Of a stretch of DNA of 64,000 nt, positions 1-64,000 are shown one piece after another (the first letter of the stretch is position 1; each line of letters starts with the position of its first letter). This stretch comes from Caldisericum exile AZM16c01 (GTDB lineage Bacteria; Caldisericota; Caldisericia; Caldisericales; Caldisericaceae), in NCBI RefSeq assembly GCF_000284335.1, contig NC_017096.1, positions 124,001-188,000 on the forward strand, in the 5' to 3' direction. Position numbers and translations under genes: made by a program. Under the pieces are notes generated by a model that made no database searches, had not been told where the DNA came from, and saw only the letters and a list, made by a program, of their open reading frames with translations.

Positions 1-306
1 TATACAGAAGAGCAGATGTTTGATACAGAGAGGCTTTTAAATTGGATTAAAATCTTTCATTTAACTCCCTACGGCCTTGAGTTTAAAGAAGGTACACCTT
101 CTTTTACGAGAGAATACCACGTTTCAGGGCATGCAAACCCAAAAGACCTCTTAGAACATATTTTACTTGCAAAACCAAGGTTTGTGTTGCCAATTCACAC
201 AGAGCATCTTGATACTTATGCAGATTTGTTAAGAAACCAACTTGGCAATAATTATACAATTATAACAGATACTGACCCAACGGGAATTTTGTCTTTTGAA
301 CTTTAA
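1..306 (+). CDS. beta-CASP metallo-beta-lactamase nuclease (RNase J-like), C-terminal part
   Basis: The frame is open from base 1, so the N-terminus lies outside the window; 101 residues and a TAA stop are visible. The motif HVSGHA (visible residues 40-45), followed by a helix and the segment VLPIHTEH, is the C-terminal signature of beta-CASP/RMMBL nucleases such as RNase J, where these histidines help bind the two zinc ions. Such enzymes process or degrade RNA in the cytoplasm. The stop overlaps the convergent polysaccharide deacetylase gene by 4 bp, leaving no room for a terminator between them. Another metal-dependent hydrolase of the same fold cannot be excluded because the HxHxDH core is not visible. 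Confidence 0.8.
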   Translation, partial: YTEEQMFDTERLLNWIKIFHLTPYGLEFKEGTPSFTREYHVSGHANPKDLLEHILLAKPRFVLPIHTEHLDTYADLLRNQLGNNYTIITDTDPTGILSFEL

Positions 307-1202
307 GGCTTTAAATTCACCTTCATAATAAATGCTTTAAGGTTTTCTCTTCCGTCAATCCTTATGCGAGGAAGAAGAAGTGGATTGTCTTTTGAATTTG
401 CAACTCCTGGAATTACGGTTGTTGCCATTGTGTATCCGTTTGCCTTAAGCAATTCAACCGACTCTCTATCAAAACCTCCAAAAGGATAACAAAAAGAGGT
501 TGGTGTATAATTAAAAAGTCTTTTTACATCGTTTGTGCATGTTTTTATCTCGTAAATTTTCGTGATAAGAGGCGTTTTCTTTAAATTGACATGGTCTCTT
601 GTGTGTGTACCAATCTCACACAAACCGCTATCATGCATTTCTTTTACTTCGGTTTTGCTCATATAAAAGTGTGTATGCATCCCTGTGTATTTTGTTATTA
701 AGAAGATAACAAAGTGAAAATTATATTTCTTAAGTATGGGATATGCATATTCATAAACACCTTTATCTCCATCATCGAATGTAAGAACAATTGGTTTTAG
801 AGGCATAGGCATTTTTCCTGCCCATATTTTATTCAATTCTTTAAGTGTAATAGGTGTAAAACCATTCTTTTTTAAGTATTCCATCATGCTTTCAAATAGT
901 TTTGGGTCAACCGTCAAAGATTTTTTTAGTTCGCTTGCATTTGGTGGAATGGGTGCAACATTATGAAACATGAGTATTGGAACATAAGAAACGCCTGTTT
1001 CTTTTTGTGTTTTCGGTCTTGCAATTTTGTGCGTATTTATTGCAGGCTTCCACAAGTCTTTTGAGTGAATATAGGTTTCGTATGTAATGGTGCTTTCATA
1101 AAGTGCTTCTTCCCTTTCTTCCGAAACATATTGAAGGGAAAACACCAAAACAAGCACAAATACGAGAATTGTTATTAACGCAATCTCAATCTCTTTTTTC
1201 AT
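303..1202 (-). CDS. membrane-anchored polysaccharide deacetylase (NodB domain)
   Basis: 299 residues. One N-terminal membrane segment (about 7-25) is followed by an extracytoplasmic linker and a NodB homology domain. TFDDG (first catalytic/metal Asp motif), a THTRDH motif (metal His pair) and CYPFGGFD are visible. The family removes N-acetyl or O-acetyl groups from peptidoglycan or other polysaccharides. It is the last gene of a minus-strand operon and starts 2 nt after the proton-ATPase stop without a Shine-Dalgarno sequence, so translation probably depends on coupling. Substrate cannot be read from sequence. Confidence 0.85.
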   Translation of the reverse strand: MKKEIEIALITILVFVLVLVFSLQYVSEEREEALYESTITYETYIHSKDLWKPAINTHKIARPKTQKETGVSYVPILMFHNVAPIPPNASELKKSLTVDPKLFESMMEYLKKNGFTPITLKELNKIWAGKMPMPLKPIVLTFDDGDKGVYEYAYPILKKYNFHFVIFLITKYTGMHTHFYMSKTEVKEMHDSGLCEIGTHTRDHVNLKKTPLITKIYEIKTCTNDVKRLFNYTPTSFCYPFGGFDRESVELLKANGYTMATTVIPGVANSKDNPLLLPRIRIDGRENLKAFIMKVNLKP

Positions 1203-1204
1203 GT

Positions 1205-3523
1205 TTAAAATTTAAACCACCTATATACGAATAGCTTAATTATATCAGTAAATACAAGAGTTACAAGTATGGCATAGAGAAGCGTTATCATGAGAAGCCC
1301 AAAATGTGCCTTTGAAACAAATATGCCAAATGTGGAGATAAGCGTTGCAACGATTATATCGCCTGTAATTGAGATAATAATAACCTTACTTGGTAAAGAC
1401 GAGAAAAAGAATCGCTCTTCTCTAAAATTGAGGATGTTAAATAGCCCTGAAACAAGCAAAAGATAAAACATAAGTGTTTGAAGTTCTGAAAATGTAATCT
1501 TAAAGAATTTTTGAGCAAGGTACATGGCAACAAAGAGTTCCGAAATTTTGAGTACTCCAAAAATTAAGGACATCGAAAGGAGTTTCTTAATGTTCCACTT
1601 TTCTGGGCGGTTTGAAGGCACAACATTATCAGTTGCAATTGACATTGTGACAAAATCATAAAGGAAAAGCATTAAAACCATCGCAACAGGTGTAATAATG
1701 GGCTTGCCCATGATGAGTGTTGCAATGGAAACAAAGAAAACTATTTGGAACGTCTTTACAATCTTATTCAGTATCCATAGAATAATCCTTCTGTAGATTT
1801 GCCTTCCAACAGTTATGAGGTTTACAATGTTTGACAAACAGACTTCTGTTAAAATTACCTTTGCTGATTGCTTTGCAATATCAAGCGCATCTTTTACTGC
1901 AATACCTAAATCTGCCTTCTTAAGTGCAGGTGCATCATTTGCGCCATCTCCCGTCATTCCAACGGTGTGCCCTTTCTTTTGGTATATGTCAACAATATTA
2001 AATTTATCCTCAGGAATAACCTCTGCAAACGAATCAATAGATTCAATGTCAATTCTTTCGTTTTCTTTAAGTTCTTTAATTGATAAAACATTCTCGCCTA
2101 TACCAACATCTTTTGCAACTGATTGAGCAATGAGTTTGTTATCACCTGTAATCATTACAGGCCTTACACCCATTTCTTTTATCTTCTGAATAAATTTTTT
2201 AGAGTCTTCTCTTGGGTAATCAAAGAAGGTAAGAAGTCCTACAAATGTTATCTCATTGCCTTTCTTTACTGCAACTCCAAGGCTTCTTTTTCCAACAGAT
2301 GCAAATTTTTCTACAGTCGCATTAATGCTCGAATCAATATTACTTGACATTCCAAGGATAACCTGAGGTGCCCCTTTATAGACATTCAGAGTATTTCCAT
2401 CTTTATCGAGTATTTCTCCATCGGAATATTTTTTATCAGGGTCAAAAGGGCGGAACCTAACTAATTTATAGAGACCTTTAACTTTATCTTTCCCGAATTC
2501 AATAACTGCAGAGTCAATAGGGTCTTTTGTTACGGAATCAGAGGAAAGATAAGCAAATTCAACAACATCTTCTTCGGTAAACTTTGGATTCATTACCACA
2601 ACATCCACTATTCTTATTTTGTTTTCGGTTATGGTGCCTGTTTTATCAAGGCAGAGTACATCCATCATGGCACTGTTTTCTATGCCGTCAAGTTTTCTAA
2701 CAAGCACTCCCACAGAAGCAAGTTGAAGTGATCCAAGGGAAAGTGCAAGCACAGTCATTGCAGGAAGGGCAACAGGAATAGATGCAATAAGAAGCGTTAG
2801 GATAAATGGAAGTGTATCTAATAAAGGAGATTTTTGGATTACAAATTTAAGGATAACTGCTCCTATAAATAATGCATCCACAACAAGGAGCCCTCGTGTA
2901 ACACTCATCGTTATTTCTTCTATTATGAGTTTTGGCTTTGCCTTTTCAATGAGTTCTGCAGTTTTTCCGAAATATGTTTTTGCGCCTGTTTTTTCTACGC
3001 TTGCAATAGCACTTCCTCTTGTTATGAGGCTTCCTGAATAAATTTCATCGTTTACACTGCATTCTTTTGGAATTGATTCTCCAGTTAAAACTGACTGGTC
3101 AACAAGAATATTTCCCTCAACAATTTTGCAATCTGCAGGTACAATATCTCCCATTGCTATTTTTATTACATCACCAGGGACAAGTTCTTTTGCGGGGATT
3201 TCTTTGAATACACCATCCCTTAGGACGTGTGCATTAACTGAAATTTTCTTTGAAAGTGCTTCTACTGCCTTGGATGCCCTAAACTCCTCTGAAAACCCCA
3301 AAATTGCATTGAGGAGAAGCAAGAACAACATTACGACTGCATCAATATAACTTCCAATTAGAAGAGAGATAATCATTGCACCTTCTATAACAAATGCCGT
3401 TAAACCTGTAAACCTCTTCAAAAAGTCAAGGAAAGGTGAAGTTTCTTTTTGTTTTATTTCGTTAAATCCATACTCCTTTTGTAGTTTTTGTGCTTCTTCT
3501 GTTGTAAGCCCTTTGTAAACCAT
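1205..3523 (-). CDS. P3A-type (plasma-membrane proton-efflux) P-type ATPase
   Basis: 772 residues. TGES (147-150, phosphatase motif), IPVALP in the M4 helix (249-254), phosphorylation motif DKTGT with Asp293, MITGDN (457-462) and TGDGAND (524-530) are in canonical order. IPVALP, the lack of a metal-binding N-terminus and the lack of a CPx motif fit the H+-exporting P3A family, also found in archaea and some bacteria, rather than Ca2+ or heavy-metal pumps. About ten membrane helices are predicted. Length is slightly shorter than fungal and plant enzymes because the C-terminal regulatory tail is missing. The start has a GGAGG site inside the end of the kinase gene; the kinase stop and this ATG are adjacent. 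Likely role: proton extrusion or pH homeostasis. Confidence 0.85.
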   Translation of the reverse strand: MVYKGLTTEEAQKLQKEYGFNEIKQKETSPFLDFLKRFTGLTAFVIEGAMIISLLIGSYIDAVVMLFLLLLNAILGFSEEFRASKAVEALSKKISVNAHVLRDGVFKEIPAKELVPGDVIKIAMGDIVPADCKIVEGNILVDQSVLTGESIPKECSVNDEIYSGSLITRGSAIASVEKTGAKTYFGKTAELIEKAKPKLIIEEITMSVTRGLLVVDALFIGAVILKFVIQKSPLLDTLPFILTLLIASIPVALPAMTVLALSLGSLQLASVGVLVRKLDGIENSAMMDVLCLDKTGTITENKIRIVDVVVMNPKFTEEDVVEFAYLSSDSVTKDPIDSAVIEFGKDKVKGLYKLVRFRPFDPDKKYSDGEILDKDGNTLNVYKGAPQVILGMSSNIDSSINATVEKFASVGKRSLGVAVKKGNEITFVGLLTFFDYPREDSKKFIQKIKEMGVRPVMITGDNKLIAQSVAKDVGIGENVLSIKELKENERIDIESIDSFAEVIPEDKFNIVDIYQKKGHTVGMTGDGANDAPALKKADLGIAVKDALDIAKQSAKVILTEVCLSNIVNLITVGRQIYRRIILWILNKIVKTFQIVFFVSIATLIMGKPIITPVAMVLMLFLYDFVTMSIATDNVVPSNRPEKWNIKKLLSMSLIFGVLKISELFVAMYLAQKFFKITFSELQTLMFYLLLVSGLFNILNFREERFFFSSLPSKVIIISITGDIIVATLISTFGIFVSKAHFGLLMITLLYAILVTLVFTDIIKLFVYRWFKF

Positions 3524-4786
3524 CTATTCCTCCTTTAGAATCAGTGTGAATTTAGAGCCCATGTTAACCTTACTTTCAACCTCGATTTTTGCACCTATTA
3601 AACTTGCTAACTCTTTTGCAATTGAAAGCCCCAAACCAACACCACCTGTTTCTCTTGAACGAGACTTTTCGCCTCTATAGAACCTGTCAAATATGTAAGG
3701 GATATCGCTTTCTTTTATACCAATGCCTGAGTCTTCAACAATTATTTTCACATTATTTTCAACCTTATCTACATATATTTTTACAAAGCCGTTAATTTTG
3801 TTATATTCTATGCCATTTTCAACGAAAGTTGAGATGATCTCAAAAAGGATATCTTTATCAGTTTTTATTGTAATGTGTCTATCGGCATCGATAATTAAAT
3901 TGACTGATTTGCTTAAGGCAAGGCCTTCAAACTGTGATTTTATTTTTTCTAAAAGTTCTTTTAAGGAAACTTCTTCAACTTTAACGGGATATGTTTCCAT
4001 ATCGAGACGGGATATAAAAAGCATATCTTGAATGAGTTTTGACATTCGATTTACTGAATCTAAAATTGTTGCAAGTTTTTCCTTATAGTAGTCGGAAGTT
4101 CGCTCTTTCATAAGTGCAACTTCTATGTTTGCCTTAATTGTTGAGATGGGTGTTTTTAATTCATGGGACGCATCACCTGTGAATTGCTTAAGGATCCTCA
4201 TTGACTCTTCGATTGGCCTTATTGCTGAACTTGCAAACCTATATGAAAGGAAGATTATAATAAGCAAAATAAACGGCACTACTAACAAAAACGAAATAAG
4301 GACCTCATTTAGAGATGAACGTAGATCATCGTAATTTCTTGCAACAAGTAAGTAATAATTTGTGTTGTTGAGTTTTGTTATGTATGCTCGAACTGTTTTT
4401 TGCTCATCCCCTTCTATACCTTCAAGTGTATAAAAACCATCTTTTACATTCGTTGGCATTACAAATTTATCCTGTGTATTTTCGTAAAGAATGTTTCCTT
4501 TTGAATCGAAAATCATGATGCTTTCATTTCCAAGGTCGTAGTTTTTGAGAATCCCTGCAATTGATTTTAAGTCTTCTATTGCGGATTCTTCTTTTCCTGA
4601 GAGTGTTGTTGCAATTGAAATTGCACGGTTTTGGAGTGTTGAATCGAAATCCTTGTAGGCAAAATTTGAGAACGTTAAATAAAAGGAAGTTATAAGAAGT
4701 ACTAAAACAACAAGAGTAATTAGTGTGTATTGGAGTGTAAGTTTTATCTTTGCGAATTTTATATTATTCTCGTCACTCAATTTCAT
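3524..4786 (-). CDS. sensor histidine kinase
   Basis: 420 residues. Two membrane helices (about 16-40 and 162-181) flank an extracytoplasmic sensor region of roughly 120 residues. A HisKA domain follows with the H-box SHELKTP (His208) and an HATPase domain ending in GVGLGLSI. The linker between TM2 and the H-box is short, so any HAMP domain is minimal. The start lies inside the response-regulator gene (14-bp overlap), so the two are translationally coupled and form a cognate pair. The operon suggests envelope or pH stress as the signal (inference). Confidence 0.93.
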   Translation of the reverse strand: MKLSDENNIKFAKIKLTLQYTLITLVVLVLLITSFYLTFSNFAYKDFDSTLQNRAISIATTLSGKEESAIEDLKSIAGILKNYDLGNESIMIFDSKGNILYENTQDKFVMPTNVKDGFYTLEGIEGDEQKTVRAYITKLNNTNYYLLVARNYDDLRSSLNEVLISFLLVVPFILLIIIFLSYRFASSAIRPIEESMRILKQFTGDASHELKTPISTIKANIEVALMKERTSDYYKEKLATILDSVNRMSKLIQDMLFISRLDMETYPVKVEEVSLKELLEKIKSQFEGLALSKSVNLIIDADRHITIKTDKDILFEIISTFVENGIEYNKINGFVKIYVDKVENNVKIIVEDSGIGIKESDIPYIFDRFYRGEKSRSRETGGVGLGLSIAKELASLIGAKIEVESKVNMGSKFTLILKEE

Positions 4787-5441
4787 AACCTACCCCTGGT
4801 ATTGTTTTTATGAGTTTATGCTCAAAGCCTGAATCAACTTTTCTTCTTATGTTCTTGATGTGAGTCCTCAGAGTGTCAGACCATGGCGTTGAATTTTCAT
4901 CCCAGAGATGATTTTCAAGTTCTCTTTTTTCTACAATTCTTCCCCTGTTCATACAAAGATATAGAAGTATCTGGTATTCCTTTTTTGTTAGGTTAATAAT
5001 TTTTCCACCTCTTGTTACAATCATTTTTTCGGTATCTATTTCAAGGTCTTCAATCTTTATAACACTCGTTTTTACATCCTTTGTCCTTCTTAGAAGTGCA
5101 TGCACCCTTGCTAAAAGTTCTCTAAAGTCAAATGGCTTTGTAAGGTAATCATCTCCCCCAAGGCCAAATGTTTTAACCTTTGTTTCGATTTCGCCTTTTG
5201 CTGTAAGCATCAAAACAGGCATTGTGTATTTGAGTTCTCTTATCTTTTTAAGAAGCGTAATACCATCGAGTTTTGGAAGCATTATGTCAAGGATAATAAG
5301 ATCGTAAGACTCTTCAATTTCTATTTTTGATAAGGCAGAATCCCCATCATAAGCAACATCGACAATAAAATTATTTTCTGTAAGTCCTTCTTTTATTGCA
5401 TTTGCAAGAGGTTTTTCATCTTCAACAAGGAGTATTCTCAT
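4773..5441 (-). CDS. OmpR/PhoB-family response regulator
   Basis: 222 residues. The receiver domain (1-115) has the acidic pocket EDE (8-10), phospho-acceptor Asp52 in LDIMLP, a switch Thr in LTAKG and the conserved Lys of the TKPF motif. The C-terminal winged helix (about 130-222) has the typical PWSDTLRTHIKNIRRK recognition region. It sits between a membrane protein gene (8-bp gap) and its kinase (overlapping). A likely binding site is an 11-bp-spaced direct repeat at 7167-7185 upstream of the first operon gene, so autoregulation of the operon is plausible. Confidence 0.93.
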   Translation of the reverse strand: MRILLVEDEKPLANAIKEGLTENNFIVDVAYDGDSALSKIEIEESYDLIILDIMLPKLDGITLLKKIRELKYTMPVLMLTAKGEIETKVKTFGLGGDDYLTKPFDFRELLARVHALLRRTKDVKTSVIKIEDLEIDTEKMIVTRGGKIINLTKKEYQILLYLCMNRGRIVEKRELENHLWDENSTPWSDTLRTHIKNIRRKVDSGFEHKLIKTIPGVGYEIE

Positions 5442-5449
5442 AATATCCT

Positions 5450-5914
5450 CTAAAATAATTTAAGTGCTCCCGTGGTAAGGAGCGTTACAATGACTCCTGC
5501 TTCAATTACGCCAAGTGAAATTGAAATAAAAGCCTTTCTTTTATCCATCCCAAGAATCTCTGCTGCAAGTGCTCCAGAATAGGCACCAGTGCCAGGAAGC
5601 GGAATTGCAACAAAGATCATAAGTCCCCAAAATCCGTATTTATCTACATATGGTTTTGCCCTTTTATGAAGGTTTGAAAGATACTTTTTAAGCAATCTAT
5701 CTAAAGTATGGATTTTTGAAAATACAAAAATAATTAAATTCCACAGTAAAAATACAATAGGCGTTATAAGGATATTTGCAATGATTATAATAATCGCACT
5801 GCTTAAAACAGGTAATTTGTAATTTAGTATTGCAAGAGGAATTGCCCCTCTCAGTTCAACTGCAGGGAAAAGTGTCACTAAAAATATATAAAGCCAGGTT
5901 TTTAAATTTCCCAT
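5450..5914 (-). CDS. small-multidrug-export-type membrane protein (COG2426-like)
   Basis: 154 residues and almost entirely membrane-embedded, with about four hydrophobic helices. The PAVELRGAIPLAI segment near the N-terminus and the PLPGTGAYSGALAAEILG segment near residue 105-122 are typical of the Sm_multidrug_ex family (PF06695), whose function is poorly established despite the name. The gene lies 9 bp after the PAP2 gene and 8 bp before the response regulator, within one operon, and has a GGGGGT ribosome site. Transport substrate is unknown. Confidence 0.75.
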   Translation of the reverse strand: MGNLKTWLYIFLVTLFPAVELRGAIPLAILNYKLPVLSSAIIIIIANILITPIVFLLWNLIIFVFSKIHTLDRLLKKYLSNLHKRAKPYVDKYGFWGLMIFVAIPLPGTGAYSGALAAEILGMDKRKAFISISLGVIEAGVIVTLLTTGALKLF

Positions 5915-5923
5915 TTATACCCC

Positions 5924-6466
5924 CTAAATTATATCAAAGCCAAAAAAATGAGCAACTTTTTCAATATACGGGAAAATCCAATAGTAGGTTACGGTTGAAA
6001 ATACTGTGCCAAAAAAGATACCTCCCAAAATATCAAATGGGAAATGGACCCCGATATATACTCTTGCAACACCCAGCAAAACTCCTAAAATGAGAGCAAT
6101 TACGCCTGAAACATGCTTTTTCATGAGGTAAAGCGATGTAGCAAACGCAAACATTGAAGTTGTGTGGTTACTTGGGAAGGATGAGGTTGCGTCGTCCTTT
6201 ACAAGGTCAATTCCTAAGCCCATTACAAATGGGCGAGGATGGTAAAACAAGGTTTTAGTTATGTATCCTATTAAAAGCGCAAAGATAACTGATGTGCCCA
6301 TAAACAAAAATCCTTTGAAGTCTTTCTTTATTAAAAGATATGTTAAATACAACGGAATCAAAAACACTATGTATTTTGCCATGAATATCATAAAAGTATT
6401 TAGTTCAAAATGTGTTTTTGCAAGTCCATTTATTGCGTTAAAAAGCGTTATGTCTAAGTTATTCAT
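5924..6466 (-). CDS. PAP2-family membrane phosphatase (undecaprenyl-diphosphatase-like)
   Basis: 180 residues, with about five or six membrane helices. The three acid-phosphatase motifs are in order: KTLFYHPRP (KX6RP-like), PSNHT (PSGH-like) and ARVYIGVHFPFD (SRX5HX3D-like). The family dephosphorylates undecaprenyl diphosphate or phosphatidyl phosphates at the outer face of the membrane. It has a GGAGG ribosome site and may also be transcribed from its own weak promoter just after the PepSY-gene terminator (TATAAT at 6489-6494 on the minus strand). Lipid-carrier recycling fits an envelope-maintenance operon. Confidence 0.85.
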   Translation of the reverse strand: MNNLDITLFNAINGLAKTHFELNTFMIFMAKYIVFLIPLYLTYLLIKKDFKGFLFMGTSVIFALLIGYITKTLFYHPRPFVMGLGIDLVKDDATSSFPSNHTTSMFAFATSLYLMKKHVSGVIALILGVLLGVARVYIGVHFPFDILGGIFFGTVFSTVTYYWIFPYIEKVAHFFGFDII

Positions 6467-6488
6467 AATTTACCTCCATATAGCAAGA

Positions 6489-6494
6489 ATTATA
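6489..6494 (-). promoter_or_regulatory. possible -10 box (TATAAT) for the PAP2 gene
   Basis: A perfect TATAAT on the minus strand, 23 bp upstream of the PAP2 start and directly after the terminator hairpin at 6498-6523. No convincing -35 box is present, since the expected place lies inside the hairpin. It may restart transcription after the terminator; support is weak. Confidence 0.4.
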
Positions 6495-6497
6495 CCA

Positions 6498-6523
6498 CAA
6501 AAATAGGGGGCATAAGCCCCCTA
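6498..6523 (-). terminator. rho-independent terminator or attenuator after the PepSY gene
   Basis: TAGGGGGC (6504-6511) and GCCCCCTA (6516-6523) form a perfect 8-bp stem with a 4-nt loop. On the minus strand this is followed by five T residues. It lies between the PepSY gene and the rest of the operon, so it probably lowers downstream expression relative to PepSY. Confidence 0.85.
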
Positions 6524-6546
6524 CGGTGTGAGGATACTAATCCGTA

Positions 6547-7095
6547 TTAGTGTTCTCCTGTAAATTCTTCTTGTACTGTATCTGTGTCAGGTGTCTTGCT
6601 TGTTTCTTCGGCAGATGCTTTCTCTTCAGCGCCATCAGATGCTTCAGTTGCAAGGACTGTTCCATTTCCTGCATCAACCTTTACATCAAATACTTTGCCT
6701 TGTGCATCTTTTACTTCAACTGCATAGACAAGATAGCCATTTTCGTTGTCAAGGGTTGTTTTAATTACAGTGCCTGGGACTTTTGCAAGTGCTGCTTTTT
6801 CTGCATCACTCTGTGAAATTTTTGCAAGGCCTTCAATAGCCTTCGATTCGCTTGCTTCATCTTTTGCGTTTGTGTCAGTTACCTTAATACTTCCAACATA
6901 ACTTGGTTCCTGTGCGCCTTGCTGAGTCTCGGTTCCAATTGCCTCTTCTTTTGTTTCAGTTCCTGTTCCTGAGGAAACTGCCTGGGTCTGGGTTGCGGTA
7001 GGTGTGTTTCCTGCCATAACAAAGTGCTTTCCCACAAAAGCCATGGAGCTTAAAAGCCCCAACACAAACAACGCTACTAAAATCTTCTTTTTCAT
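6547..7095 (-). CDS. secreted PepSY-domain protein
   Basis: 182 residues. Signal peptide (about 1-28), then a low-complexity Thr/Gln/Glu-rich linker, then one PepSY domain (about 88-155: AEKAALAKVPG, YAVEVKD, VKVDAGNGTVL), then an acidic tail. PepSY domains are often peptidase inhibitors or extracytoplasmic signal modulators and are frequently encoded next to two-component systems, as here. The start has a GGGAGGTG ribosome site. The promoter carries a PhoB/OmpR-like direct repeat, so the downstream response regulator probably controls it. It is first in the operon and followed by a terminator, suggesting higher expression than the later genes. Confidence 0.85.
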   Translation of the reverse strand: MKKKILVALFVLGLLSSMAFVGKHFVMAGNTPTATQTQAVSSGTGTETKEEAIGTETQQGAQEPSYVGSIKVTDTNAKDEASESKAIEGLAKISQSDAEKAALAKVPGTVIKTTLDNENGYLVYAVEVKDAQGKVFDVKVDAGNGTVLATEASDGAEEKASAEETSKTPDTDTVQEEFTGEH

Positions 7096-7122
7096 AGTGC
7101 ACCTCCCTGTGCCTAAGATTTT

Positions 7123-7142
7123 GGAAGTTCTTTCAAACTTCC
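7123..7142 (-). promoter_or_regulatory. hairpin at the predicted 5' end of the PepSY mRNA
   Basis: GGAAGTT (7123-7129) and AACTTCC (7136-7142) can form a 7-bp stem with a 6-nt loop. It begins about 7 nt after the -10 box, so the transcript would start with the hairpin, a position typical of 5' mRNA stabilisers. Function is inferred. Confidence 0.45.
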
Positions 7143-7149
7143 TAAGACA

Positions 7150-7185
7150 ATTATAAAGGGGGCCCCGTGAAGAATCTGTGAAGAA
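7150..7185 (-). promoter_or_regulatory. promoter with OmpR/PhoB-like 11-bp direct repeat
   Basis: On the plus strand GTGAAGAA occurs at 7167-7174 and again at 7178-7185, exactly 11 bp apart. Read on the minus strand it lies upstream of a TATAAT -10 box (7155-7150), and the proximal copy covers the place where a -35 box should be. This is the layout of PhoB-type activated promoters. The response regulator encoded in the same operon is the obvious candidate activator. GGGGCCCC (7159-7166) sits in the spacer. Confidence 0.65.
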
Positions 7186-7447
7186 AAGGAGTCATTTTAA
7201 AGTTTCACCTAAATGAAGTAAATCTCCAAATTCTCCTTGTATTTTTGTTTGGTAAGACATAGGCTTTATATAGAACCCGCTTAAGAAGGACACAGGTTAC
7301 AGAGGAATAAATTTAAGCACATATTAAAAAGAGTTTTCCTCTACAAAACATTAAAGACAGGATAACTATGCTCAAAATACATAAAACAAACCAAACTTGC
7401 ACCACACATTTAAATCAGGCTAAAATGTGAAAAAAATGCCTCAAAAC

Positions 7448-8896
7448 CGTGTTGCCTCACGTAATTTTCTATATGAAATATTATCTGGTTGCCTCATCTA
7501 AATTATATATGAAATTATTCTGAGTCAAAGGAAAAATCAGTATATCTAAGTCTCTTTTAAGTAAAAGAGGATTTAGTGTTTCATACATTCTCCTGAGATT
7601 CTTCTTTATTTCTTCAGATACTAACTCACATTAAAGAATCCTTTGATAGGGTGTCTTGGGTTTGTCGTACTTCTTTAATACCTTACTCCCAATTCTTGTT
7701 TTCTCTTTTAGTTTCATTGAAGGTAAGAAAAAGTTCGTATAGAGCCTCAATGTATTGTAGAGTTCATTCATTATCTTCAGTTCCTCATCCGTATCATACC
7801 TTATGTATCCTACAGCCCTTCTTACCACAGAATAGTTCTTCTGTTCCACAAAGCAATTATCATTCTTTCTATAAGGTCTTGCCCTTGTAAATGTGATATG
7901 CTCTTTTTCACAATAATTCAATAGATGTGCATTGATGAATTCACTTCCATTATCTGAATCAATACCTTTTATTGAAAAAGGGAATCTCTTCCCAATTTCC
8001 TTTAATGCATTGAATGTCCATATCTGTGCTTTGTTTTTTTAATCTTTTGTAACCTGTGCTCTTTTTCAACAGGTTATTGCCTTTGTTTCTGTCCATCCAG
8101 TATGTATGTCAGTCACATCAAGGGAATAGAGAAATTCTCCTCTTAGATTACCTCCATTGTGCCATGCAAGGTCTACTTCAACAAAGCCTGGCTCTTTCTC
8201 ATTCCATTCAGAGAATGTCCTTATCGGAATGCTATGCTTTAATAGAGTCCCAGGTTTAGTTAGTGTTTTTCCTTTCATCTTTAACTTAAACTTATCCTTT
8301 TCTTTCTTAAGCAACAATCTCTTGTAGCAGGACTTATTGAAAGCAACTTTTCTTTTATCTCTTTAGAGTAAGGGAACTCATTAAAGTTCTCTAAGATAGG
8401 TATTATTTCTTTCATATACACATTCAGTCTTTTCCCACATAGGTAATCCGACATCTTCCATAGATATACAAGGGCATCGAAGACTTCTTCACCGTATACC
8501 CTTTCCCTTTTTCTCTTCCTTATCTTAAGTCCTTTACCACTATACAGATCATCGCCTATGAATACAGTTCTTTTTCCATTTTCTAAATCAACAACAACTT
8601 TACTTCCATATGTTCTCAATACATATGATGCATAACATCTTGAGTATCCTGTGAGTTTCACAAATTCATCAAGCATCCTGCTTTTCTCTTTCTTCGTTAC
8701 CTTTTGGTATATCGCTGCCTCCTCTTTTATCACAGCCTTTCTCTCTTTCAGGGATAGAATCATAAAGCCTCCTTCTTTCAGTTTCTTTAGAACTTCTTCT
8801 ACTTTTTTCATTATTTTACCTCCATTTCCATTTTTGAATAGATTTTTATATGAGGCAACGATTCAATTTCATATAGATTTTTGATGAGGCAATTCG
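7448..8896 (-). mobile_element. insertion sequence, 1449 bp, with 5-bp target duplication
   Basis: Copy B of the surrounding repeat shows the empty site, so the boundaries are exact. AAAAC is duplicated at 7443-7447 and 8897-8901. The ends match as inverted repeats: CGTGTTGCCTCA on the left and CGAATTGCCTCA on the reverse complement of the right. The motif TTGCCTCA recurs inside each end (7452 and 7489; reverse at 8885 and 8851), giving two subterminal copies per end that are probable transposase sites. The element carries one transposase gene, now broken. Confidence 0.9.
7631..8811 (-). pseudogene. integrase-core (rve, DDE) transposase, frameshifted
   Basis: Three consecutive fragments in different frames add up to one transposase. 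8281-8811 encodes the N-terminal helical DNA-binding region (EKSRMLDEFVKLTGYS). 8066-8317 has the first catalytic Asp region (EVDLAWHNGG, DVTDIHTGWTE). 7631 to about 7980 holds IDSDNGSEF (second Asp) and NDNCFVEQKN (Glu). One frameshift lies near 8317. The other is an insertion near 8041-8076 with an 8-bp inverted repeat (TAACCTGT / ACAGGTTA) that adds a stop. All catalytic residues remain but no intact protein is possible, so this copy cannot move by itself. Confidence 0.85.
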
Positions 8897-8963
8897 AAAA
8901 CTTTCAAATTTTTCAAAAAAGTACTAAAATTTTTTAGAGTGATAAAAAATAGTTCAATTTAGG

Positions 8964-9089
8964 TTGTTAAAAATTCTTTCCGTTTTTCTTCAAATTCACG
9001 GAACTTTTTTCAAGGTTTTTGTATCTATTATATGAGAGGAAAAATTTTACAAAATTTATGCAGATTTTCTGAAATCCTCTTAAAAGGTA
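8964..9089. other. AT-rich spacer without recognisable gene
   Basis: Between repeat copy A and the AG tract. I see no coding frame, tRNA or strong hairpin. The sequence is rich in TTTTC/AAAAT runs. Confidence 0.5.
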
Positions 9090-9146
<57 letters not shown>

Positions 9147-9388
9147 GGAAGAAAAATTATAGATTTGAGGGAGAGAGAACTCAAGAGAAATAGTTTCAAT
9201 ATTTTCTTGAGTATTTGTTAGGAGCGGAATCTCCCTCGGAAGGGAAGGTGATGCACTTAAATGAGGGCAAGGCTCCGAAGAAATGGAGGTGAAAAGAGGA
9301 AAAAAGAAGAAAAGAATTTAAACACACTTTTAGCAAAAAAGTTTTGAAGTTTGTAATAGATAAGTAAAATTTAACAAAGGAGGTTAAA
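9147..9388 (+). promoter_or_regulatory. long structured 5' leader of the amidase gene
   Basis: About 240 nt separate the promoter from the start codon. ACTCAAGAGAA (9179-9189) pairs with TTTTCTTGAGT (9202-9212), an 11-bp stem with one G-U pair. GGAGC (9221-9225) pairs with GCTCC (9272-9276) and encloses CCCT/AGGG. The final AAAGGAGG ribosome site lies before ATG 9389. I could not match it to a known riboswitch class. Confidence 0.4.
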
Positions 9389-10669
9389 ATGAATACGAAG
9401 TTTAGAATGTTTTTGACTGTTTTTATTGTTTTAGTTTGCATTTTTTCAACTTTAAAGATTGTGCATACAAGTGGGCAGGAAGGAGTGAAACAGGATTTGA
9501 TTGTCACAGAACTTTCAAATGTTCTAAAGGAGTGGTACTATGGGGTTCGTTCAACTAGTTTTAAAAACATAACCGTCAATGTTTCTCAGGCGAATGATAT
9601 TCAACCTGTAAAAATTGGAGATGGAAAGGCTGAAGCAGTTTTTTATGTAAAAGCAACAATGATTCCAAAAGCAACATTAGAAGAAGCATCACAATCTCCT
9701 TTCTTAAAAGGTATGCAAAGGTATCTGAATGAAAATAAAACAAAACTTACTCCCGCTCAAATTAAAACTGTGGAATTAGCAATTAAAGAAAAATACGATG
9801 CATTAAAAGACATGGTTAGTAAATTGCATGAAGAAAATGGGACTTTTAAGGTTGTATGTGGTATTACGTCTGAAGGAACAATCGATAAAAACAGTGTAAA
9901 GATTTTCTATGATGTTTCTGTTAAAGGGGAGGCAAGATGGGAAGATACAAACAATTCATTTGTTTCTTCTACATTCACATACGACGTAGAGGAGAAGAGA
10001 GGTTACACTGAAATTAAGGGTTTAATTGAGAAATTATATTCGTCAAATGTTTCTGCAAATCCAATTTCTCCCAATAGTGTTTATCAGAATCTTTACAACA
10101 GAACTAATGCTAAAAATTATGCTGACCTGTATACGAGTGAAGCTCTTCAGAGTAAAACTATTACTTGCTGGATAAACAATACACCAGTAGTTTCTCAATA
10201 TACAGATATGAGTTATTGGAACAATTCACAATACCCTTTGACGAAGTATTCTAATGGCTACTATGAACAGTTAGCTTGTAATAATTGCGCTGACTTTGTT
10301 TCCCAGGCAATGTATTACGGTGGAATGGCTATAGATAATTATTGGAACCCTTCAATTAGAAAAACAGGATTTGGTGGTAAGTGGTGTTGGACTTTTGTTC
10401 CCGACCTTACAGACTATATGGTAAGTAGAGGTGATTGGTCTTCATGCTCATATAATAGCTTAGATATTGGAGATGTAGCTGTATTTTGGCGTTATAATCA
10501 ATATGGCCAAATTGAAAGGTATCACGTTGCCATGGATGATTACTCCTATGGTTATTATGGAATCTATTATAACTATTTTGCAGCGCACACAAATGACGTG
10601 AAAAACCACTACTACGATTCATCAAGCAAATATCTTTATAAAGTTAGTTGCTGGAGATTTACACCATGA
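9389..10669 (+). CDS. secreted protein with C-terminal amidase (Amidase_6-like) domain
   Basis: 426 residues. An N-terminal hydrophobic segment (about 6-25) acts as signal or anchor. Residues 30-240 form a region with no family I recognise. The C-terminal part (about 250-426) has the Cys/His layout of the putative amidase domain PF12671: ACNNCADFVSQAMYYGG (nucleophile Cys) and RYHVAMDD (His), plus many aromatic residues. Such domains are linked to cell-wall peptide hydrolysis outside the cell. The start is set by AAAGGAGG upstream. The stop overlaps the next gene as ATGA, so the two are coupled. It lies between two copies of a mobile repeat, suggesting an acquired cassette. Confidence 0.75.
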   Translation: MNTKFRMFLTVFIVLVCIFSTLKIVHTSGQEGVKQDLIVTELSNVLKEWYYGVRSTSFKNITVNVSQANDIQPVKIGDGKAEAVFYVKATMIPKATLEEASQSPFLKGMQRYLNENKTKLTPAQIKTVELAIKEKYDALKDMVSKLHEENGTFKVVCGITSEGTIDKNSVKIFYDVSVKGEARWEDTNNSFVSSTFTYDVEEKRGYTEIKGLIEKLYSSNVSANPISPNSVYQNLYNRTNAKNYADLYTSEALQSKTITCWINNTPVVSQYTDMSYWNNSQYPLTKYSNGYYEQLACNNCADFVSQAMYYGGMAIDNYWNPSIRKTGFGGKWCWTFVPDLTDYMVSRGDWSSCSYNSLDIGDVAVFWRYNQYGQIERYHVAMDDYSYGYYGIYYNYFAAHTNDVKNHYYDSSSKYLYKVSCWRFTP

Positions 10670-11952
10670 TGACAAGAAAGACAATTATTCTGTTTTTAAT
10701 TTTGCTCGTTTTGTTTGTATCTACTTCTGGGTGCAATAATAAGATAGAGGCACCCTCCGAGAGTTCCATCCCATTTTTAACATTCTCAGTTAATCAAAAA
10801 GCAGGTTATGTTGAGGCATATCTAAATTACTGGGATATCGCAAATGGAAAGATTTTACAGACAAACAAGGTTCTGTATATAGTTAAAGCTCAACCAAACC
10901 GTACTGATAAACCTGGAGTTTGGGATTGGAGCATGCCGGTTCACTATTTTGGTCCTCCTTTATCCTGGGATGGGGAAAGCTACATTTATCTTTCAAGTCA
11001 ATATCATAATGTAAAAAACTCCTTCAATTTCAAAATCACAATGTTTGATGATCCAATAGATTCTGCTAAATTCGCTTCTGGCAAGGTAATTAAAGATTAT
11101 GACCTCTTTAATTATTCACAGAATCTTCAGGTGCAAATGAAAAATGTTGGAGGTATCAACTATCTAAAGGAGAAATATAGCGATTTTACTTATCGAGTGT
11201 TTGATAACAATGGAAAAAAACTTATAGAAAAAGAAATTAAAATCTCCCTCTATAACGATGTATTTCATGGAGGTGTCGATATAGGAGAGGCCTGTCTTTA
11301 TGAGAAGGATAAGAATGAGGTCAAACAACTTCTTCTCTATTATGATAGTGTAGGAATGGGACATTTTCTTATCTGTACGATTAATTTAGAGAAAGGCACA
11401 TATGAGTGGAATGAAGTAACTGGCCTTAAAGGATGCATTCCATATATGAACCAATCAGAGGTATCAATTATTGAAGGTAAATTCTATGTTCCTTTGTGTG
11501 GTTGTTATATCGGCGTTATAAATCCAGATGATTATACTTGTAAACTTTTCGATCAGCAAGAAATATTTAAATCTTTATCTTTTTATAATGCCCCGATTTA
11601 TTGTGGTGGATACCCAGCAATTCCGGGTGAGTATAAGGACTTTCTTATTCTTAATGGCACTGTAGATTACGGAGAGAAAACTAAAGACGAAACTCTATCA
11701 GAAAATTACAGACACCTCTGGATAGCGTTTAACACTAAAACAAATGAGATTGCTTCGATACTGGAGTGGAGTTCTCTTGAGCCCAAATTCATCGTTGTAA
11801 GAGACAGGAATGGAAAGGAGTTATCAAAAGTAGAAACCGATAAACTAATAAAAAATATTAGCAAACTTTATAATGTTAACGGAGAGTCCTATATTAAAGG
11901 CTTTTTCATCTTTGAAAATTTTGTTCGATTTCCACATAAAAATGGAGGTTAA
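10666..11952 (+). CDS. lipoprotein of unknown function
   Basis: 428 residues from ATG 10666, which overlaps the amidase stop (ATGA) and has GGAG upstream. An earlier TTG at 10648 is possible but less likely. The N-terminus is a lipoprotein signal with lipobox STSGC, so the mature protein would be membrane-tethered outside the cytoplasm. The rest is rich in beta-strand-like segments, Tyr, Trp and Asn, with an internal CGCYIGVINPDDY segment. No family is recognised. Coupling to the amidase suggests a partner, receptor or immunity-like role, but nothing in the sequence proves it. Confidence 0.75.
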   Translation: MMTRKTIILFLILLVLFVSTSGCNNKIEAPSESSIPFLTFSVNQKAGYVEAYLNYWDIANGKILQTNKVLYIVKAQPNRTDKPGVWDWSMPVHYFGPPLSWDGESYIYLSSQYHNVKNSFNFKITMFDDPIDSAKFASGKVIKDYDLFNYSQNLQVQMKNVGGINYLKEKYSDFTYRVFDNNGKKLIEKEIKISLYNDVFHGGVDIGEACLYEKDKNEVKQLLLYYDSVGMGHFLICTINLEKGTYEWNEVTGLKGCIPYMNQSEVSIIEGKFYVPLCGCYIGVINPDDYTCKLFDQQEIFKSLSFYNAPIYCGGYPAIPGEYKDFLILNGTVDYGEKTKDETLSENYRHLWIAFNTKTNEIASILEWSSLEPKFIVVRDRNGKELSKVETDKLIKNISKLYNVNGESYIKGFFIFENFVRFPHKNGG

Positions 11953-12257
11953 GAAAGCAAAGTTTGCAACTACTCTTCGTGAATTTGTTGCTAAATTTAT
12001 GAGGAATAATAAGGGAGGTAAATGTCTCCCTCAGATTGTATAACACATATTTGAGAATGCAGAAACTATCTAATTAAAAACTCACTTATAAGTTTAGACA
12101 TTCTTTTAAGAATGGGAAAACCTAAAACTTAAATCAGAAAAAATTTTTAGAAATTCACTTTAAAATTTGCACAACCTTCATGACTAAAAACAATTGATTA
12201 AACTATTGTTAAAAGCATGCGAAAGGAATGTATATAAATAAAGTCTAAATACTCTTG
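11953..12257. other. intergenic, AT-rich, no clear gene
   Basis: A short AGGGAG/CTCCCT hairpin (12012-12031) without a T-run is the only structure seen. A 33-codon frame (11943-12044) overlaps the lipoprotein end but lacks a ribosome site. I see no tRNA or promoter of quality. Confidence 0.5.
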
Positions 12258-12556
12258 CCTAAATGAAGTAAATCTCCAAATTCTCCTTGTATTTTTGTTG
12301 CTAAGACATAGGCTTTATATAGAACCCGCTTAAGAAGGACACAGGTTACAGAGGAATAAATTTAAGCACATATTAAAAAGAGTTTTCCTCTCCAAAACAC
12401 TAAGGACAGGATAACTTGCTTAAAATACATAAAACAAACCAAACTTGCACCACACATTTAAATCAGGCTAAAATGTGAAAAAAATGCCTCAAAACTTTCA
12501 AATTTTTTAAAAAAGTATTAAAATTTTTTAAAGTGATAAAAAATGCTCAATTTAGG
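12258..12556. repeat. MITE-like 0.3 kb repeat, copy B (intact)
   Basis: 299 bp, starting CCTAAATGAAG and ending CAATTTAGG, with imperfect terminal inverted repeats and close identity to copy A along its length. It shows the uninterrupted sequence TGCCTCAAAACTTTC where copy A carries the IS. It ends 2 bp before the THEP1 stop codon. No protein is encoded. Its conserved interior, including the CTTTATATAGAACCCGCTT segment, has no function I can name. Confidence 0.75.
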
Positions 12557-12558
12557 TT

Positions 12559-13068
12559 TCAAAGAATTCTCATTTTTTGAAGTTCTGTTAGAATTTCATG
12601 TTTTATCTTTTGATAGTTTTCTCTTGTAAGAGTATAAATTTTATATTGCTCAAAGTCTTTAACAAAGTCTCTATGAAGCGTCCCTACAATATTTTTATTT
12701 CTTTGAAGATTTTCAAGAAAATATTTCCTAAACTTATTTGAGTAAAATTCCATCTTGCCTATTTCATCGATAAGAACAATTTTAGGAGAGTCATCAAATA
12801 CTTTAAGTGCAATTCTTTCGAAATTTTCAATATTTAGGAAATATTTACCGAATTTTATATTTGAAAAACCTTCAAGTGATGCAAAAATAAGTTTTTCTTT
12901 GGTTTTTAAGTCTTCAATTGTAAATCCCTTACGAAAGCCTTTTTCCCGAATTTCTTCGGTAATGAATCCCGAGAAAGCCACTCCTTTTATTTTCAAAAGT
13001 TCACCGATTTCTTTAATTAGTGTAGTTTTTCCACAGGCAGGGTTTCCTGTTATAAAAATTTTTTCCAC
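12559..13068 (-). CDS. THEP1-family nucleoside-triphosphatase
   Basis: 169 residues. Walker A GNPACGKTT near the N-terminus, GFITEEIREKGFRKGF (typical THEP1 beta-hairpin) and Walker B VLIDEIGKMEF match the NTPase_1 family (PF03266), known from Aquifex, Thermotoga and archaea. These cytoplasmic enzymes hydrolyse several NTPs; their biological role is unsettled. It begins with GTG. TATAAT (13074-13079 on the minus strand) ends 5 nt before that codon and no Shine-Dalgarno exists, so the mRNA is probably leaderless. The divergent neighbour has the same arrangement. Confidence 0.9.
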   Translation of the reverse strand: MEKIFITGNPACGKTTLIKEIGELLKIKGVAFSGFITEEIREKGFRKGFTIEDLKTKEKLIFASLEGFSNIKFGKYFLNIENFERIALKVFDDSPKIVLIDEIGKMEFYSNKFRKYFLENLQRNKNIVGTLHRDFVKDFEQYKIYTLTRENYQKIKHEILTELQKMRIL

Positions 13069-13107
13069 AATATATTATAGATTTATTGTGATACAATTAA
13101 ATTGTGG
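13066..13107. promoter_or_regulatory. divergent leaderless promoters with nested inverted repeats
   Basis: Only 35 bp separate the two GTG start codons. Minus: TATAAT at 13079-13074, five bases, then GTG. Plus: TACAAT at 13092-13097 with an extended -10 TG at 13089-13090, six bases, then GTG 13104. CACAATA (13066-13072) mirrors TATTGTG (13084-13090), and CCACAAT (13065-13071) mirrors ATTGTGG (13101-13107). The repeats may be an operator or just a result of the two similar start regions. Confidence 0.6.
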
Positions 13108-14330
13108 AACAAATTGAGAATTGGGTACTGTTGCTTAAAACGTACACAGAGGTGCGAATTCGTCACTTTGAGGTTCCTCTGTATGTCTTGAATTATAAGG
13201 TTTCTTATCCTCCTCTTACAAGGTACATTATTTTTTACTATCTAATTAATACAATAAACCTACTTTCAACAATAACTTTTATAGGACTCATTTTACTTGT
13301 AATAATTGGGCTACTTAAAAAGCATTCTGCACCGGTTGAGAAGTATAATCCAAAGAAAATTGTCTCCATTGTTACTGCTCACAATGAAGAATCGTCAATT
13401 GGTGTTATTCTTGATTCATTATTTTATGCAAACTTTGACGAGGTGTATCTTGTTGCGGATGCTTGCACTGATAGAACTATCGAGATTGCAAGAGAAAAAG
13501 GTGCAAATGTAATTGAAGTGGATAAACACTCGAAATCAAAGGCGCTAAATGAGGCGATACCAATAATAGTTGATAAAGTTGGAGAAAACTCTTTCTACAT
13601 GTTTTTTGATGCAGGCAATTATGTACCAAAGGATTTTCTTTTTAAAGCATTACCATATATTAAAGCATATCCAATTATCCAATTTAGGACTCGCAATGCA
13701 AATTTTAAAACATGGGTTTCCCGCATGTTCGTTATCATGTCTGCCTTCTTCTTTAAAATCCAGGAAGCACTTAATAACCTTGGTTTATCTGCAATCTTAA
13801 ATGGCTTTGGATGGGGTGCCTATGGTTTTGTTTTGAAGGAATATCCATACACTTGCAGAAGTATAACTGATGATTTTGAATATAGCCTCAAGATAAAATA
13901 CAACATTACATACATTGGTTCTGTAAGTATCTACGATGAAAAACCTGAGGATTTTTTGACCTCTTTTAAACAGAGGTTACGTTGGATCAGAGGCTATTTT
14001 TATGAGATGTTTTTTGATATCAAGAGTTTTAAGTGTAAACCCTATTTTCTCTTCCTTCCGCTTTCGTTTCTTTTCTGGATTATAAGTATTGTTGCACTTC
14101 TCACAAATTTCCGAATTATTACTGTGGCTTCATCCTTTGTAATAAACTCAATTCTGTTTTTCTTTACTCTTGATAAAAATGACCTAAATATGGTTAAATC
14201 TTATGATATCTTTATTTTCTTTTTCTTTAACCTTACAAACCTCATTGTAATTTTTATTGCCCTTTTTACGTGTAAGAACACAAAGTGGTTTAGAACACCT
14301 CATAAAGGAATTGTTGAAACAAAGGTATAA
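13104..14330 (+). CDS. membrane glycosyltransferase, family 2
   Basis: 408 residues. One or two N-terminal membrane helices (about 45-70), a GT-A domain (about 85-290) and three C-terminal helices. GT2 landmarks are SIVTAHNEESSIG, VADACTDRT, FFDAGN, ITDDFEYS and QRLRWIRG (QxxRW). This layout is shared with processive or lipid-linked glycosyltransferases that build extracellular polysaccharide. DAGN replaces the more usual DADN. The GTG start has no ribosome site and lies 7 nt after a -10 box. Product is unknown. Confidence 0.85.
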   Translation: MEQIENWVLLLKTYTEVRIRHFEVPLYVLNYKVSYPPLTRYIIFYYLINTINLLSTITFIGLILLVIIGLLKKHSAPVEKYNPKKIVSIVTAHNEESSIGVILDSLFYANFDEVYLVADACTDRTIEIAREKGANVIEVDKHSKSKALNEAIPIIVDKVGENSFYMFFDAGNYVPKDFLFKALPYIKAYPIIQFRTRNANFKTWVSRMFVIMSAFFFKIQEALNNLGLSAILNGFGWGAYGFVLKEYPYTCRSITDDFEYSLKIKYNITYIGSVSIYDEKPEDFLTSFKQRLRWIRGYFYEMFFDIKSFKCKPYFLFLPLSFLFWIISIVALLTNFRIITVASSFVINSILFFFTLDKNDLNMVKSYDIFIFFFFNLTNLIVIFIALFTCKNTKWFRTPHKGIVETKV

Positions 14331-14539
14331 ATCTTTTGGTCTTTTTTGTTGCTCAATAATATTAGGAAAAGAAATAAAGTTATTGTAAGGCGTGTAGTAT
14401 AGGTGGTGTAAAAAATTTACATAGAATTGCATTTGGAATTAAAAAGGTTATGACAACTTACCTCAAAAAGCATTGAGTAAGCGAAAAAATTGTAAGTTGA
14501 AATATTTTTAATAAAAAGTTATTTTTTAAAATTTTTTGC
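14331..14539. other. intergenic region before the TPP riboswitch
   Basis: No gene seen. A dyad TGTAAA-N3-TTTACA lies at 14407-14421 and resembles half-sites found near the aco and liv promoters. AT-rich otherwise. Confidence 0.5.
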
Positions 14540-14545
14540 TATAAT
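14540..14545 (+). promoter_or_regulatory. -10 box of the thi transporter operon
   Basis: TATAAT directly before the TPP aptamer, so transcription would start around 14552, at the first paired bases of the aptamer. The -35 region is weak. Confidence 0.6.
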
Positions 14546-14552
14546 ATTATTG

Positions 14553-14687
14553 ACCTCGGGGGAGCCCTTTGTGGCTGAGAGGGATGTACTGTTACATCCG
14601 ACCCCTCGAACCTGATCCGGGTAATGCCGGCGTAGGGAGATGGTGCAAGGCAAAAGCCTACACCCTCCCAAAATGCGGGAGGTTTTT
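14553..14687 (+). promoter_or_regulatory. TPP (THI-box) riboswitch with terminator/SD-sequestering hairpin
   Basis: The aptamer (14553-14644) has GGCTGAGAGGGA, the ACCTGATCCGGGTAATGCC core and GGCGTAGGGA, the standard TPP-binding elements. The platform is readable. The 3' aptamer strand GGGAG-AT-GGTG (14635-14645) can pair with CACCCTCCC (14661-14669). When TPP holds the aptamer closed, CCTCCC (14664-14669) pairs instead with GGGAGG (14677-14682), followed by five T. GGGAGG is also the ribosome site of the permease gene (TTG start 14692), so the hairpin can act on transcription, translation or both. Confidence 0.96.
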
Positions 14688-14691
14688 AAAT

Positions 14692-15567
14692 TTGAAAAAA
14701 ACGTTAAAGGTTGTTGAAATTGCACTTGCTTTTGGACTTTTTGTACTTACTCTTTCAAAGTCCTCAATTATTTCTATCGTTGCGTTTTTCCTTTTCGTGG
14801 TTCTTTTGGTAAGGTTGATTAAGAATTCACGAATTCTAAAAGGTATCTCATTTGTCCTATTTTTGTATCTTTGGCAAATAATCTCCATACATAAACTTGT
14901 TCCTTCTTATATACTTCCCTCGCCTATGGAAACTCTTCAAATCGTCTTAACTCAATCAAATGTGATTTTACCAAATCTTATAGCAACTCTTGAGGTTACA
15001 TTTATTGGGTTTTTCTTTTCAATCCTCTTTGGGATACTTCTTGCACTTATCATGCACATCGCAAAGCCAATAGAAGACCTTATTTACCCTATTGCAGTTA
15101 TAACACAGTCCACACCAACCATTGCAATTGCACCTCTTATAATCTTATGGCTTGGCTTTGGAACGCTTCCAAAAATTGTTGTTGTTATTTGGGCTACATT
15201 TTTCCCCATAACGGTAAATACGCTTCTTGGACTACGCACCGTCGATTCCGACATGATTGATGTTTTAAAGGCAATTTCAGCAAAGAAGAGCGATATATTC
15301 AAGTATGTGATTTTCCCGCACACATTTACATACATCATAACAGGCATTGAGATTTCATCTCCCTATGCCATTTTGGGCACCCTTACAGCAGAGTGGATGG
15401 GGACAACCGTTGGCATGGGACTATACATAAGAAGGTCTTTTTCCTCTTTTAGACTGGATCAGGTTTTTGCAGGAACAATTATTATAATTATCTTCAGCCT
15501 TCTTATGTGGGGCTCTGCAACGATCCTGAGGCAAAGATTCACACGCTACTTAGGAGGTGAAAAATGA
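14692..15567 (+). CDS. thiX: ABC transporter permease, thiamine-precursor type
   Basis: 291 residues from TTG 14692, chosen because GGGAGG lies 9 bp upstream and earlier in-frame codons fall inside the riboswitch. Two extra N-terminal helices precede a standard binding-protein-dependent permease domain with an EAA-like loop (LKAISAKKSDIFKYVIFP). The TPP riboswitch and the ThiY-like neighbour point to uptake of a thiamine pyrimidine precursor (as for ThiXYZ with formylaminopyrimidine). The stop overlaps the next start as ATGA. Confidence 0.85.
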   Translation: MKKTLKVVEIALAFGLFVLTLSKSSIISIVAFFLFVVLLVRLIKNSRILKGISFVLFLYLWQIISIHKLVPSYILPSPMETLQIVLTQSNVILPNLIATLEVTFIGFFFSILFGILLALIMHIAKPIEDLIYPIAVITQSTPTIAIAPLIILWLGFGTLPKIVVVIWATFFPITVNTLLGLRTVDSDMIDVLKAISAKKSDIFKYVIFPHTFTYIITGIEISSPYAILGTLTAEWMGTTVGMGLYIRRSFSSFRLDQVFAGTIIIIIFSLLMWGSATILRQRFTRYLGGEK

Positions 15568-16562
15568 AAAAAGTAATTCTGTTTTTGTTGAGTTTTGTAA
15601 TTCTTTTTTCTTCGTTTGGATGTGCTCCGAAGGAGACGAAACTCTCAAATCTCACAAAGGTAACACTCATGCTTGACTGGACACCAAATACAAATCACAC
15701 TGGCATATATGTTGCAATTGACAAAGGTTATTTTAAGGAAAGGAATCTTGATGTTACAGTTGTTCAGCCGTCTGAGGTGTGGCCAGAAACTGCTGTTTCA
15801 GGCGGGAAGGCCGACTTTGGAATTTCGTTTCAGGAGTCGCTTACCCAGTATGTGGTAAATGAAGGTGCGCCACTTGTTGCAATATCTGCAATTCTCCAAC
15901 ATGATACATCAGGTCTAATATGGCTTAAAGATTCAGGTATCACTTCTCCAAAAGATTTTTCAAACAAGACCTATGGAGGTTGGGGAAGCGCTTGGGAAAG
16001 TGCAATTATTGATTATGTTGCAAGAATGAATGGAGTTAACCCTTCAACAATTAAGAAAGTTGAACTTGGTGTATTTGATGCTATTACAGGGCTTCAAAAG
16101 AAGGTCTATGACTTCACATGGGTTTACTATGGATGGGAAGGAATTGATGCGCAATTGCGAGGACTGAACTTTGACTTTTACAGTTTGAAGGACAATATTC
16201 CCAATTTTGATCACTATACTCCTATATTTATCACAAGTAAAAGTATGATAGAAAATCACCCCGACATAGTAAAGGCATTTGTTGAGGCAATTTCTGAAGG
16301 CTATACCTATGCTTATAAGAACCCAAAGGATGCTGCCCAAATTCTTCTAAGGTATGCACCCGAACTTGATAAAAACCTTGTTATAAAATCACAAGAATGG
16401 CTTTCGCCATACTATCTTGATGAATCTGGTTGTTTTGGTGTGATGAAAGAGTCTGTGTTTAGGAATTTTACAGACCTCATGTATAATCTTGGAATTATTA
16501 AAAGTAAGCCCCAGGATGTTAATACACTTTTTACAAACGAGTTTCTTCCATGCAAGAAGTAG
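15564..16562 (+). CDS. thiY: thiamine-precursor ABC transporter binding lipoprotein (NMT1/THI5-like)
   Basis: 332 residues. Lipobox SSFGC at the end of a short signal peptide; the mature protein is therefore tethered outside. LDWTPNTNHTGIYVA and the following DKGYFKERNLDV are the hallmark start of the NMT1/THI5-like fold that binds pyrimidine thiamine precursors. GKADFGISFQESL is the usual second motif. It is the middle gene of the riboswitch-controlled operon, overlapping both neighbours. Substrate is inferred from family and regulation. Confidence 0.88.
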   Translation: MKKVILFLLSFVILFSSFGCAPKETKLSNLTKVTLMLDWTPNTNHTGIYVAIDKGYFKERNLDVTVVQPSEVWPETAVSGGKADFGISFQESLTQYVVNEGAPLVAISAILQHDTSGLIWLKDSGITSPKDFSNKTYGGWGSAWESAIIDYVARMNGVNPSTIKKVELGVFDAITGLQKKVYDFTWVYYGWEGIDAQLRGLNFDFYSLKDNIPNFDHYTPIFITSKSMIENHPDIVKAFVEAISEGYTYAYKNPKDAAQILLRYAPELDKNLVIKSQEWLSPYYLDESGCFGVMKESVFRNFTDLMYNLGIIKSKPQDVNTLFTNEFLPCKK

Positions 16563-17275
16563 AAGTTTCGAGTGTTAAAGTTTATTACGAAGGTTTCCTT
16601 GCGGTAAATGGTATAAGTTTCGCATTACCTAAGGGAAGTTATCTTTCGATAATTGGCCCTTCTGGGTGTGGAAAAACATCTCTTCTTAAGGCTATAGGTG
16701 GACTTTTGCCTTACGAAGGATACATTTCACGCCCCGAGGGGCCTTTAGGCTATATGCCACAAAAAGGAGTACTACTCCCTTGGTATTCGCTTTTGAAAAA
16801 TCTTGAAATTCCCCTTCTTATAAGAGGGGTAAGTGAAGTTGAAGCAAGAAAAAGAGTGCTCGATGTGCTTCCTCAATTTGGACTTAAAGGGTTTGAAAAT
16901 TACTTTCCAAATGCTCTTTCAGGGGGTATGTATCAAAGGGCGGCACTCCTTCGCACGCTTTTAACGAATTCGGAATTATTACTTTTAGACGAGCCGTTTG
17001 GTGCAGTGGATGCCTTAAATAGACGTAAACTGTGGCTTTATCTTGAAGATATGCGACAAAAATTCAATTTTTCAACCATAATGGTTACTCACGATGTTGA
17101 AGAGGCAGTATTTCTTTCAGATATAATCGTTATTATGCACAAATACCCCGGCGAATTAAAAGAAATTGTTGAGATAAATTTACCGCACCCAAGAACACTT
17201 CAAACAATTTCAACTGATGAGTTTTCTTCAAAAGTTGAGCATGTCCTTGAAAAAATAATCGGAGAAAATATTTAG
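16550..17275 (+). CDS. thiZ: ABC transporter ATPase, thiamine-precursor type
   Basis: 241 residues. Walker A GPSGCGKTS, Q-loop region GYMPQKG, signature LSGGMYQR, Walker B LLLLDEPFGAVD and H-loop VTHDVEEA are all present. It starts 13 bp inside the binding-protein gene. With the two preceding genes it forms a complete importer controlled by TPP. No thiamine biosynthesis genes accompany it in this window. Confidence 0.9.
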   Translation: MQEVEVSSVKVYYEGFLAVNGISFALPKGSYLSIIGPSGCGKTSLLKAIGGLLPYEGYISRPEGPLGYMPQKGVLLPWYSLLKNLEIPLLIRGVSEVEARKRVLDVLPQFGLKGFENYFPNALSGGMYQRAALLRTLLTNSELLLLDEPFGAVDALNRRKLWLYLEDMRQKFNFSTIMVTHDVEEAVFLSDIIVIMHKYPGELKEIVEINLPHPRTLQTISTDEFSSKVEHVLEKIIGENI

Positions 17276-17340
17276 ATAGGCACACCCATTTCAATTTCTT
17301 TTTGTTGTTTTTCAATACTATAATGTTTCTGAGGTGGGAA

Positions 17341-20300
17341 ATGAAGAAAATACCAGTATTAATAATTTTATTGTCTCTTCTTATTCCCAATATCGCATTT
17401 GGGAAAACTCTTTACTGGAGATCACTTTTTTCAAAAGCCGGGTTTGTGTCTTCTCCAAATTACTTTAATCCTGTTAAAGGTATCGAGATTGATCCTAATA
17501 ACTCTAATGTTGTGTATCTTGCAACATGGGGGAACGGGGTTTTAAAAAGCATAGATGGAGGTAAACACTTTGACCCAATAAATAACGGGCTAACTGAACT
17601 TAATACATATGTTGTGAAAGTTGATGGAAATAATCCTAAAATTGTGTATGCGGGGACTGCAACAGGCGTATTTGTCTCATATGATGGAGGAGCAAGTTTT
17701 AACCTTCTTCAAGATTTAAGATTAAGCGTTACAAGCGTTGAATTTGGAGTAGGCATTCTATATGCAGGTATCCTAAACGATGGAATAAACGCAGGACTTT
17801 ATAAGTTCAAAGATAATAAGTGGATTGAAGTAGGACTTTCTGACAAAGACGTTCTTTCAATTGCAAGATTAAATACTTCTACTCTTCTTTTAGGTACTTC
17901 CGATGGGCTTTACTCTTTTGATGAAAAAAGTTCAACTTTCAAATTTCTTGGATTTCAAAATCTTACAGTGAATAGTATCGCAGTCTCAAAGAAAAAAATC
18001 GTTATAGGGACATCTGACGGTGTCTTTGCAAGCGATATTGATCCTATTTATTTTGTGTCATTAAATAATATTAACGTGCTTCTTTCAAGTGGGAATTTTC
18101 TCTCCGTAGCCATATATAAGGATAATCCTTACAAGGTTATTGTGGGTAATGATAAAGGCTCTCTTTTCAGGTTTGATCTGAATATGGGAAGTTTTGAGAG
18201 GTTGCAGGTGCGTGCAAATTGCATTTATTCTTTGTATGTAAAAAGTGATGACACTATATTTGTTGGAACTGAAAATGCATTTCTTTGGTCAGACAATAAC
18301 GGGCAGTCTTTTAAGGGATTTGCTCTTACGATAACAGGAGGAGAAATGCAAATTGACCCACAAAATTTAAACATTATATACGTAGGCTCTGATAATGGCC
18401 TTTACAAAAGCGTTGATGGTGGTGTTAACTTTATAAATCTTGGGTTTGTTGGTAATAGAGTTTTTTCTGTTGCGATAAATCCCAACGATGACAGGGAACT
18501 GTTTGTTGGAACGTATCTTGGATTATACCATTCGATCGATTACGGTGAAAGTTTTGTAGAATTAAAGCAATTTTCAGGATATTCTGTGACGTTTGTTGCA
18601 ATTGTGCCTCAGACTCAAATAATTTTTGCAGGTTCAGAAATAGGAGTGTTTGTTTCACAAGACCACGGCATAACATGGACAAAGAGTTTGTCGATTAAAG
18701 AAGGCGATTTTATTCTTTATATAGCAATAGATCCCACCAACTCAAATATCGTTTATGTTGCGTCTTTTATAGACGGGCTTTATAAGACGTATGATGGAGG
18801 TAAAACTTGGCAATACCTCGGGCATGATGACTTTGTTATATCCTCAATTTCAATTTATAAAGGCAATCCTAATGTTATCTATATTTCAACTTTAGGAAGT
18901 ATTTACAAAAGTAGTGACGGAGGAAAAACACTCACGAAGATTTTTAATATTTCGGGAGGCTCAAGCGGTTGGTATGTCTTTAAAGATGTTTTAGTAAGTT
19001 CTTATAATCCAAATCTTGTTTTTGCTGTAGGTGACTTTATTGTATACGGAACGAATAGAGTAACTGGGTTACCTGAAATAGCCTATGATGAGCCTATATT
19101 ATTTAGGACAATTGATTCGGGAGAACACTGGGAAAAACTTGATCTTCCAAATACTATCGAGTCTAACAATGCAATCTATTATGATGAAAAAACTAATACC
19201 GCACTCCTTTTAACAGGCATTGGCATACTTCATTACGATTTTACACATATGAAATACTACTTCTATTCAGAGGGATTTTCTGAAGAGTACATAAGGGTTG
19301 TAAGAACTTTTGATGATGCTCTTTTTGTTGGAACAAATTCTGGAAATATAGGTAAGAGTTTTGACGGTGGTAAAACCTTCGAATTCCATGCGAAATTTGA
19401 TGTTCCGGTGCTTTCGCTTTTCCAAAGCAAAACGAATCCTAATTTTATTTACGCGGGGACCTCAATGGGTTTGCTTGTCTCAACCGATTTTGGTTCTTCA
19501 TGGAAAAGATATTTTTCGGGAATGGTCTATGCTATTACAGGATTTAACTTAAATGGAAAAGACATCATATTTTTAGGAACGGATTCAGGTATTTTTGAGA
19601 TTAATGGTTATTTGGATACAGGTAAACTCATTTACGATGGTGTAAGTACTGCCCTTTACTATTATGATGGCAAACTGTATGCAGGTACTGATAGAGGGCT
19701 ACTTGTCTCAAATGATTTTGAAAACTTTGAGTTACTCAAAGATATAGGAAGTACAATTAATACAATTGCAATTTTTGATGGTTCTCTTTTTGTGGGTACA
19801 AATGATGGGCTGTATGTTATTGACAGAGATAGTGTAAATTCAATCCTTAAAGATAGTGTAATCTTTGACATGGTATATCAAAATGGTACTATCTACCTTG
19901 CAACCGATAGTGGTGTGCTTATATTGAATAAAGACTTATCTTATACCTCAATAAATAACGGGCTTACAAGTTATTATGCAACTTCTATTACCGTAAGTAA
20001 AAATGGTGATATATTCTTAGGAACAGATGGAGGTGGCTTATTTAAACTTGAAAGTAGATCGACTGTGAAAGTGTCGGCTTCATTGGGTGGAAAAGTTGAA
20101 CCCTCAGGTGAATTTGAAATGTCTCCAACCGAAGAAAAAGAATTTATCATAACACCTAATTCGGGATTTCGCCTTAAAGACGTGTTAATAAATGGGAATT
20201 CATATTTAACAAACGCAAAAGACCTTGGAAACGGCACATATACCCTCAAATTGTCGGGTATCTATGACGATTCGACTCTTCAGGTAAATTTCGAACCGAT

Positions 20301-20916
20301 TACTTTTGTAATTAAAACCTATGCGCATTTAGGTGGATCGATTACACCGGGAGAGACTCTTTCAGTTAGTTTTGGTTCCTCTCAAACATTCACAATTACC
20401 CCAGACAGTGGCTACAAAATTAAAGATGTCTTAGTTGATGGTAAATCTGTCGGTGCAGTTTCAACATATACCTTTAATAACATTACTTCTGACCATACAA
20501 TTGAAGCCTTTTTCGAAAAGAAAACAACTACTATTGCACTCCAAATTGGTTCCTCTTCTTTTACTGTAGATGGTGATATAAGAACTCTTGACTCCCCTCC
20601 TGTGATTAAAAATGGTAGAACACTCCTACCAATTCGAGCAATAATTGAAGCACTTGGAGGAACTGTCAGTTGGGATGCAACAACAAGGAAAGTAACCATT
20701 TCACTTGGCAATAACACAATTGAACTTTGGATTGGAAGAAGCATTGCAAAGGTAAATGGCACAGATACTCCCATTGACTCCACTAATCCAAAGGTTGTCC
20801 CTGAAATAATCAACGGTAGGACAATGATACCCTTGAGATTTGTTGCTGAATCTCTTGGAGCAGATGTGCAGTGGGATGGAACAACAAAAACTATTACGAT
20901 AACATATGGAGGCTGA
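17341..20916 (+). CDS. large secreted Asp-box propeller protein with C-terminal stalk domains
   Basis: 1191 residues from ATG 17341 (GAGGTGGGA ribosome site; -10 TATAAT at 17319-17324). Signal peptide about 1-21. At least ten Asp-box motifs of the form S-x-D-x-G-x-x-F/W (for example SIDGGKHF, SQDHGITW, TYDGGKTW, SFDGGKTF, STDFGSSW) indicate beta-propeller(s) as in sialidases or VPS10 proteins. Two divergent InlB-B-type repeats follow (about 915-1060; LGGKVEPSG, LGGSITPGE). The end is a tandem copper-amine-oxidase-N pair (about 1070-1191; GRTLLPIRAIIEALGG, GRTMIPLRFVAESLGA), the stalk domain often found on secreted proteins. No catalytic residues are recognised; likely surface adhesion or binding. 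Confidence 0.85.
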   Translation: MKKIPVLIILLSLLIPNIAFGKTLYWRSLFSKAGFVSSPNYFNPVKGIEIDPNNSNVVYLATWGNGVLKSIDGGKHFDPINNGLTELNTYVVKVDGNNPKIVYAGTATGVFVSYDGGASFNLLQDLRLSVTSVEFGVGILYAGILNDGINAGLYKFKDNKWIEVGLSDKDVLSIARLNTSTLLLGTSDGLYSFDEKSSTFKFLGFQNLTVNSIAVSKKKIVIGTSDGVFASDIDPIYFVSLNNINVLLSSGNFLSVAIYKDNPYKVIVGNDKGSLFRFDLNMGSFERLQVRANCIYSLYVKSDDTIFVGTENAFLWSDNNGQSFKGFALTITGGEMQIDPQNLNIIYVGSDNGLYKSVDGGVNFINLGFVGNRVFSVAINPNDDRELFVGTYLGLYHSIDYGESFVELKQFSGYSVTFVAIVPQTQIIFAGSEIGVFVSQDHGITWTKSLSIKEGDFILYIAIDPTNSNIVYVASFIDGLYKTYDGGKTWQYLGHDDFVISSISIYKGNPNVIYISTLGSIYKSSDGGKTLTKIFNISGGSSGWYVFKDVLVSSYNPNLVFAVGDFIVYGTNRVTGLPEIAYDEPILFRTIDSGEHWEKLDLPNTIESNNAIYYDEKTNTALLLTGIGILHYDFTHMKYYFYSEGFSEEYIRVVRTFDDALFVGTNSGNIGKSFDGGKTFEFHAKFDVPVLSLFQSKTNPNFIYAGTSMGLLVSTDFGSSWKRYFSGMVYAITGFNLNGKDIIFLGTDSGIFEINGYLDTGKLIYDGVSTALYYYDGKLYAGTDRGLLVSNDFENFELLKDIGSTINTIAIFDGSLFVGTNDGLYVIDRDSVNSILKDSVIFDMVYQNGTIYLATDSGVLILNKDLSYTSINNGLTSYYATSITVSKNGDIFLGTDGGGLFKLESRSTVKVSASLGGKVEPSGEFEMSPTEEKEFIITPNSGFRLKDVLINGNSYLTNAKDLGNGTYTLKLSGIYDDSTLQVNFEPITFVIKTYAHLGGSITPGETLSVSFGSSQTFTITPDSGYKIKDVLVDGKSVGAVSTYTFNNITSDHTIEAFFEKKTTTIALQIGSSSFTVDGDIRTLDSPPVIKNGRTLLPIRAIIEALGGTVSWDATTRKVTISLGNNTIELWIGRSIAKVNGTDTPIDSTNPKVVPEIINGRTMIPLRFVAESLGADVQWDGTTKTITITYGG

Positions 20917-21020
20917 GATTTAAAGACTAATTCACGAAACATTGTTTATAAAAACCTTTATCATTAGGTTTACTTCAAGTATAAGAAGTTATTAAAAAAT
21001 GAGTATATTAATAGCATGAT

Positions 21021-22238
21021 ATGAAAATAAAAATTGTATTTGCAATTCTTCTTACGCTTTTATTAAATATGGTATTGAATACAAATAATATAAAAGGAGA
21101 TATTATGATTGAAAAAGGCGATAGGATTTTGATTGTTGCACCTCATCCAGACGATGAAGCACTTTCAAGCGCAAAGGTCATTTTGGAGAGCGTAAGTAAA
21201 GGTGCAGATGTTTATGTAATCTTTATTACTTCAGGCGAGCATAACACTGACACAATGCTTAAATTTGCCCCATTCCCTGTTATTTCATCGTATCTTCTTG
21301 CCTATAAAAGATATAAGGAGGCGCTTGCTGCAGCAAAAATTTTAGGAGTCCCAAAAGACCATCTTGTGTTTTTAGGATATCCTGATTTTGGGATGATGAA
21401 AATCCTTACCAATCCTGACAAGACATATTTTTCAGGAATCACTTTTAGAAAAAGCGTTTTTGAAGGTTGGGCCTACGATAAAGGTAAAAATTTTAACTTC
21501 AATAATGTTTATACTGCCTTTAAAACGGAATATGAGAAAATCAATCCAACAAAAGTTTTCTATCCATCTCAATATGACTTAAACCCAGATCACAGGGCTG
21601 TCTCAGTATTAACGCAGGCAGTTTTAGAAGAGGTTAATAATAAAAATGTAGAGGCATTATCATATTTTGTGCATGCTAAAGGTTGGCCATTTCAAATGGG
21701 ATATAACCCAACAAAAGCACTTACTATGCCGCGTTTCTTTTTAATTGAGCCAAAAGGTCACATTGAAGATATTACTCTTGAAAGAGAAGATATTGGAAAG
21801 AAATTAGCCGCCGTAAAAGCACACAAAAGCCAGTATCTTACAAAGCCAAAGTTCATGGTAAGTTTTGTAAGGAAAAATGAGTTGTTCTTTATTCCGGAGC
21901 CTATTAAATTAGGGGATACACTTCCTTTGTGGAGTGAAAAAATCATGGAAAAACTCGATATTACACCGTTTGTTGAAAGTGCTTCAATAAGCGATTTTGG
22001 TGATAGTTATGTAATAAACTTCACTTTATTTAAAGGCACACCGAGGCTTTCCAAAATAAACATATTTTTATACCCTGAAAAAACGCAAACAGATTTTGTT
22101 AAACTCCCTAAATACAAACTTGAGATCGAAAGAGGACTTACATCAAATCTTGAAGTGAAATTGTTTGATAATGACAAAGAAATTTTTGAAACAAAAGATA
22201 CAGTTTCTGGCATTGTTAAAGAACTTGATTTTCTATAA
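21021..22238 (+). CDS. secreted PIG-L (LmbE) family N-deacetylase
   Basis: 405 residues. A signal peptide or anchor (about 1-25) precedes a PIG-L domain with the zinc motif APHPDDEAL and the later NPDHRAV histidine. The family removes acetyl groups from N-acetylglucosaminyl compounds; a secreted version suggests a surface glycan substrate. The C-terminal 110 residues are beta-rich and unassigned. The start has no Shine-Dalgarno sequence; a possible -10 TATATT (21004-21009) leaves only a few leader bases. A second in-frame ATG at 21105 after AAAGGAG would remove the signal peptide. Confidence 0.85.
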   Translation: MKIKIVFAILLTLLLNMVLNTNNIKGDIMIEKGDRILIVAPHPDDEALSSAKVILESVSKGADVYVIFITSGEHNTDTMLKFAPFPVISSYLLAYKRYKEALAAAKILGVPKDHLVFLGYPDFGMMKILTNPDKTYFSGITFRKSVFEGWAYDKGKNFNFNNVYTAFKTEYEKINPTKVFYPSQYDLNPDHRAVSVLTQAVLEEVNNKNVEALSYFVHAKGWPFQMGYNPTKALTMPRFFLIEPKGHIEDITLEREDIGKKLAAVKAHKSQYLTKPKFMVSFVRKNELFFIPEPIKLGDTLPLWSEKIMEKLDITPFVESASISDFGDSYVINFTLFKGTPRLSKINIFLYPEKTQTDFVKLPKYKLEIERGLTSNLEVKLFDNDKEIFETKDTVSGIVKELDFL

Positions 22239-22392
22239 ATATAAAAAAATCGTATTTTAATGAAGCAGACAAAACGTTTTTGATGTTTTCGTTTGAGCAA
22301 TTTGGCATACGCTTAACAGAAACACCGTGGTGGACTATTGATTTAAGATAAGATTGGGTTAGACTACAAATAAACTACTAAAGGAGGCACAT

Positions 22393-22704
22393 ATGCTAAA
22401 CGAATTTATGGAATTTTTGAAGCAGTACAATGTTATTGGTCTTGCAGTTGCGGTAATCATTGGAGGAAAATTGAATGAACTTGTGTCAAGTCTTGTAAAT
22501 GACCTTTTGACGCCTCTTATTTTCAATCCTGTGCTAAATACTTTAAAACTCACAAGTATAGCAGAGTTATCGTGGCATGGTATCTTTTACGGAAAAGTCG
22601 TTTCGAATATTATAAGTTTTCTTATTGTTGCCTTTATTGTATTTTTACTCATTAAATGGGCAAACAGTATTTCTAAAGTAAAAACAGTTATAAAGAAAAA
22701 TTGA
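22393..22704 (+). CDS. mscL: large-conductance mechanosensitive channel (MscL family)
   Basis: 103 residues, slightly shorter than typical MscL. N-terminal helix LNEFMEFLKQYNVIGLAVAVIIG leads into TM1, then VNDLLTPLIF and the periplasmic loop, then TM2 (FLIVAFIVFLLIKWAN). The loop and the C-terminal bundle are reduced. Role: pressure-release channel in the cytoplasmic membrane. AAAGGAGG ribosome site before ATG. Confidence 0.8.
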   Translation: MLNEFMEFLKQYNVIGLAVAVIIGGKLNELVSSLVNDLLTPLIFNPVLNTLKLTSIAELSWHGIFYGKVVSNIISFLIVAFIVFLLIKWANSISKVKTVIKKN

Positions 22705-22739
22705 ATTAATTCCAGGCTTACAAGAATTTTGTCCAAGTT

Positions 22740-22767
22740 TTGCAAAAAGAGACTCGCGTGGTATAAT
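22740..22767 (+). promoter_or_regulatory. promoter for leaderless mRNA of the redox/stalk cluster
   Basis: TTGCAA (22740-22745), 16-bp spacer, TATAAT (22762-22767), then six bases to ATG 22774. No ribosome site is present. The same -35 sequence and spacer length occur at the acoX/acoR and copper promoters. Confidence 0.75.
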
Positions 22768-22773
22768 TATTTC

Positions 22774-24372
22774 ATGATGAGTGTGAAAAAAATATCATTT
22801 GTAATTTTGATAGCGCTTATTCTTAATCTATTTACTATTGGTAATATTAATGCTCAAAATTTAAACATTAAACTCATTAGATCCTTTGATTCTCAAATCA
22901 ACACTATATACATAGCTTCAGCAACTATCCTCATTGGCACAGATGAAGGGCTTTACTACACCTCTGATAATTTTAAGACATTGCGAAAAAAGAACGAAGG
23001 CTTGACCGAGTTAAGTATCTCTGCTATAGATTACTATAATGGAAAATATTATATTGGTACAGATGGGGGAGGGCTTTATTTGGGAAGCCTTGAAGACGCA
23101 CAATGGATAAGTCTCAGGAACCTTGTCGATTGCCCAACAATTTCTTCTATTAAACATGAAGGTGATAGAATTTATGTTGCGTCCTATTGTAGTGGTTTTT
23201 TTGCTAGTTTTAATAAAGGCTCCACTTTTTTAAACTTAAACAAGGGACTTTCATCAGTAAAAGCGAGTGCATTTTTAATCGCAAGTAGCGGTTATTATCT
23301 TGGAACTGATGAGGGGTTTTATTATGCTAAAACGATAAGCGAGGGTATGGTCTGGAATAAGGTTTTGAATAATGTTTCGGTTAATTCTGTATCAGAGTTT
23401 AATGGTGTTGTTCTTGTGGGAACCTCTTCAGGTATCTATTCAGGAAGTGAAAATAAGTTTGAAAAGATTAATATCGTCTCCGGATCTCCTAATATAAAGT
23501 TTGTTGAAGCCCATTATAATAGGGTTATTGTTGGGATTGATTCCTTAGGTTTGTTTTTGTCTTGTGATGCAGTCAATTATTTTCTGAATAGTTCTGAGCT
23601 ATTCTTTGATGTTAGAACGGTTGCGTTTGATAGCGATAAAAAATTAATTTACGTTGGCACGAAATCTGGCAAATTGTACTCCGTTGATTTAAGTACGCCG
23701 ATTCTTCTTTTTAATAAAACAATTAACTTAGGAACCGTGAGAAAGGGATCAGTCTTCACTTTTTCATTTGATGTCTTTGATTTTAGCTTTAATACACAGG
23801 AATTGAGTCTTTCAGGTCCTAATTTTATTCAATTTACAAAAACTTCTTCTGGGAATAAAATAAACTTTTGTGCTAAACTTGATTCATCAAAATTGGCGGC
23901 GGAGAAGTACTCTGTGCCACTCGTTTTGAAAAAAGGTTCTGTCGAAGAAAAGGTGTTTGTGAATTTTGAAGTAGTAGAAAATACAGAGATAGTTGTAAGG
24001 CTTTACATAGGCTCAACTACTGCTTATATAAATGACAAAGAATACAAACTTGATGCGCCACCTTTTATAGACAAGATATCTAATAGGACTCTTGTCCCTG
24101 TGAGATTCATATCTGAAGCGCTTGGTTTTGATGTATTGTGGGATGGCATAAAAAAGGAAGTCACAATTAAAAATAGAGAAAATACAACCGAAATAAAACT
24201 TTACATTAACAAAACAACTGCAACTGTAAATGGAAAAAGTATTGCTTTGGATGTTGCACCTGTAATTCTCCCCCCAGGGAGGACTTTTGTTCCTATAAGA
24301 TTTATTTCTGAAACTTTCAAAGGTACTGTTTATTGGGATTCAAAAACTAAAGAAGTAAAGATTGTTTTTTGA
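22774..24372 (+). CDS. secreted propeller-like protein with tandem stalk domains
   Basis: 532 residues from ATG 22774. Signal peptide about 1-25. Residues 30-320 contain repeated segments such as ILIGTDEGLYYTSDN, YYIGTDGGGLYLG and VLVGTSSGIYSG, related to the propeller of the larger protein at 17341. A short Ig-like stretch follows. Residues about 420-532 are a copper-amine-oxidase-N pair (NRTLVPVRFISEALGF, GRTFVPIRFISETFKG). First gene of a four-gene cluster with thiol-redox proteins. Probably surface-exposed; function unknown. Confidence 0.8.
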   Translation: MMSVKKISFVILIALILNLFTIGNINAQNLNIKLIRSFDSQINTIYIASATILIGTDEGLYYTSDNFKTLRKKNEGLTELSISAIDYYNGKYYIGTDGGGLYLGSLEDAQWISLRNLVDCPTISSIKHEGDRIYVASYCSGFFASFNKGSTFLNLNKGLSSVKASAFLIASSGYYLGTDEGFYYAKTISEGMVWNKVLNNVSVNSVSEFNGVVLVGTSSGIYSGSENKFEKINIVSGSPNIKFVEAHYNRVIVGIDSLGLFLSCDAVNYFLNSSELFFDVRTVAFDSDKKLIYVGTKSGKLYSVDLSTPILLFNKTINLGTVRKGSVFTFSFDVFDFSFNTQELSLSGPNFIQFTKTSSGNKINFCAKLDSSKLAAEKYSVPLVLKKGSVEEKVFVNFEVVENTEIVVRLYIGSTTAYINDKEYKLDAPPFIDKISNRTLVPVRFISEALGFDVLWDGIKKEVTIKNRENTTEIKLYINKTTATVNGKSIALDVAPVILPPGRTFVPIRFISETFKGTVYWDSKTKEVKIVF

Positions 24373-24400
24373 ATGGTTACAATAGGTGAAGGAGGACACT

Positions 24401-25480
24401 ATGTCTAACAAGAAGAATAAAAAATCGAAAAAGGTAAATAAAAAAGAAGGGAAACACATTTTAAACAAAAGAGTTTTTTTAATTTTAGGCATTATTGTTT
24501 CGATTGTAGTTGTTATAGTCCTTGGGTTCTATCTTAAAAATCGACTATCAGTTCAGAAGTATACAAAAGTTATTCCAAAAGAGGATGTAAGGTCCGAGGT
24601 ATTTGGCTTTAAAGGCACATTAACTACTCCCAGAGTTCTTACAGACCCAGCACAGTTTTCTGATAGTTTTGCAGCGGAAGACATTGTGGATGATAATGGG
24701 AATTCAGTAGGAACTGAAGTTACTATACTTATAGATAACCCATCTTACAATAAGGATAAAAAACGAATTCCACAAAGTGTAGCGATGCTCTTAATCGTTG
24801 ATCAAGGCCTTAAAATTAAAACCTTAACGCCCTTTAATCCAACGTATTTTGACCTTGGAATTGATTTTGAAAAATACTTTAACGCTTACAAAGGGAAAGA
24901 TGCAGAAACGATAATAAAACAAACCGATGGTATTTATACCGGTGATAGTTCAGTTGCGACGATTATAAAAAACAAAGTACGAGAGGCAATGAGTCTTCTT
25001 TATATAGAAAAATATGGGAAGGAAAAATTTAGTGCATTGGGTGTCTCAGGATATGTATTTTCTGAGAGAGGAACAAAACTCCCGCAGATTAAGTTTAAAG
25101 ATGTTAACGGAACAGAATACGATATTAATGATTTTAAATACAACAAGATTGTGATTATCGGTGGTAATCCTGGTTGCGGCTCTTGTGTTGAAAGTGTAAC
25201 TCAACTTGCGAATCTTTTTAAAACATACAACATTGAAAATGTTAAATTTATAGTATTTGCATTTACACAAGAAAAAGACCAACTCTTGCGACTTACAGCA
25301 CCTCTCGGCGATAATGTTATAGGAGTTTTAGATCCTGATAGAACTGTTGCAACTCAATTGAAAGTGAATGTTTCGCCATATATTGAACTTGTCGACAAGG
25401 ATCTGACCGTTTACTACAGAGGCCCAGGCGAGCCAATTAAAGAAACAATTGAAAACATAAAAGCGTTCTTACAAAAATAG
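24401..25480 (+). CDS. membrane-anchored redoxin (thioredoxin-like) protein
   Basis: 359 residues from ATG 24401 (GGAGGA upstream). A very basic N-terminus (Lys/Asn-rich, about 1-24) leads into one membrane helix (25-45), so the rest is outside the cytoplasm. The middle part is unassigned. The C-terminal 130 residues form an AhpC/TSA-Redoxin-like domain with a CxxC active site at Cys259 and Cys262 (PGCGSC) and the cis-Pro region VSPYIELV. Likely reductant for exported thiols, with electrons from the CcdA-like protein two genes downstream. Confidence 0.8.
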   Translation: MSNKKNKKSKKVNKKEGKHILNKRVFLILGIIVSIVVVIVLGFYLKNRLSVQKYTKVIPKEDVRSEVFGFKGTLTTPRVLTDPAQFSDSFAAEDIVDDNGNSVGTEVTILIDNPSYNKDKKRIPQSVAMLLIVDQGLKIKTLTPFNPTYFDLGIDFEKYFNAYKGKDAETIIKQTDGIYTGDSSVATIIKNKVREAMSLLYIEKYGKEKFSALGVSGYVFSERGTKLPQIKFKDVNGTEYDINDFKYNKIVIIGGNPGCGSCVESVTQLANLFKTYNIENVKFIVFAFTQEKDQLLRLTAPLGDNVIGVLDPDRTVATQLKVNVSPYIELVDKDLTVYYRGPGEPIKETIENIKAFLQK

Positions 25481-25489
25481 GAGGATATA

Positions 25490-27514
25490 ATGAAAAAACT
25501 TTTTGCTTTTTTAACAATGCTTGTAATGCTTTTTTCAGTCTTGACATTTGTTAGAGGAGTAACAAATTCTATTGGGAATTTGACAATTTCTGTGAGTCCC
25601 TCCGATCGAGGTGCTTACGGTGAATATAAAATTACATTTGTAACGCACTCTGACCTTAAGCAGGGATACGATAGAGTATATCTACAGTTTCCTCAAGAAT
25701 CTACAATACCTTGTACATCTTGTGCTTATGCGCATTGTTCGGATTGCTTTCTAATAAATGGAACAAGGGTAGCAGGCGCAGGTCCTGTTTACGATTTGCC
25801 AAAGACAGTTTATTTCACAGTACCGTCCCCTGGAATAAAGGCAAATGACACAGTAGAGCTTCTAATTAAACAATCGGCAAGTTTCCAAAATCCGACAACG
25901 CCAGGAGATTACATATTGAAAGTTTGGACTGATCAAGAACCTGAAAAGGTGCAGGCAACATTCACAATAACTTCAACAACAATCCAGAATTTAGGTGCTT
26001 CAGCTGATCCGGAATTTACCAACGCAAATATAATGTTATCGCTTGACTTTACCACAGGAAGACTTGGCGATGTGATGAATGGCAAGAATGTGTATGTAAG
26101 ATTTCAAGACGGATTTATTTTGCCTCAAAAGCCTGATGCAAACTACGTTACGATAAATGGAGAAAACCCTAAATCGGTTTCTATTAATAGTAACACCTTT
26201 ACTTTAACGCTTGCTTCATCAATTGGGAAAAATGCAAATGTAAAGGTAAAATTCTATCCATCGTTTGGAATTATCTCCCCAAAAAAACAGGGCAGCTACA
26301 CAATAGAAGTTTTTACAGATTCAGAACCGATGCCTGTTTCAATAAAAGTGGATTTCAAAGATAAAGATTTCGTGCGAACGCTTTTAGAAACAACGCCAAA
26401 CGAGCCTAACGGCAAAAACGGATATTTCATATCAAATGTCATTGTTAAATTGATTGCCGAAACTAATACGTCTGAGACACCTACTACATACTATAAGTTA
26501 GATGATGGAGACTACAAGGTTTTTACAGATCCAATTGTTATTAATGATGGTACCCATACAGTGAAGTATTACAGCAAGACTAATACTCTTACAGAGGAAG
26601 AAAAATCGCTTACGTTCAAGGTTGATACGGTAGCACCTCATATAGCATTAAACTTGAAAGACCTAACTTATACTTACGAAAATACAATATTAATAAAAGG
26701 TGGACTTTCGGAGAGTGGGGATATATATATCAACGGAAATCAACTGCAAGTGCTTTCTGACTTTTCATTTGAAGGCGTTTACACCCTAAAAGAAGGACAA
26801 AACTTTTTCCATCTTATCGCTATTGATGTTGCAGGCAACAGAACCGAAAAACTTTTAACGGTAATCTTAGATACCACAACACCCGTTCTTACGATAGAAT
26901 CTCCAAAATCAAACTTCGAGAAATTCTCAAACTTTATTCTTGTAAAAGGGAATGTATATCCATCAAATTGTTTTGTTCTTGTAAATGACAAGATGGTTGA
27001 GGTAAATGGAAATGGTGACTTTGAATATAAACTTATTCCGAACTCAAAGAATAATATGCAACCTGTGAACCTGAAAGCCATTTATCCTCTAACGGGTAAA
27101 TCAGTAGAGCAAAAGTTTGTAGTGATGTATGTATTTGATAATACCGTAAAACTTCAGGTGGGTAGTAAAAATATTTCCGTCTTTGGAGAGACGAAAACCA
27201 TGGATGTAGAACCGTTTATTGACAAAACAAGTGGAAGAACCCTTGTTCCTGTGAGATTTGTTTCGGAAGCATTAGGCTTTGAAGTTTCATATGATTCAAA
27301 AACAAGAACAGTCTTATTACAAAAGGAGAATGTGAGAATCGAACTTGTTATTGGAAGTAGGTTTGCAATCGTAAATGGAGTAAAGAAGAGCCTTGATGTT
27401 GCACCACTTATAAAAGATGCAAGGACATTTGTTCCGCTAAGATTTATTTCAGAAACAATGGGGTATAAAGTTGACTGGAACGCCGAAACCAAGACCATAG
27501 TTATTACCCCATAG
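25490..27514 (+). CDS. secreted four-cysteine protein with Ig-like and stalk domains
   Basis: 674 residues. Signal peptide about 1-23. Two related N-terminal beta domains (about 27-165 and 165-290), the first carrying Cys75, Cys78, Cys83 and Cys86 (C-x2-C-x4-C-x2-C). Then an OmpL47-like domain (about 300-380: YYKLDDGDYKVF, DGTHTVKYYS), Ig-like modules (380-550) and a copper-amine-oxidase-N pair (about 555-674). It is flanked by two thiol-redox genes with 9- and 15-bp gaps, so the cysteines may be their client, as a disulfide or metal site. Function unknown. Confidence 0.8.
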   Translation: MKKLFAFLTMLVMLFSVLTFVRGVTNSIGNLTISVSPSDRGAYGEYKITFVTHSDLKQGYDRVYLQFPQESTIPCTSCAYAHCSDCFLINGTRVAGAGPVYDLPKTVYFTVPSPGIKANDTVELLIKQSASFQNPTTPGDYILKVWTDQEPEKVQATFTITSTTIQNLGASADPEFTNANIMLSLDFTTGRLGDVMNGKNVYVRFQDGFILPQKPDANYVTINGENPKSVSINSNTFTLTLASSIGKNANVKVKFYPSFGIISPKKQGSYTIEVFTDSEPMPVSIKVDFKDKDFVRTLLETTPNEPNGKNGYFISNVIVKLIAETNTSETPTTYYKLDDGDYKVFTDPIVINDGTHTVKYYSKTNTLTEEEKSLTFKVDTVAPHIALNLKDLTYTYENTILIKGGLSESGDIYINGNQLQVLSDFSFEGVYTLKEGQNFFHLIAIDVAGNRTEKLLTVILDTTTPVLTIESPKSNFEKFSNFILVKGNVYPSNCFVLVNDKMVEVNGNGDFEYKLIPNSKNNMQPVNLKAIYPLTGKSVEQKFVVMYVFDNTVKLQVGSKNISVFGETKTMDVEPFIDKTSGRTLVPVRFVSEALGFEVSYDSKTRTVLLQKENVRIELVIGSRFAIVNGVKKSLDVAPLIKDARTFVPLRFISETMGYKVDWNAETKTIVITP

Positions 27515-27529
27515 TAATGTAAGATACCC

Positions 27530-28705
27530 ATGAAAAGATTTGTGTTAATCTGGTTAGTGGTTACAGTCGTATTGCTGCTTCTAGCACCCTCTGTTAAGGG
27601 AGATACGCCTAGCATTAAAATTCTTTTCTTCTCCACACCTGGGTGCTCTGAGTGTGCACTTACGAAGTCATACCTTGAAACCCTTAAGGAAATTTATCCG
27701 AATATTGAGGTAAAAGAGTTTTCGGTGTCGGAACCTAAAAATAAGGAACTTCTTGCAAGCCTTGGAAAGATTTATAATCTTCCTGAAAACAAACTTAATG
27801 TTACACCTGCAGTTTTTATTGGGAAAAGCGTGTTTGTAAGGGAAGAAGCGTATAAAAATGTTGAAAATACAATTAAGAACTTCAACTACGATGACAATGC
27901 TTTTCTTAACGAAGCGCTAATCAAAGCACAGGGCGAAAATTCAGAACTCCTTGAGTTGTTTAAAAAATTTGGTGTGTTAACGGTTGTAGGGGCAGGGCTA
28001 ATTGATGGCTATAATCCGTGCGCAATAACGGTTTTGATATTCTTTATTTCCCTTCTTGCGCTTAGAAAGAAAGATAGGCGTGAGATTCTTCTTGTTGGAA
28101 TTCTTTTTACTTTGGGCATTGGTGTATCCTACCTTCTTTTGGGCATTGGACTCTTTGAACTAATATCAAGATGGAAATATTTTGATTATATCTCAAAGTA
28201 TGTGTATCTTGGGACTGCAATCGTTACCTTTGTGCTTGTTGTATTAAACTTCTCTGATTACTTAAAGGCAAAAAAGGGAGATATAAAGAATATGGCGCTT
28301 CAACTTTCTACAGCCGAGAAAAAGACAATCCATACATTGTTGAGAAATCCCAAGGTCCTTACGGAGTTTATCTTTGCGTTTCTCGTTGCATTCCCTGTGT
28401 CAATTGTGGAGTTTTCATGCACGGGACAAACGTATCTTCCAACAATTGTTTATATCTTTGGGTTGGATTATCTTAAAGCACAGGCGTTTTTTTACCTTGT
28501 CCTATACAATTTTATGTTTGTATTGCCTTTGATTGTTATCACCTATGTTGCATACCGGGGATCAAACTCAGAGAAGATTTCCAAGTGGTTTACGGATAAT
28601 TTGTCTACAATTAAACTTGCAACAGGGTTGCTCTTTTTGGTTTTATTTGGATACCTTTTCTTGAAGACACTGAGTCTTTTTAACATAATTAGTTTAAGAA
28701 TTTAA
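27530..28705 (+). CDS. thioredoxin-like/CcdA-type transmembrane thiol electron carrier
   Basis: 391 residues. Signal peptide, then a thioredoxin/glutaredoxin-like domain (about 27-120) with CxxC at Cys39 and Cys42 (PGCSEC). A cytochrome-biogenesis/DsbD-beta-like membrane domain follows (about 148-391), with its Cys pair at Cys164 (YNPCAI) and Cys297 (FSCTGQTY). The family moves electrons from cytoplasmic thioredoxin across the membrane to outside thiols. In DsbD the thioredoxin domain is C-terminal; here it is N-terminal, so the order is reversed. Its stop overlaps the convergent radical SAM gene by 4 bp. Confidence 0.85.
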   Translation: MKRFVLIWLVVTVVLLLLAPSVKGDTPSIKILFFSTPGCSECALTKSYLETLKEIYPNIEVKEFSVSEPKNKELLASLGKIYNLPENKLNVTPAVFIGKSVFVREEAYKNVENTIKNFNYDDNAFLNEALIKAQGENSELLELFKKFGVLTVVGAGLIDGYNPCAITVLIFFISLLALRKKDRREILLVGILFTLGIGVSYLLLGIGLFELISRWKYFDYISKYVYLGTAIVTFVLVVLNFSDYLKAKKGDIKNMALQLSTAEKKTIHTLLRNPKVLTEFIFAFLVAFPVSIVEFSCTGQTYLPTIVYIFGLDYLKAQAFFYLVLYNFMFVLPLIVITYVAYRGSNSEKISKWFTDNLSTIKLATGLLFLVLFGYLFLKTLSLFNIISLRI

Positions 28706-29484
28706 GTAGATCTATTAAAAGACGAATTTGTAATTTCAGTTTGAGGCGCAACTCTTGTTGTGCCCCTTTTGTATATTACTTGTGATCCATGATTTATAAT
28801 GCGTGATGCTTCAAGTAGTTCTGAAAAACTCAATGGCTCAACAATGTAAGCTGGAGCACGCACAACCGTGTTTATGTGAATTTTATCTGGTCGTATAAGC
28901 GTTAAGGCGTCGTATAAATTTAAGTAATTTTCAATTGTATTATTGATACCCTTTACAAGAAGAACTTCAATCCAAAGTTCGTGCGTGAAAATTTTTCTAA
29001 ATTCGATAATGCCTTTAATTACATCTTCAACCTTTATGTCGGGATGGTTTAAATTGATTTTCTCGTATGTTTCTTTATCGGTTGCGTTGAGCGTGAATTT
29101 TACGATATCAGCACTTAATAAGTCCATCTTCGCATCGTTTTGTGAGATTAGGGATCCATTTGAAAGCACTGCAACAGGAATGTCTGTTATTTTCTTCAAT
29201 TCTTTAATGATATATCCAAGCCTAATATGAAGCGTAGGCTCCCCGAGACCAGAAAAAGTTATGTGGTCGATTTTTGTTGTGTTGTTTGTTAAAAAGTCCT
29301 TTAATTCTTCAAGAATTGCTTCTGCCGGGATATATTCCTTTCGTTCGCTTGTAAGAACTGTAGTTTTTCCGACCTCACAGTAGATACAGTTAAAACTGCA
29401 TACCTTATGAGGCACGGTTGTAACCCCGAGCGACACCCCCAGTCTTCTTGAAGTTATAGGTCCATAAACGTATCTGTATGCCAA
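28702..29484 (-). CDS. radical SAM protein (COG0731-like)
   Basis: 260 residues. RRLGVSLG, then the cluster motif CSFNCIYC (CxxxCxxC), GLGEPTLH (SAM-binding GGE-like) and LSNGSL place it in the small radical SAM group near the wyosine-type Fe-S oxidoreductases of COG0731. Reaction unknown. The start is TTG at 29484 with a distant GAGGG. A good minus promoter lies upstream. It is convergent with the redox cluster. Confidence 0.82.
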   Translation of the reverse strand: MAYRYVYGPITSRRLGVSLGVTTVPHKVCSFNCIYCEVGKTTVLTSERKEYIPAEAILEELKDFLTNNTTKIDHITFSGLGEPTLHIRLGYIIKELKKITDIPVAVLSNGSLISQNDAKMDLLSADIVKFTLNATDKETYEKINLNHPDIKVEDVIKGIIEFRKIFTHELWIEVLLVKGINNTIENYLNLYDALTLIRPDKIHINTVVRAPAYIVEPLSFSELLEASRIINHGSQVIYKRGTTRVAPQTEITNSSFNRST

Positions 29485-29522
29485 TTCTTCTATTCCCTCT
29501 AATTAATCATCAAACGATATGA

Positions 29523-29550
29523 ATTTTATATAATTTTTCAATCCTGTCAA
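29523..29550 (-). promoter_or_regulatory. promoter of the radical SAM gene
   Basis: On the minus strand TTGACA (29550-29545), a 16-bp spacer and TAAAAT (29528-29523). The leader to the TTG start is about 35 nt. Confidence 0.7.
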
Positions 29551-29701
29551 TAGGTTTTGAGGCATTTTTTACACTTTTTTTCAAAATTCTTTAAAGCATT
29601 ATTAGAAGCGATTTTTTTGAAGTTTTTGGAAATTGCCAATTAAAATTTTGGTGATAAATAACTTTGTAGTATAATAAAAATCTGGATTGGAGAAAATTGC
29701 A

Positions 29702-31027
29702 ATGGAAACTTATGAGAATAGAAACACTTTTAACAGGATAAGGAATAGATTTTTCCTTCATTTTCCTTCCTTTAAATACAGGAATTTCAGATTATTTTTC
29801 TTTGGACAGGTAATTTCTGTTATTGGGACATGGATGCAATCAACAGCACAAAGTTGGCTTGTTTTACAGATTACAAATTCTCCTTTTAAACTTGGACTTC
29901 TTTCTGCTGTGCAATTTCTTCCTGCCCTATTCTTATCACTTTATGCAGGCGTTATAATCGACAAGTTTTCTAAGAAGAAAATCCTCATATTCACACAGAG
30001 TTCATTAGCACTACTTGCCTTTGTATTAGGCCTTCTTGTTACATTAAAGGTTGTTCAATACTATCAAATTTTAATAATTGCATTTTTGTCAGGACTTGTA
30101 AACACAATAGATATGCCTGCAAGACAGTCATTTTATATAGAACTTGTAGATAAAGAGCACTTAATGAATGCAATTTCATTGAATTCGTCTGCCTTTAACC
30201 TTGCAAGAATTTTAGGACCTGGGATTTCTGGGGTACTTATTGCAGCAGTTGGATATTCGTGGAGTTTTTATCTCAATGCTATAAGTTTTATCCCTGTTAT
30301 TGTTGCAATTTTCTTCATTATTGAGCGCACAAAAAGGCCTGGTAGATTTAGTCTTAGAGACCTTGAGAATGTTAACAAAGATGCGGTAGAAGGCGTAAAA
30401 TATATTCTTAAAATCCCAATAATTCTTATCATATTTGCTCTTTTTATCGTTGTTAACATCTTTGGACTTAATTTTAATGTACTTGTTCCAACGCTTGTAA
30501 AACAGGTTTTTAAATTGAAATCGACAGATTACGGTTTCCTCATGTCGATGATGGGTGTTGGTGCTCTAACAGGGTCTCTTTTCCTTGCGGTTATAAGTTA
30601 TAAAGGAGTAAAACATTTCTATTTGTTTGGTGGCGCATTTTTGTTAGGGCTAACCCTTCTTTTAACGGGGCTTTTTCCGAATTACTATCTTGTAATTGCG
30701 CTTACGACATTTTCTGGATTTTCAATGGTGCTATTCCTTAATACTGCAAATACGCTACTTCAAATGGAATCATCAGAGAAATTTAGGGGAAGGGTGATGA
30801 GCATTTACTCTCTTATCTTCCTTGGATTTACGCCTTTTGGTGCGCTTCTTACTGGCACGTTGAGTGAAAAAATTTCAGTTCAGTTTACATATTCGTTTAT
30901 TGGCATAATTGTAATTTTAACCACATTTATCGTATATTTTGTTGGATATAGAAAAGTTTTCGGAAGAGAGGGACTACACATAAGAAGAGTATCAGGTTCT
31001 TACGAAGGGAATTTTCCTAAAAAATGA
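29702..31027 (+). CDS. major facilitator superfamily exporter (MFS_3/DHA3 type)
   Basis: 441 residues from ATG 29702 (GGAG 9 bp upstream); a TTG at 29687 is an alternative. Twelve hydrophobic segments. FFGQVISVIGTWMQSTAQSWLVLQ at the N-terminus and GVIIDKFSKKK in the first loop are typical of the EntS/macrolide-exporter branch. The last base pairs overlap the chromate transporter gene as ATGA, so the three genes form one operon. -10 TATAAT lies about 20 bp upstream. Substrate unknown. Confidence 0.85.
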   Translation: METYENRNTFNRIRNRFFLHFPSFKYRNFRLFFFGQVISVIGTWMQSTAQSWLVLQITNSPFKLGLLSAVQFLPALFLSLYAGVIIDKFSKKKILIFTQSSLALLAFVLGLLVTLKVVQYYQILIIAFLSGLVNTIDMPARQSFYIELVDKEHLMNAISLNSSAFNLARILGPGISGVLIAAVGYSWSFYLNAISFIPVIVAIFFIIERTKRPGRFSLRDLENVNKDAVEGVKYILKIPIILIIFALFIVVNIFGLNFNVLVPTLVKQVFKLKSTDYGFLMSMMGVGALTGSLFLAVISYKGVKHFYLFGGAFLLGLTLLLTGLFPNYYLVIALTTFSGFSMVLFLNTANTLLQMESSEKFRGRVMSIYSLIFLGFTPFGALLTGTLSEKISVQFTYSFIGIIVILTTFIVYFVGYRKVFGREGLHIRRVSGSYEGNFPKK

Positions 31028-31578
31028 AAAAGCATTTTCAACTTCTTTACGATTTTTTTATTATAGGGCTTTTTACAATAGGTGGAGGATATGCAATGAT
31101 TCCCCTTATGAGGGAAACTTTCGTGAAAACAAGAAATTATCTTACAGAAGACGAATTTTTAGAGATGCTTGCGATTTCACAGATTACCCCTGGACCAATT
31201 GCAATTAACATGGCAACATTTATCGGGTATAGAGAAGGAGGTCTTTTGGGTTCTACCTTTGCAACCGTTGGTGTTGTGCTTCCTTCGTTTATCGTCATTC
31301 TTCTTATTTCGATGTTTTTTGCAAACCTTACTCAAATTCCTCAGGTGAAGAAGTTTTTCATAGGAATTCTAACAGGTGTTGTTGGAGAGATAATCTATAT
31401 TACATTTGATATCTTTAAGAAAGCCAAAAAAACCATATTATACATTTTGATACTTTTACTTTCTCTTGTGGAACTTTTCGTTTTAAAGATAAATCCGATT
31501 TATGTAATTCTTATTGGTGGCGCATTGGGGATAGTTTTTGGGAAATTTTTCGAGGATAAAAATGGCGCTTCTTCTTAG
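31024..31578 (+). CDS. chromate transporter, short chain, first half
   Basis: 184 residues. FTIGGGYAMIPLMRE and the ITPGPIAINMATFIGYREGG segment are the conserved ChrA half-domain motifs. Short-chain ChrA proteins come as adjacent pairs with opposite membrane topology, and the next gene is the partner. Physiological substrate may be another oxyanion such as sulfate. Translationally coupled to the MFS gene. Confidence 0.88.
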   Translation: MKKHFQLLYDFFIIGLFTIGGGYAMIPLMRETFVKTRNYLTEDEFLEMLAISQITPGPIAINMATFIGYREGGLLGSTFATVGVVLPSFIVILLISMFFANLTQIPQVKKFFIGILTGVVGEIIYITFDIFKKAKKTILYILILLLSLVELFVLKINPIYVILIGGALGIVFGKFFEDKNGASS

Positions 31579-32086
31579 GTTATTTTTTGAGTTTTTTAAA
31601 ATAGGAATTGTAACCTTTGGCGGCGGACAAGCAATGCTTCCCCTTCTTCAACACTCCTTTGTAACTGAACTTCACTGGATTACGCAAGAGCGTTTCCTAT
31701 ATTTTGTATCTGTTTCTGAAGTTACCCCTGGTCCTGTTGCGCTTAACATGGCAACCTTCATTGGTTACGAACTAAATGGCGTTATCGGTTCTGCTTTTGC
31801 AACTCTTGGCGTTGTGATGCCGTCATTTCTTGTGATTCTTGCTATTGCACACTTTGAGAAGAAGTTTAAAGAGAGTGTTTTGTATAAACGATTCATGTTT
31901 GGCATAAAGCCTGTTATCATAGCACTTCTCATAAATGCAATATATCTTATTATAGGCCGTGGATTTGTTGGTTTTATTCCTTACCTAATGGCTATTGCAA
32001 GCCTTGTTGTGTTCATTTTTTATAAGAAGTCGCCTGTTTTGATACTTCTTGTTGCGGGAGTTATTGGAGTGTTTGTTTTAAGATAG
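31562..32086 (+). CDS. chromate transporter, short chain, second half
   Basis: 174 residues from ATG 31562 (GAGGA upstream), overlapping its partner by 17 bp. The matching motifs are VTFGGGQAMLPLLQ and VTPGPVALNMATFIGYELNG. The two proteins share clear similarity along their length, as expected for a duplicated half-transporter. Six or so membrane helices. Confidence 0.88.
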   Translation: MALLLRLFFEFFKIGIVTFGGGQAMLPLLQHSFVTELHWITQERFLYFVSVSEVTPGPVALNMATFIGYELNGVIGSAFATLGVVMPSFLVILAIAHFEKKFKESVLYKRFMFGIKPVIIALLINAIYLIIGRGFVGFIPYLMAIASLVVFIFYKKSPVLILLVAGVIGVFVLR

Positions 32087-32093
32087 TGTCGCA

Positions 32094-32124
32094 AAACCCT
32101 GATTTTATGCGGGTTTAATTTTTT
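32094..32124 (+). terminator. terminator of the MFS-chromate operon
   Basis: AAACCC (32094-32099) and GGGTTT (32111-32116) form a 6-bp stem, followed after AA by six T residues. TATGCGGGTTT (32106-32116) can instead pair with AAACCCGCATA (32149-32159), so two exclusive folds exist. Confidence 0.7.
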
Positions 32125-32348
32125 GTATCTCCCAAGACTATCCTCTAAAAACCCGCATAGTACCGTTGAAGGCGCATAAATACTTGTATAAAACTATGCG
32201 TTTATTTCGTTTTAGAGCGTCAACTTTACCCTAAAATGGGTTAAAGTACTTACGAATAAATTTTTGCCCTTTGTAGCGCATTTATATGAGTTTTATAAAA
32301 AGTTAAGAAACACTTTCACAACTTGTTTTATTGGGTTTAAAAATCTGT
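32125..32348. other. palindrome-rich convergent intergenic region
   Basis: No gene seen between the two convergent operons. The region holds CGCATA (32173-32178) against TATGCG (32195-32200) and a CTTTACCC / GGGTTAAAG imperfect dyad near 32224-32246. The 13-mer GCATAAATACTTG (32174-32186) also forms the right arm of the hup leader hairpin. It may be a remnant of a repeat. Confidence 0.55.
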
Positions 32349-33020
32349 TTATAATTGCCCAATCTTTAAGTGTAAATTCTTAACCAAATGTCTCTTAAGA
32401 TGCTCTTTTAATGTTATTATATTAATCTGTGGGTTAAATTCTTGCAAATTTATTACCTCACTTTTAACACTTTTTACAAAACGCTTTTCACTTTCTTCAT
32501 AGGGGTGCCCCTGAAGGATTTCTTTAAGAATCTTTTGGTTTGCGTTTACAAGAATTGATATATGATACAGAAAATTTCTTGATACAGCAACACTTGACCC
32601 TGCAATCTTTTTATAGTTTATAAATATTCCGTTTCTTTCGTTTACCCTAACAGGGTTTCCAGTTTCTTTTTCAATTGCATCTGCAATTAAATTCGTAAGA
32701 TATTTTGCTTCATCGATTATGTAATTTGAAAATAGCCAAAGTTCCTTTTCCTTTATAATTGTCATATTTAACACACCTTCATCATGATAAACGGCACCTC
32801 CTCCTGAAAATCTCCGTAAAACTGGTATTCCCAAACTTTGTGCAAGGTCAAGGTTAACTTCATATTCAACTTTTTGGAATTTACCAATTATAACAGATGG
32901 AGAATTGACCCAAAACCTCAGAATTATTTTGTTGGATAATGGGCTCTCGAAAAGGTCCTGCTCTATCTTCAAATTTTCAAATGGATCAAAGGAGTTGCTT
33001 TCAATAACTTCAATTTCCAT
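32349..33020 (-). CDS. lplA: lipoate-protein ligase A
   Basis: 223 residues. RRFSGGGAVYHDEGVLN (lipoate-binding RRxSGGGxVxHD motif) and KKIAGSS (catalytic Lys) identify the biotin/lipoyl ligase family. It attaches lipoate to E2 subunits; the lipoyl-bearing E2 of the nearby dehydrogenase is the obvious target. It lies 4 bp after the AcoX gene on the same strand. The usual small C-terminal domain of E. coli LplA is absent, as in many short ligases. Confidence 0.88.
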   Translation of the reverse strand: MEIEVIESNSFDPFENLKIEQDLFESPLSNKIILRFWVNSPSVIIGKFQKVEYEVNLDLAQSLGIPVLRRFSGGGAVYHDEGVLNMTIIKEKELWLFSNYIIDEAKYLTNLIADAIEKETGNPVRVNERNGIFINYKKIAGSSVAVSRNFLYHISILVNANQKILKEILQGHPYEESEKRFVKSVKSEVINLQEFNPQINIITLKEHLKRHLVKNLHLKIGQL

Positions 33021-33024
33021 ATGT

Positions 33025-34014
33025 TTATGCTTGCGTAAAGAATTTTCCTTTTATTCCTTCTTCAAGTGCTCTTTTAAAATCAAGCACTTTTGGGCCATTA
33101 AGAGTTAAGGATACGGAAGCGACACTTTCTTTATAAACTTCGATTTTTCTTTCTCCGTCAAGCGCTATGGTTCCTCTTTCCATGAGGAGTTTATAAGGTA
33201 TGTTTTCGTGTAAAATCCCAGATTCTTTTATATTTGCTTTTGCAATTTTTCCTGGTGCAATGGGGAAAAGGATTTTTTCCCCAGTATCTGAAAGTATTGC
33301 AAAACCTCCGTATGGATCGTTTCTCCGGATTGGGTGCTCGTATGCAATAACCGAGGAAAATCCAATGTTTGTTACCTCTGCTACAGTTACAAAAATTGCT
33401 TTAATAGATTTTTCATTCCAAACAGCCTTAGAACCAATAAATTGCTCTTTTGAAACTGCAATATCAACGAGTGCCAAATCAGAAATGTCATTTATTTTTA
33501 TTCTAAGCAATTTTTCTCTTTTTGTAAGTTCTTCTTTTTCTTCTGTTAAAAGATATGAAATTATAGAAAGTGCAACGGTTGTGCTCTCAATCATCTGCGG
33601 GAATGCATTATTTGTGCCTGTTGAAATTGGGGCAAGTGGCATAGGGTCATCAAGATTTAGCCCCTTAACAACAGCCCTATTTGTGCCATCACCACCTATT
33701 ACAATTATGATATCAACTTTCTCTTGCATAACTTTTGCGGCATTAGTGCTATCTATCTCATCAAAGGTGTAATCAATTTCTATTGGGTTTGCCTTTATGT
33801 TTATTCCTTTAATTCTTGCAAGTGCTTTTCTTACAATACCATAGCTATCATCCATATAATAAATTTCTTCAACACCGAAATAGTTGAAAACCGAAAGAAT
33901 TCTCTCTACGATATTTACCTTTTCCTCGTTATCAAATACAGAAGCCTTTGACACAAGCCTTCTTATATCTTTCCCTGACTGTGGATTTGCAATAATTCCA
34001 ACCTTACCAATCAT
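33025..34014 (-). CDS. acoX: AcoX-like protein (NAD-kinase-like fold)
   Basis: 329 residues from ATG 34014, chosen because TATAAT (34027-34022) ends 7 nt before it; an ATG at 34023 would overlap the -10 box. IGKVGIIANPQSGKD, IIVIGGDGTNRAV (GGDG nucleotide motif) and ISTGTNNAFP are characteristic of AcoX, encoded in acetoin dehydrogenase clusters. Its biochemical function is not established, though the fold suggests nucleotide or NAD binding. It is divergent from the activator gene. Confidence 0.85.
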   Translation of the reverse strand: MIGKVGIIANPQSGKDIRRLVSKASVFDNEEKVNIVERILSVFNYFGVEEIYYMDDSYGIVRKALARIKGINIKANPIEIDYTFDEIDSTNAAKVMQEKVDIIIVIGGDGTNRAVVKGLNLDDPMPLAPISTGTNNAFPQMIESTTVALSIISYLLTEEKEELTKREKLLRIKINDISDLALVDIAVSKEQFIGSKAVWNEKSIKAIFVTVAEVTNIGFSSVIAYEHPIRRNDPYGGFAILSDTGEKILFPIAPGKIAKANIKESGILHENIPYKLLMERGTIALDGERKIEVYKESVASVSLTLNGPKVLDFKRALEEGIKGKFFTQA

Positions 34015-34021
34015 ATTTGAC

Positions 34022-34071
34022 ATTATAAGTAAAAATTAACAATTTGCAAAAAACTTGCAAAGGTGTAAAAT
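34022..34071. promoter_or_regulatory. divergent acoX/acoR promoters sharing one palindromic -35 box
   Basis: TTGCAA (34044-34049) is its own reverse complement. Plus: 16-bp spacer, TAAAAT (34066-34071), six bases, ATG 34078. Minus: 16-bp spacer, TATAAT (34027-34022), seven bases, ATG 34014. Neither start has a ribosome site, so both mRNAs look leaderless. A second TTGCAA lies at 34055-34060. Confidence 0.75.
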
Positions 34072-34077
34072 ATTTTT

Positions 34078-35889
34078 ATGGATGGCAAAATAAAGGAAAA
34101 ATTTTTAACAGTTTCCTATAAAGAACTTGAGGAAAGGAAATCACAATATGCTTCTTATATTTCCAATTTGAAAGACATTTTTTCTTCTTTTTCTAAGGAT
34201 ACACCGCTAACCGTATCTTTTGTCGACAAAGATGGAGTTGTTCTTTTTACAGTAGGAAATTCTGAAGATTCGACAATTTTTGAAGGTCTTGTTTTTGATG
34301 AAAGGTTAGGTAATACTGCCATAGGCAAGGCACTTCAAACAGGTGTGCCGTGTGAAGTAAAAGGGAGGGAGCACACAAATCCCAAATTTTTTGAATGGTC
34401 ATGCAGTGCTGTCCCAATATATGAAAAGGATAATTTAATTGGAGTAATAGGTGTTTCTACACGCTTGCAAGATTATCCGCCATTTACAATTGAACTTGCG
34501 AAACTCATTGCAAGTAGTGTCACAAAACAAGTTCTTCTTGATAGTGCTCTAAAAGAAATGAATATTTCAAAAAAATTTATACAAGTTTTTGCCGAAGGGA
34601 ACAAAGATGGAGTATTGATTCTCGATAAGAATGCAAATGTAGTATATATAAATTCTGTAGGCGCCTCGATTTTAAGGATAAACCAACAAGAAGCAATAGG
34701 TAGAAATGTTACGGAAATTGTTGACTTTACACCCGTTATACTTGAGGTTTTTAGGACCCATAAAGGCTATATTGATAGAGAATTTATAATTGAGAGTCCT
34801 TCAAGAGGCACATTGCATTTCATAAAAACTGCAGTAGTTCTTCGCGATGAAAATGGCGAATTTGCAGGCGTTGTAGATTTCTTTAAGGAGATTGAGAAGG
34901 TAAGAAAATTTGTAACATCATTCATTGGGGCAGAAGCACGCTTTACGTTTGAAGATATAAAAGGAAGATCCCAAAAATTTGTGGAAGCAATGAGAATTGC
35001 AAAAATTGCTGCTCATTCTAATGCCTCGGTATTAATAACTGGAGAAACTGGAACGGGCAAGGAAATGTTTGCTCAGGCAATTCATTTTGAAAGCGCAAGA
35101 AACAAAGGTCCTTTCGTTGCTATTAATTGCTCCGCCATTCCACAAGAGCTTGCTGAAAGCGAATTCTTTGGGTATGAGGGTGGCTCTTTTACAGACGCAG
35201 ACAGAAAAGGTCGAACTGGGAAATTTGAACTTGCCAATGGTGGAACATTGTTCTTAGACGAGGTGGGAGACCTTCCACTTTCACTTCAACCTAAAATTTT
35301 ACGAGCACTTGAAGATAAAGTTATAACAAGAGTTGGAGGAACAAAGTCAATTAAGATAGACGTGCGTGTAATTGCTGCAACGAACAAAAATCTTGAAGAA
35401 CTTGTTAATCAAAATCTCTTTAGACGTGACTTATATTATCGGCTTAATGTAATTCAAATAAACATTCCACCTTTAAGAGAAAGAAAAGAAGACATAGAAG
35501 TTCTTGCAATGCATTTTCTTGAAAGGCTTTCAAAATCCCTCGGAAAAGAAGTAAAAGGGTATGATAAAAGTTTTATTGAACCCCTTCTAAATTACAGTTT
35601 TCCCGGGAATGTAAGGGAACTACAAAATATTATAGAAAGAGCCATAATAACTGCTGATTCAGATACGCTTACAGCACAACACCTTCCTAAGGAGATATTC
35701 AAACAAGAAAATCCGGATTTAAATTTTCCAGATTATTCTTTTGATGAGATGAGAAAAAATCTTGTAATTAAAGTTCTTTTTGAAACGAATTTTAACATAA
35801 CTAATGCATCAAAGAAATTAGGCATATCGAGACCCACGCTGTATAAACTCATTAGAAAGTATAATATTAACATTACTCAACATCTGTAA
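34078..35889 (+). CDS. acoR: sigma-54 enhancer-binding activator, AcoR-like
   Basis: 603 residues. GAF domain (about 45-155), PAS domain (about 165-275), AAA+ domain (about 290-530) and Fis-type helix-turn-helix (about 560-600). Walker A GETGTGKE (322-329), Walker B GGTLFLDEVGDL and the R-finger region FRRDLYYRLNV are intact. The sigma-54 contact loop reads GSFTDA (369-374) instead of GAFTGA. A sigma-54 promoter and dyad sites lie directly downstream, before the dehydrogenase operon, as in acetoin systems. The GAF domain probably binds the inducer. Confidence 0.93.
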   Translation: MDGKIKEKFLTVSYKELEERKSQYASYISNLKDIFSSFSKDTPLTVSFVDKDGVVLFTVGNSEDSTIFEGLVFDERLGNTAIGKALQTGVPCEVKGREHTNPKFFEWSCSAVPIYEKDNLIGVIGVSTRLQDYPPFTIELAKLIASSVTKQVLLDSALKEMNISKKFIQVFAEGNKDGVLILDKNANVVYINSVGASILRINQQEAIGRNVTEIVDFTPVILEVFRTHKGYIDREFIIESPSRGTLHFIKTAVVLRDENGEFAGVVDFFKEIEKVRKFVTSFIGAEARFTFEDIKGRSQKFVEAMRIAKIAAHSNASVLITGETGTGKEMFAQAIHFESARNKGPFVAINCSAIPQELAESEFFGYEGGSFTDADRKGRTGKFELANGGTLFLDEVGDLPLSLQPKILRALEDKVITRVGGTKSIKIDVRVIAATNKNLEELVNQNLFRRDLYYRLNVIQINIPPLRERKEDIEVLAMHFLERLSKSLGKEVKGYDKSFIEPLLNYSFPGNVRELQNIIERAIITADSDTLTAQHLPKEIFKQENPDLNFPDYSFDEMRKNLVIKVLFETNFNITNASKKLGISRPTLYKLIRKYNINITQHL

Positions 35890-35935
35890 AAGCAATTTAC
35901 ACTTATTTACACATATGTGTAAAAAAAATTTACAA
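35885..35935. promoter_or_regulatory. upstream activator dyad sites of the aco operon
   Basis: TTTACACATATGTGTAAA (35906-35923) is a perfect 18-bp palindrome. Just before it TGTAAA-N5-TTTACA (35885-35901) overlaps the activator stop codon. TTTACA half-sites repeat at 35896, 35906 and 35929. They lie 65-105 bp upstream of the -24 element, the normal place for enhancer-binding-protein sites. Confidence 0.75.
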
Positions 35936-35987
35936 TATCCTTTTTTCTCCTGGTATAAAATCATTAATTTTCCTTAATTTACATTTT

Positions 35988-36003
35988 TGGCACGATTTTT
36001 GCA
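35988..36003 (+). promoter_or_regulatory. sigma-54 (-24/-12) promoter of the aco operon
   Basis: TGGCACGATTTTTGCA: GG at 35989-35990 and GC at 36001-36002 are exactly 12 bp apart and match the TGGCACG-N4-TTGCA consensus. It lies 20 bp before ATG 36024. Confidence 0.92.
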
Positions 36004-36023
36004 TTAAATAAGCGAGGGAAACT

Positions 36024-36305
36024 ATGAAAATAAAAAAGGAAGGTAGCTTTGAGTTTATTGAGATGGAACGCGGGGAAACCCTAAATAAAAATTTGAATGA
36101 ACTTATTGGACTTAGCGGTTTTATTGTAAAAGACAATAGTTTACCTCTCCATTTGCATGTGTATCTTGGGAATTCTCAAAAAGGGGTAATAGATGGACAT
36201 CTTTTTGATTCTGAGGTATTTACCTTTGGAGAGATGTCTATCTTATGGAGCCCCATTAATGTAAAGAGAATTCTAAAGGATGGTCTTTTTTTGTTAGATT
36301 TTTAA
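36024..36305 (+). CDS. small PPC/DUF296-domain protein
   Basis: 93 residues, shorter than the usual 110-140. LNELIGLSGFIVKDN, the metal-type LHLHVYLGN motif and GHLF-like DGHLFDSEVFTFGEM match the PPC (plants and prokaryotes conserved) domain, which forms trimers. No DNA-binding tail is present. It is the first gene after the sigma-54 promoter; its role in a dehydrogenase operon is unknown and may be sensory or metal-related. Confidence 0.7.
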   Translation: MKIKKEGSFEFIEMERGETLNKNLNELIGLSGFIVKDNSLPLHLHVYLGNSQKGVIDGHLFDSEVFTFGEMSILWSPINVKRILKDGLFLLDF

Positions 36306-36331
36306 AAAATATATGTTTGAAAGGAGGTAAA

Positions 36332-37312
36332 ATGGAATTATCAAAGGAACTGTTACTGAAATTTTACAAAGACATGGTTCGCATCAGGAATTTTGAACTA
36401 AAAGCTGAAGAGCTATTTCTTCAAGGGAAACTTCCAGGGTTTATACATCTGTACATTGGTGAAGAGGCGATTGCAGTTGGCGCAATGGCAAATTTGAGAG
36501 TTGAGGACTACATTACTTCTACTCATAGAGGGCATGGTCATATGCTTGCAAAAGGTGCCTCAATGAGAAAGATGATGGCTGAACTCTATGGCAAAAAACA
36601 CGGTTACTGTAAAGGTAAAGGTGGCTCAATGCACATTGCTGATGTTTCAATTGGTGTTCTTGGTGCAAATGGTGAGGTTGGCGGTGGTTTGCCTATTGCA
36701 GTTGGTGCAGGAATGGCAATTAAATTACAGAAGAAAGACAGTGTTGTTATTTCATTCTTTGGTGATGGGGCATCAAACAGAGGTGCCTTTCACGAGGCTC
36801 TTAACTGGGCGTCGGTCTTTAAACTTCCTGTGATTTTCCTTAATGAAAATAACCAGTTTGCTTCTACTGAAAGAGTGCAGGAAACTACATCTGTTGAGAA
36901 TATTTCCGATAGAGCAGTTGGCTATAACATGCCTGGTGTTTCAATCGATGGAAATGATGTAATTGCGGTATTCGAAACAGTAAAAGAGGCGGTTGAAAGA
37001 GCAAGAAATGGTGGTGGTCCGACGCTGATTGAGGCAAAGACCTACAGACTTAAAGGTCACTTTGTTGGCGATCCTCAACTTTACAGAACAAAGGAAGAAG
37101 TTGATTTAAAATGGCCCAACGAACCTATTTCAAGGTTTGAGAAAAAACTCTTCGAAGGTGGATATCTTACAGAGAAAGAAAAAGAAGAAATTTGGAATGA
37201 TGCAAAGAATGAAGTAGAAGATGCAGTCCTGTTTGCGGAACAAGACGAATATCCTGCACCTGAGGAAGCTCTTGAAGACCTTTTTGAAGACAGCACAAAT
37301 TGTCTATATTGA
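36332..37312 (+). CDS. acoA: acetoin/2-oxoacid dehydrogenase E1 alpha subunit
   Basis: 326 residues from ATG 36332 (AAAGGAGG). HRGHGH, the thiamine diphosphate motif starting GDG (144-146) and ending NENN (171-174), and the phosphorylation-loop-like YRLKGHFVGDP are present. With E1 beta it decarboxylates the substrate using thiamine diphosphate. AcoX and AcoR neighbours favour acetoin, but pyruvate or branched 2-oxoacids cannot be excluded from sequence. Confidence 0.9.
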   Translation: MELSKELLLKFYKDMVRIRNFELKAEELFLQGKLPGFIHLYIGEEAIAVGAMANLRVEDYITSTHRGHGHMLAKGASMRKMMAELYGKKHGYCKGKGGSMHIADVSIGVLGANGEVGGGLPIAVGAGMAIKLQKKDSVVISFFGDGASNRGAFHEALNWASVFKLPVIFLNENNQFASTERVQETTSVENISDRAVGYNMPGVSIDGNDVIAVFETVKEAVERARNGGGPTLIEAKTYRLKGHFVGDPQLYRTKEEVDLKWPNEPISRFEKKLFEGGYLTEKEKEEIWNDAKNEVEDAVLFAEQDEYPAPEEALEDLFEDSTNCLY

Positions 37313-37324
37313 TGGGAGGTTGAT

Positions 37325-38293
37325 ATGAGAGAAATTACCTTTTCTGAGGCATTAGGCGAAGCAATTTTGGAAGAAATGTCCAGGGATCCAACAATCTTTA
37401 CATATGGAGAGGATATTGCAAAACAAGGTGGGATTTTTGGAGCATACAAACCAATTCTTGGCAAATATCAAGATAGAATTATAGATACTCCAATTTCTGA
37501 GGAGGTTATTTTTGGTTCAGCACTTGGTGCGGCATTAGCAGGAATGAGGCCAGTTGCTGAGTTTCATTTTGCAGACTTCCTTTTTACTGGGATGGCTGCT
37601 ATTGCAAACCAGATAATGAAGTTTAAGTATATGACAGGAGGGCAGGGGAAACTTCACCTGATCTTAAGAGGACCTGATGGTATTTCAAAATCTGCTGCCG
37701 CACAGCATTCGGAATCAATTGAAACTATTTTTATGCATATCCCGGGCATTAAGGTGATTATTCCATCTACACCATACGATATGAAAGGGTTATTTAAAAC
37801 AGCACTTCGTTCTGACGACCCTGTCATTTGCTTTGAACACAAAATGCTTTACAGAATGAAAGGACCTGTCCCGGAAGAGGAATACTATATTCCGTTTGGA
37901 GTTGCTGACGTAAAACGTGAGGGTAAAGATGTCACAGTAATTGCAACATCAAGGATGGTTCATGAATCTCTTTTAGCAGCACAGGAACTTGAAAAAGAAG
38001 GTGTAAGTGTTGAGGTTGTTGACTTGCGAACGCTTGTGCCGTGGGACAAAGAAACTGTCTTTAAATCTGTGAAAAAAACCCACAAGGTTGTCATTGCTCA
38101 TGAAACTTGGAGAAGAGCAGGATGGGGTGCAGAAATTGCTGCAACAATCCAAGAAGAACTATTCGATTATCTTGATGCTCCAATTAGAAGAGTCGGTGCA
38201 AAGAATGTTCATATACCTTTTTCACCACCGTTACAGGATTTTGTTGTTCCTGACAAGAACAGTGTAATTGAGGCGGTAAGGAGCGTGTTATAA
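37325..38293 (+). CDS. acoB: acetoin/2-oxoacid dehydrogenase E1 beta subunit
   Basis: 322 residues. GEDIAKQGGIFGAYKP, DTPISEEVIFGSALGAA, the central HSESIE (typical QHSQ-like segment) and VDLRTLVPWD are E1 beta signatures. GGGAGG-type ribosome site 12 bp after acoA. It completes the alpha2beta2 E1. The TAA stop shares a base with the next ATG. Confidence 0.92.
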   Translation: MREITFSEALGEAILEEMSRDPTIFTYGEDIAKQGGIFGAYKPILGKYQDRIIDTPISEEVIFGSALGAALAGMRPVAEFHFADFLFTGMAAIANQIMKFKYMTGGQGKLHLILRGPDGISKSAAAQHSESIETIFMHIPGIKVIIPSTPYDMKGLFKTALRSDDPVICFEHKMLYRMKGPVPEEEYYIPFGVADVKREGKDVTVIATSRMVHESLLAAQELEKEGVSVEVVDLRTLVPWDKETVFKSVKKTHKVVIAHETWRRAGWGAEIAATIQEELFDYLDAPIRRVGAKNVHIPFSPPLQDFVVPDKNSVIEAVRSVL

Positions 38294-39453
38294 TGTTCGA
38301 AATAAGAATGCCCAAATTTGGGCTTTCAATGGAAGAGGGCACCATTACAAAATGGTACAAGAAGGTTGGGGATTTTGTTAAAAAAGGCGAACCTCTTGTT
38401 GAAGTTGAATCCGAAAAGATAATTAACACGCTTGAATCACCTTTTGAAGGTATCCTTAAAGTAATTAAGGTAAATGAAGGAGAAACCGCAAAAGTTGGAG
38501 AAATTATTGGTCTAATTGGAAGTGAAGATGAAACGATAAAAGAAATTACTGAAGAGAAAAGAGTAATTACTTCTGAGGAGAGTAAAGTAAGGAAACTTAC
38601 CGAATCGAAAATAGGAGAAGAGAAATCGGAAGAGGTTATTCTTGCTTCACCTGCCGCTAAAAGACTTGCAAAAGAGTATGGTGTAGATCTTTCGAATATT
38701 AAAGGCACAGGACCATCGGGTCGCATTGTTGAGAACGATGTAATTGCTTTTGTTGAGAAAATGAAACAAACTAAGCCAGTCTCTAAAAAAATTCCTCTTG
38801 ACCCTGTAAGAAAAAGAATCATGGATAACCTTGTTAAGTCCTACAAAGAGTCGGTTCTTGTAACAAACATAACTAAAATAGATTTAACGAATTTAATTTC
38901 TTTTAAAAAGGAGTTTCCTGATATTACACTTACTGCGTTTTTCGTTAAGATAGTTTCTAATGTTTTAAAGGATTTTCCAAAATTTAATGCACATTTTGAT
39001 GGAAATGAACTTGAAATTTTTGATGCAATTAACATTGGTGTTGCATTTGACACGGCTAACGGTCTTATTGTCCCAGTTATAAGGAATGTTCAGGAAAAAT
39101 CTCTTAAAGAAATTGCGCAAGAACTTCAAACACTAAAAGCAAAAGTAGAAGAAAACTCTTTGAACGTAGATGATTTAACTGGTTCAACGTTTACAATTAC
39201 AAATCTTGGTATGATGAGAACAGATATGTTTACACCAGTTTTAAATGGTAAAGAAGTTGCCATTCTTGGCATAGGGAGGACTTTAAAAGAGCCTACCGTT
39301 GCCGAGGATAAAGTTGTTGTAAGAGACTTTGCTTACTTTAGTTTGTCTTACGACCATCGTGTAATTGACGGTGCAGATGCTGCAAGATTTTTAGGAAAGC
39401 TTGCAGAATATTTTGAGTTAACAGACAATTTTCAAAAAATAAATAAAATTTAA
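38293..39453 (+). CDS. acoC: dihydrolipoamide acyltransferase (E2)
   Basis: 386 residues. One lipoyl domain (1-78) with Lys42 in ESEKI, a Glu-rich linker, an E3/E1-binding domain (about 115-155: SPAAKRLAKEYGVDLSNIKG) and a catalytic domain ending in DHRVIDGADAA with His355 and Asp359. The acyl group is passed to CoA. The lipoyl Lys is the likely target of the LplA encoded at 32349-33020. No E3 (dihydrolipoamide dehydrogenase) gene occurs in this operon, so E3 must come from elsewhere. Confidence 0.93.
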   Translation: MFEIRMPKFGLSMEEGTITKWYKKVGDFVKKGEPLVEVESEKIINTLESPFEGILKVIKVNEGETAKVGEIIGLIGSEDETIKEITEEKRVITSEESKVRKLTESKIGEEKSEEVILASPAAKRLAKEYGVDLSNIKGTGPSGRIVENDVIAFVEKMKQTKPVSKKIPLDPVRKRIMDNLVKSYKESVLVTNITKIDLTNLISFKKEFPDITLTAFFVKIVSNVLKDFPKFNAHFDGNELEIFDAINIGVAFDTANGLIVPVIRNVQEKSLKEIAQELQTLKAKVEENSLNVDDLTGSTFTITNLGMMRTDMFTPVLNGKEVAILGIGRTLKEPTVAEDKVVVRDFAYFSLSYDHRVIDGADAARFLGKLAEYFELTDNFQKINKI

Positions 39454-39470
39454 ACAAAAGGAGGTAAGGT

Positions 39471-40934
39471 ATGAAGAAAGTATTAGCAGTGTTGTTGATT
39501 GTAACAATGGTGTTGGGAGTTACAAAATTTACTCCTGCCATTGCTGCAAGCGAGGTAATGATTAAAATGACAATTGGTAATCCAAAGGCTTATGTTGATT
39601 CTAAAGTTGTAACACTTGATTCTCCTCCAATCATTGAAAAAGGCAGAACTCTTGTGCCATTTAGATTTATAGGTGAGTCAGTTGGTGCCCAAATCGGTTG
39701 GGATGGTGCTAAGAAGGAAGTAAGTTATGTCTTTGGCGACATCAATCTTAAACTTACGATTGGTTCGAACAAAGCGGTAGTTAATAATGTTATTAATATG
39801 CTTGATGTCCCCCCAAAGATTGTTGCAGGAAGAACTCTTGTTCCTGTGAGATTCGTGACCGAAACACTCGGTGCAAAAGTTGATTGGGATGCAAAAACAA
39901 AAACTGTTACGATTACTGCTTCCACTATACCCCCAAAGATTACATTTAAGCCAAAAGCAGAATACACAATGCAGGTTAACGTTGGCCCTGCGTTTGATTG
40001 GGGAAAAGGCGCTCAAAAATGGGCTGATCTTGTAAGAGAAAGAACAAATGGATTAATTAACATTAAGCCCTACTTTGGAAGTGCATTACTTCAAGGTAAA
40101 CAGACTAACTGGTTCCAAGCCGTGTCTGAAGGAAGTATTGATTTTGTAATGGATTCAACGATCAATGCTTCTGGTGTGGTACAATCGCTTAACCTATTCT
40201 CGCTTCCATTCTTCATTAACACATACGAGAATGTAGATAAAATTGAAAATGGCACTGCAGGTAAGATGATTATTGAACAAATGGAAAAAATGGGTGTAGT
40301 GCATCTTGCATGGGGCGAAAATGGTTTTAGAGAACTTACAAATAGCAAACGCCCTATAAGAACTCCTAATGATATGAAAGGCCTTAAATTTAGGGTTGTT
40401 GGCTCACCTATTTTTATTGATATCTTCAAAGCCTTAGGTGCCGATGCTGTTTCTATGAACTGGGGCGATGCGGTAACTGCATTCCAGCAAGGTGCTGTTG
40501 ATGGTCAAGAAAACCCCTACGGTGTATTGATCCCAGTTCAAATTTGGCAATACCACAAGTATCTCACAAACTGGAATTATGTAATTGATCCACTTATTCT
40601 CGGGGTAAGCAAACAAACTTGGGATAAGTTTCCAACTTATATACAGAAGGCTATTAAAGACAGTGCTCTTGAAGCAGCAGAATGGGAAAAAGCAATGGTA
40701 AGGCGTGGTCTTGATGGATTTACTTCTATAAACATTCTCAAGAATAAATTTGGCGAGACACCTCAATTGCTTGATATGGTCGGGTATGTAAGAAGCAAAG
40801 GAATGCAAATTATAGATTTGACACCAGAAGAACGACAAGCGTTTATTAATGCAACTCAATCTGTTTATGATAAGTGGATTTCAATTATAGGGAAAGATAT
40901 TTACAATGCCGCTTTAAAAGATATAGGTAAGTGA
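39471..40934 (+). CDS. dctP: TRAP transporter solute receptor fused to tandem stalk domains
   Basis: 487 residues. Signal peptide about 1-26. Residues 28-150 are two copper-amine-oxidase-N units (GRTLVPFRFIGESVGA, GRTLVPVRFVTETLGA). Residues about 158-487 are a complete DctP receptor: GKGAQKWADLVRERT, MKGLKFRVVGSP (substrate Arg) and GAVDGQENPYG. Normal DctP proteins have about 330 residues and no such domain. It starts 17 bp after acoC with GGAGG and no terminator between, so it belongs to the sigma-54 operon; its ligand may be the dehydrogenase substrate. Confidence 0.9.
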   Translation: MKKVLAVLLIVTMVLGVTKFTPAIAASEVMIKMTIGNPKAYVDSKVVTLDSPPIIEKGRTLVPFRFIGESVGAQIGWDGAKKEVSYVFGDINLKLTIGSNKAVVNNVINMLDVPPKIVAGRTLVPVRFVTETLGAKVDWDAKTKTVTITASTIPPKITFKPKAEYTMQVNVGPAFDWGKGAQKWADLVRERTNGLINIKPYFGSALLQGKQTNWFQAVSEGSIDFVMDSTINASGVVQSLNLFSLPFFINTYENVDKIENGTAGKMIIEQMEKMGVVHLAWGENGFRELTNSKRPIRTPNDMKGLKFRVVGSPIFIDIFKALGADAVSMNWGDAVTAFQQGAVDGQENPYGVLIPVQIWQYHKYLTNWNYVIDPLILGVSKQTWDKFPTYIQKAIKDSALEAAEWEKAMVRRGLDGFTSINILKNKFGETPQLLDMVGYVRSKGMQIIDLTPEERQAFINATQSVYDKWISIIGKDIYNAALKDIGK

Positions 40935-40940
40935 TAATAG

Positions 40941-40964
40941 GGGAGGGGCAACCCTCCCTTTGTT
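40941..40964 (+). terminator. attenuating hairpin between dctP and dctQ
   Basis: GGGAGGG (40941-40947) and CCCTCCC (40952-40958) form a 7-bp stem with a 4-nt loop, then TTTGTTT. It probably gives more receptor than membrane subunits. Confidence 0.8.
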
Positions 40965-40982
40965 TAAGTTGAAGGAGGCTCA

Positions 40983-41459
40983 ATGAAAAAGCTTAAATTG
41001 GAAGAAATTCTCGTGGTAGTTATATTAAGCGTGATGGCACTGCTTGGATTTGTTAATGTATTAAGTAGGTATATTTTCCATTTGTCTTTGGCTGCAACTG
41101 AAGAACTTGAAGTTAATATGTTTGTGTGGGTTACAATACTTGGTATTGCAATTGCTTTCGAAAGAGGTTCACATCTTGGAATGAATATCGTATTTGATAA
41201 ATTTCCCAAAAGTTTAAAAACGATTGCTATAATTTTGTCTTCGCTTCTTGCCATTTGGCTTTTTGTGATGGTAGATTATTATGCTATAAAAGATGTTATA
41301 AGAGATATTACTCTGTATCACTCAAGATCAGAAGCGTTAAATATACCTGTTTGGATGTATACTATATGGACTCCGATACTCTCGGTATTTGTTTTCAAAA
41401 GTATCATTGTTGCAACACTACATAATATTAAGCAAATACAATCTGGAGGCGCAAAATGA
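40983..41459 (+). CDS. dctQ: TRAP transporter small membrane subunit
   Basis: 158 residues with four hydrophobic helices. NVLSRYIFHLSLAATEELEV and RGSHLGMNI are typical DctQ motifs. GAAGGAGG ribosome site. It pairs with the large subunit that follows (ATGA overlap). It is needed for Na+-coupled uptake with the receptor protein. Confidence 0.92.
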   Translation: MKKLKLEEILVVVILSVMALLGFVNVLSRYIFHLSLAATEELEVNMFVWVTILGIAIAFERGSHLGMNIVFDKFPKSLKTIAIILSSLLAIWLFVMVDYYAIKDVIRDITLYHSRSEALNIPVWMYTIWTPILSVFVFKSIIVATLHNIKQIQSGGAK

Positions 41460-42748
41460 GTGCAGCGTTAATCCTCTTCGGAATTTTTATTCTTCTTATA
41501 GTTCTTGGTGCTCCAATTGGGACTGCTATAGGTGTTGCAGGAGTATTCGGTATCTTAAAGTATGACCTTGGAGTTACTATGATTGCCAAAAACTTCAGTG
41601 CAGGAATTGCGAAATTTCCGCTCATTGCGATTCCTTTCTTTGTGCTTGAGGGAGAGCTACTTTCAAAGGGTGGTCTTGCAAAAAAGATCTCTAATTTTAT
41701 TATAATTCTTGTCGGTAAAGCACGTGGTGGCTTGGCAATGGCTGCAGTTGTAACAGCAGCATTCTGGGGTGCAATCTCCGGATCAGGACCTGCAACAGCA
41801 GCGGCAATTGGACTTATATTTATCCCTGCAATGATTGAGCAAGGTTATCATGATACATTTGCTGCATCAGTTGTTGCCGCAGCAAGTGGTCTTGCAATAA
41901 TTATTCCGCCAAGTATTGCATTTATCGTGTATGGGAATATTACAGGTGTTTCGGTTGGTGCACTGTTTTTGGGAGGAATTCTTCCTGGTCTTGTTGTAAT
42001 GGGTTTCTTCTTAATTATCACCTATATTATTTCGCGAAATAGAAATTATCACGGTATTCAGGAACGTGGAAGTGGAAAAGAGATTTGGCATGCATTTAAA
42101 GAAGCAATCTGGGCAATTCTTGCACCTGTGATTATTCTTGGTTCAATTTATGCTGGTATTGCAACACCAACAGAATCTGCCATCATATCAGTTTTTTACA
42201 GTTTATTTGTAGGGCTGTTTGTTTATAAGAGCCTTGGCAAGAAAGAAATTATTGATTCATTAATTGGAACTGCTGTTACCTCTGCCGTTGTCATGTTTGT
42301 TGTGACATTTGCAGGTATTTTTTCAATAACGGAATCGACGCTTGGTATCATTGGTGCGGCAGGAAACTTTGTTGTTAGTGTTGCAAAAAGTCCAATTGCA
42401 TTTTTACTTTTGGTTGATTTGGTGCTATTTATTGCAGGTTTCTTTCTCGATGCAATTTCCATTTTATATGTCATTATGCCAATCTTTTTACCAGTTCTTC
42501 AGGCATTTAAAATTGATCCACTCTTCTTTGGTGTTATGGCAACTGTTGCTCTTGCAATTGGACAGATAACGCCTCCTGTTGCAGTAAACCTTTATGTAAC
42601 TTCAAATCTTATTAAGAAATCTCTTGACCAAACTTCTAAAGATATTTGGCCGTATGTTGCTTTTGCAGTGATAGGATTGCTTGTCATTACACTACTTCCA
42701 AAACTTTCACTTTTAATTCCTATTGCTTCAAAACTCTACACTCCATAG
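41456..42748 (+). CDS. dctM: TRAP transporter large membrane subunit
   Basis: 430 residues, about twelve membrane segments. GAPIGTAIGVAGVFGI, PLIAIPFFVLEGELLSKG, SGSGPATAAAIG and ITPPVAVNLYV are DctM hallmarks. It carries the translocation path and ion-binding sites. Last gene of the operon, followed by a strong terminator. Confidence 0.95.
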   Translation: MSAALILFGIFILLIVLGAPIGTAIGVAGVFGILKYDLGVTMIAKNFSAGIAKFPLIAIPFFVLEGELLSKGGLAKKISNFIIILVGKARGGLAMAAVVTAAFWGAISGSGPATAAAIGLIFIPAMIEQGYHDTFAASVVAAASGLAIIIPPSIAFIVYGNITGVSVGALFLGGILPGLVVMGFFLIITYIISRNRNYHGIQERGSGKEIWHAFKEAIWAILAPVIILGSIYAGIATPTESAIISVFYSLFVGLFVYKSLGKKEIIDSLIGTAVTSAVVMFVVTFAGIFSITESTLGIIGAAGNFVVSVAKSPIAFLLLVDLVLFIAGFFLDAISILYVIMPIFLPVLQAFKIDPLFFGVMATVALAIGQITPPVAVNLYVTSNLIKKSLDQTSKDIWPYVAFAVIGLLVITLLPKLSLLIPIASKLYTP

Positions 42749-42769
42749 ACTTATCATAATTGGAGTTTT

Positions 42770-42799
42770 GCCCCAAGGACTTTTCTTGGGGCGATTTTT
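42770..42799 (+). terminator. terminator of the aco-TRAP operon
   Basis: GCCCCAAG (42770-42777) and CTTGGGGC (42785-42792) form an 8-bp stem with a 7-nt loop, then GATTTTTATTTT. Confidence 0.92.
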
Positions 42800-42892
42800 A
42801 TTTTGAATTACATAAATCCTTCATTTTCTGAATTATTTGGAAATTTTGGTTAATTTGTATAAAATGGTAAAAATTTTATTAGGTGGTGGAGA

Positions 42893-43351
42893 GTGTATAG
42901 AAATTTAGGCATTGATAAGGTTAAGGAAATACTTCCACATAGAGAGCCGTTTCTCTTTGTGGACGAAATTTTAGAAGTTGAGCCTGGCGTGAGAGCAATT
43001 GGAAAAAGAACATTCACATCGAATGATTTTTTCTTTAAAGGACACTTTCCTAATTTTCCAATTGTTCCTGGTGTAATTTTAATCGAATTTTCAGCGCAAG
43101 TTTCTGCATCTATGATTCTTTTGCATGATGAATACAAAAACCTTTTTGGGTATCTATCAGGCGTTGAAAACTTTAAATTTGTTAAGAAAGTTCAAGAGGG
43201 CGATACAGTAATTGCAAAATGCGAAATGCTTGATTTCAGGCATAGCGTTGCAAAAAGCAAGGTAGAATTATTTGTAAATGACACACTTATTGCAATGGGT
43301 ATCATTAAAGCGTTTTTCGTAAATAAAAATTCATTAGGAGGTGAGTTTTGA
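42893..43351 (+). CDS. fabZ: 3-hydroxyacyl-ACP dehydratase
   Basis: 152 residues from GTG 42893 (GGTGGTGGAG upstream). LPHREPFLFVDEI and GHFPNFPIVPGVILIE carry the hot-dog active site His51 and Glu65. It dehydrates 3-hydroxyacyl-ACP in type II fatty-acid synthesis. First gene of the fab operon; a TATAAA box lies about 35 bp upstream. The end overlaps fabH by 4 bp. Confidence 0.93.
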   Translation: MYRNLGIDKVKEILPHREPFLFVDEILEVEPGVRAIGKRTFTSNDFFFKGHFPNFPIVPGVILIEFSAQVSASMILLHDEYKNLFGYLSGVENFKFVKKVQEGDTVIAKCEMLDFRHSVAKSKVELFVNDTLIAMGIIKAFFVNKNSLGGEF

Positions 43352-44328
43352 AAGTTGGAGTTCTTGGGCTTGGGAGTTATATCCCGGAGAAAGTAGTAAC
43401 AAACCATGATCTTGAAAAATTTCTTGATACATCAGATGAGTGGATAAGGACACGTACCGGTATTGTAGAAAGACGCATAGCAAATGAAAACGAAGCAACA
43501 TCTGACCTTGCTTCTATTGCTGCGAAAAGAGCACTTGAGGATGCAAATTTAAAGCCAGAAGATATTGATCTTATTATTGTCGGCACAAACTCTCCTGATA
43601 TGCTATATCCTGCAACTGCATGCCTTGTGCAGGAAAAAATTGGTGCTTCTGGTAAGTGTGCTGCATTCGACCTTCAGGCAGGTTGTCCTGGCTTTATTTA
43701 TGCTACTGTAGTTGGCTCTCAATTCGTAAAATCTGGTGCGTATAAGCATGTGCTTGTAATTGGTGCCGAAGTAATTACAAGAATGATGGATCCAACTGAT
43801 AGAGGGACCTACGTTCTTTTTGGCGATGGGGCAGGTGCAGTTGTCCTTGGCGAGGTTGAGGATAACCGTGGCATTGTTGATTTTGAATTGTATGCAGATG
43901 GCTCTATTGCGGAGCATCTTACGTTGCCTGCAGGTGGCTCAAGAAAACCATTCTCAGAAGAAGTCTTAAAAGAGCGAAGTTATTTTACAAAAATGAACGG
44001 AGGAGAGGTTTTTAAGTTTTCCGTAAGAGAAATTTCAAGAATCTCAAAGAAATTACTGGATAAAACAGGCACAAAATTGGAGGATATTGATTGGTTTATT
44101 CCGCATCAGGCAAATTTGAGGATAATTCAAGCAGGCGCAGAAAAACTCGGGATTCCTATGGAAAAAGTCGTTGTAACGATTGATAAGTTTGGAAACTCTT
44201 CTGCTGCATCTATTCCTGTATCTCTTGACACAATAAGAAAAGAAGGTAAACTTAAAAGAGGTGATTTGGTACTCATGGTGTCATTCGGAGCGGGGATGAC
44301 ATCAGGTGCAATTTTAATGAGGTGGTGA
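43348..44328 (+). CDS. fabH: 3-oxoacyl-ACP synthase III
   Basis: 326 residues. Catalytic triad: Cys113 (QAGCPGFIYA), His in IPHQANLRI and Asn in GNSSAAS. RTGIVERR near residue 40 is the usual CoA-contact region. It starts chains from acyl-CoA and malonyl-ACP. TTG start after GGAGGTGAG, overlapping fabZ. Confidence 0.95.
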   Translation: MKVGVLGLGSYIPEKVVTNHDLEKFLDTSDEWIRTRTGIVERRIANENEATSDLASIAAKRALEDANLKPEDIDLIIVGTNSPDMLYPATACLVQEKIGASGKCAAFDLQAGCPGFIYATVVGSQFVKSGAYKHVLVIGAEVITRMMDPTDRGTYVLFGDGAGAVVLGEVEDNRGIVDFELYADGSIAEHLTLPAGGSRKPFSEEVLKERSYFTKMNGGEVFKFSVREISRISKKLLDKTGTKLEDIDWFIPHQANLRIIQAGAEKLGIPMEKVVVTIDKFGNSSAASIPVSLDTIRKEGKLKRGDLVLMVSFGAGMTSGAILMRW

Positions 44329-44331
44329 GGT

Positions 44332-45231
44332 ATGATTGCATTTGTTTTTCCAGGACAGGGTTCGCAGTACGTGGGGATGAGTGCGAAAATCCCCGAAAGT
44401 TCAATTAAAAAGGAATTATTTAATAAGGCATCTGAAATATTGGGTTTTGACCTATTGGAAATCTGTGAAAAAGGGCCGCAGGAATTATTAACCTCAACAG
44501 ATATTACTCAACCAGCCCTTTACACTGTGTCTTCAATCTACGATGTTCTCCTTAAGGAAAAAGGCATAAAGCCGCAGATTGTTGCAGGGCACAGCCTTGG
44601 GGAGTATTCGGCACTATATTCTGCGGAAGCAATCTCTTTTGAAACAGGTCTTAAACTTGTTAGAACTCGTGGACTCCTTATGAAAAGTGCGTCTGATAAA
44701 GCACCTGGGAAGATGCTTGCGGTGATTGGTCTTGATAAAGATAAAATACAAAAACTTTTGGAAGAAGCATCAAAGTTTGGTGTGATTGTAAATGCAAACA
44801 ACAATGCATTTGACCAAGTTGTCCTTTCTGGGTCAGTTGAAGCAATTATGGAAGCGCAAAAAATTGCAAAAGACCTTGGAGCTCGTCTTTCAAAACCGCT
44901 TGAAGTTTCTGCTGCATTCCATTCGCCTTTAATGGAACCAGTTGTGCCTGAGATGTCAAAAGCAATCGACGAAGCCGAATTTAAAACTCCTTCTATCCCT
45001 ATAATTCAGAACGTTACAGCAGAACCTGAGACTGATATTAACCACATTAAAGAAAACCTCAAAAAGCAACTTACAGGCTCTGTAAACTGGGTTGGCTCAG
45101 TATTAAAAATGGATTCAATAGGAGTAAAAGAGTACTATGAAGTTGGGCCAAAAAATGTTTTAAAAGGCCTCATTGAACGCATTATTAAGGGCTCCACTGT
45201 TAAACTTTCAGAGGAGGCTTTTAATGCTTGA
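44332..45231 (+). CDS. fabD: malonyl-CoA:ACP transacylase
   Basis: 299 residues. FPGQGSQYVGM, GHSLGEYSAL with nucleophile Ser88, and the AAFHSPLM His region are present. Supplies malonyl-ACP to FabH and FabF. Lies 3 bp after fabH and overlaps fabG by 8 bp. Confidence 0.95.
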   Translation: MIAFVFPGQGSQYVGMSAKIPESSIKKELFNKASEILGFDLLEICEKGPQELLTSTDITQPALYTVSSIYDVLLKEKGIKPQIVAGHSLGEYSALYSAEAISFETGLKLVRTRGLLMKSASDKAPGKMLAVIGLDKDKIQKLLEEASKFGVIVNANNNAFDQVVLSGSVEAIMEAQKIAKDLGARLSKPLEVSAAFHSPLMEPVVPEMSKAIDEAEFKTPSIPIIQNVTAEPETDINHIKENLKKQLTGSVNWVGSVLKMDSIGVKEYYEVGPKNVLKGLIERIIKGSTVKLSEEAFNA

Positions 45232-45979
45232 GATAAACCTCAAAGATACTGTCTCAGTTGTAACAGGCGGGGGAAGAGGTATAGGGCGTGCAATATCAAT
45301 TGCACTTGCAAAGGCGGGAAGTAAAGTGTCGATCATTTATGCTTCAAGAGTTGAGGACGCTCTGAAAACGAAAAGCGAAGTCGAATCTTTTGGAGGGGTT
45401 GCCGAGGTTTTTCAGTGTCAAGTTGAGGTTGAATCATCGGTTGAAAATACAACAAAGCAAATCGTAGAAAAATTTGGGAAGATCGATATTCTTGTAAATA
45501 ATGCAGGCATTACAAGGGATACACTTCTTTTGAGGATGTCTTCTGAAGATTGGGACAAGGTTTTGAACACTAACCTTAAAGGTGCATTCTTAATGACAAA
45601 ACATGCGCTTAAATATATGATAAGAAATAATTCTGGACGAATCATAAATATTGGTTCAATCGTTGGAATTACTGGGAATGTTGGACAAGCAAACTATGTA
45701 TCTTCTAAAGCAGGACTCATTGGATTTACGAAGGCAGTTGCGCTTGAATATGGCTCAAGAGGGATTACTTCAAACCTTGTTGCACCAGGGTACATTGAAA
45801 CCGAGATGACTGAAAAATTGCCACAAAATGTCAAAGATACATATTTAAATAAAATTGTTTTAAAGAGGGCAGGTACCCCAGAGGATGTTGCAAATACAGT
45901 TCTCTTCCTTGCATCTCCTCTTGCAAGTTATATTACGGGAAGTATTATTGTTGTTGATGGTGGTTTGTCATTAACATAA
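45224..45979 (+). CDS. fabG: 3-oxoacyl-ACP reductase
   Basis: 251 residues from ATG 45224, set by GAGGAGG inside the fabD end. Short-chain dehydrogenase fold: GGGRGIG (NADPH binding), NNAGIT, catalytic Ser in IGSIVG and YVSSKAG (Tyr/Lys). Reduces 3-oxoacyl-ACP. Confidence 0.94.
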   Translation: MLEINLKDTVSVVTGGGRGIGRAISIALAKAGSKVSIIYASRVEDALKTKSEVESFGGVAEVFQCQVEVESSVENTTKQIVEKFGKIDILVNNAGITRDTLLLRMSSEDWDKVLNTNLKGAFLMTKHALKYMIRNNSGRIINIGSIVGITGNVGQANYVSSKAGLIGFTKAVALEYGSRGITSNLVAPGYIETEMTEKLPQNVKDTYLNKIVLKRAGTPEDVANTVLFLASPLASYITGSIIVVDGGLSLT

Positions 45980-46005
45980 AAAATAAAATTTTAAGGAGGT
46001 AAGAA

Positions 46006-46248
46006 ATGGAAGAAAGAGAAATTAGAGAAAAAGTTGCTCGTGTTGTAAAGGAGAAATTAGGTGTTGAGGACGACAAAATTGTTGACTCTGCAGAATATGT
46101 GAAGGATCTTGGTGCAGATTCTCTTGCACTTGTTGACATTGCAATGGCACTTGAAGATGAGTTTGGAGTAAAGATTCCAGACGAGGACATCAATAAAATT
46201 ACAACAATTGGTGCAACGATTTCCTACATTAAGGAGCACTTAGGGTAG
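46006..46248 (+). CDS. acpP: acyl carrier protein
   Basis: 80 residues, acidic. GADSLALVDIAM holds Ser39, the phosphopantetheine site. Helices II and III follow the family pattern. AAGGAGG ribosome site; 1 bp before fabF. Confidence 0.96.
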   Translation: MEEREIREKVARVVKEKLGVEDDKIVDSAEYVKDLGADSLALVDIAMALEDEFGVKIPDEDINKITTIGATISYIKEHLG

Positions 46249-46249
46249 T

Positions 46250-47494
46250 ATGGAGAAAGAAAGAGTAGTTATTACGGGTTTAGGAGCTGTATCTCCTATT
46301 GGAGTTGGTATTAACGCCTTTTTAGATGGGCTTCTTTCAGGAAAATCTGGTGTTTCAAAAATTTCGTCTTTTGATGCATCTGCAATTTCCGTTCAAATAG
46401 GTGGTGAAATAAAAGACTTCAATCCCGAAAATTACCTTGATAAGAAAGAGATCCCGCGTCTTGATAGAGTTCAACACTTTGCATTTGCTGCAGCAAAAGA
46501 GGCAATAGAGGATGCAGGCATTGGAGATGGATCAATTGATCCTGAGCGTATAGGCGTATATATTACCTCAGGAATTGGTGGGGTTATCTCTCTTGAACAA
46601 CAGATTCTTGTAAATAAAGAAAAAGGCCCTTCAAGAGTAAGCCCATTTCTTATAACTCAGATGATTATTGATGCAATCCCTGCATACATTGCTCTTAAAT
46701 ATGGCTTTAAGGGTGAAACGAATGCTTGTGTTGCAGCATGTGCTTCTTCTGCAAAAACTATAGGACAGGCTATGCTTGCAATTGAAAGAGGGGATCTCGA
46801 TGTGGTTGTAACAGGTGGCGCCGAAGCACCTTTTACGCCAACTGCAGTTGCTGCATTTGCATCAATGCGTGCACTCTCAAAGAGGAACGATGACCCAGAG
46901 CATGCCTCTCGTCCATTTGATAAGGAAAGAGACGGTTTTGTTATGGGAGAGGGTGCAGGAATTCTTATTCTTGAATCCTTGACGCATGCAAAAAAGCGTG
47001 GTGCAAAGATTTATGCAGAGCTTGTAGGCTACGGTACAACTAACGATGCGTATCATGTAACAGCACCAGATCCATCTGCAAAAGAAGTGATAAGAGCAAT
47101 GGAACTTGCTCTTAAAAAGGCAGGGTTAAACAAAGAAGACGTAAGTTATATAAATGCTCACGGAACGTCAACACCCTTAAATGATAAGAATGAAACATTT
47201 GCAATTAAGCAATTCTTTGGAGACCTTGCCTATAAGATTCCTGTAAGTTCTACAAAATCACAAACAGGGCATTTGTTAGGTGCTGCAGCAGCCTTAGAAT
47301 CTGTTGCAACAGTACTTTCAATCCATAAAGGTATTATTTTCCCAACAATTAATTATCAAGTGCCTGATCCTGAGTGTGACCTTGATTATGTGGGAAATGC
47401 ACCAAGAGAAGCAAACATTAAAGTTGCGTTGAAGAACTCTTTTGGTTTTGGAGGGCATAACGTAGTATTAGCCTTTAAGAAGTTTGAAGGCTAA
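46250..47494 (+). CDS. fabF: 3-oxoacyl-ACP synthase II
   Basis: 414 residues. Cys164 (AACASSAKT), the first His in NAHGTSTPLND and the second in GHLLGAAAALE form the Cys-His-His triad. Elongates acyl-ACP. Last gene of the operon; no enoyl-ACP reductase or carboxylase gene occurs here. Confidence 0.96.
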   Translation: MEKERVVITGLGAVSPIGVGINAFLDGLLSGKSGVSKISSFDASAISVQIGGEIKDFNPENYLDKKEIPRLDRVQHFAFAAAKEAIEDAGIGDGSIDPERIGVYITSGIGGVISLEQQILVNKEKGPSRVSPFLITQMIIDAIPAYIALKYGFKGETNACVAACASSAKTIGQAMLAIERGDLDVVVTGGAEAPFTPTAVAAFASMRALSKRNDDPEHASRPFDKERDGFVMGEGAGILILESLTHAKKRGAKIYAELVGYGTTNDAYHVTAPDPSAKEVIRAMELALKKAGLNKEDVSYINAHGTSTPLNDKNETFAIKQFFGDLAYKIPVSSTKSQTGHLLGAAAALESVATVLSIHKGIIFPTINYQVPDPECDLDYVGNAPREANIKVALKNSFGFGGHNVVLAFKKFEG

Positions 47495-47529
47495 ACACAA
47501 TTGCTGCTGACCAATTTTCAATAGGAGGA

Positions 47530-47561
47530 TTAGGGGAGGTGTTTCCTCCCCTAATTTATTT
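47530..47561 (+). terminator. terminator of the fab operon
   Basis: TTAGGGGAGG (47530-47539) and CCTCCCCTAA (47545-47554) form a 10-bp stem with a 5-nt loop, followed by TTTATTTTTTT. Confidence 0.95.
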
Positions 47562-47619
47562 TTTTAGAAGATTCCAATATGATTTAAATATGTTATAATT
47601 AAGGAAGGAGGTGGTAATT

Positions 47620-49305
47620 TTGGATATTGTCAAAAAGGAAGTTTTTACGGTCCTTGTAGGCGGTTCTGCAGGAAATGGTGTAAAGAAAATTGGTGCTGTT
47701 TTAAGTTCTTTCTTTGCATCTATGGGAAGACATGCCTTTGAAATGGAAGATTACCAGAGCCTTATAAAAGGTGGCCACAATTTTTGTGTTGTTTCAACTT
47801 CGATTGAGCCTATTTATAGCCATTACGAGAAAAAAGACATTATTGTTACTTTAGATGAGAGAAGTTACAAAAAACACAAAGATGAGGCAACTCAAGATGG
47901 AGTTGTTGTTTATAATTCAGATCTTGTAAAAAATGCAGATGAAAATCATATTGGGATTCCTCTTACAACATTCGCAAGAAAGTATCCAAATCCAGAATTA
48001 AGACTGGGAGTATCTGTAATATCTGTTCTCTTTGGTGTCTTGGGACTTTCAAAAGAAGAACTTGCAAACATCATAAAAGACAACTTCAAAGATGTTGAAA
48101 ATAATATCAGTTTTGCAAATGAGGTTTATGATTTTTTTGTTGACCACTTTAAAGAGAAGCGAATAGAATTAGAAAAAGGAAACAAAACATTCCCCGTTGT
48201 TTCTGGAAACGAAGCAATTCCTCTTGGTGCCTATGCGGGTGGTCTTGATATGTTCTTTGCGTATCCAATGACTCCTGCTTCAACAATCTTACATTTCCTT
48301 GCATCCCACACGAAAGATTTTGGGATTGGCGTAATGCATCCAGAAAATGAAATTGCCGTTATAAATATGGCAATTGGTGCCGCTTCTGTTGGTCTTAAAA
48401 CGATGGTTGCTTCATCTGGTGGCGGTTTTGCGCTAATGGAAGAGGCTATATCGCTTGCAGGTATGACTGAAACACCAATATTAGCAGTTTTATCTTCAAG
48501 GCCAGGTCCTTCAACGGGTGTTCCAACATATACAGAGCAAGGTGATTTATATTTTGCATTAAACCAGGGGCATGGAGAATTTCCTAAAATTGTTGCTTCT
48601 CCTGGAACGCATGAAGAAGCGTTTTATCTTGCATCGGACCTGTTAGCACTTGCTTGGGAATTTCAAACAGTTTCAATTCTTTTGACAGAGAAACACCTTT
48701 CTGAAAGCAGAAAAACATTTGAAATTGACCTTGAAAAATCAAGTTTTGCAGATTATATGAAACATACCGACGGAGAATACCTACGATACAAACTAACAGA
48801 TTCGGGTGTTTCACCACTACTTTTTCCCCCATCTGAAAGTGTAATCAAATTTTCAAGTTATGAGCATGATGAATATGGTCTTTCAACAGAAGACCCAGAA
48901 ATGATAACAAAGATGCATGATAAAAGATTTAGAAAATACAATTCTATCGTCCAAAAATTAAAAACGATGAAAACAGTTAACGTGTATAATACACAACTTG
49001 GAGAAAATACGCCTGTTATTTTCACCTATGGTTCGACAACGATGTCTGTGCTTGAAGCACTCAAATTTGGGAAAATTGAAGCAAGAGTTATTCAACCTAT
49101 CTATCTTGAGCCCTTCCCTTCTTGGGAATTGGATAAATTTAAGGGTGTAAAGTCATATGTTGTTGAGCAAAGCGTAATGGGATCTTTTGAAAGACTTCTC
49201 AAAGAGAAAGCAGGTATCAAAGTAAACGGCCATATTAAAAAATACGATGGAAGACCCTTTGAAGTCGAAAGCCTATCAAAGGCTATAAAGGAGGTATTAG
49301 CATGA
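47620..49305 (+). CDS. korA: 2-oxoacid:ferredoxin oxidoreductase, fused gamma-alpha subunit
   Basis: 561 residues from TTG 47620, chosen because AAGGAGGTG lies at the right distance; GTG 47611 overlaps that site. The N-terminal gamma domain (about 1-190: GGSAGNGVKKIG) is fused to the alpha domain (about 195-561: GNEAIPLGAYAGGLDMFFAYPMTP cut short here). With the beta subunit it oxidises a 2-oxoacid to acyl-CoA with ferredoxin. TATAAT lies just upstream. Substrate (oxoglutarate, branched 2-oxoacid) cannot be fixed from sequence. Confidence 0.88.
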   Translation: MDIVKKEVFTVLVGGSAGNGVKKIGAVLSSFFASMGRHAFEMEDYQSLIKGGHNFCVVSTSIEPIYSHYEKKDIIVTLDERSYKKHKDEATQDGVVVYNSDLVKNADENHIGIPLTTFARKYPNPELRLGVSVISVLFGVLGLSKEELANIIKDNFKDVENNISFANEVYDFFVDHFKEKRIELEKGNKTFPVVSGNEAIPLGAYAGGLDMFFAYPMTPASTILHFLASHTKDFGIGVMHPENEIAVINMAIGAASVGLKTMVASSGGGFALMEEAISLAGMTETPILAVLSSRPGPSTGVPTYTEQGDLYFALNQGHGEFPKIVASPGTHEEAFYLASDLLALAWEFQTVSILLTEKHLSESRKTFEIDLEKSSFADYMKHTDGEYLRYKLTDSGVSPLLFPPSESVIKFSSYEHDEYGLSTEDPEMITKMHDKRFRKYNSIVQKLKTMKTVNVYNTQLGENTPVIFTYGSTTMSVLEALKFGKIEARVIQPIYLEPFPSWELDKFKGVKSYVVEQSVMGSFERLLKEKAGIKVNGHIKKYDGRPFEVESLSKAIKEVLA

Positions 49306-50150
49306 GTGTAAGAGATGAACTTACAACATACGAAGAAAATACTTGGTGCCCAGGCTGTGGTAATTTCGGAATATTTACTGCATTTAAAAGCGCAGTAAAG
49401 GAATTGGAAAAATTTGGCGTTAAAAGATCTCACGTTTTAATTACTGCAGGGATTGGTTGTCACGGGAAAATTTTTGACTACTTAAATTTAAGTGGGTTTT
49501 ATTCGCTCCACGGACGTGCCGTTGCAACGGCACAGGGAATGAAACTTGGAAACCCCGATTTATACGTTATTGCCTTTGTCGGAGATGGAGATGCAATGGG
49601 CGAGGGTCTTGAGCATCTCCTCTTTGCTGCAAAAAGAAATGCAGACATCACAGTAATAATGCATAATAATGGTGTGTACGGGCTTACCACAGGACAATTC
49701 ACTCCTGTTTCACCAAGAGGTTTTAAAGGACCTTCAACACCGTTTGGCTCTGTTGAGGAACCTCTGAATCCTATTAAGTTAATGCTTGATGCAGGTGCAA
49801 CATTTGTTGCAAGAGGTTATTCTGCGAAAATCAAGGAGTTAACGAATATTTTTGTTGAGGCGATACTCCATAAGGGATTTTCTTTTATTGATGTTCTTCA
49901 GCCGTGTGTATCATTCAACGATACTTATGAACTTTACAATAAGAATACATATTTTGTGGATAGTGTTGCAAAATCAAAAGAAGAAGCAATTGAAATTTCA
50001 AACATTGGAGACAAATTTCCACTTGGAATATTTTACAAAGAAATTAAACCAGTGCACCATGAACTTCTCTTAGAAGGAAAAAATCTTTTTAGGGAAAGTC
50101 CTTCTAAAGATGTGCGTCTTCAAAAAATTAGAGAACTTTTGAAAATCTAA
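49302..50150 (+). CDS. korB: 2-oxoacid:ferredoxin oxidoreductase beta subunit
   Basis: 282 residues. WCPGCGNFG (cluster/TPP region), GIGCHG, GDGDAMGEG and HNNGVYGLTTGQ (TPP-binding) identify KorB. ATGA overlap with korA. No separate ferredoxin delta subunit gene follows. Confidence 0.92.
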   Translation: MSVRDELTTYEENTWCPGCGNFGIFTAFKSAVKELEKFGVKRSHVLITAGIGCHGKIFDYLNLSGFYSLHGRAVATAQGMKLGNPDLYVIAFVGDGDAMGEGLEHLLFAAKRNADITVIMHNNGVYGLTTGQFTPVSPRGFKGPSTPFGSVEEPLNPIKLMLDAGATFVARGYSAKIKELTNIFVEAILHKGFSFIDVLQPCVSFNDTYELYNKNTYFVDSVAKSKEEAIEISNIGDKFPLGIFYKEIKPVHHELLLEGKNLFRESPSKDVRLQKIRELLKI

Positions 50151-50176
50151 ACCCTTCCAATTTTACTTAAAATTTA

Positions 50177-50205
50177 AGGGGGCTTCAAATTAGCCCCCTA
50201 AATAA
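50177..50205 (+). terminator. probable terminator of korAB
   Basis: AGGGGGC (50177-50183) and GCCCCCT (50193-50199), 7-bp stem with 9-nt loop; the following bases are A/T-rich but not a pure T-run. Confidence 0.7.
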
Positions 50206-50311
50206 TTTGAAAAGATTTTTACAACTTTATAAAAATTCAAAATTTCTTCATAATGTATTCACAATTAAAAATATAATGTGAGTAGAAGTAAAAATTTTTA
50301 GGAGGTTAAAA

Positions 50312-51024
50312 ATGAAAAAAACATTATTAGCAATTGGTTCAATAATATTAGCAATTGGAATTATATTTACAGGTTGTAGCAGCGCAAATTTGGGTAGTAT
50401 AGGTTCTGTAACTAATAATCCTACAGATAACCCAACACAGGTTGTAGTTTCACCTTCAACAACTACAACTTCTGACCTTGCAAATATTGAAAAAGACGGA
50501 CTTCTTTACATGGTTGAAGAGGAGAAACTTGCAAGGGATGTTTACGGATACCTATATAACCTTTGGGGATTAACCACATTTAAGAACATCCAAAGTGCAG
50601 AACAAACACATATGGATGAAGTTTTAAGCTTAATTGATAAGTACGGACTTACAGCACCATCTACACTTGATGAGCCCGGCGTATTTACCGACCCGCATTT
50701 ACAGGAGTTATACAAGACTTTAACTGAGCAAGGTTCAAAATCTCTTGTTGATGCACTTAAAGTTGGTGCACTTATTGAAGAAACTGATATTATTGATCTC
50801 AAATTGATCTCAAAACTTATATTAACAACACAAATAACAATGATATGAAGACTGTCTATACAAACCTCATGAAAGGTTCTGAGAATCACCTAAGGGCTTT
50901 TGTAAGTCAGTTATCTGCAAATGGTGTTAAATATGCCCCTGTCTTACTTACAACAGATGAATATAATTCAATAATAAATGGAACAACAGGAAAAGGCAAA
51001 GTTAGTAATCAAGGAGGACATTAA
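50312..51024 (+). pseudogene. DUF2202 lipoprotein gene, frameshifted by an 11-bp tandem duplication
   Basis: The first frame (50312-50848) encodes a lipoprotein signal (lipobox FTGCS), a Ser/Thr-rich linker and most of a ferritin-like DUF2202 domain (LLYMVEEEKLARDVY, EQTHMDEV). The frame then breaks. ATTGATCTCAA occurs twice in tandem (50792-50802 and 50803-50813). Deleting one copy restores the domain end (KTVYTNLMKGSENHLRAFV) and an intact 234-residue protein ending at 51024, overlapping the next ATG. The E/H residues typical of the fold are present across both parts. It may be a recent mutation or a switchable one. Confidence 0.85.
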
Positions 51025-51326
51025 TGAACGAAAAGAGAAGGGTACTCAACATCAATATGTTGATTGTAAAGATTAAAGGAATAATTTCAACTTTAATCTT
51101 CCTTCTCTTTGTTCCTGTCGCTTTCTCTGGCATCGGTCTTTATTTTGCACCATCTGGAAGAGAAGCACGCTTAACTAACTGGACATTTTTAGGTTTCTCA
51201 AAAGACGCCCTTGAGACAATGCACTCCATTCCTGGTTTAATATTTTCGGCGTTAATTGTAATTCATCTTTTACTGAATTTTCGGATTTACAAAAATGAAA
51301 TCATTTGCTTATTAAGGACAAAGTGA
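51024..51326 (+). CDS. DUF4405-type small membrane protein
   Basis: 100 residues, two or three membrane helices. SGIGLYFAPSGRE, MHSIPGLIF and IHLLLNFRIYKNE resemble DUF4405 (cytochrome b561-like) proteins, in which the two His would bind haem. Its ATG overlaps the TAA of the DUF2202 frame and uses a GGAGG inside it, so its expression may depend on that frame. Confidence 0.7.
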   Translation: MNEKRRVLNINMLIVKIKGIISTLIFLLFVPVAFSGIGLYFAPSGREARLTNWTFLGFSKDALETMHSIPGLIFSALIVIHLLLNFRIYKNEIICLLRTK

Positions 51327-51352
51327 CGATAAATCTCAAGACATTTATTTGC

Positions 51353-51384
51353 AATAGGGCTTCTTTAAAGAAGCCCTATTTTTT
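51353..51384. terminator. terminator at convergent junction
   Basis: A perfect 28-bp palindrome (51353-51380, arms AATAGGGCTTCTTT) followed by four more T on the plus strand. It separates DUF4405 from the convergent copper operon and could work in both directions. Confidence 0.9.
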
Positions 51385-51424
51385 ACTCCACATCTTAAAC
51401 TAAAGAATTTTTTGTTAATACCTT

Positions 51425-51619
51425 TTACATTCCTTGTTTTTCCATTTTATTCATTGCGTTTTTGTCAGGACCTTCTTTAAGGTACTTTTCAGGATTTTTC
51501 TTAAACTCTTCAAAACAAAAATCACTACAAAAGTAATAAGTTTTGCCGTTGTATTCAAAAGTTACTTTGGCCGTTTCTTCTTTTACAATCATCCCACAAA
51601 CAGGATCGATGTGTTTCAT
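51425..51619 (-). CDS. YHS-domain metal-binding protein
   Basis: 64 residues. DPVCGM and [15 protein letters not shown] are the YHS domain, which binds metal ions through Cys and is common next to copper ATPases. A charged Met/Lys tail follows. Last gene of the copper operon, 9 bp after copA; it may pass or buffer copper. Confidence 0.88.
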
Positions 51620-51628
51620 TTAAACCTC

Positions 51629-53806
51629 CTAAAGTTTTAATTTATTAAGTCTTAAAGAGTTTGTTATCACATTTATTGAACTAAATGCCATTGCGATTTC
51701 GGCAATTGCTGGGTGTAGTAATCCCATCGCAGCAATTGGTATTGCAATAACATTGTAGAACAATGCCCAGAATAAATTTTGTTTAATTTTTTTAAATGTC
51801 TCTCTTGAAAGTTCTATTGCCTTAACCACATTTTCAATGTTTCCTTTAACAAGCACAATATCTCCTGCTTCGATTGCTATGTCAGTGCCTGTCCCCATTG
51901 CTATTCCAACATCCGCTTGCTTTAAGGCAGGTGCATCATTTACTCCATCTCCAACAAAGGCAACTTTTCTACCTTCATCTTGTAGTTCTCTAACAATTTT
52001 GATTTTGTCTTCTGGAAGAACCTCTGCATAAAACCTTTTAATTCCAAGCATTTCTGCCACATTTGATGCTACATTTTTATTATCGCCTGTAATCATAATG
52101 ATTTCGAAGCCCATTGTTTTAAGTGTATTAATCGTTTTTTTTGCAGTTTCTTTTATCGTATCTTCTATTCCAAAGATACCCACAAGTTTTTCTTCTTTAA
52201 AAAGTCCTAAAACAGTTTCACCCTTTTCCTCAAAAGTTTTAATAGTATCCAAAATTTCTTCATTCTTGTTTTCTATTTTACTAATTTTCTTTGCAGTGAA
52301 ACTCAATCCATTTACCTTTGCAGAAATGCCTACTCCACTTGTTTCTCTAAATTCTTCAATGTTGTAGGAATTGTTTGTTTTAATATCTTGGAATGCCCTT
52401 GCTATTGGGTGGCTGGAAAGCTTTTCAATTGACACTAAAGTGTCAAGACCCCCTTTTTCTATCTCTAAAACATCCGCAAGTTTTGGTTTTCCATACGTCA
52501 AAGTGCCAGTTTTATCAAATATAACCGTATCTATATCCTTGGCAGTTTGAATTACAGCCCCATTTCTAATAAGGATTCCATTTTTTGCACCAACTCCACT
52601 TCCTACCATCAATGCAACAGGTGTTGCAAGTCCAAGAGCACATGGACAGGCAATTACAAGCGTTGCAACAGATGCAAAAATTGCTGCACTTAACCTGTTG
52701 AGTGTTGGATTAATCCATGGTAATAAGGTCGAAAGATGCAATGAAACGCTCTTTGCCAATTGAGGAAATAAATACCAGAAACTGAAAGTAACGGTAGCAA
52801 TAATAACAACTGTTGGGACGAAGTAAGCAGTTATTTTGTCGGCAAAAGCCTGAATTGGCACCTTGCTCCCCTGTGCTTGTTCAACAAGGTCAATTAGTTT
52901 TGCTAAGAATGTATCTTTTCCAACTTTGGTTACCTTAACTTTTATAAAACCATTTTCGTTTATAGTTCCTCCAATTACTTCGTCACCTACACTTTTATCA
53001 ACTGGAAGGGGTTCACCTGTGACCATAGATTCATCAATTGATGATGAACCTTCTATTATAACTCCATCTGTGGGGATTTTTTCAAAAGGCCTTATCACCA
53101 TTACGTCATCCACATCTAACTCTTCAATGTTAACTTCGATTTCTGTATCGTCCACTATAATATGTGCCTTCTTTGCGCTGAGGTCTAATAGACTCTTGAT
53201 TGCTTTAGAAGCATTTCCTTTTGCTAGTTCTTCAAGGTATTTTCCTAACAGATGGAAGAACATTATCATTGCACCTACATAGGAGAAGTCTGCAACATTT
53301 ATTCCTATAAGATTTAAAATACCCGTAAAGAATGCCGCAGTTGTGCCGAGAAAAATTAGAAGATCCATGTTTAAAGCATTATGAAATAATCCTTTTAAGG
53401 CTCTCCTTTGGACTTCAAATCCGATGCCATAAACCATTACTGCCGAGAGGATCAAGTTAACATATATCATCCTTTGAAACATTAGAAGGTGGGTCATATC
53501 AAGAACCATTAGCACAAAAGAGGGAACCATTAATATACTTGACAAAATAATCTTAATTTTTGCTCTCTTGTAGTCGCTATCTTGTTTCTCCATTTCAGCA
53601 CTGAGAGAATAACCAATTTTTTCGACATTCTTGAAGATTTCTTCGAAGTTAACTTTTGAAGGGTCATATGAGATAGTTGCTTTGTTTGTTGCAATGTTTA
53701 CATTTACATCAATGACACCTTCTGATCCTTCAATCGCTTTTTTTACATTCACCGCACACGAGGCACAGTGCATTCCTTTCACTTCAAGGGTTTTCGTTTT
53801 AACCAA
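51629..53806 (-). CDS. copA: Cu+-exporting P1B-type ATPase
   Basis: 725 residues. One N-terminal heavy-metal-associated domain with Cys14 and Cys17 (GMHCASC), eight membrane helices, TGEP, CPC at 387-389 in the transport helix, phosphorylation site Asp431 (DKTGT), the SSHPIA loop and [23 protein letters not shown] with one MxCxxC domain and the CsoR neighbour favour Cu+. It exports copper from the cytoplasm. Lies 2 bp after csoR. Confidence 0.95.
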
Positions 53807-53808
53807 GA

Positions 53809-54132
53809 CTAATCCCTTCCTTTCGAGAGATACTCGATGATTGATTCAAGTTCTTTGATCTTCTCATCGAAATTTTCACCCTTTGCTGCACTCTTAACGC
53901 ATGTCTCCAGATGCCTTTTTAAGATTTCCGTGTTCGCCTTTTTGAGAATTGCAATAAGGGCAAGGATCTGTTTTGAGATGTCTATGCAGTATCTGTCACT
54001 TTCGATCATTTTTTCAATTCCAACAAGGTGTCCCTCAGCAATTTTAATTAGTTTTAAGGTGTCTTTGTGCTTTGGTGAATGGACAATTTTTGAATCCATT
54101 TCTAAATCACAAACGTGTTTATCATTTTTCAT
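53809..54132 (-). CDS. csoR: CsoR-family copper-sensing repressor
   Basis: 107 residues, all helical. The Cu+ ligands of CsoR are visible: Cys in RYCIDISKQ, and His and Cys in KRHLETCV. An extra N-terminal stretch with Cys and His (about 1-18) precedes the usual start. It probably binds the dyad at 54448-54465 and is released by copper. Second gene of the operon. Confidence 0.9.
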
Positions 54133-54151
54133 TTTCCTTGCCCTCCTTGAA

Positions 54152-54427
54152 TTAGTCTAACAGATGTCTCTTTTTCTTTTCAAACTCTTCGTCAGTTAAT
54201 TTTCCTTCTGCATAAAGTTGCTTGAGAATTTTTAAGGCTTCGTCTTCATGTTGGTGGGAGTATAGGTGACTATCGCGATGCCCAAATCCATGCAAAATTT
54301 CTTTAACACCAAAGGCGATTAGAATAACTATTAGAACCCAGAACAAAAGCATAAGAAACATTCCAAAGCCAGGGAAAAAACCACATGCTCCAAAGAATGG
54401 GGCTCTGAACAAAAACCAATGCATCAT
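54152..54427 (-). CDS. small membrane protein with SHOCT domain
   Basis: 91 residues. N-terminal hydrophobic helix (about 8-45), His-rich stretch (HGFGHRDSHLYSHQHED, about 48-64) and a C-terminal SHOCT motif (LKQLYAEGKLTDEEFEKKK). The His-rich part suggests metal binding. First gene of the copper operon, with GGAGG before ATG. Confidence 0.85.
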   Translation of the reverse strand: MMHWFLFRAPFFGACGFFPGFGMFLMLLFWVLIVILIAFGVKEILHGFGHRDSHLYSHQHEDEALKILKQLYAEGKLTDEEFEKKKRHLLD

Positions 54428-54447
54428 ATTTTTACCTCCTATCTATT

Positions 54448-54465
54448 CCACCCCACGGGGGGTGG
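54448..54465. promoter_or_regulatory. CsoR-type operator
   Basis: CCACCCC (54448-54454) and GGGGTGG (54459-54465) form a perfect 7-bp dyad with a 4-bp centre, the usual CsoR layout. It lies just downstream of the -10 box at 54477-54472, near the expected transcription start. Confidence 0.85.
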
Positions 54466-54471
54466 TATCAT

Positions 54472-54499
54472 ATTTTACTACTTATTAAAAAATTTGCAA
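54472..54499 (-). promoter_or_regulatory. promoter of the copper operon
   Basis: Minus strand TTGCAA (54499-54494), 16-bp spacer, TAAAAT (54477-54472). Same -35 and spacer as the aco and stalk-cluster promoters. Confidence 0.75.
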
Positions 54500-54645
54500 T
54501 AGTAATAAATTCTTTCTTTAAGATTTATGACTTCTCGAACTGTTTGTTTATTTTGTTTCCTCTTTATTCTTGTATTTATTTGCTTTAAATTAAAAACATT
54601 TTTATACTGGTTATAAGGATTTAATTTCAAAAAAGGAGGTAAAAC

Positions 54646-55856
54646 ACGTACGATTTAGTTTTGAGGAATGCAAAGCTTAGATTTACAAATGAAAGAGTCG
54701 ATATTGCAATTGAAAACGGGGTAATTAAAGAAATTGGAAAAGTTTATGGCACTCACAAGCTTGAGATCAACGTAAAAGGAAATCTCGTAACAGAATCGTT
54801 TGTTAATCCTCATTTGCATCTTTGTAAATATTTACACTTTTCAAAATAGATGAACTTTCACTTTTGGATTACCATGGAGAGAAAATGGGAAAAGCAATGA
54901 CTGCAATAGAACTTGCATCTCGTGTTAAGGAGAGCTATTCTCTGGACTGGATTTTTGAAAATGTGAAAGTTGGCCTAAACCTTGCAAAAGAGTATGGAGT
55001 AACCCATATAAGGGCATTCGCCGACGTGGATTCAAAAGCAAAACTTGAAGGAATCAAAGCACTTCTAAAAGCAAAAGAGGAGTTTAAAGGGGTTGTTGAG
55101 CTTCAAGTAGTTGCCTTTCCTCAAGATGGTGTGGAAAGGGAGTCCGAAGCTTACAATCTTGTAAGAGAAGCGGTAAAAATGGGTGCAGATGTTGTGGGTG
55201 GTATTCCGTGGATTGAATTAACCGAAAAAGACGAAGAAACACACATAGATAAAATGTTTGAGATTGCACTTGAATTTGATAAAGATATTTCGATGCTTGT
55301 GGACGATGCGGGGGACCCTACATTAAAAACGTTAGAAAAGCTTGCAATAAAAACTTTAGAAACTGGTTATATGGGGAGAGTTTTAGCGCATCATGCAAGG
55401 GCGATGTCAATGTATCCAATGCAGTATCTTATGAAATTGATTGCTCTCCTTAAAAAAAGTGGCATTTCAATTGTTACTGATCCCCATACAGGTCCGTTGC
55501 ATGTGCCAGTAAAAGAACTTTTGTCAAGTGATATCCTTTTAAGCCTTGGACAGGATGATATATTAGATGCATACTATCCTTATGGAAGGAACAATATGCT
55601 TGAAGTTGCCTTCCTTGCGTCGCACATTTTATGGATGACAACGGCAGCGGATATGGAAGCACTTTATGATATGATTACCAAAAATCCTGCAAAAGCCATG
55701 CGTATAAATGATTATGGGATTGAGTTGGGTAAAACAGCAAATCTCGTAGTACTGAATGCTCCTAATGTACTTGAGGCATTAAGATTCTATGAAAAGCCAC
55801 TTTATGTAATAAGTCACGAAAACTTCTTTAAAGTGATGGAACTTTTTTCAAATTAA
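54646..55856 (+). pseudogene. cytosine-deaminase-like amidohydrolase, decayed
   Basis: Two fragments (about 54646-54849 and 54843-55856) form one CodA-like protein. At the correct distance from AAAGGAGG the codon is ACG (54646), not ATG. The frame breaks after NPHLHLCK (HxH metal motif): TGTAAATATTT seems to have lost one A, and the next frame continues FKIDELSLLDYHGEK. The later metal/proton-relay motif, HVDE in relatives, reads LVDD, losing a His ligand; SLGQDD keeps the Asp. Three independent defects favour a pseudogene. The downstream part alone lacks the HxH site. Confidence 0.8.
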
Positions 55857-55884
55857 TGGTATCTAATTAGCGGAGGTGAAAGAA

Positions 55885-56613
55885 ATGAATAAAAAGTTAT
55901 TAGTGTTATTTGTGGTAGTTGCAATTTTGACAGTTGTCTTTATTGGTGGAAAAACCCTTCCAAAAGGCGTTGCCACAGCGGATTCGGATCCTACAAATCA
56001 TACGATTTCTGTAACAGGTGAGGGCTATGTAGAGGTTATTCCGGATATCGCATATCTAAATTTTGGAGTTTTCTTTGAGGATTTAGATCCAGCAAAGGCA
56101 ATGGATGGACTTGCAACAAAGGCAAGCGGTATAGTCGATGTTCTTGTAAAGCAAGGCATTGCAAAGGAAAAAATCAAGACAAGTGTTCTTAATCTTTCTC
56201 CAATTTATTCCTACAATCCACAAACAGGGAAATCCACTTTGGAAGGCTATAGAGCATCTGAAAACTTCATCGTGGAAACAAAGATATTAGATGCAGGCAA
56301 AATCCTCAGTGCCATTGTAAAAGCAGGAGTTAACGATATTGGTGGTATTTCTTTTGATGCATCAAATAAAGATAATCTTAAACTTCAGGCAATTGAGAAT
56401 GCGATGAAGAATGCACGCGCAAAGGCAGATGCGTCTTTGAAGAATACAAACTATAAAGTAACCGGTATTAAGTCTATTTCTATTGAGTCAATTAGTTATC
56501 CTCAACCTGTTTTCAAGTCATTTGCAGCAGGGGCAACTCAAGCAAATGTCCCCGTTGAAGGTGGAACTCTAAAAGTTAATGTGAATGTGCAAGTTGTGTT
56601 TACATTTGATTAA
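55885..56613 (+). CDS. secreted SIMPL-domain (DUF541) protein
   Basis: 242 residues from ATG 55885 (GGAGGTG). Signal peptide about 1-30. HTISVTGEGYVEVIPDIAYL opens the SIMPL domain, followed by YSYNPQTGKSTLEGYRAS and AKADASLKNTNYKVTGI. The family (periplasmic YggE-like) is linked to stress and surface functions without a known reaction. Confidence 0.88.
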   Translation: MNKKLLVLFVVVAILTVVFIGGKTLPKGVATADSDPTNHTISVTGEGYVEVIPDIAYLNFGVFFEDLDPAKAMDGLATKASGIVDVLVKQGIAKEKIKTSVLNLSPIYSYNPQTGKSTLEGYRASENFIVETKILDAGKILSAIVKAGVNDIGGISFDASNKDNLKLQAIENAMKNARAKADASLKNTNYKVTGIKSISIESISYPQPVFKSFAAGATQANVPVEGGTLKVNVNVQVVFTFD

Positions 56614-56635
56614 AACTTTGTGGTAATGCTCTTTT

Positions 56636-56662
56636 AAGGCTGGGTTATTGCCCAGCCTTTTT
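56636..56662. terminator. terminator between SIMPL and DUF4388 genes
   Basis: AAGGCTGGG (56636-56644) and CCCAGCCTT (56651-56659), 9-bp stem with 6-nt loop, then TTT. It overlaps the last codons of the convergent DUF4388 gene. Confidence 0.9.
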
Positions 56663-57181
56663 AATTTTAACAAGCTTTATATCAATAAACGACTTTAACT
56701 TTCTTAAAAAAGTTATGTAGTCGATATTTTCTTCCTTGAGTACTGAAGATACCGGTAAACCTTTGCCAAGGTCTCTCAAGAATTTTAAGTCGGATCCTGA
56801 GAGTGAAATATTCTCAAAATTTGCTTCCTGAACTAAGTCAAATGTTGTATCATCAGAGATCTCGCTATTTAGACTTGCTAATTCTTCTTTTAAAGCAATA
56901 CCCTCAGTGATCACATCAAAAAATGGCTTTGATATTGTTATAAACTTTGAATTTAACATTTCCTTAAACTCAAAGGTGCCTTTCGTCTCTATGAAAGCCT
57001 CTAAAACAGCATTTATTCCTCTTTCGTAATGAGGAGAAAATGCATGATATATGTTGTCCTTGTTTATGTAAATTCCGTATTGACCATGAGCACCTTGAAT
57101 GTCAATTCTTCCAAATTTCTTTGACTGATTTACAGCCTGAAGTATCTCTTCAAGAGAGAAACTTTCAAGGGTCCCTTTCAT
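56645..57181 (-). CDS. DUF4388 (PATAN-type) protein
   Basis: 178 residues. GTLESFSLEEILQAVNQSKKFG and YGIYINKDNIYHAFSPHYERG are the DUF4388 core (1-80), found in bacterial signalling proteins. The C-terminal helical part (about 105-178) is unassigned. It lies 18 bp after the glycyl-radical-domain gene and is probably co-transcribed. Confidence 0.8.
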   Translation of the reverse strand: MKGTLESFSLEEILQAVNQSKKFGRIDIQGAHGQYGIYINKDNIYHAFSPHYERGINAVLEAFIETKGTFEFKEMLNSKFITISKPFFDVITEGIALKEELASLNSEISDDTTFDLVQEANFENISLSGSDLKFLRDLGKGLPVSSVLKEENIDYITFLRKLKSFIDIKLVKIKKAGQ

Positions 57182-57199
57182 TAAATTCTTTTCTTGGGG

Positions 57200-57391
57200 T
57201 TATTTAGAATCCTCTACCTTAAACCTTTTTCTTTCCCTAAATTCTTCCCTTTTTCCGTTGTTCCAGTGCTGAACAGGCCTAAGATAACCAACTGGCCTTG
57301 ACCAGATTTCGCAACGAGTCCTCATTTCTTTAGGGATAACAGTGCCGTCTTCAAGGATAAGGTCACCTTCATTTAGTACTTTCTCTGCCAT
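57200..57391 (-). CDS. stand-alone glycyl-radical domain of class III ribonucleotide reductase
   Basis: 63 residues from ATG 57391, set by AAGGAGG 5 bp upstream. RCEIWSRPVGYLRPVQHWN followed by GKREEFRERKRF is the extreme C-terminus of thermophile-type NrdD, whose Gly in the VGY motif carries the radical. The large NrdD at 60496-62559 stops before this motif, so the enzyme seems split. Comparable is GrcA/YfiD, a free glycyl-radical domain for pyruvate formate-lyase. Own promoter upstream (TTGCAT, 15 bp, TATAAT). Confidence 0.8.
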   Translation of the reverse strand: MAEKVLNEGDLILEDGTVIPKEMRTRCEIWSRPVGYLRPVQHWNNGKREEFRERKRFKVEDSK

Positions 57392-57413
57392 CTCTTCCTC
57401 CTTCATCAATAAA

Positions 57414-57440
57414 ATTATAATCAAAAAATAAAAAATGCAA
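57414..57440 (-). promoter_or_regulatory. promoter of the glycyl-radical-domain gene
   Basis: Minus strand TTGCAT (57440-57435), 15-bp spacer, TATAAT (57419-57414). Leader about 15 nt holding AAGGAGG. Confidence 0.6.
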
Positions 57441-57552
57441 TGCTTTTAATTCTTTTTTTAAAAAATATTTTGAAATACACTTTGTCATTTTTAGAAGAGT
57501 AATATAATATTTCTGAAAACCTAAAATTTTTTTGTAGAAAGGAGGTAGTACA

Positions 57553-59637
57553 ATGAAAAAGCTTTTATCATTTTTGGTTGTAGTTATGTTGCTAATCGCA
57601 TTTATTCCCGTTTTACCAAAGCAACCTATTGCAAATGCTACAACCTATGGAAATGTAGACGTGGATGTACTTGTTGAACGTGGGGTTATACAGGGCTTTC
57701 CCGATGGTCAACTTCATCTGGAGAGGACGCTTACCAGAGCAGAGTTTGCAAAAATGATCGTTAGGGCTTTTCCCTATGACTTTATCCCATGGTTTAATCT
57801 TCCAAAGTATTCTTTTAAGGACACACCAAAGGATTTTTGGGCGTCTCCTTACATTGAAACACTTGCAAAGGCAAAGGTATTTATGGGATATCCAGACGGC
57901 ACATTCAAGCCCAATAGTCCTATCACACTTGATGAAGCAGTTTTAGTGCTCTCCAGGGCGCTACAAATTACAAATCCGCAAGCCGAAGATGTGATTTCGA
58001 GTTTCAAAGATGTATCAATGCTTTTACCTGAAGCAAAAGATTTTGTAAATTACTTTGTAAAAATGGGATTTTACAAACCCACTGGTGATACTCTTGGTGC
58101 AGGAAAACCAATAACAAGGGAAACTTTTGTCCACATGCTCGCATCCTCGCGATTCCCAGTTATCACAATTCTTCACACAAATGACTTCCATATGTATTTA
58201 CTTGGTTCTACCGATAAAGATAAAAAACCAATTGGTGGAAGTGCAAGAATTTATACAGTCGTAAAAGAAGAAAGAGCATACAACCCTGATAGAACTCTTC
58301 TTGTTGATGCAGGAGACGCAATTGGTGGTGGTCCCCCAATTGGTGCATTCTTCTATGGAAAAGACGTCATTGAAGTTTACAATGCAATGGGTTATAACTA
58401 TGCAACATTTGGGAACCATGAGTTTGATTGGGGAAAGGATCTTCTTGCGCAAAGAGTGTCTGAGGCAAAATACACATATCTATGCGCAAATATTATCGAC
58501 ACAAAGACAAACTCTACATTTATGAGTAAACCATACGAAATTAAACCGTTTGGTTTTGTAAAACTTGGTCTTTTTGGGCTTGATAATCCTCAACTTCCAA
58601 TACTTGTAAATCCGAATGGAATTCAAGGGCTTGAAATTCTTGACCCTGTAAAAACTGCAACAAATGTTGTCTCAACATTAAAAGATAATTCGAACTTTGT
58701 AGTACTTCTTTCTCACCTTGGCTATACTGCAACAGACTACTACACTGGAGATATCGGAGATGTCCAACTTGCAAAACAAGTTAACGGTATAAACCTTATT
58801 ATTGGCGGACATTCGCATACAGTACTTGATAAGCCAACAGTCGTTAATGGAACGTATATTGTTCAAACGGGCTCATATGGAAATAATCTTGGTGAAGTAA
58901 AACTCTACTTTGAGGCAAAGGCAAATTCTGTAAGACTTTCAAAGATTGACTACAAACTGATACCGATTAATGCCAACGTTAAAGAGGACGAGACAATTCT
59001 ATCAATTATTAAGCCCTACAATGATGAAGTAACAAAGAAAATGTCAGAAGTTATTGGCGAAGCACTTGTTGATCTTGATGGTTCAAGACCTAATATAAGA
59101 ATTAAAGAAACAAACCTTGGCGATTTTATTGCAGATTGGATGAGAGAAATTTCAGGTGCTGATATTGCAATTACAAACGGTGGAGGTATTAGGGCATCTA
59201 TTCCAAAAGGACCTATAAGTGTTGGAACAGTGTATACAGTTCTTCCATTTGATAATCTTATTGTCCTCCTGGAGTTGAAGGGCTCTGATATAATTGCAGC
59301 ACTTGAAAACGGATACTCACAGGTTGAGGCTACTGCTGGAAGATTTGCACAAATTTCGGGAATTAGGGTTAAAGTAGACCTTTCCAAAAAACCTGGAAGT
59401 AGAGTTGTTGAAGTAAAACTTGCAAACGGCACACCTCTTGATCCCAACAAGGTTTACAAAGTTGCAACAAATGACTTCATGGCAGCAGGTGGCGATGGCT
59501 ATACTGTGTTGAAGAATGCACTTTCAATCAAGATAGTTACTGGAAACTACATGAGAGATGACCTTGTAAATTATATTAAGTCAAATCCAAAAGTCTTTAA
59601 AGAAGTTGACGGAAGAATAACCTTTGTAACTCCTTAA
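57553..59637 (+). CDS. SLH-anchored secreted 5'-nucleotidase
   Basis: 694 residues. Signal peptide (about 1-29). Three S-layer-homology units (about 33-195: GVIQGFPDGQLH, KVFMGYPDGTFKP, TRETFVHML). Calcineurin-like metallophosphatase domain from about 203 with HTNDFH (His208, Asp211, His213), GDAIGGG, GNHEFDWG and GGHSHT. 5'-nucleotidase C-terminal domain (about 480-690) with NGGGIRASI and ATNDFMAAGGDGY. It hydrolyses nucleotides outside the cell while held to the wall. AAAGGAGG ribosome site. Confidence 0.94.
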   Translation: MKKLLSFLVVVMLLIAFIPVLPKQPIANATTYGNVDVDVLVERGVIQGFPDGQLHLERTLTRAEFAKMIVRAFPYDFIPWFNLPKYSFKDTPKDFWASPYIETLAKAKVFMGYPDGTFKPNSPITLDEAVLVLSRALQITNPQAEDVISSFKDVSMLLPEAKDFVNYFVKMGFYKPTGDTLGAGKPITRETFVHMLASSRFPVITILHTNDFHMYLLGSTDKDKKPIGGSARIYTVVKEERAYNPDRTLLVDAGDAIGGGPPIGAFFYGKDVIEVYNAMGYNYATFGNHEFDWGKDLLAQRVSEAKYTYLCANIIDTKTNSTFMSKPYEIKPFGFVKLGLFGLDNPQLPILVNPNGIQGLEILDPVKTATNVVSTLKDNSNFVVLLSHLGYTATDYYTGDIGDVQLAKQVNGINLIIGGHSHTVLDKPTVVNGTYIVQTGSYGNNLGEVKLYFEAKANSVRLSKIDYKLIPINANVKEDETILSIIKPYNDEVTKKMSEVIGEALVDLDGSRPNIRIKETNLGDFIADWMREISGADIAITNGGGIRASIPKGPISVGTVYTVLPFDNLIVLLELKGSDIIAALENGYSQVEATAGRFAQISGIRVKVDLSKKPGSRVVEVKLANGTPLDPNKVYKVATNDFMAAGGDGYTVLKNALSIKIVTGNYMRDDLVNYIKSNPKVFKEVDGRITFVTP

Positions 59638-59660
59638 GTGAATTGCTAAATTTAATAGAT

Positions 59661-59691
59661 AAAGGGGGGGCTTTTACCCCCCCCTTTGTTT
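59661..59691 (+). terminator. terminator of the 5'-nucleotidase gene
   Basis: AAAGGGGGGG (59661-59670) pairs with CCCCCCCTTT (59678-59687), 10-bp stem, then GTTTTG. Confidence 0.9.
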
Positions 59692-59711
59692 TGTTTGAAT
59701 TTTTCATTCAT

Positions 59712-60338
59712 CTACTCAAAATATTTTAAGTTTTCTTCGTTAAAAATATGAGGTGCAACGACACTTACAAGGTTAAACATTTCTTGCGCCATTTTCCTTA
59801 TCTCCCACTGAGCATGTGGGTCAAGACGAAGTTTAAAAAAGTGCATTAATTCTCTTGCATTTGCTGTTGCAACTATTTTAGTTTCTGTTGCATTAGGTAA
59901 AATAAATCTTGCATCTTCTTCTGGAATTTTTAAGGAAAGAAGTTTTTTGTAAGATTCTTCTATTGTTTTTAATGTTTTTTCGAATACCTCAAGTGCCTCA
60001 AGATTATTCTTGACTGATGGAGGAAATATAAACACTGGGTTTTCATATTTTACATATCTTTGAGATTGTTGTGTGAATGAAAAAAATCTGTGTCTTACAA
60101 ATTGATGCGAGCAAGATCGTGAAATACCTTCAATTGCAAATGTAAAACTTATATGCTCAAAAACAGAATAATGCCCGAGTTGAAGTGCAAGGTTTATAAG
60201 GTGAATTATATCTTCCTCTTTAAGGTTCAAATCTTTAACACTACCGAGATTACGTGATTGTCTCATAGCAATTGCAACAGTGAGTTCTGGATTAGGTGTA
60301 AAGTTTATAAGAGTAATTAATACACTACCTTCGAGCAC
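59712..60338 (-). CDS. thyX: FAD-dependent thymidylate synthase
   Basis: 208 residues. RHRFFSFTQQSQR (82-94) matches the ThyX signature RHRxxSxxxxSxR. Makes dTMP from dUMP with methylene-tetrahydrofolate and reduced flavin. GTG start after AGGGGG. Lies downstream of nrdD on the same strand (157-bp gap), together making DNA precursors. Confidence 0.95.
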   Translation of the reverse strand: MLEGSVLITLINFTPNPELTVAIAMRQSRNLGSVKDLNLKEEDIIHLINLALQLGHYSVFEHISFTFAIEGISRSCSHQFVRHRFFSFTQQSQRYVKYENPVFIFPPSVKNNLEALEVFEKTLKTIEESYKKLLSLKIPEEDARFILPNATETKIVATANARELMHFFKLRLDPHAQWEIRKMAQEMFNLVSVVAPHIFNEENLKYFE

Positions 60339-60495
60339 TTGTCCCCCTTCGGTATTCAGTTTTAAAAATACACTACAAACTATTTACAATTTGGTTTGTT
60401 TTTCTTTTGGTTGGTGATTTTCTTTATTAATTTAACAATTTTTCTTTCGCTTTTAAATAACTTTCTTTTTAGCATACTTTTAACTTCCCTACTTT

Positions 60496-62559
60496 CTAAA
60501 TGTCTATTTTCAAATCCACGTTAATTTTAGCAGATTTTTTATTATTTTCAAGTTCACCTTTCCGGGCTTTCTCTTTCAACTCTTCATCGCACAGAGGGCA
60601 GAATTCATGTTCCCCTGGGATATATCCATGTTTGGGGCAAATTGAGAAAGACGGAGTAAGTGTAATATAGGGCAGTTCATAGTTCTCGAGTATCTTTCTT
60701 ACGAATACTTTTGCAGAATTTGGATTGTATAGTCTTTCGCCTAAGAAAAAGTGGACGACCGTTCCTCCCGTATACAATTTTTGAACTGGTTCTTGGAGTT
60801 CTGCAAGTTCAAATGGGTCATCTGTGTAATTTACTGGTAGTTGGGTTGAGTTTGTGTAGAATGGATTTTCTTCCGACCCTCCCGTAATTATATCAGGAAA
60901 TTCTTTTTTATCTTTTAACGCAAGAGAATAAGAAGTTGACTCAGACGGTGTTGCCTCCAAATTAAACAAATGGCCTGTGTCTTTCTGAAATTTTTGAAGC
61001 AATTCTCTTATGTGCAACATTACTTCAACTGCATTCTGAATGCCTTTTTGTGTTCCCATGTGGATTGACCTATCAAAAAGCATCTGCAGTGCTTCGTTCA
61101 TGCCTATTATTCCTATTGTTGAGAAGTGATTGTCCCAAAATTTGCCTGTTTCCTCTTTTATGGGTTCAAGATAAATTCTTGAATACGGATAAAGTCCCAT
61201 TTCGGTGAACTTTTCTACAGTTTCTCTTTTCTTTTCAAGCCCTTCTTTTGAGGCTTCAAGAATTTCATCAAGCATTTTGTAAAACTCATTTATATTGTGT
61301 TTTGATAAGTAGGCAATACGAGGAAGATTAATTGTGATGACGCCCACACTTCCTGTTAACGGGTTTGCTCCAAATAGCCCCCCGCCCTTATTTTTGAGCT
61401 CTCTTGTATCTAATCGAAGCCTACAACACATACTCCTCGCATCTTCAGGTCTTAAATCAGAGTTTATATAGTTTGCAAAATATGGCGTTCCGTATTTTGC
61501 TGTTGATTCCCAAATTGGTTCAAGCACAGGATTATCCCAATCAAAATCTTTTGAGACATTGATCGTTGGAATTGGAAATGTGAATGGTCTTCCATGACCA
61601 TCGCCTTCAATAAACACTTCAAATAGCGCCTTGTTAATTAAATCCATTTCTTTTTGGAACATACCATATGTGTATTCCTTTATGGGCTTCCCGCCGATTA
61701 CAACTGGTTTATCTTTTAAAAGAGGATGAGGTGTTAAATCAATGGTTATGTTTGAGAATGGTGACTGTCCTCCTGTTCTCATTGTTTGGTTCATATTATA
61801 GACAAACTCCTGAATTTGCTGTTTGACCTCTTTGTAGGTGAGCTTATCAAAATACACAAAAGGTGCTAAAAGAGTATCAAAAGAGGAGAATGCAACTGCA
61901 CCTGCTGCTTCATTTTGAAGCGTAAATAAGAAGTTCATCATCTGTCCTAAAATTGATGAAAGGTGCTTTGCAGGTGTTGAATAAGGTTTACCGGGGACTC
62001 CGCCGAAGCCTCTTTTAATTAGATCCTCCAAGTCCCACCCAACGCAATAGCTTCCTAAGAAGGAGAGATTGTGGATATGCACAAATCCATCTTTGTGGTA
62101 ATCAGAAATCTTCTTTGGATAGACTTTCTCAAGCCAGTATATCTCCTCTGCTTTACCGGTAATATATGCTTTCAAGCCTTGTATTGAGTAGTTTATGTTA
62201 GCATTTTCGTGAATTTCCCAGGTTTCTTCTCCTATGTATTTATCAAAAAGTTCAGGTATATCTAAATGTTTTCTTAATTCCCTTAATTCCCTTCTCTTTT
62301 CTCTATATATAATGAATGCCTTTGCTGTTTGATAAAATCCTTTTCGCATTAATATTTCTTCAATTTTGTTTTGAATAATCTCAATGTTAATGGGTTCGGA
62401 TTCGTCAATCAGTTCATTTAATACAATGTTTGTAAGATATTCTGCTACATCTTCTCCAAATTCGTGAGTTGCAATCCCAGCTTTTAAAATTGCCCTAGTT
62501 ATCTTTTCTTTTTGGAAAGGAACAATTCTTCCATCTCTTTTTTGGACAAATTTTATCAT
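60496..62559 (-). CDS. nrdD: anaerobic (class III) ribonucleotide reductase, body without glycyl-radical domain
   Basis: 687 residues from ATG 62559 (AAAGGAG; a GTG at 62568 overlaps that site). ATP-cone (about 1-90: KRDGRIVPFQKEKITRAIL), then the ten-stranded barrel with FGGVPGKPYST, GRPFTFPIPT and CCRLRLD (thiol motif). A metal site near the end reads CPKHGY and FCPLC. The protein then ends with a Lys-rich tail; the RVxGY-type glycyl-radical motif is missing and is encoded separately at 57200-57391. No nrdG activase gene is in the window. Confidence 0.92.
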   Translation of the reverse strand: MIKFVQKRDGRIVPFQKEKITRAILKAGIATHEFGEDVAEYLTNIVLNELIDESEPINIEIIQNKIEEILMRKGFYQTAKAFIIYREKRRELRELRKHLDIPELFDKYIGEETWEIHENANINYSIQGLKAYITGKAEEIYWLEKVYPKKISDYHKDGFVHIHNLSFLGSYCVGWDLEDLIKRGFGGVPGKPYSTPAKHLSSILGQMMNFLFTLQNEAAGAVAFSSFDTLLAPFVYFDKLTYKEVKQQIQEFVYNMNQTMRTGGQSPFSNITIDLTPHPLLKDKPVVIGGKPIKEYTYGMFQKEMDLINKALFEVFIEGDGHGRPFTFPIPTINVSKDFDWDNPVLEPIWESTAKYGTPYFANYINSDLRPEDARSMCCRLRLDTRELKNKGGGLFGANPLTGSVGVITINLPRIAYLSKHNINEFYKMLDEILEASKEGLEKKRETVEKFTEMGLYPYSRIYLEPIKEETGKFWDNHFSTIGIIGMNEALQMLFDRSIHMGTQKGIQNAVEVMLHIRELLQKFQKDTGHLFNLEATPSESTSYSLALKDKKEFPDIITGGSEENPFYTNSTQLPVNYTDDPFELAELQEPVQKLYTGGTVVHFFLGERLYNPNSAKVFVRKILENYELPYITLTPSFSICPKHGYIPGEHEFCPLCDEELKEKARKGELENNKKSAKINVDLKIDI

Positions 62560-62568
62560 CTCTATCAC

Positions 62569-62749
62569 TCCTTTATATGGATAGGATAAACTAATTTAGC
62601 CTAAAATCAAATACCATTTGAATAATAATGTTTAAAAAGTTAAGTTTAATAAAGCCTCTTTTAAAAAAATCACCACAAACGGAACTGCTTTAACACGATG
62701 CGATTTCAAAAAAGTATTAAAAAAATTGCAAAAATCCCCCTAAAACCTA
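62569..62749. other. intergenic region between divergent nrdD and hup
   Basis: AT-rich, no gene seen. I looked for an NrdR-type ACACWATATATWGTG box and found none. Confidence 0.5.
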
Positions 62750-62777
62750 TTGACATAAAGTAAAATTCGTATATATT
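62750..62777 (+). promoter_or_regulatory. hup promoter
   Basis: TTGACA (62750-62755), 16-bp spacer, TATATT (62772-62777). Confidence 0.85.
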
Positions 62778-62786
62778 AAAATTAAG

Positions 62787-62831
62787 CAAGTATTTATGCG
62801 GTGTCCTTAAGAGAGACTGCATAAATACTTG
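62787..62831 (+). promoter_or_regulatory. 13-bp hairpin at the start of the hup leader
   Basis: CAAGTATTTATGC (62787-62799) and GCATAAATACTTG (62819-62831) are perfect inverted repeats around a 19-nt loop. They begin about 9 nt after the -10 box, so the mRNA would begin with the stem; the ribosome site AAAGGAGGTG follows it. Probable stabiliser or regulatory site. Confidence 0.75.
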
Positions 62832-62863
62832 AAAAATTGATATAGGAAAGGAGGTGAAAACGG

Positions 62864-63139
62864 ATGAACAAGCCAGAACTCATTACGGCAGTTGCTGAGA
62901 AAACCGGCATGAAGAAGAAAGATGTCGAAGCAATGCTTGATGCATTCATCGATGTCGTAAAAGAAACCCTCAAGAAAGGTGACAAAGTAGCACTTATTGG
63001 CTTCGGCACCTGGGCAACAAGGGAGAGAGCAAAGAGGAATGGTGTTAACCCCAGAACCGGAAAGAAGATTTCTATTCCAGCAAAAGTAGTTCCTTACTTC
63101 AAAGTCGGTAAAGAGTTAAAAGATGCAGTTTCCAAGTAG
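62864..63139 (+). CDS. hup: HU-family DNA-binding protein
   Basis: 91 residues. MNKPELITAVAEKTG, GDKVALIGFGTW and the arm GVNPRTGKKISIPAKVVPYFK are standard HU. Compacts DNA as a dimer. Strong promoter, leader hairpin and AAAGGAGGTG suggest high expression. Confidence 0.97.
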   Translation: MNKPELITAVAEKTGMKKKDVEAMLDAFIDVVKETLKKGDKVALIGFGTWATRERAKRNGVNPRTGKKISIPAKVVPYFKVGKELKDAVSK

Positions 63140-63162
63140 TTCCTAAGCCTTTTTTTGTTATG

Positions 63163-63187
63163 GGGGCCTTTAAGGCCCCTTTATTTA
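63163..63187 (+). terminator. terminator of hup
   Basis: GGGGCCT (63163-63169) and AGGCCCC (63173-63179), 7-bp stem with 3-nt loop, then TTTATTTAT. Confidence 0.85.
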
Positions 63188-63245
63188 TAAACAATAAAAT
63201 CTACATAACCGTTAATATCTTTCAGAGTATAATCCATAAGAATAA

Positions 63246-63298
63246 TTTACATGATGTAAAAAATAAACTCTTGACTTTATAATTTTTTTTCATATAAT
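63246..63298 (+). promoter_or_regulatory. promoter of the binding-protein gene with upstream dyad
   Basis: TTGACT (63271-63276), 16-bp spacer, TATAAT (63293-63298). The 15-bp palindrome TTTACATGATGTAAA (63246-63260) ends 10 bp before the -35 box and shares TTTACA/TGTAAA arms with the aco activator site. Confidence 0.75.
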
Positions 63299-63348
63299 TC
63301 TTGCAACAAATTTAGTAGGGGTAAAAAAAACGGAAGAGGAGGCGAAAG

Positions 63349-64000
63349 ATGGCAAAGAAGTTTTTAGTTGTGCTACTTCTTATCGTAGCACTCGTAAGCA
63401 CGACATTTACAGGTTGTACGTCGAAAGGACCAAGCACAATCAAAATTGGAGGAATTGGTCCTGTAACTGGTGAAGCATCCACTTTTGGTGTTTCAACAAA
63501 AAACGGCTATGAGATGATGATCGAGGAGTGGAACGCAAAGGGCGGAGTTTTGGGTAAGAAAATCGAATTGGTCTTTGCAGATGACAAAGGAGACCCAACA
63601 GAAGGTGCAACAGCGGCACAGAAACTCATTAATGAGGACAAAGTAGTTGCTATTGCAGGTACAGTTATGAGTAAAGTATCCCTTGCAATTGCACCTATTT
63701 GTCAGAGTGCAGGAATACCTATGGTTTCGCCTACATCAACAAACCCCAAGGTTACACAAGTTGGAGATTATATCTTCAGGGCATGCTTCATCGACCCGTT
63801 CCAAGGGACAGTTGGCGCACTATTTGCGTACAACAATCTTGGCGCAAAGAAAGCGGGAGTCCTCTTTGATAACAGTAATGATTACACAAAGGGACTCGCA
63901 GAGTTCTTTAGAGACAAGTTTAATGCTCTTGGTGGGACCATTGTTGCATTTGAAGGTCACCCAGCAGGAACAACTGACTTTACTCCCTTCTTAACAAAGA
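63349..64000 (+). CDS. livJ: branched-chain amino-acid-type ABC binding lipoprotein (5' part)
   Basis: ATG 63349 after GAGGAGG; 217 codons visible before the window ends. Signal peptide with lipobox FTGCT. IKIGGIGPVTGEAS, GVLGKKIELVFADDKGDP and the VSPTSTNPKVT segment match the periplasmic-binding-protein type I family (LivJ/LivK). It would deliver branched-chain or related amino acids to an ABC importer expected just downstream. Ligand not certain. Confidence 0.9.
   Translation, partial: MAKKFLVVLLLIVALVSTTFTGCTSKGPSTIKIGGIGPVTGEASTFGVSTKNGYEMMIEEWNAKGGVLGKKIELVFADDKGDPTEGATAAQKLINEDKVVAIAGTVMSKVSLAIAPICQSAGIPMVSPTSTNPKVTQVGDYIFRACFIDPFQGTVGALFAYNNLGAKKAGVLFDNSNDYTKGLAEFFRDKFNALGGTIVAFEGHPAGTTDFTPFLTK

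Follow-up and report, generated by a model that had tools for sequence, protein, structure and literature searches.

The gene under study encodes a complete TRAP solute receptor, DctP, that carries an N-terminal pair of PF07833 domains, the 'stalk' domains of copper amine oxidase. It lies in a 64,000-nucleotide window (the whole stretch analysed, G000:C1:124001-188000) of the complete 1,558,103-bp genome of the thermophile Caldisericum exile. The stalk pair is likely to be a non-lipid retention module that does the job of a lipid anchor in a cell that appears to have no outer membrane enclosing a periplasm. We infer this function from sequence comparison across the phylum Caldisericota, in which stalk and lipobox occupy the same slot on binding proteins and exclude one another.

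Architecture and predicted structure of the receptor

By sequence reading, the 487-residue protein starts with the ATG at 39471 and its stop codon ends at 40934; the features of the gene and of its neighbours are listed in Table 1. The signal peptide, MKKVLAVLLIVTMVLGVTKFTPAIAAS, is followed by two PF07833 stretches (E 2.3e-49, 166.3 bits against a cut-off of 24.2). The receptor domain matches PF03480 at residues 175-409 (E 1.7e-67, 228 bits against a curated cut-off of 23.4) and the protein scores 187.8 with TIGR00787, for which the curated cut-off is 175.05. Pfam finds no further domain in the protein: the copper amine oxidase catalytic domain and SLH domains (PF00395) are both absent. There is no lipobox cysteine after the signal peptide and not a single cysteine in the whole chain; thus, the protein cannot be a lipoprotein. 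Within the receptor, R308 is invariant in an alignment of 11 orthologs, and it may be the counterpart of R147 of SiaP, the conserved ligand-carboxylate arginine.

The AlphaFold2 model of the full protein has two parts (pLDDT 87.8, pTM 0.87). Residues 28-151 form two repeats, each with five strands, a helix and two further strands, and the remainder adopts the DctP fold, for which the best solved match is 4p8b with a TM-score (target) of 0.92. The stalk pair modelled by itself reaches a pLDDT of 93.1, and its best Foldseek matches are all E. coli copper amine oxidase (1spu/1oac, probability 1.00), with an rmsd of 1.5 across 74 columns. The two stalk repeats are predicted to fold into a single compact unit. 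The open reading frame, ribosome-binding site, Pfam matches and structure model confirm the description in the earlier note of a TRAP receptor fused to copper-amine-oxidase-N stalk domains.

Table 1. Positions in the window of the stalk-DctP gene, its neighbours and other stalk pairs
Feature	Position	Strand	Evidence
C-terminal stalk pair of 1204-aa secreted protein (17302-20916)	20533..20913	+	PF07833
C-terminal stalk pair of 547-aa secreted protein (22729-24372)	23992..24369	+	PF07833
C-terminal stalk pair of 674-aa secreted protein (25490-27514)	27119..27511	+	PF07833
2-oxoacid dehydrogenase E1 alpha	36317..37312	+	PF00676; synteny with receptor in Caldisericota, Atribacterota
2-oxoacid dehydrogenase E1 beta	37325..38293	+	PF02779/PF02780; synteny
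2-oxoacid dehydrogenase E2	38293..39453	+	PF00198/PF00364/PF02817; synteny
Ribosome-binding site GGAGGT	39460..39465	+	Sequence reading
Stalk-DctP fusion gene, 487 aa	39471..40934	+	ORF, Pfam, complete orthologs of same architecture
Type-I signal peptide, residues 1-26, ...PAIAA	39471..39548	+	Sequence; low model confidence at residues 1-25
Stalk repeat 1, residues 28-88, PF07833	39552..39734	+	Pfam; strand-helix order in model
Stalk repeat 2, residues 91-151, PF07833	39741..39923	+	Pfam; strand-helix order as in repeat 1
Short linker, residues 152-163	39924..39959	+	Alignment, model
DctP solute-binding domain, residues 164-487	39960..40931	+	PF03480, TIGR00787, 4p8b
DctQ small permease	40983..41459	+	PF04290
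DctM large permease	41456..42748	+	PF06808, TIGR00786

Conservation of the fusion and of its gene cluster

A search for the combination of PF07833 and PF03480, which had been proposed as a check, recovered the same architecture in G009, G011, G012, G008 and G013. The stalk-DctP fusion is present in six species from three genera; five of these receptors are complete, and the G012 copy has lost its 5' end at a contig end. The copies from G008, G013 and G009 lie on contigs named Caldisericum (L031, L032 and L033), and the C. exile protein is 91% identical to the copy on L033, a contig named Caldisericum exile. The stalk repeats show 60-94% identity between species with dN/dS values of 0.02-0.21 in all cases where these were computable, and the signal peptide is under weaker constraint. 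By these measures the DctP stalk is under purifying selection. Because the fusion is conserved in six species and three genera, recurs in separate assemblies and has a stalk under purifying selection, we rule out an assembly artefact, which the earlier note had named as a ground for refutation.

Caldisericota and several Atribacterota share the gene order E1 alpha, E1 beta, E2, DctP, DctQ, DctM, which makes a 2-oxo or related acid the probable substrate of the receptor. No paper with a substrate clue from the ligand of 4p8b was found in the literature search. Stalk and lipobox lineages have similar gene clusters and permeases, and the receptor N-terminus is the part that differs. In some Spirochaetota and Desulfobacteria an E1 gene also adjoins the TRAP genes. 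In the Caldisericum window (36317-45979) the TRAP genes are followed by FabZ/FabH/FabD/FabG-like genes, named from reading. The set of 2-oxoacid dehydrogenase, TRAP and Fab-like genes suggests uptake of 2-oxo or 2-hydroxy acids, perhaps feeding branched fatty acid synthesis. The family-1 lipobox lineage has an extra gene, DUF4388-like by reading, between DctP and DctQ (L022:1228-2130, L024:6308-7240).

Stalk, lipobox and SLH domains on binding proteins

The DctP orthologs of Caldisericota comprise six with a stalk pair and six with a lipobox. All six stalk-less receptors have the lipobox (LTGC, LSGC, FAGC, VAGC) followed by a short linker, and the five complete stalk-bearing receptors contain zero cysteines throughout. 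The stalk on DctP therefore stands in the slot taken by the lipobox in the other orthologs. Outside the phylum, the signal peptide is plain, with neither stalk nor lipobox, in 29 of the 30 nearest relatives (from Atribacterota, Spirochaetota, Desulfobacteria and one Lentisphaeria); the single lipobox is that of the Lentisphaeria receptor. The one genome-wide scan covered the nearest relatives of the DctP receptor. G022 and G045 hold four distantly related DctP proteins, likewise with neither device.

In the tree, the stalk-bearing receptors form one clade (96/96) that groups with Spirochaetota receptors (91/90); the family-1 lipobox clade lies elsewhere. This placement does not support a simple history in which lipid was replaced by stalk. 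Since the stalk clade stands beside Spirochaetota and outside the lipobox clade, a plain receptor may have acquired the stalk, with no lipid exchanged for it, and Caldisericota may have gained the DctP gene cluster more than once. Under either history, all close orthologs in the phylum have one of the two devices and nearly all outside relatives have neither.

The comparison was extended to four binding-protein families of Caldisericota (PF03480, PF01547, PF01497 and PF00496), for which part of the search matches, with complete N-termini, was classified and lipoboxes were called by motif and eye. A stalk without lipobox is found at 65 N-termini (a slight undercount, as copies with an identical N-terminus within one genome were left out), a lipobox without stalk at 101 (three by a relaxed motif), SLH domains at 19 and no device at 18, and stalk and lipobox together at none. 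The Fisher p value of this exclusion, 3e-27, is overstated since the sequences are related. A sounder measure than this p value, which ignores relatedness, is that the exclusion held for each of the five kinds of binding protein to which the stalk is joined (DctP, SBP_bac_8, SBP_bac_11, Peripla_BP_2 and SBP_bac_5); this spread also implies several independent fusions.

In the C. exile genome, all 13 binding proteins found in the four family searches carry a device: a stalk in five (DctP, two SBP_bac_8, one SBP_bac_11 and one Peripla_BP_2), a lipobox in six and SLH domains in two. SLH domains are known envelope anchors. They are N-terminal on two oligopeptide-type SBP_bac_5 receptors (L220 and L221, at C1:288797 and C1:1131716), and fill the same slot on binding proteins as the stalk; in G052 one SLH set is C-terminal. 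Among the families of Caldisericota, f6 has 54-85 PF07833 matches and 5-12 SLH matches and f7 has 9-16 and 47-66, respectively, as if the two devices trade places.

The exclusion bears on a different function for the stalk pair, oligomerisation or stabilisation as in the superoxide dismutase (SOD) of Paenibacillus lautus, with a receptor that is not attached by the stalk. The earlier interpretation did not consider dimerisation, which is the role of one solved PF07833-assigned domain. That domain (8IMD), which like each C. exile repeat has seven strands and one helix, forms a homodimer, and the full-length SOD melts 12.5 °C above the isolated enzyme domain; a single such domain dimerises via strands and a two-helix bundle (PMC10432803). 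However, a tandem pair could satisfy this interface inside one chain and leave its other surfaces free for the envelope. Stabilisation also predicts neither the exclusion of lipobox by stalk (0/65) nor SLH domains in the same slot, and stalk-less lipobox receptors occur in the same genome and family. We regard this explanation as rather unlikely and retention as the better account of the exclusion.

The 18 device-less N-termini fall into several groups. Five are family-3 Peripla_BP_2 proteins with an N-terminal domain of about 150 residues to which Pfam gives no score; we suggest that it may be a decayed stalk pair. Two others appear to be membrane-anchored (G012:C77 and G047:C1), and one is a 953-aa G012 protein, truncated where its contig stops, which has N-terminal domains of another, propeller-like kind. 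Another eight come from short contigs of the metagenome-assembled genomes (MAGs) G019, G022 and G045, the GC content of which differs inconsistently from that of reference contigs, a weak hint of contamination, which is possible for these contigs. The short MAG contigs that hold device-less binding proteins or the sole Omp85 gene are G019:C77, G019:C70, G022:C131/C141/C121/C172 and G045:C86/C92/C99. The last two, SBP_bac_5 proteins of G023, are without explanation.

The stalk is not confined to receptors. The claim that the large secreted proteins of the window bear the same tandem pair stands as to the domain, but the pair is C-terminal there and N-terminal on the receptor. PF07833 cargo includes several binding-protein families together with propeller-like, cohesin-like and protease proteins, and a lipobox is absent from all 25 further stalk proteins that were inspected, three of which are receptor copies. 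Some pairs of large surface proteins have identical C-terminal stalk ends (L001 and L003; the L014 pair). A module found at either end of secreted proteins fits a retention tag better than a spacer. An uncleaved signal peptide could anchor the receptor in the membrane with the stalk as a rigid spacer, as the membrane-anchored appearance of two stalk-less exceptions might suggest, but small-residue, AxA-like sites end the signal peptides directly before the stalk, and the C-terminal pairs of many secreted proteins cannot space a head from an N-terminal anchor; we judge this arrangement very unlikely. The variety of cargo likewise argues against the stalk as a second ligand-binding domain that aids substrate capture, for which we found no supporting point and to which we give almost no credence.

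Two sugar-receptor paralogs of C. exile about 108 kb apart (L011:4677-6344 and L012:1278-2960; C1:1217461 and C1:1325053) have 99-100% DNA identity over their first ~600 bp, which encode signal peptide and stalk; close to the 3' end the identity falls to 66-70%. A sister species (L096 in G011) has the same pattern with its own sequence, 100% identical over ~900 bp. The stalk half of the C. exile paralogs looks like a product of gene conversion. It could be argued from this identity that the stalk owes its spread mainly to gene conversion and does little for the receptor; however, purifying selection has kept the DctP stalk in three genera and receptors with a stalk lack a lipobox, which makes such a history extremely unlikely.

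Cell envelope, proposed retention and comparison with known systems

No Omp85 gene was found in the C. exile genome, and among 54 Caldisericota genomes the single case is on a 3.2-kb contig of G019. In contrast, Omp85 is present in 27 of the 30 genomes that hold the nearest outside DctP relatives. PF07833 shows the opposite distribution, with up to 85 matches in Caldisericota (54 of 54 genomes) and one match each in five of those 30 outside genomes. Electron microscopy of C. exile has shown an outer-membrane-like layer, and a published search for BamA found none (PMC4104836), in agreement with our Omp85 result. Lgt is kept in C. exile, as are the six lipobox binding proteins, and we therefore rule out that a lost lipoprotein pathway made the stalk necessary.

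We propose the following for the receptor. Once the protein has been exported and its signal peptide removed, the PF07833 pair would fold as one compact unit and hold the receptor non-covalently in the cell envelope, near the DctQ-DctM permease; in other Caldisericota receptors a lipid anchor has this role. Some tether would be needed because no Omp85-built outer membrane appears to enclose a periplasm, and the cell would lose an untethered receptor. The large secreted proteins, which have the module at their opposite end, would be retained by it as well. Candidate partners of the stalk are a wall polymer, an S-layer protein or another stalk. We found no report, in the papers searched, that the stalk binds a component of the envelope, and a search for the domain by name gave little that was useful beyond the SOD and Syntrophomonas wolfei papers.

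In the comparative tests that could be made, the anchoring interpretation holds up, and it is partly supported. The earlier note had read the stalk as anchoring or presenting proteins at the cell surface, and this gains comparative support from the lipobox slot, the stalk/lipobox exclusion and the lack of Omp85; binding to the envelope itself would be the step that we infer. Its further idea, that the receptor is immobilised since no closed periplasm keeps it, accounts for why a tether is needed, but not for why a stalk is used over a lipid in a cell with Lgt and lipobox proteins.

It is conceivable, though somewhat doubtful, that bacteria with no Omp85 outer membrane generally use PF07833 pairs as a non-lipid means of retention. 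They would be one of three interchangeable devices for solute receptors (lipobox, SLH and stalk pair), recognising a conserved envelope component, and recombination and gene conversion would have carried the pair whole from one gene to another. PF07833 is common in the phylum and has no settled function beyond two solved examples; the lipobox exclusion and SLH domains in the same slot give what was a mere name, 'stalk', a function that can be tested. They also matter for two wider questions: the operation of TRAP transporters in cells that lack a closed periplasm, and the debated nature of the C. exile envelope.

The protein resembles DctP-family TRAP receptors in its full receptor domain and adjoining DctQ and DctM, and the closest solved receptor of the family, Ralstonia eutropha H16_A1328 (4p8b), is 46% identical to the C. 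exile receptor in the structural alignment. Unlike the usual DctP receptors, it has the PF07833 pair between signal peptide and receptor. The N-terminal 'stalk' domain of E. coli copper amine oxidase (1oac) is of the same sequence family and the same predicted fold; however, C. exile has a tandem pair, a receptor as cargo and no amine oxidase catalytic domain. The P. lautus Cu/Zn-SOD N-terminal domain (8IMD) shares the Pfam assignment, although the sequence match is weak (E 0.09), and it is a single repeat that dimerises between chains, whereas C. exile has two repeats in one chain. Lipoprotein substrate-binding proteins, among them some Caldisericota orthologs, are also solute receptors in cells without an Omp85 outer membrane, but stalk-DctP has neither a lipobox nor any cysteine. 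SLH proteins (PF00395) of the same genome likewise have an N-terminal envelope module on binding proteins, but one of a different domain family. Finally, the surface protein Swol_0133, which is more abundant in the membrane fraction of Syntrophomonas wolfei than any other protein, has a C-terminal domain of the amine-oxidase N-terminal family and is proposed to form the S-layer (PMC3582634). Unlike the C. exile fusion it is an S-layer candidate and not a receptor; it points towards retention as the function of the stalk.
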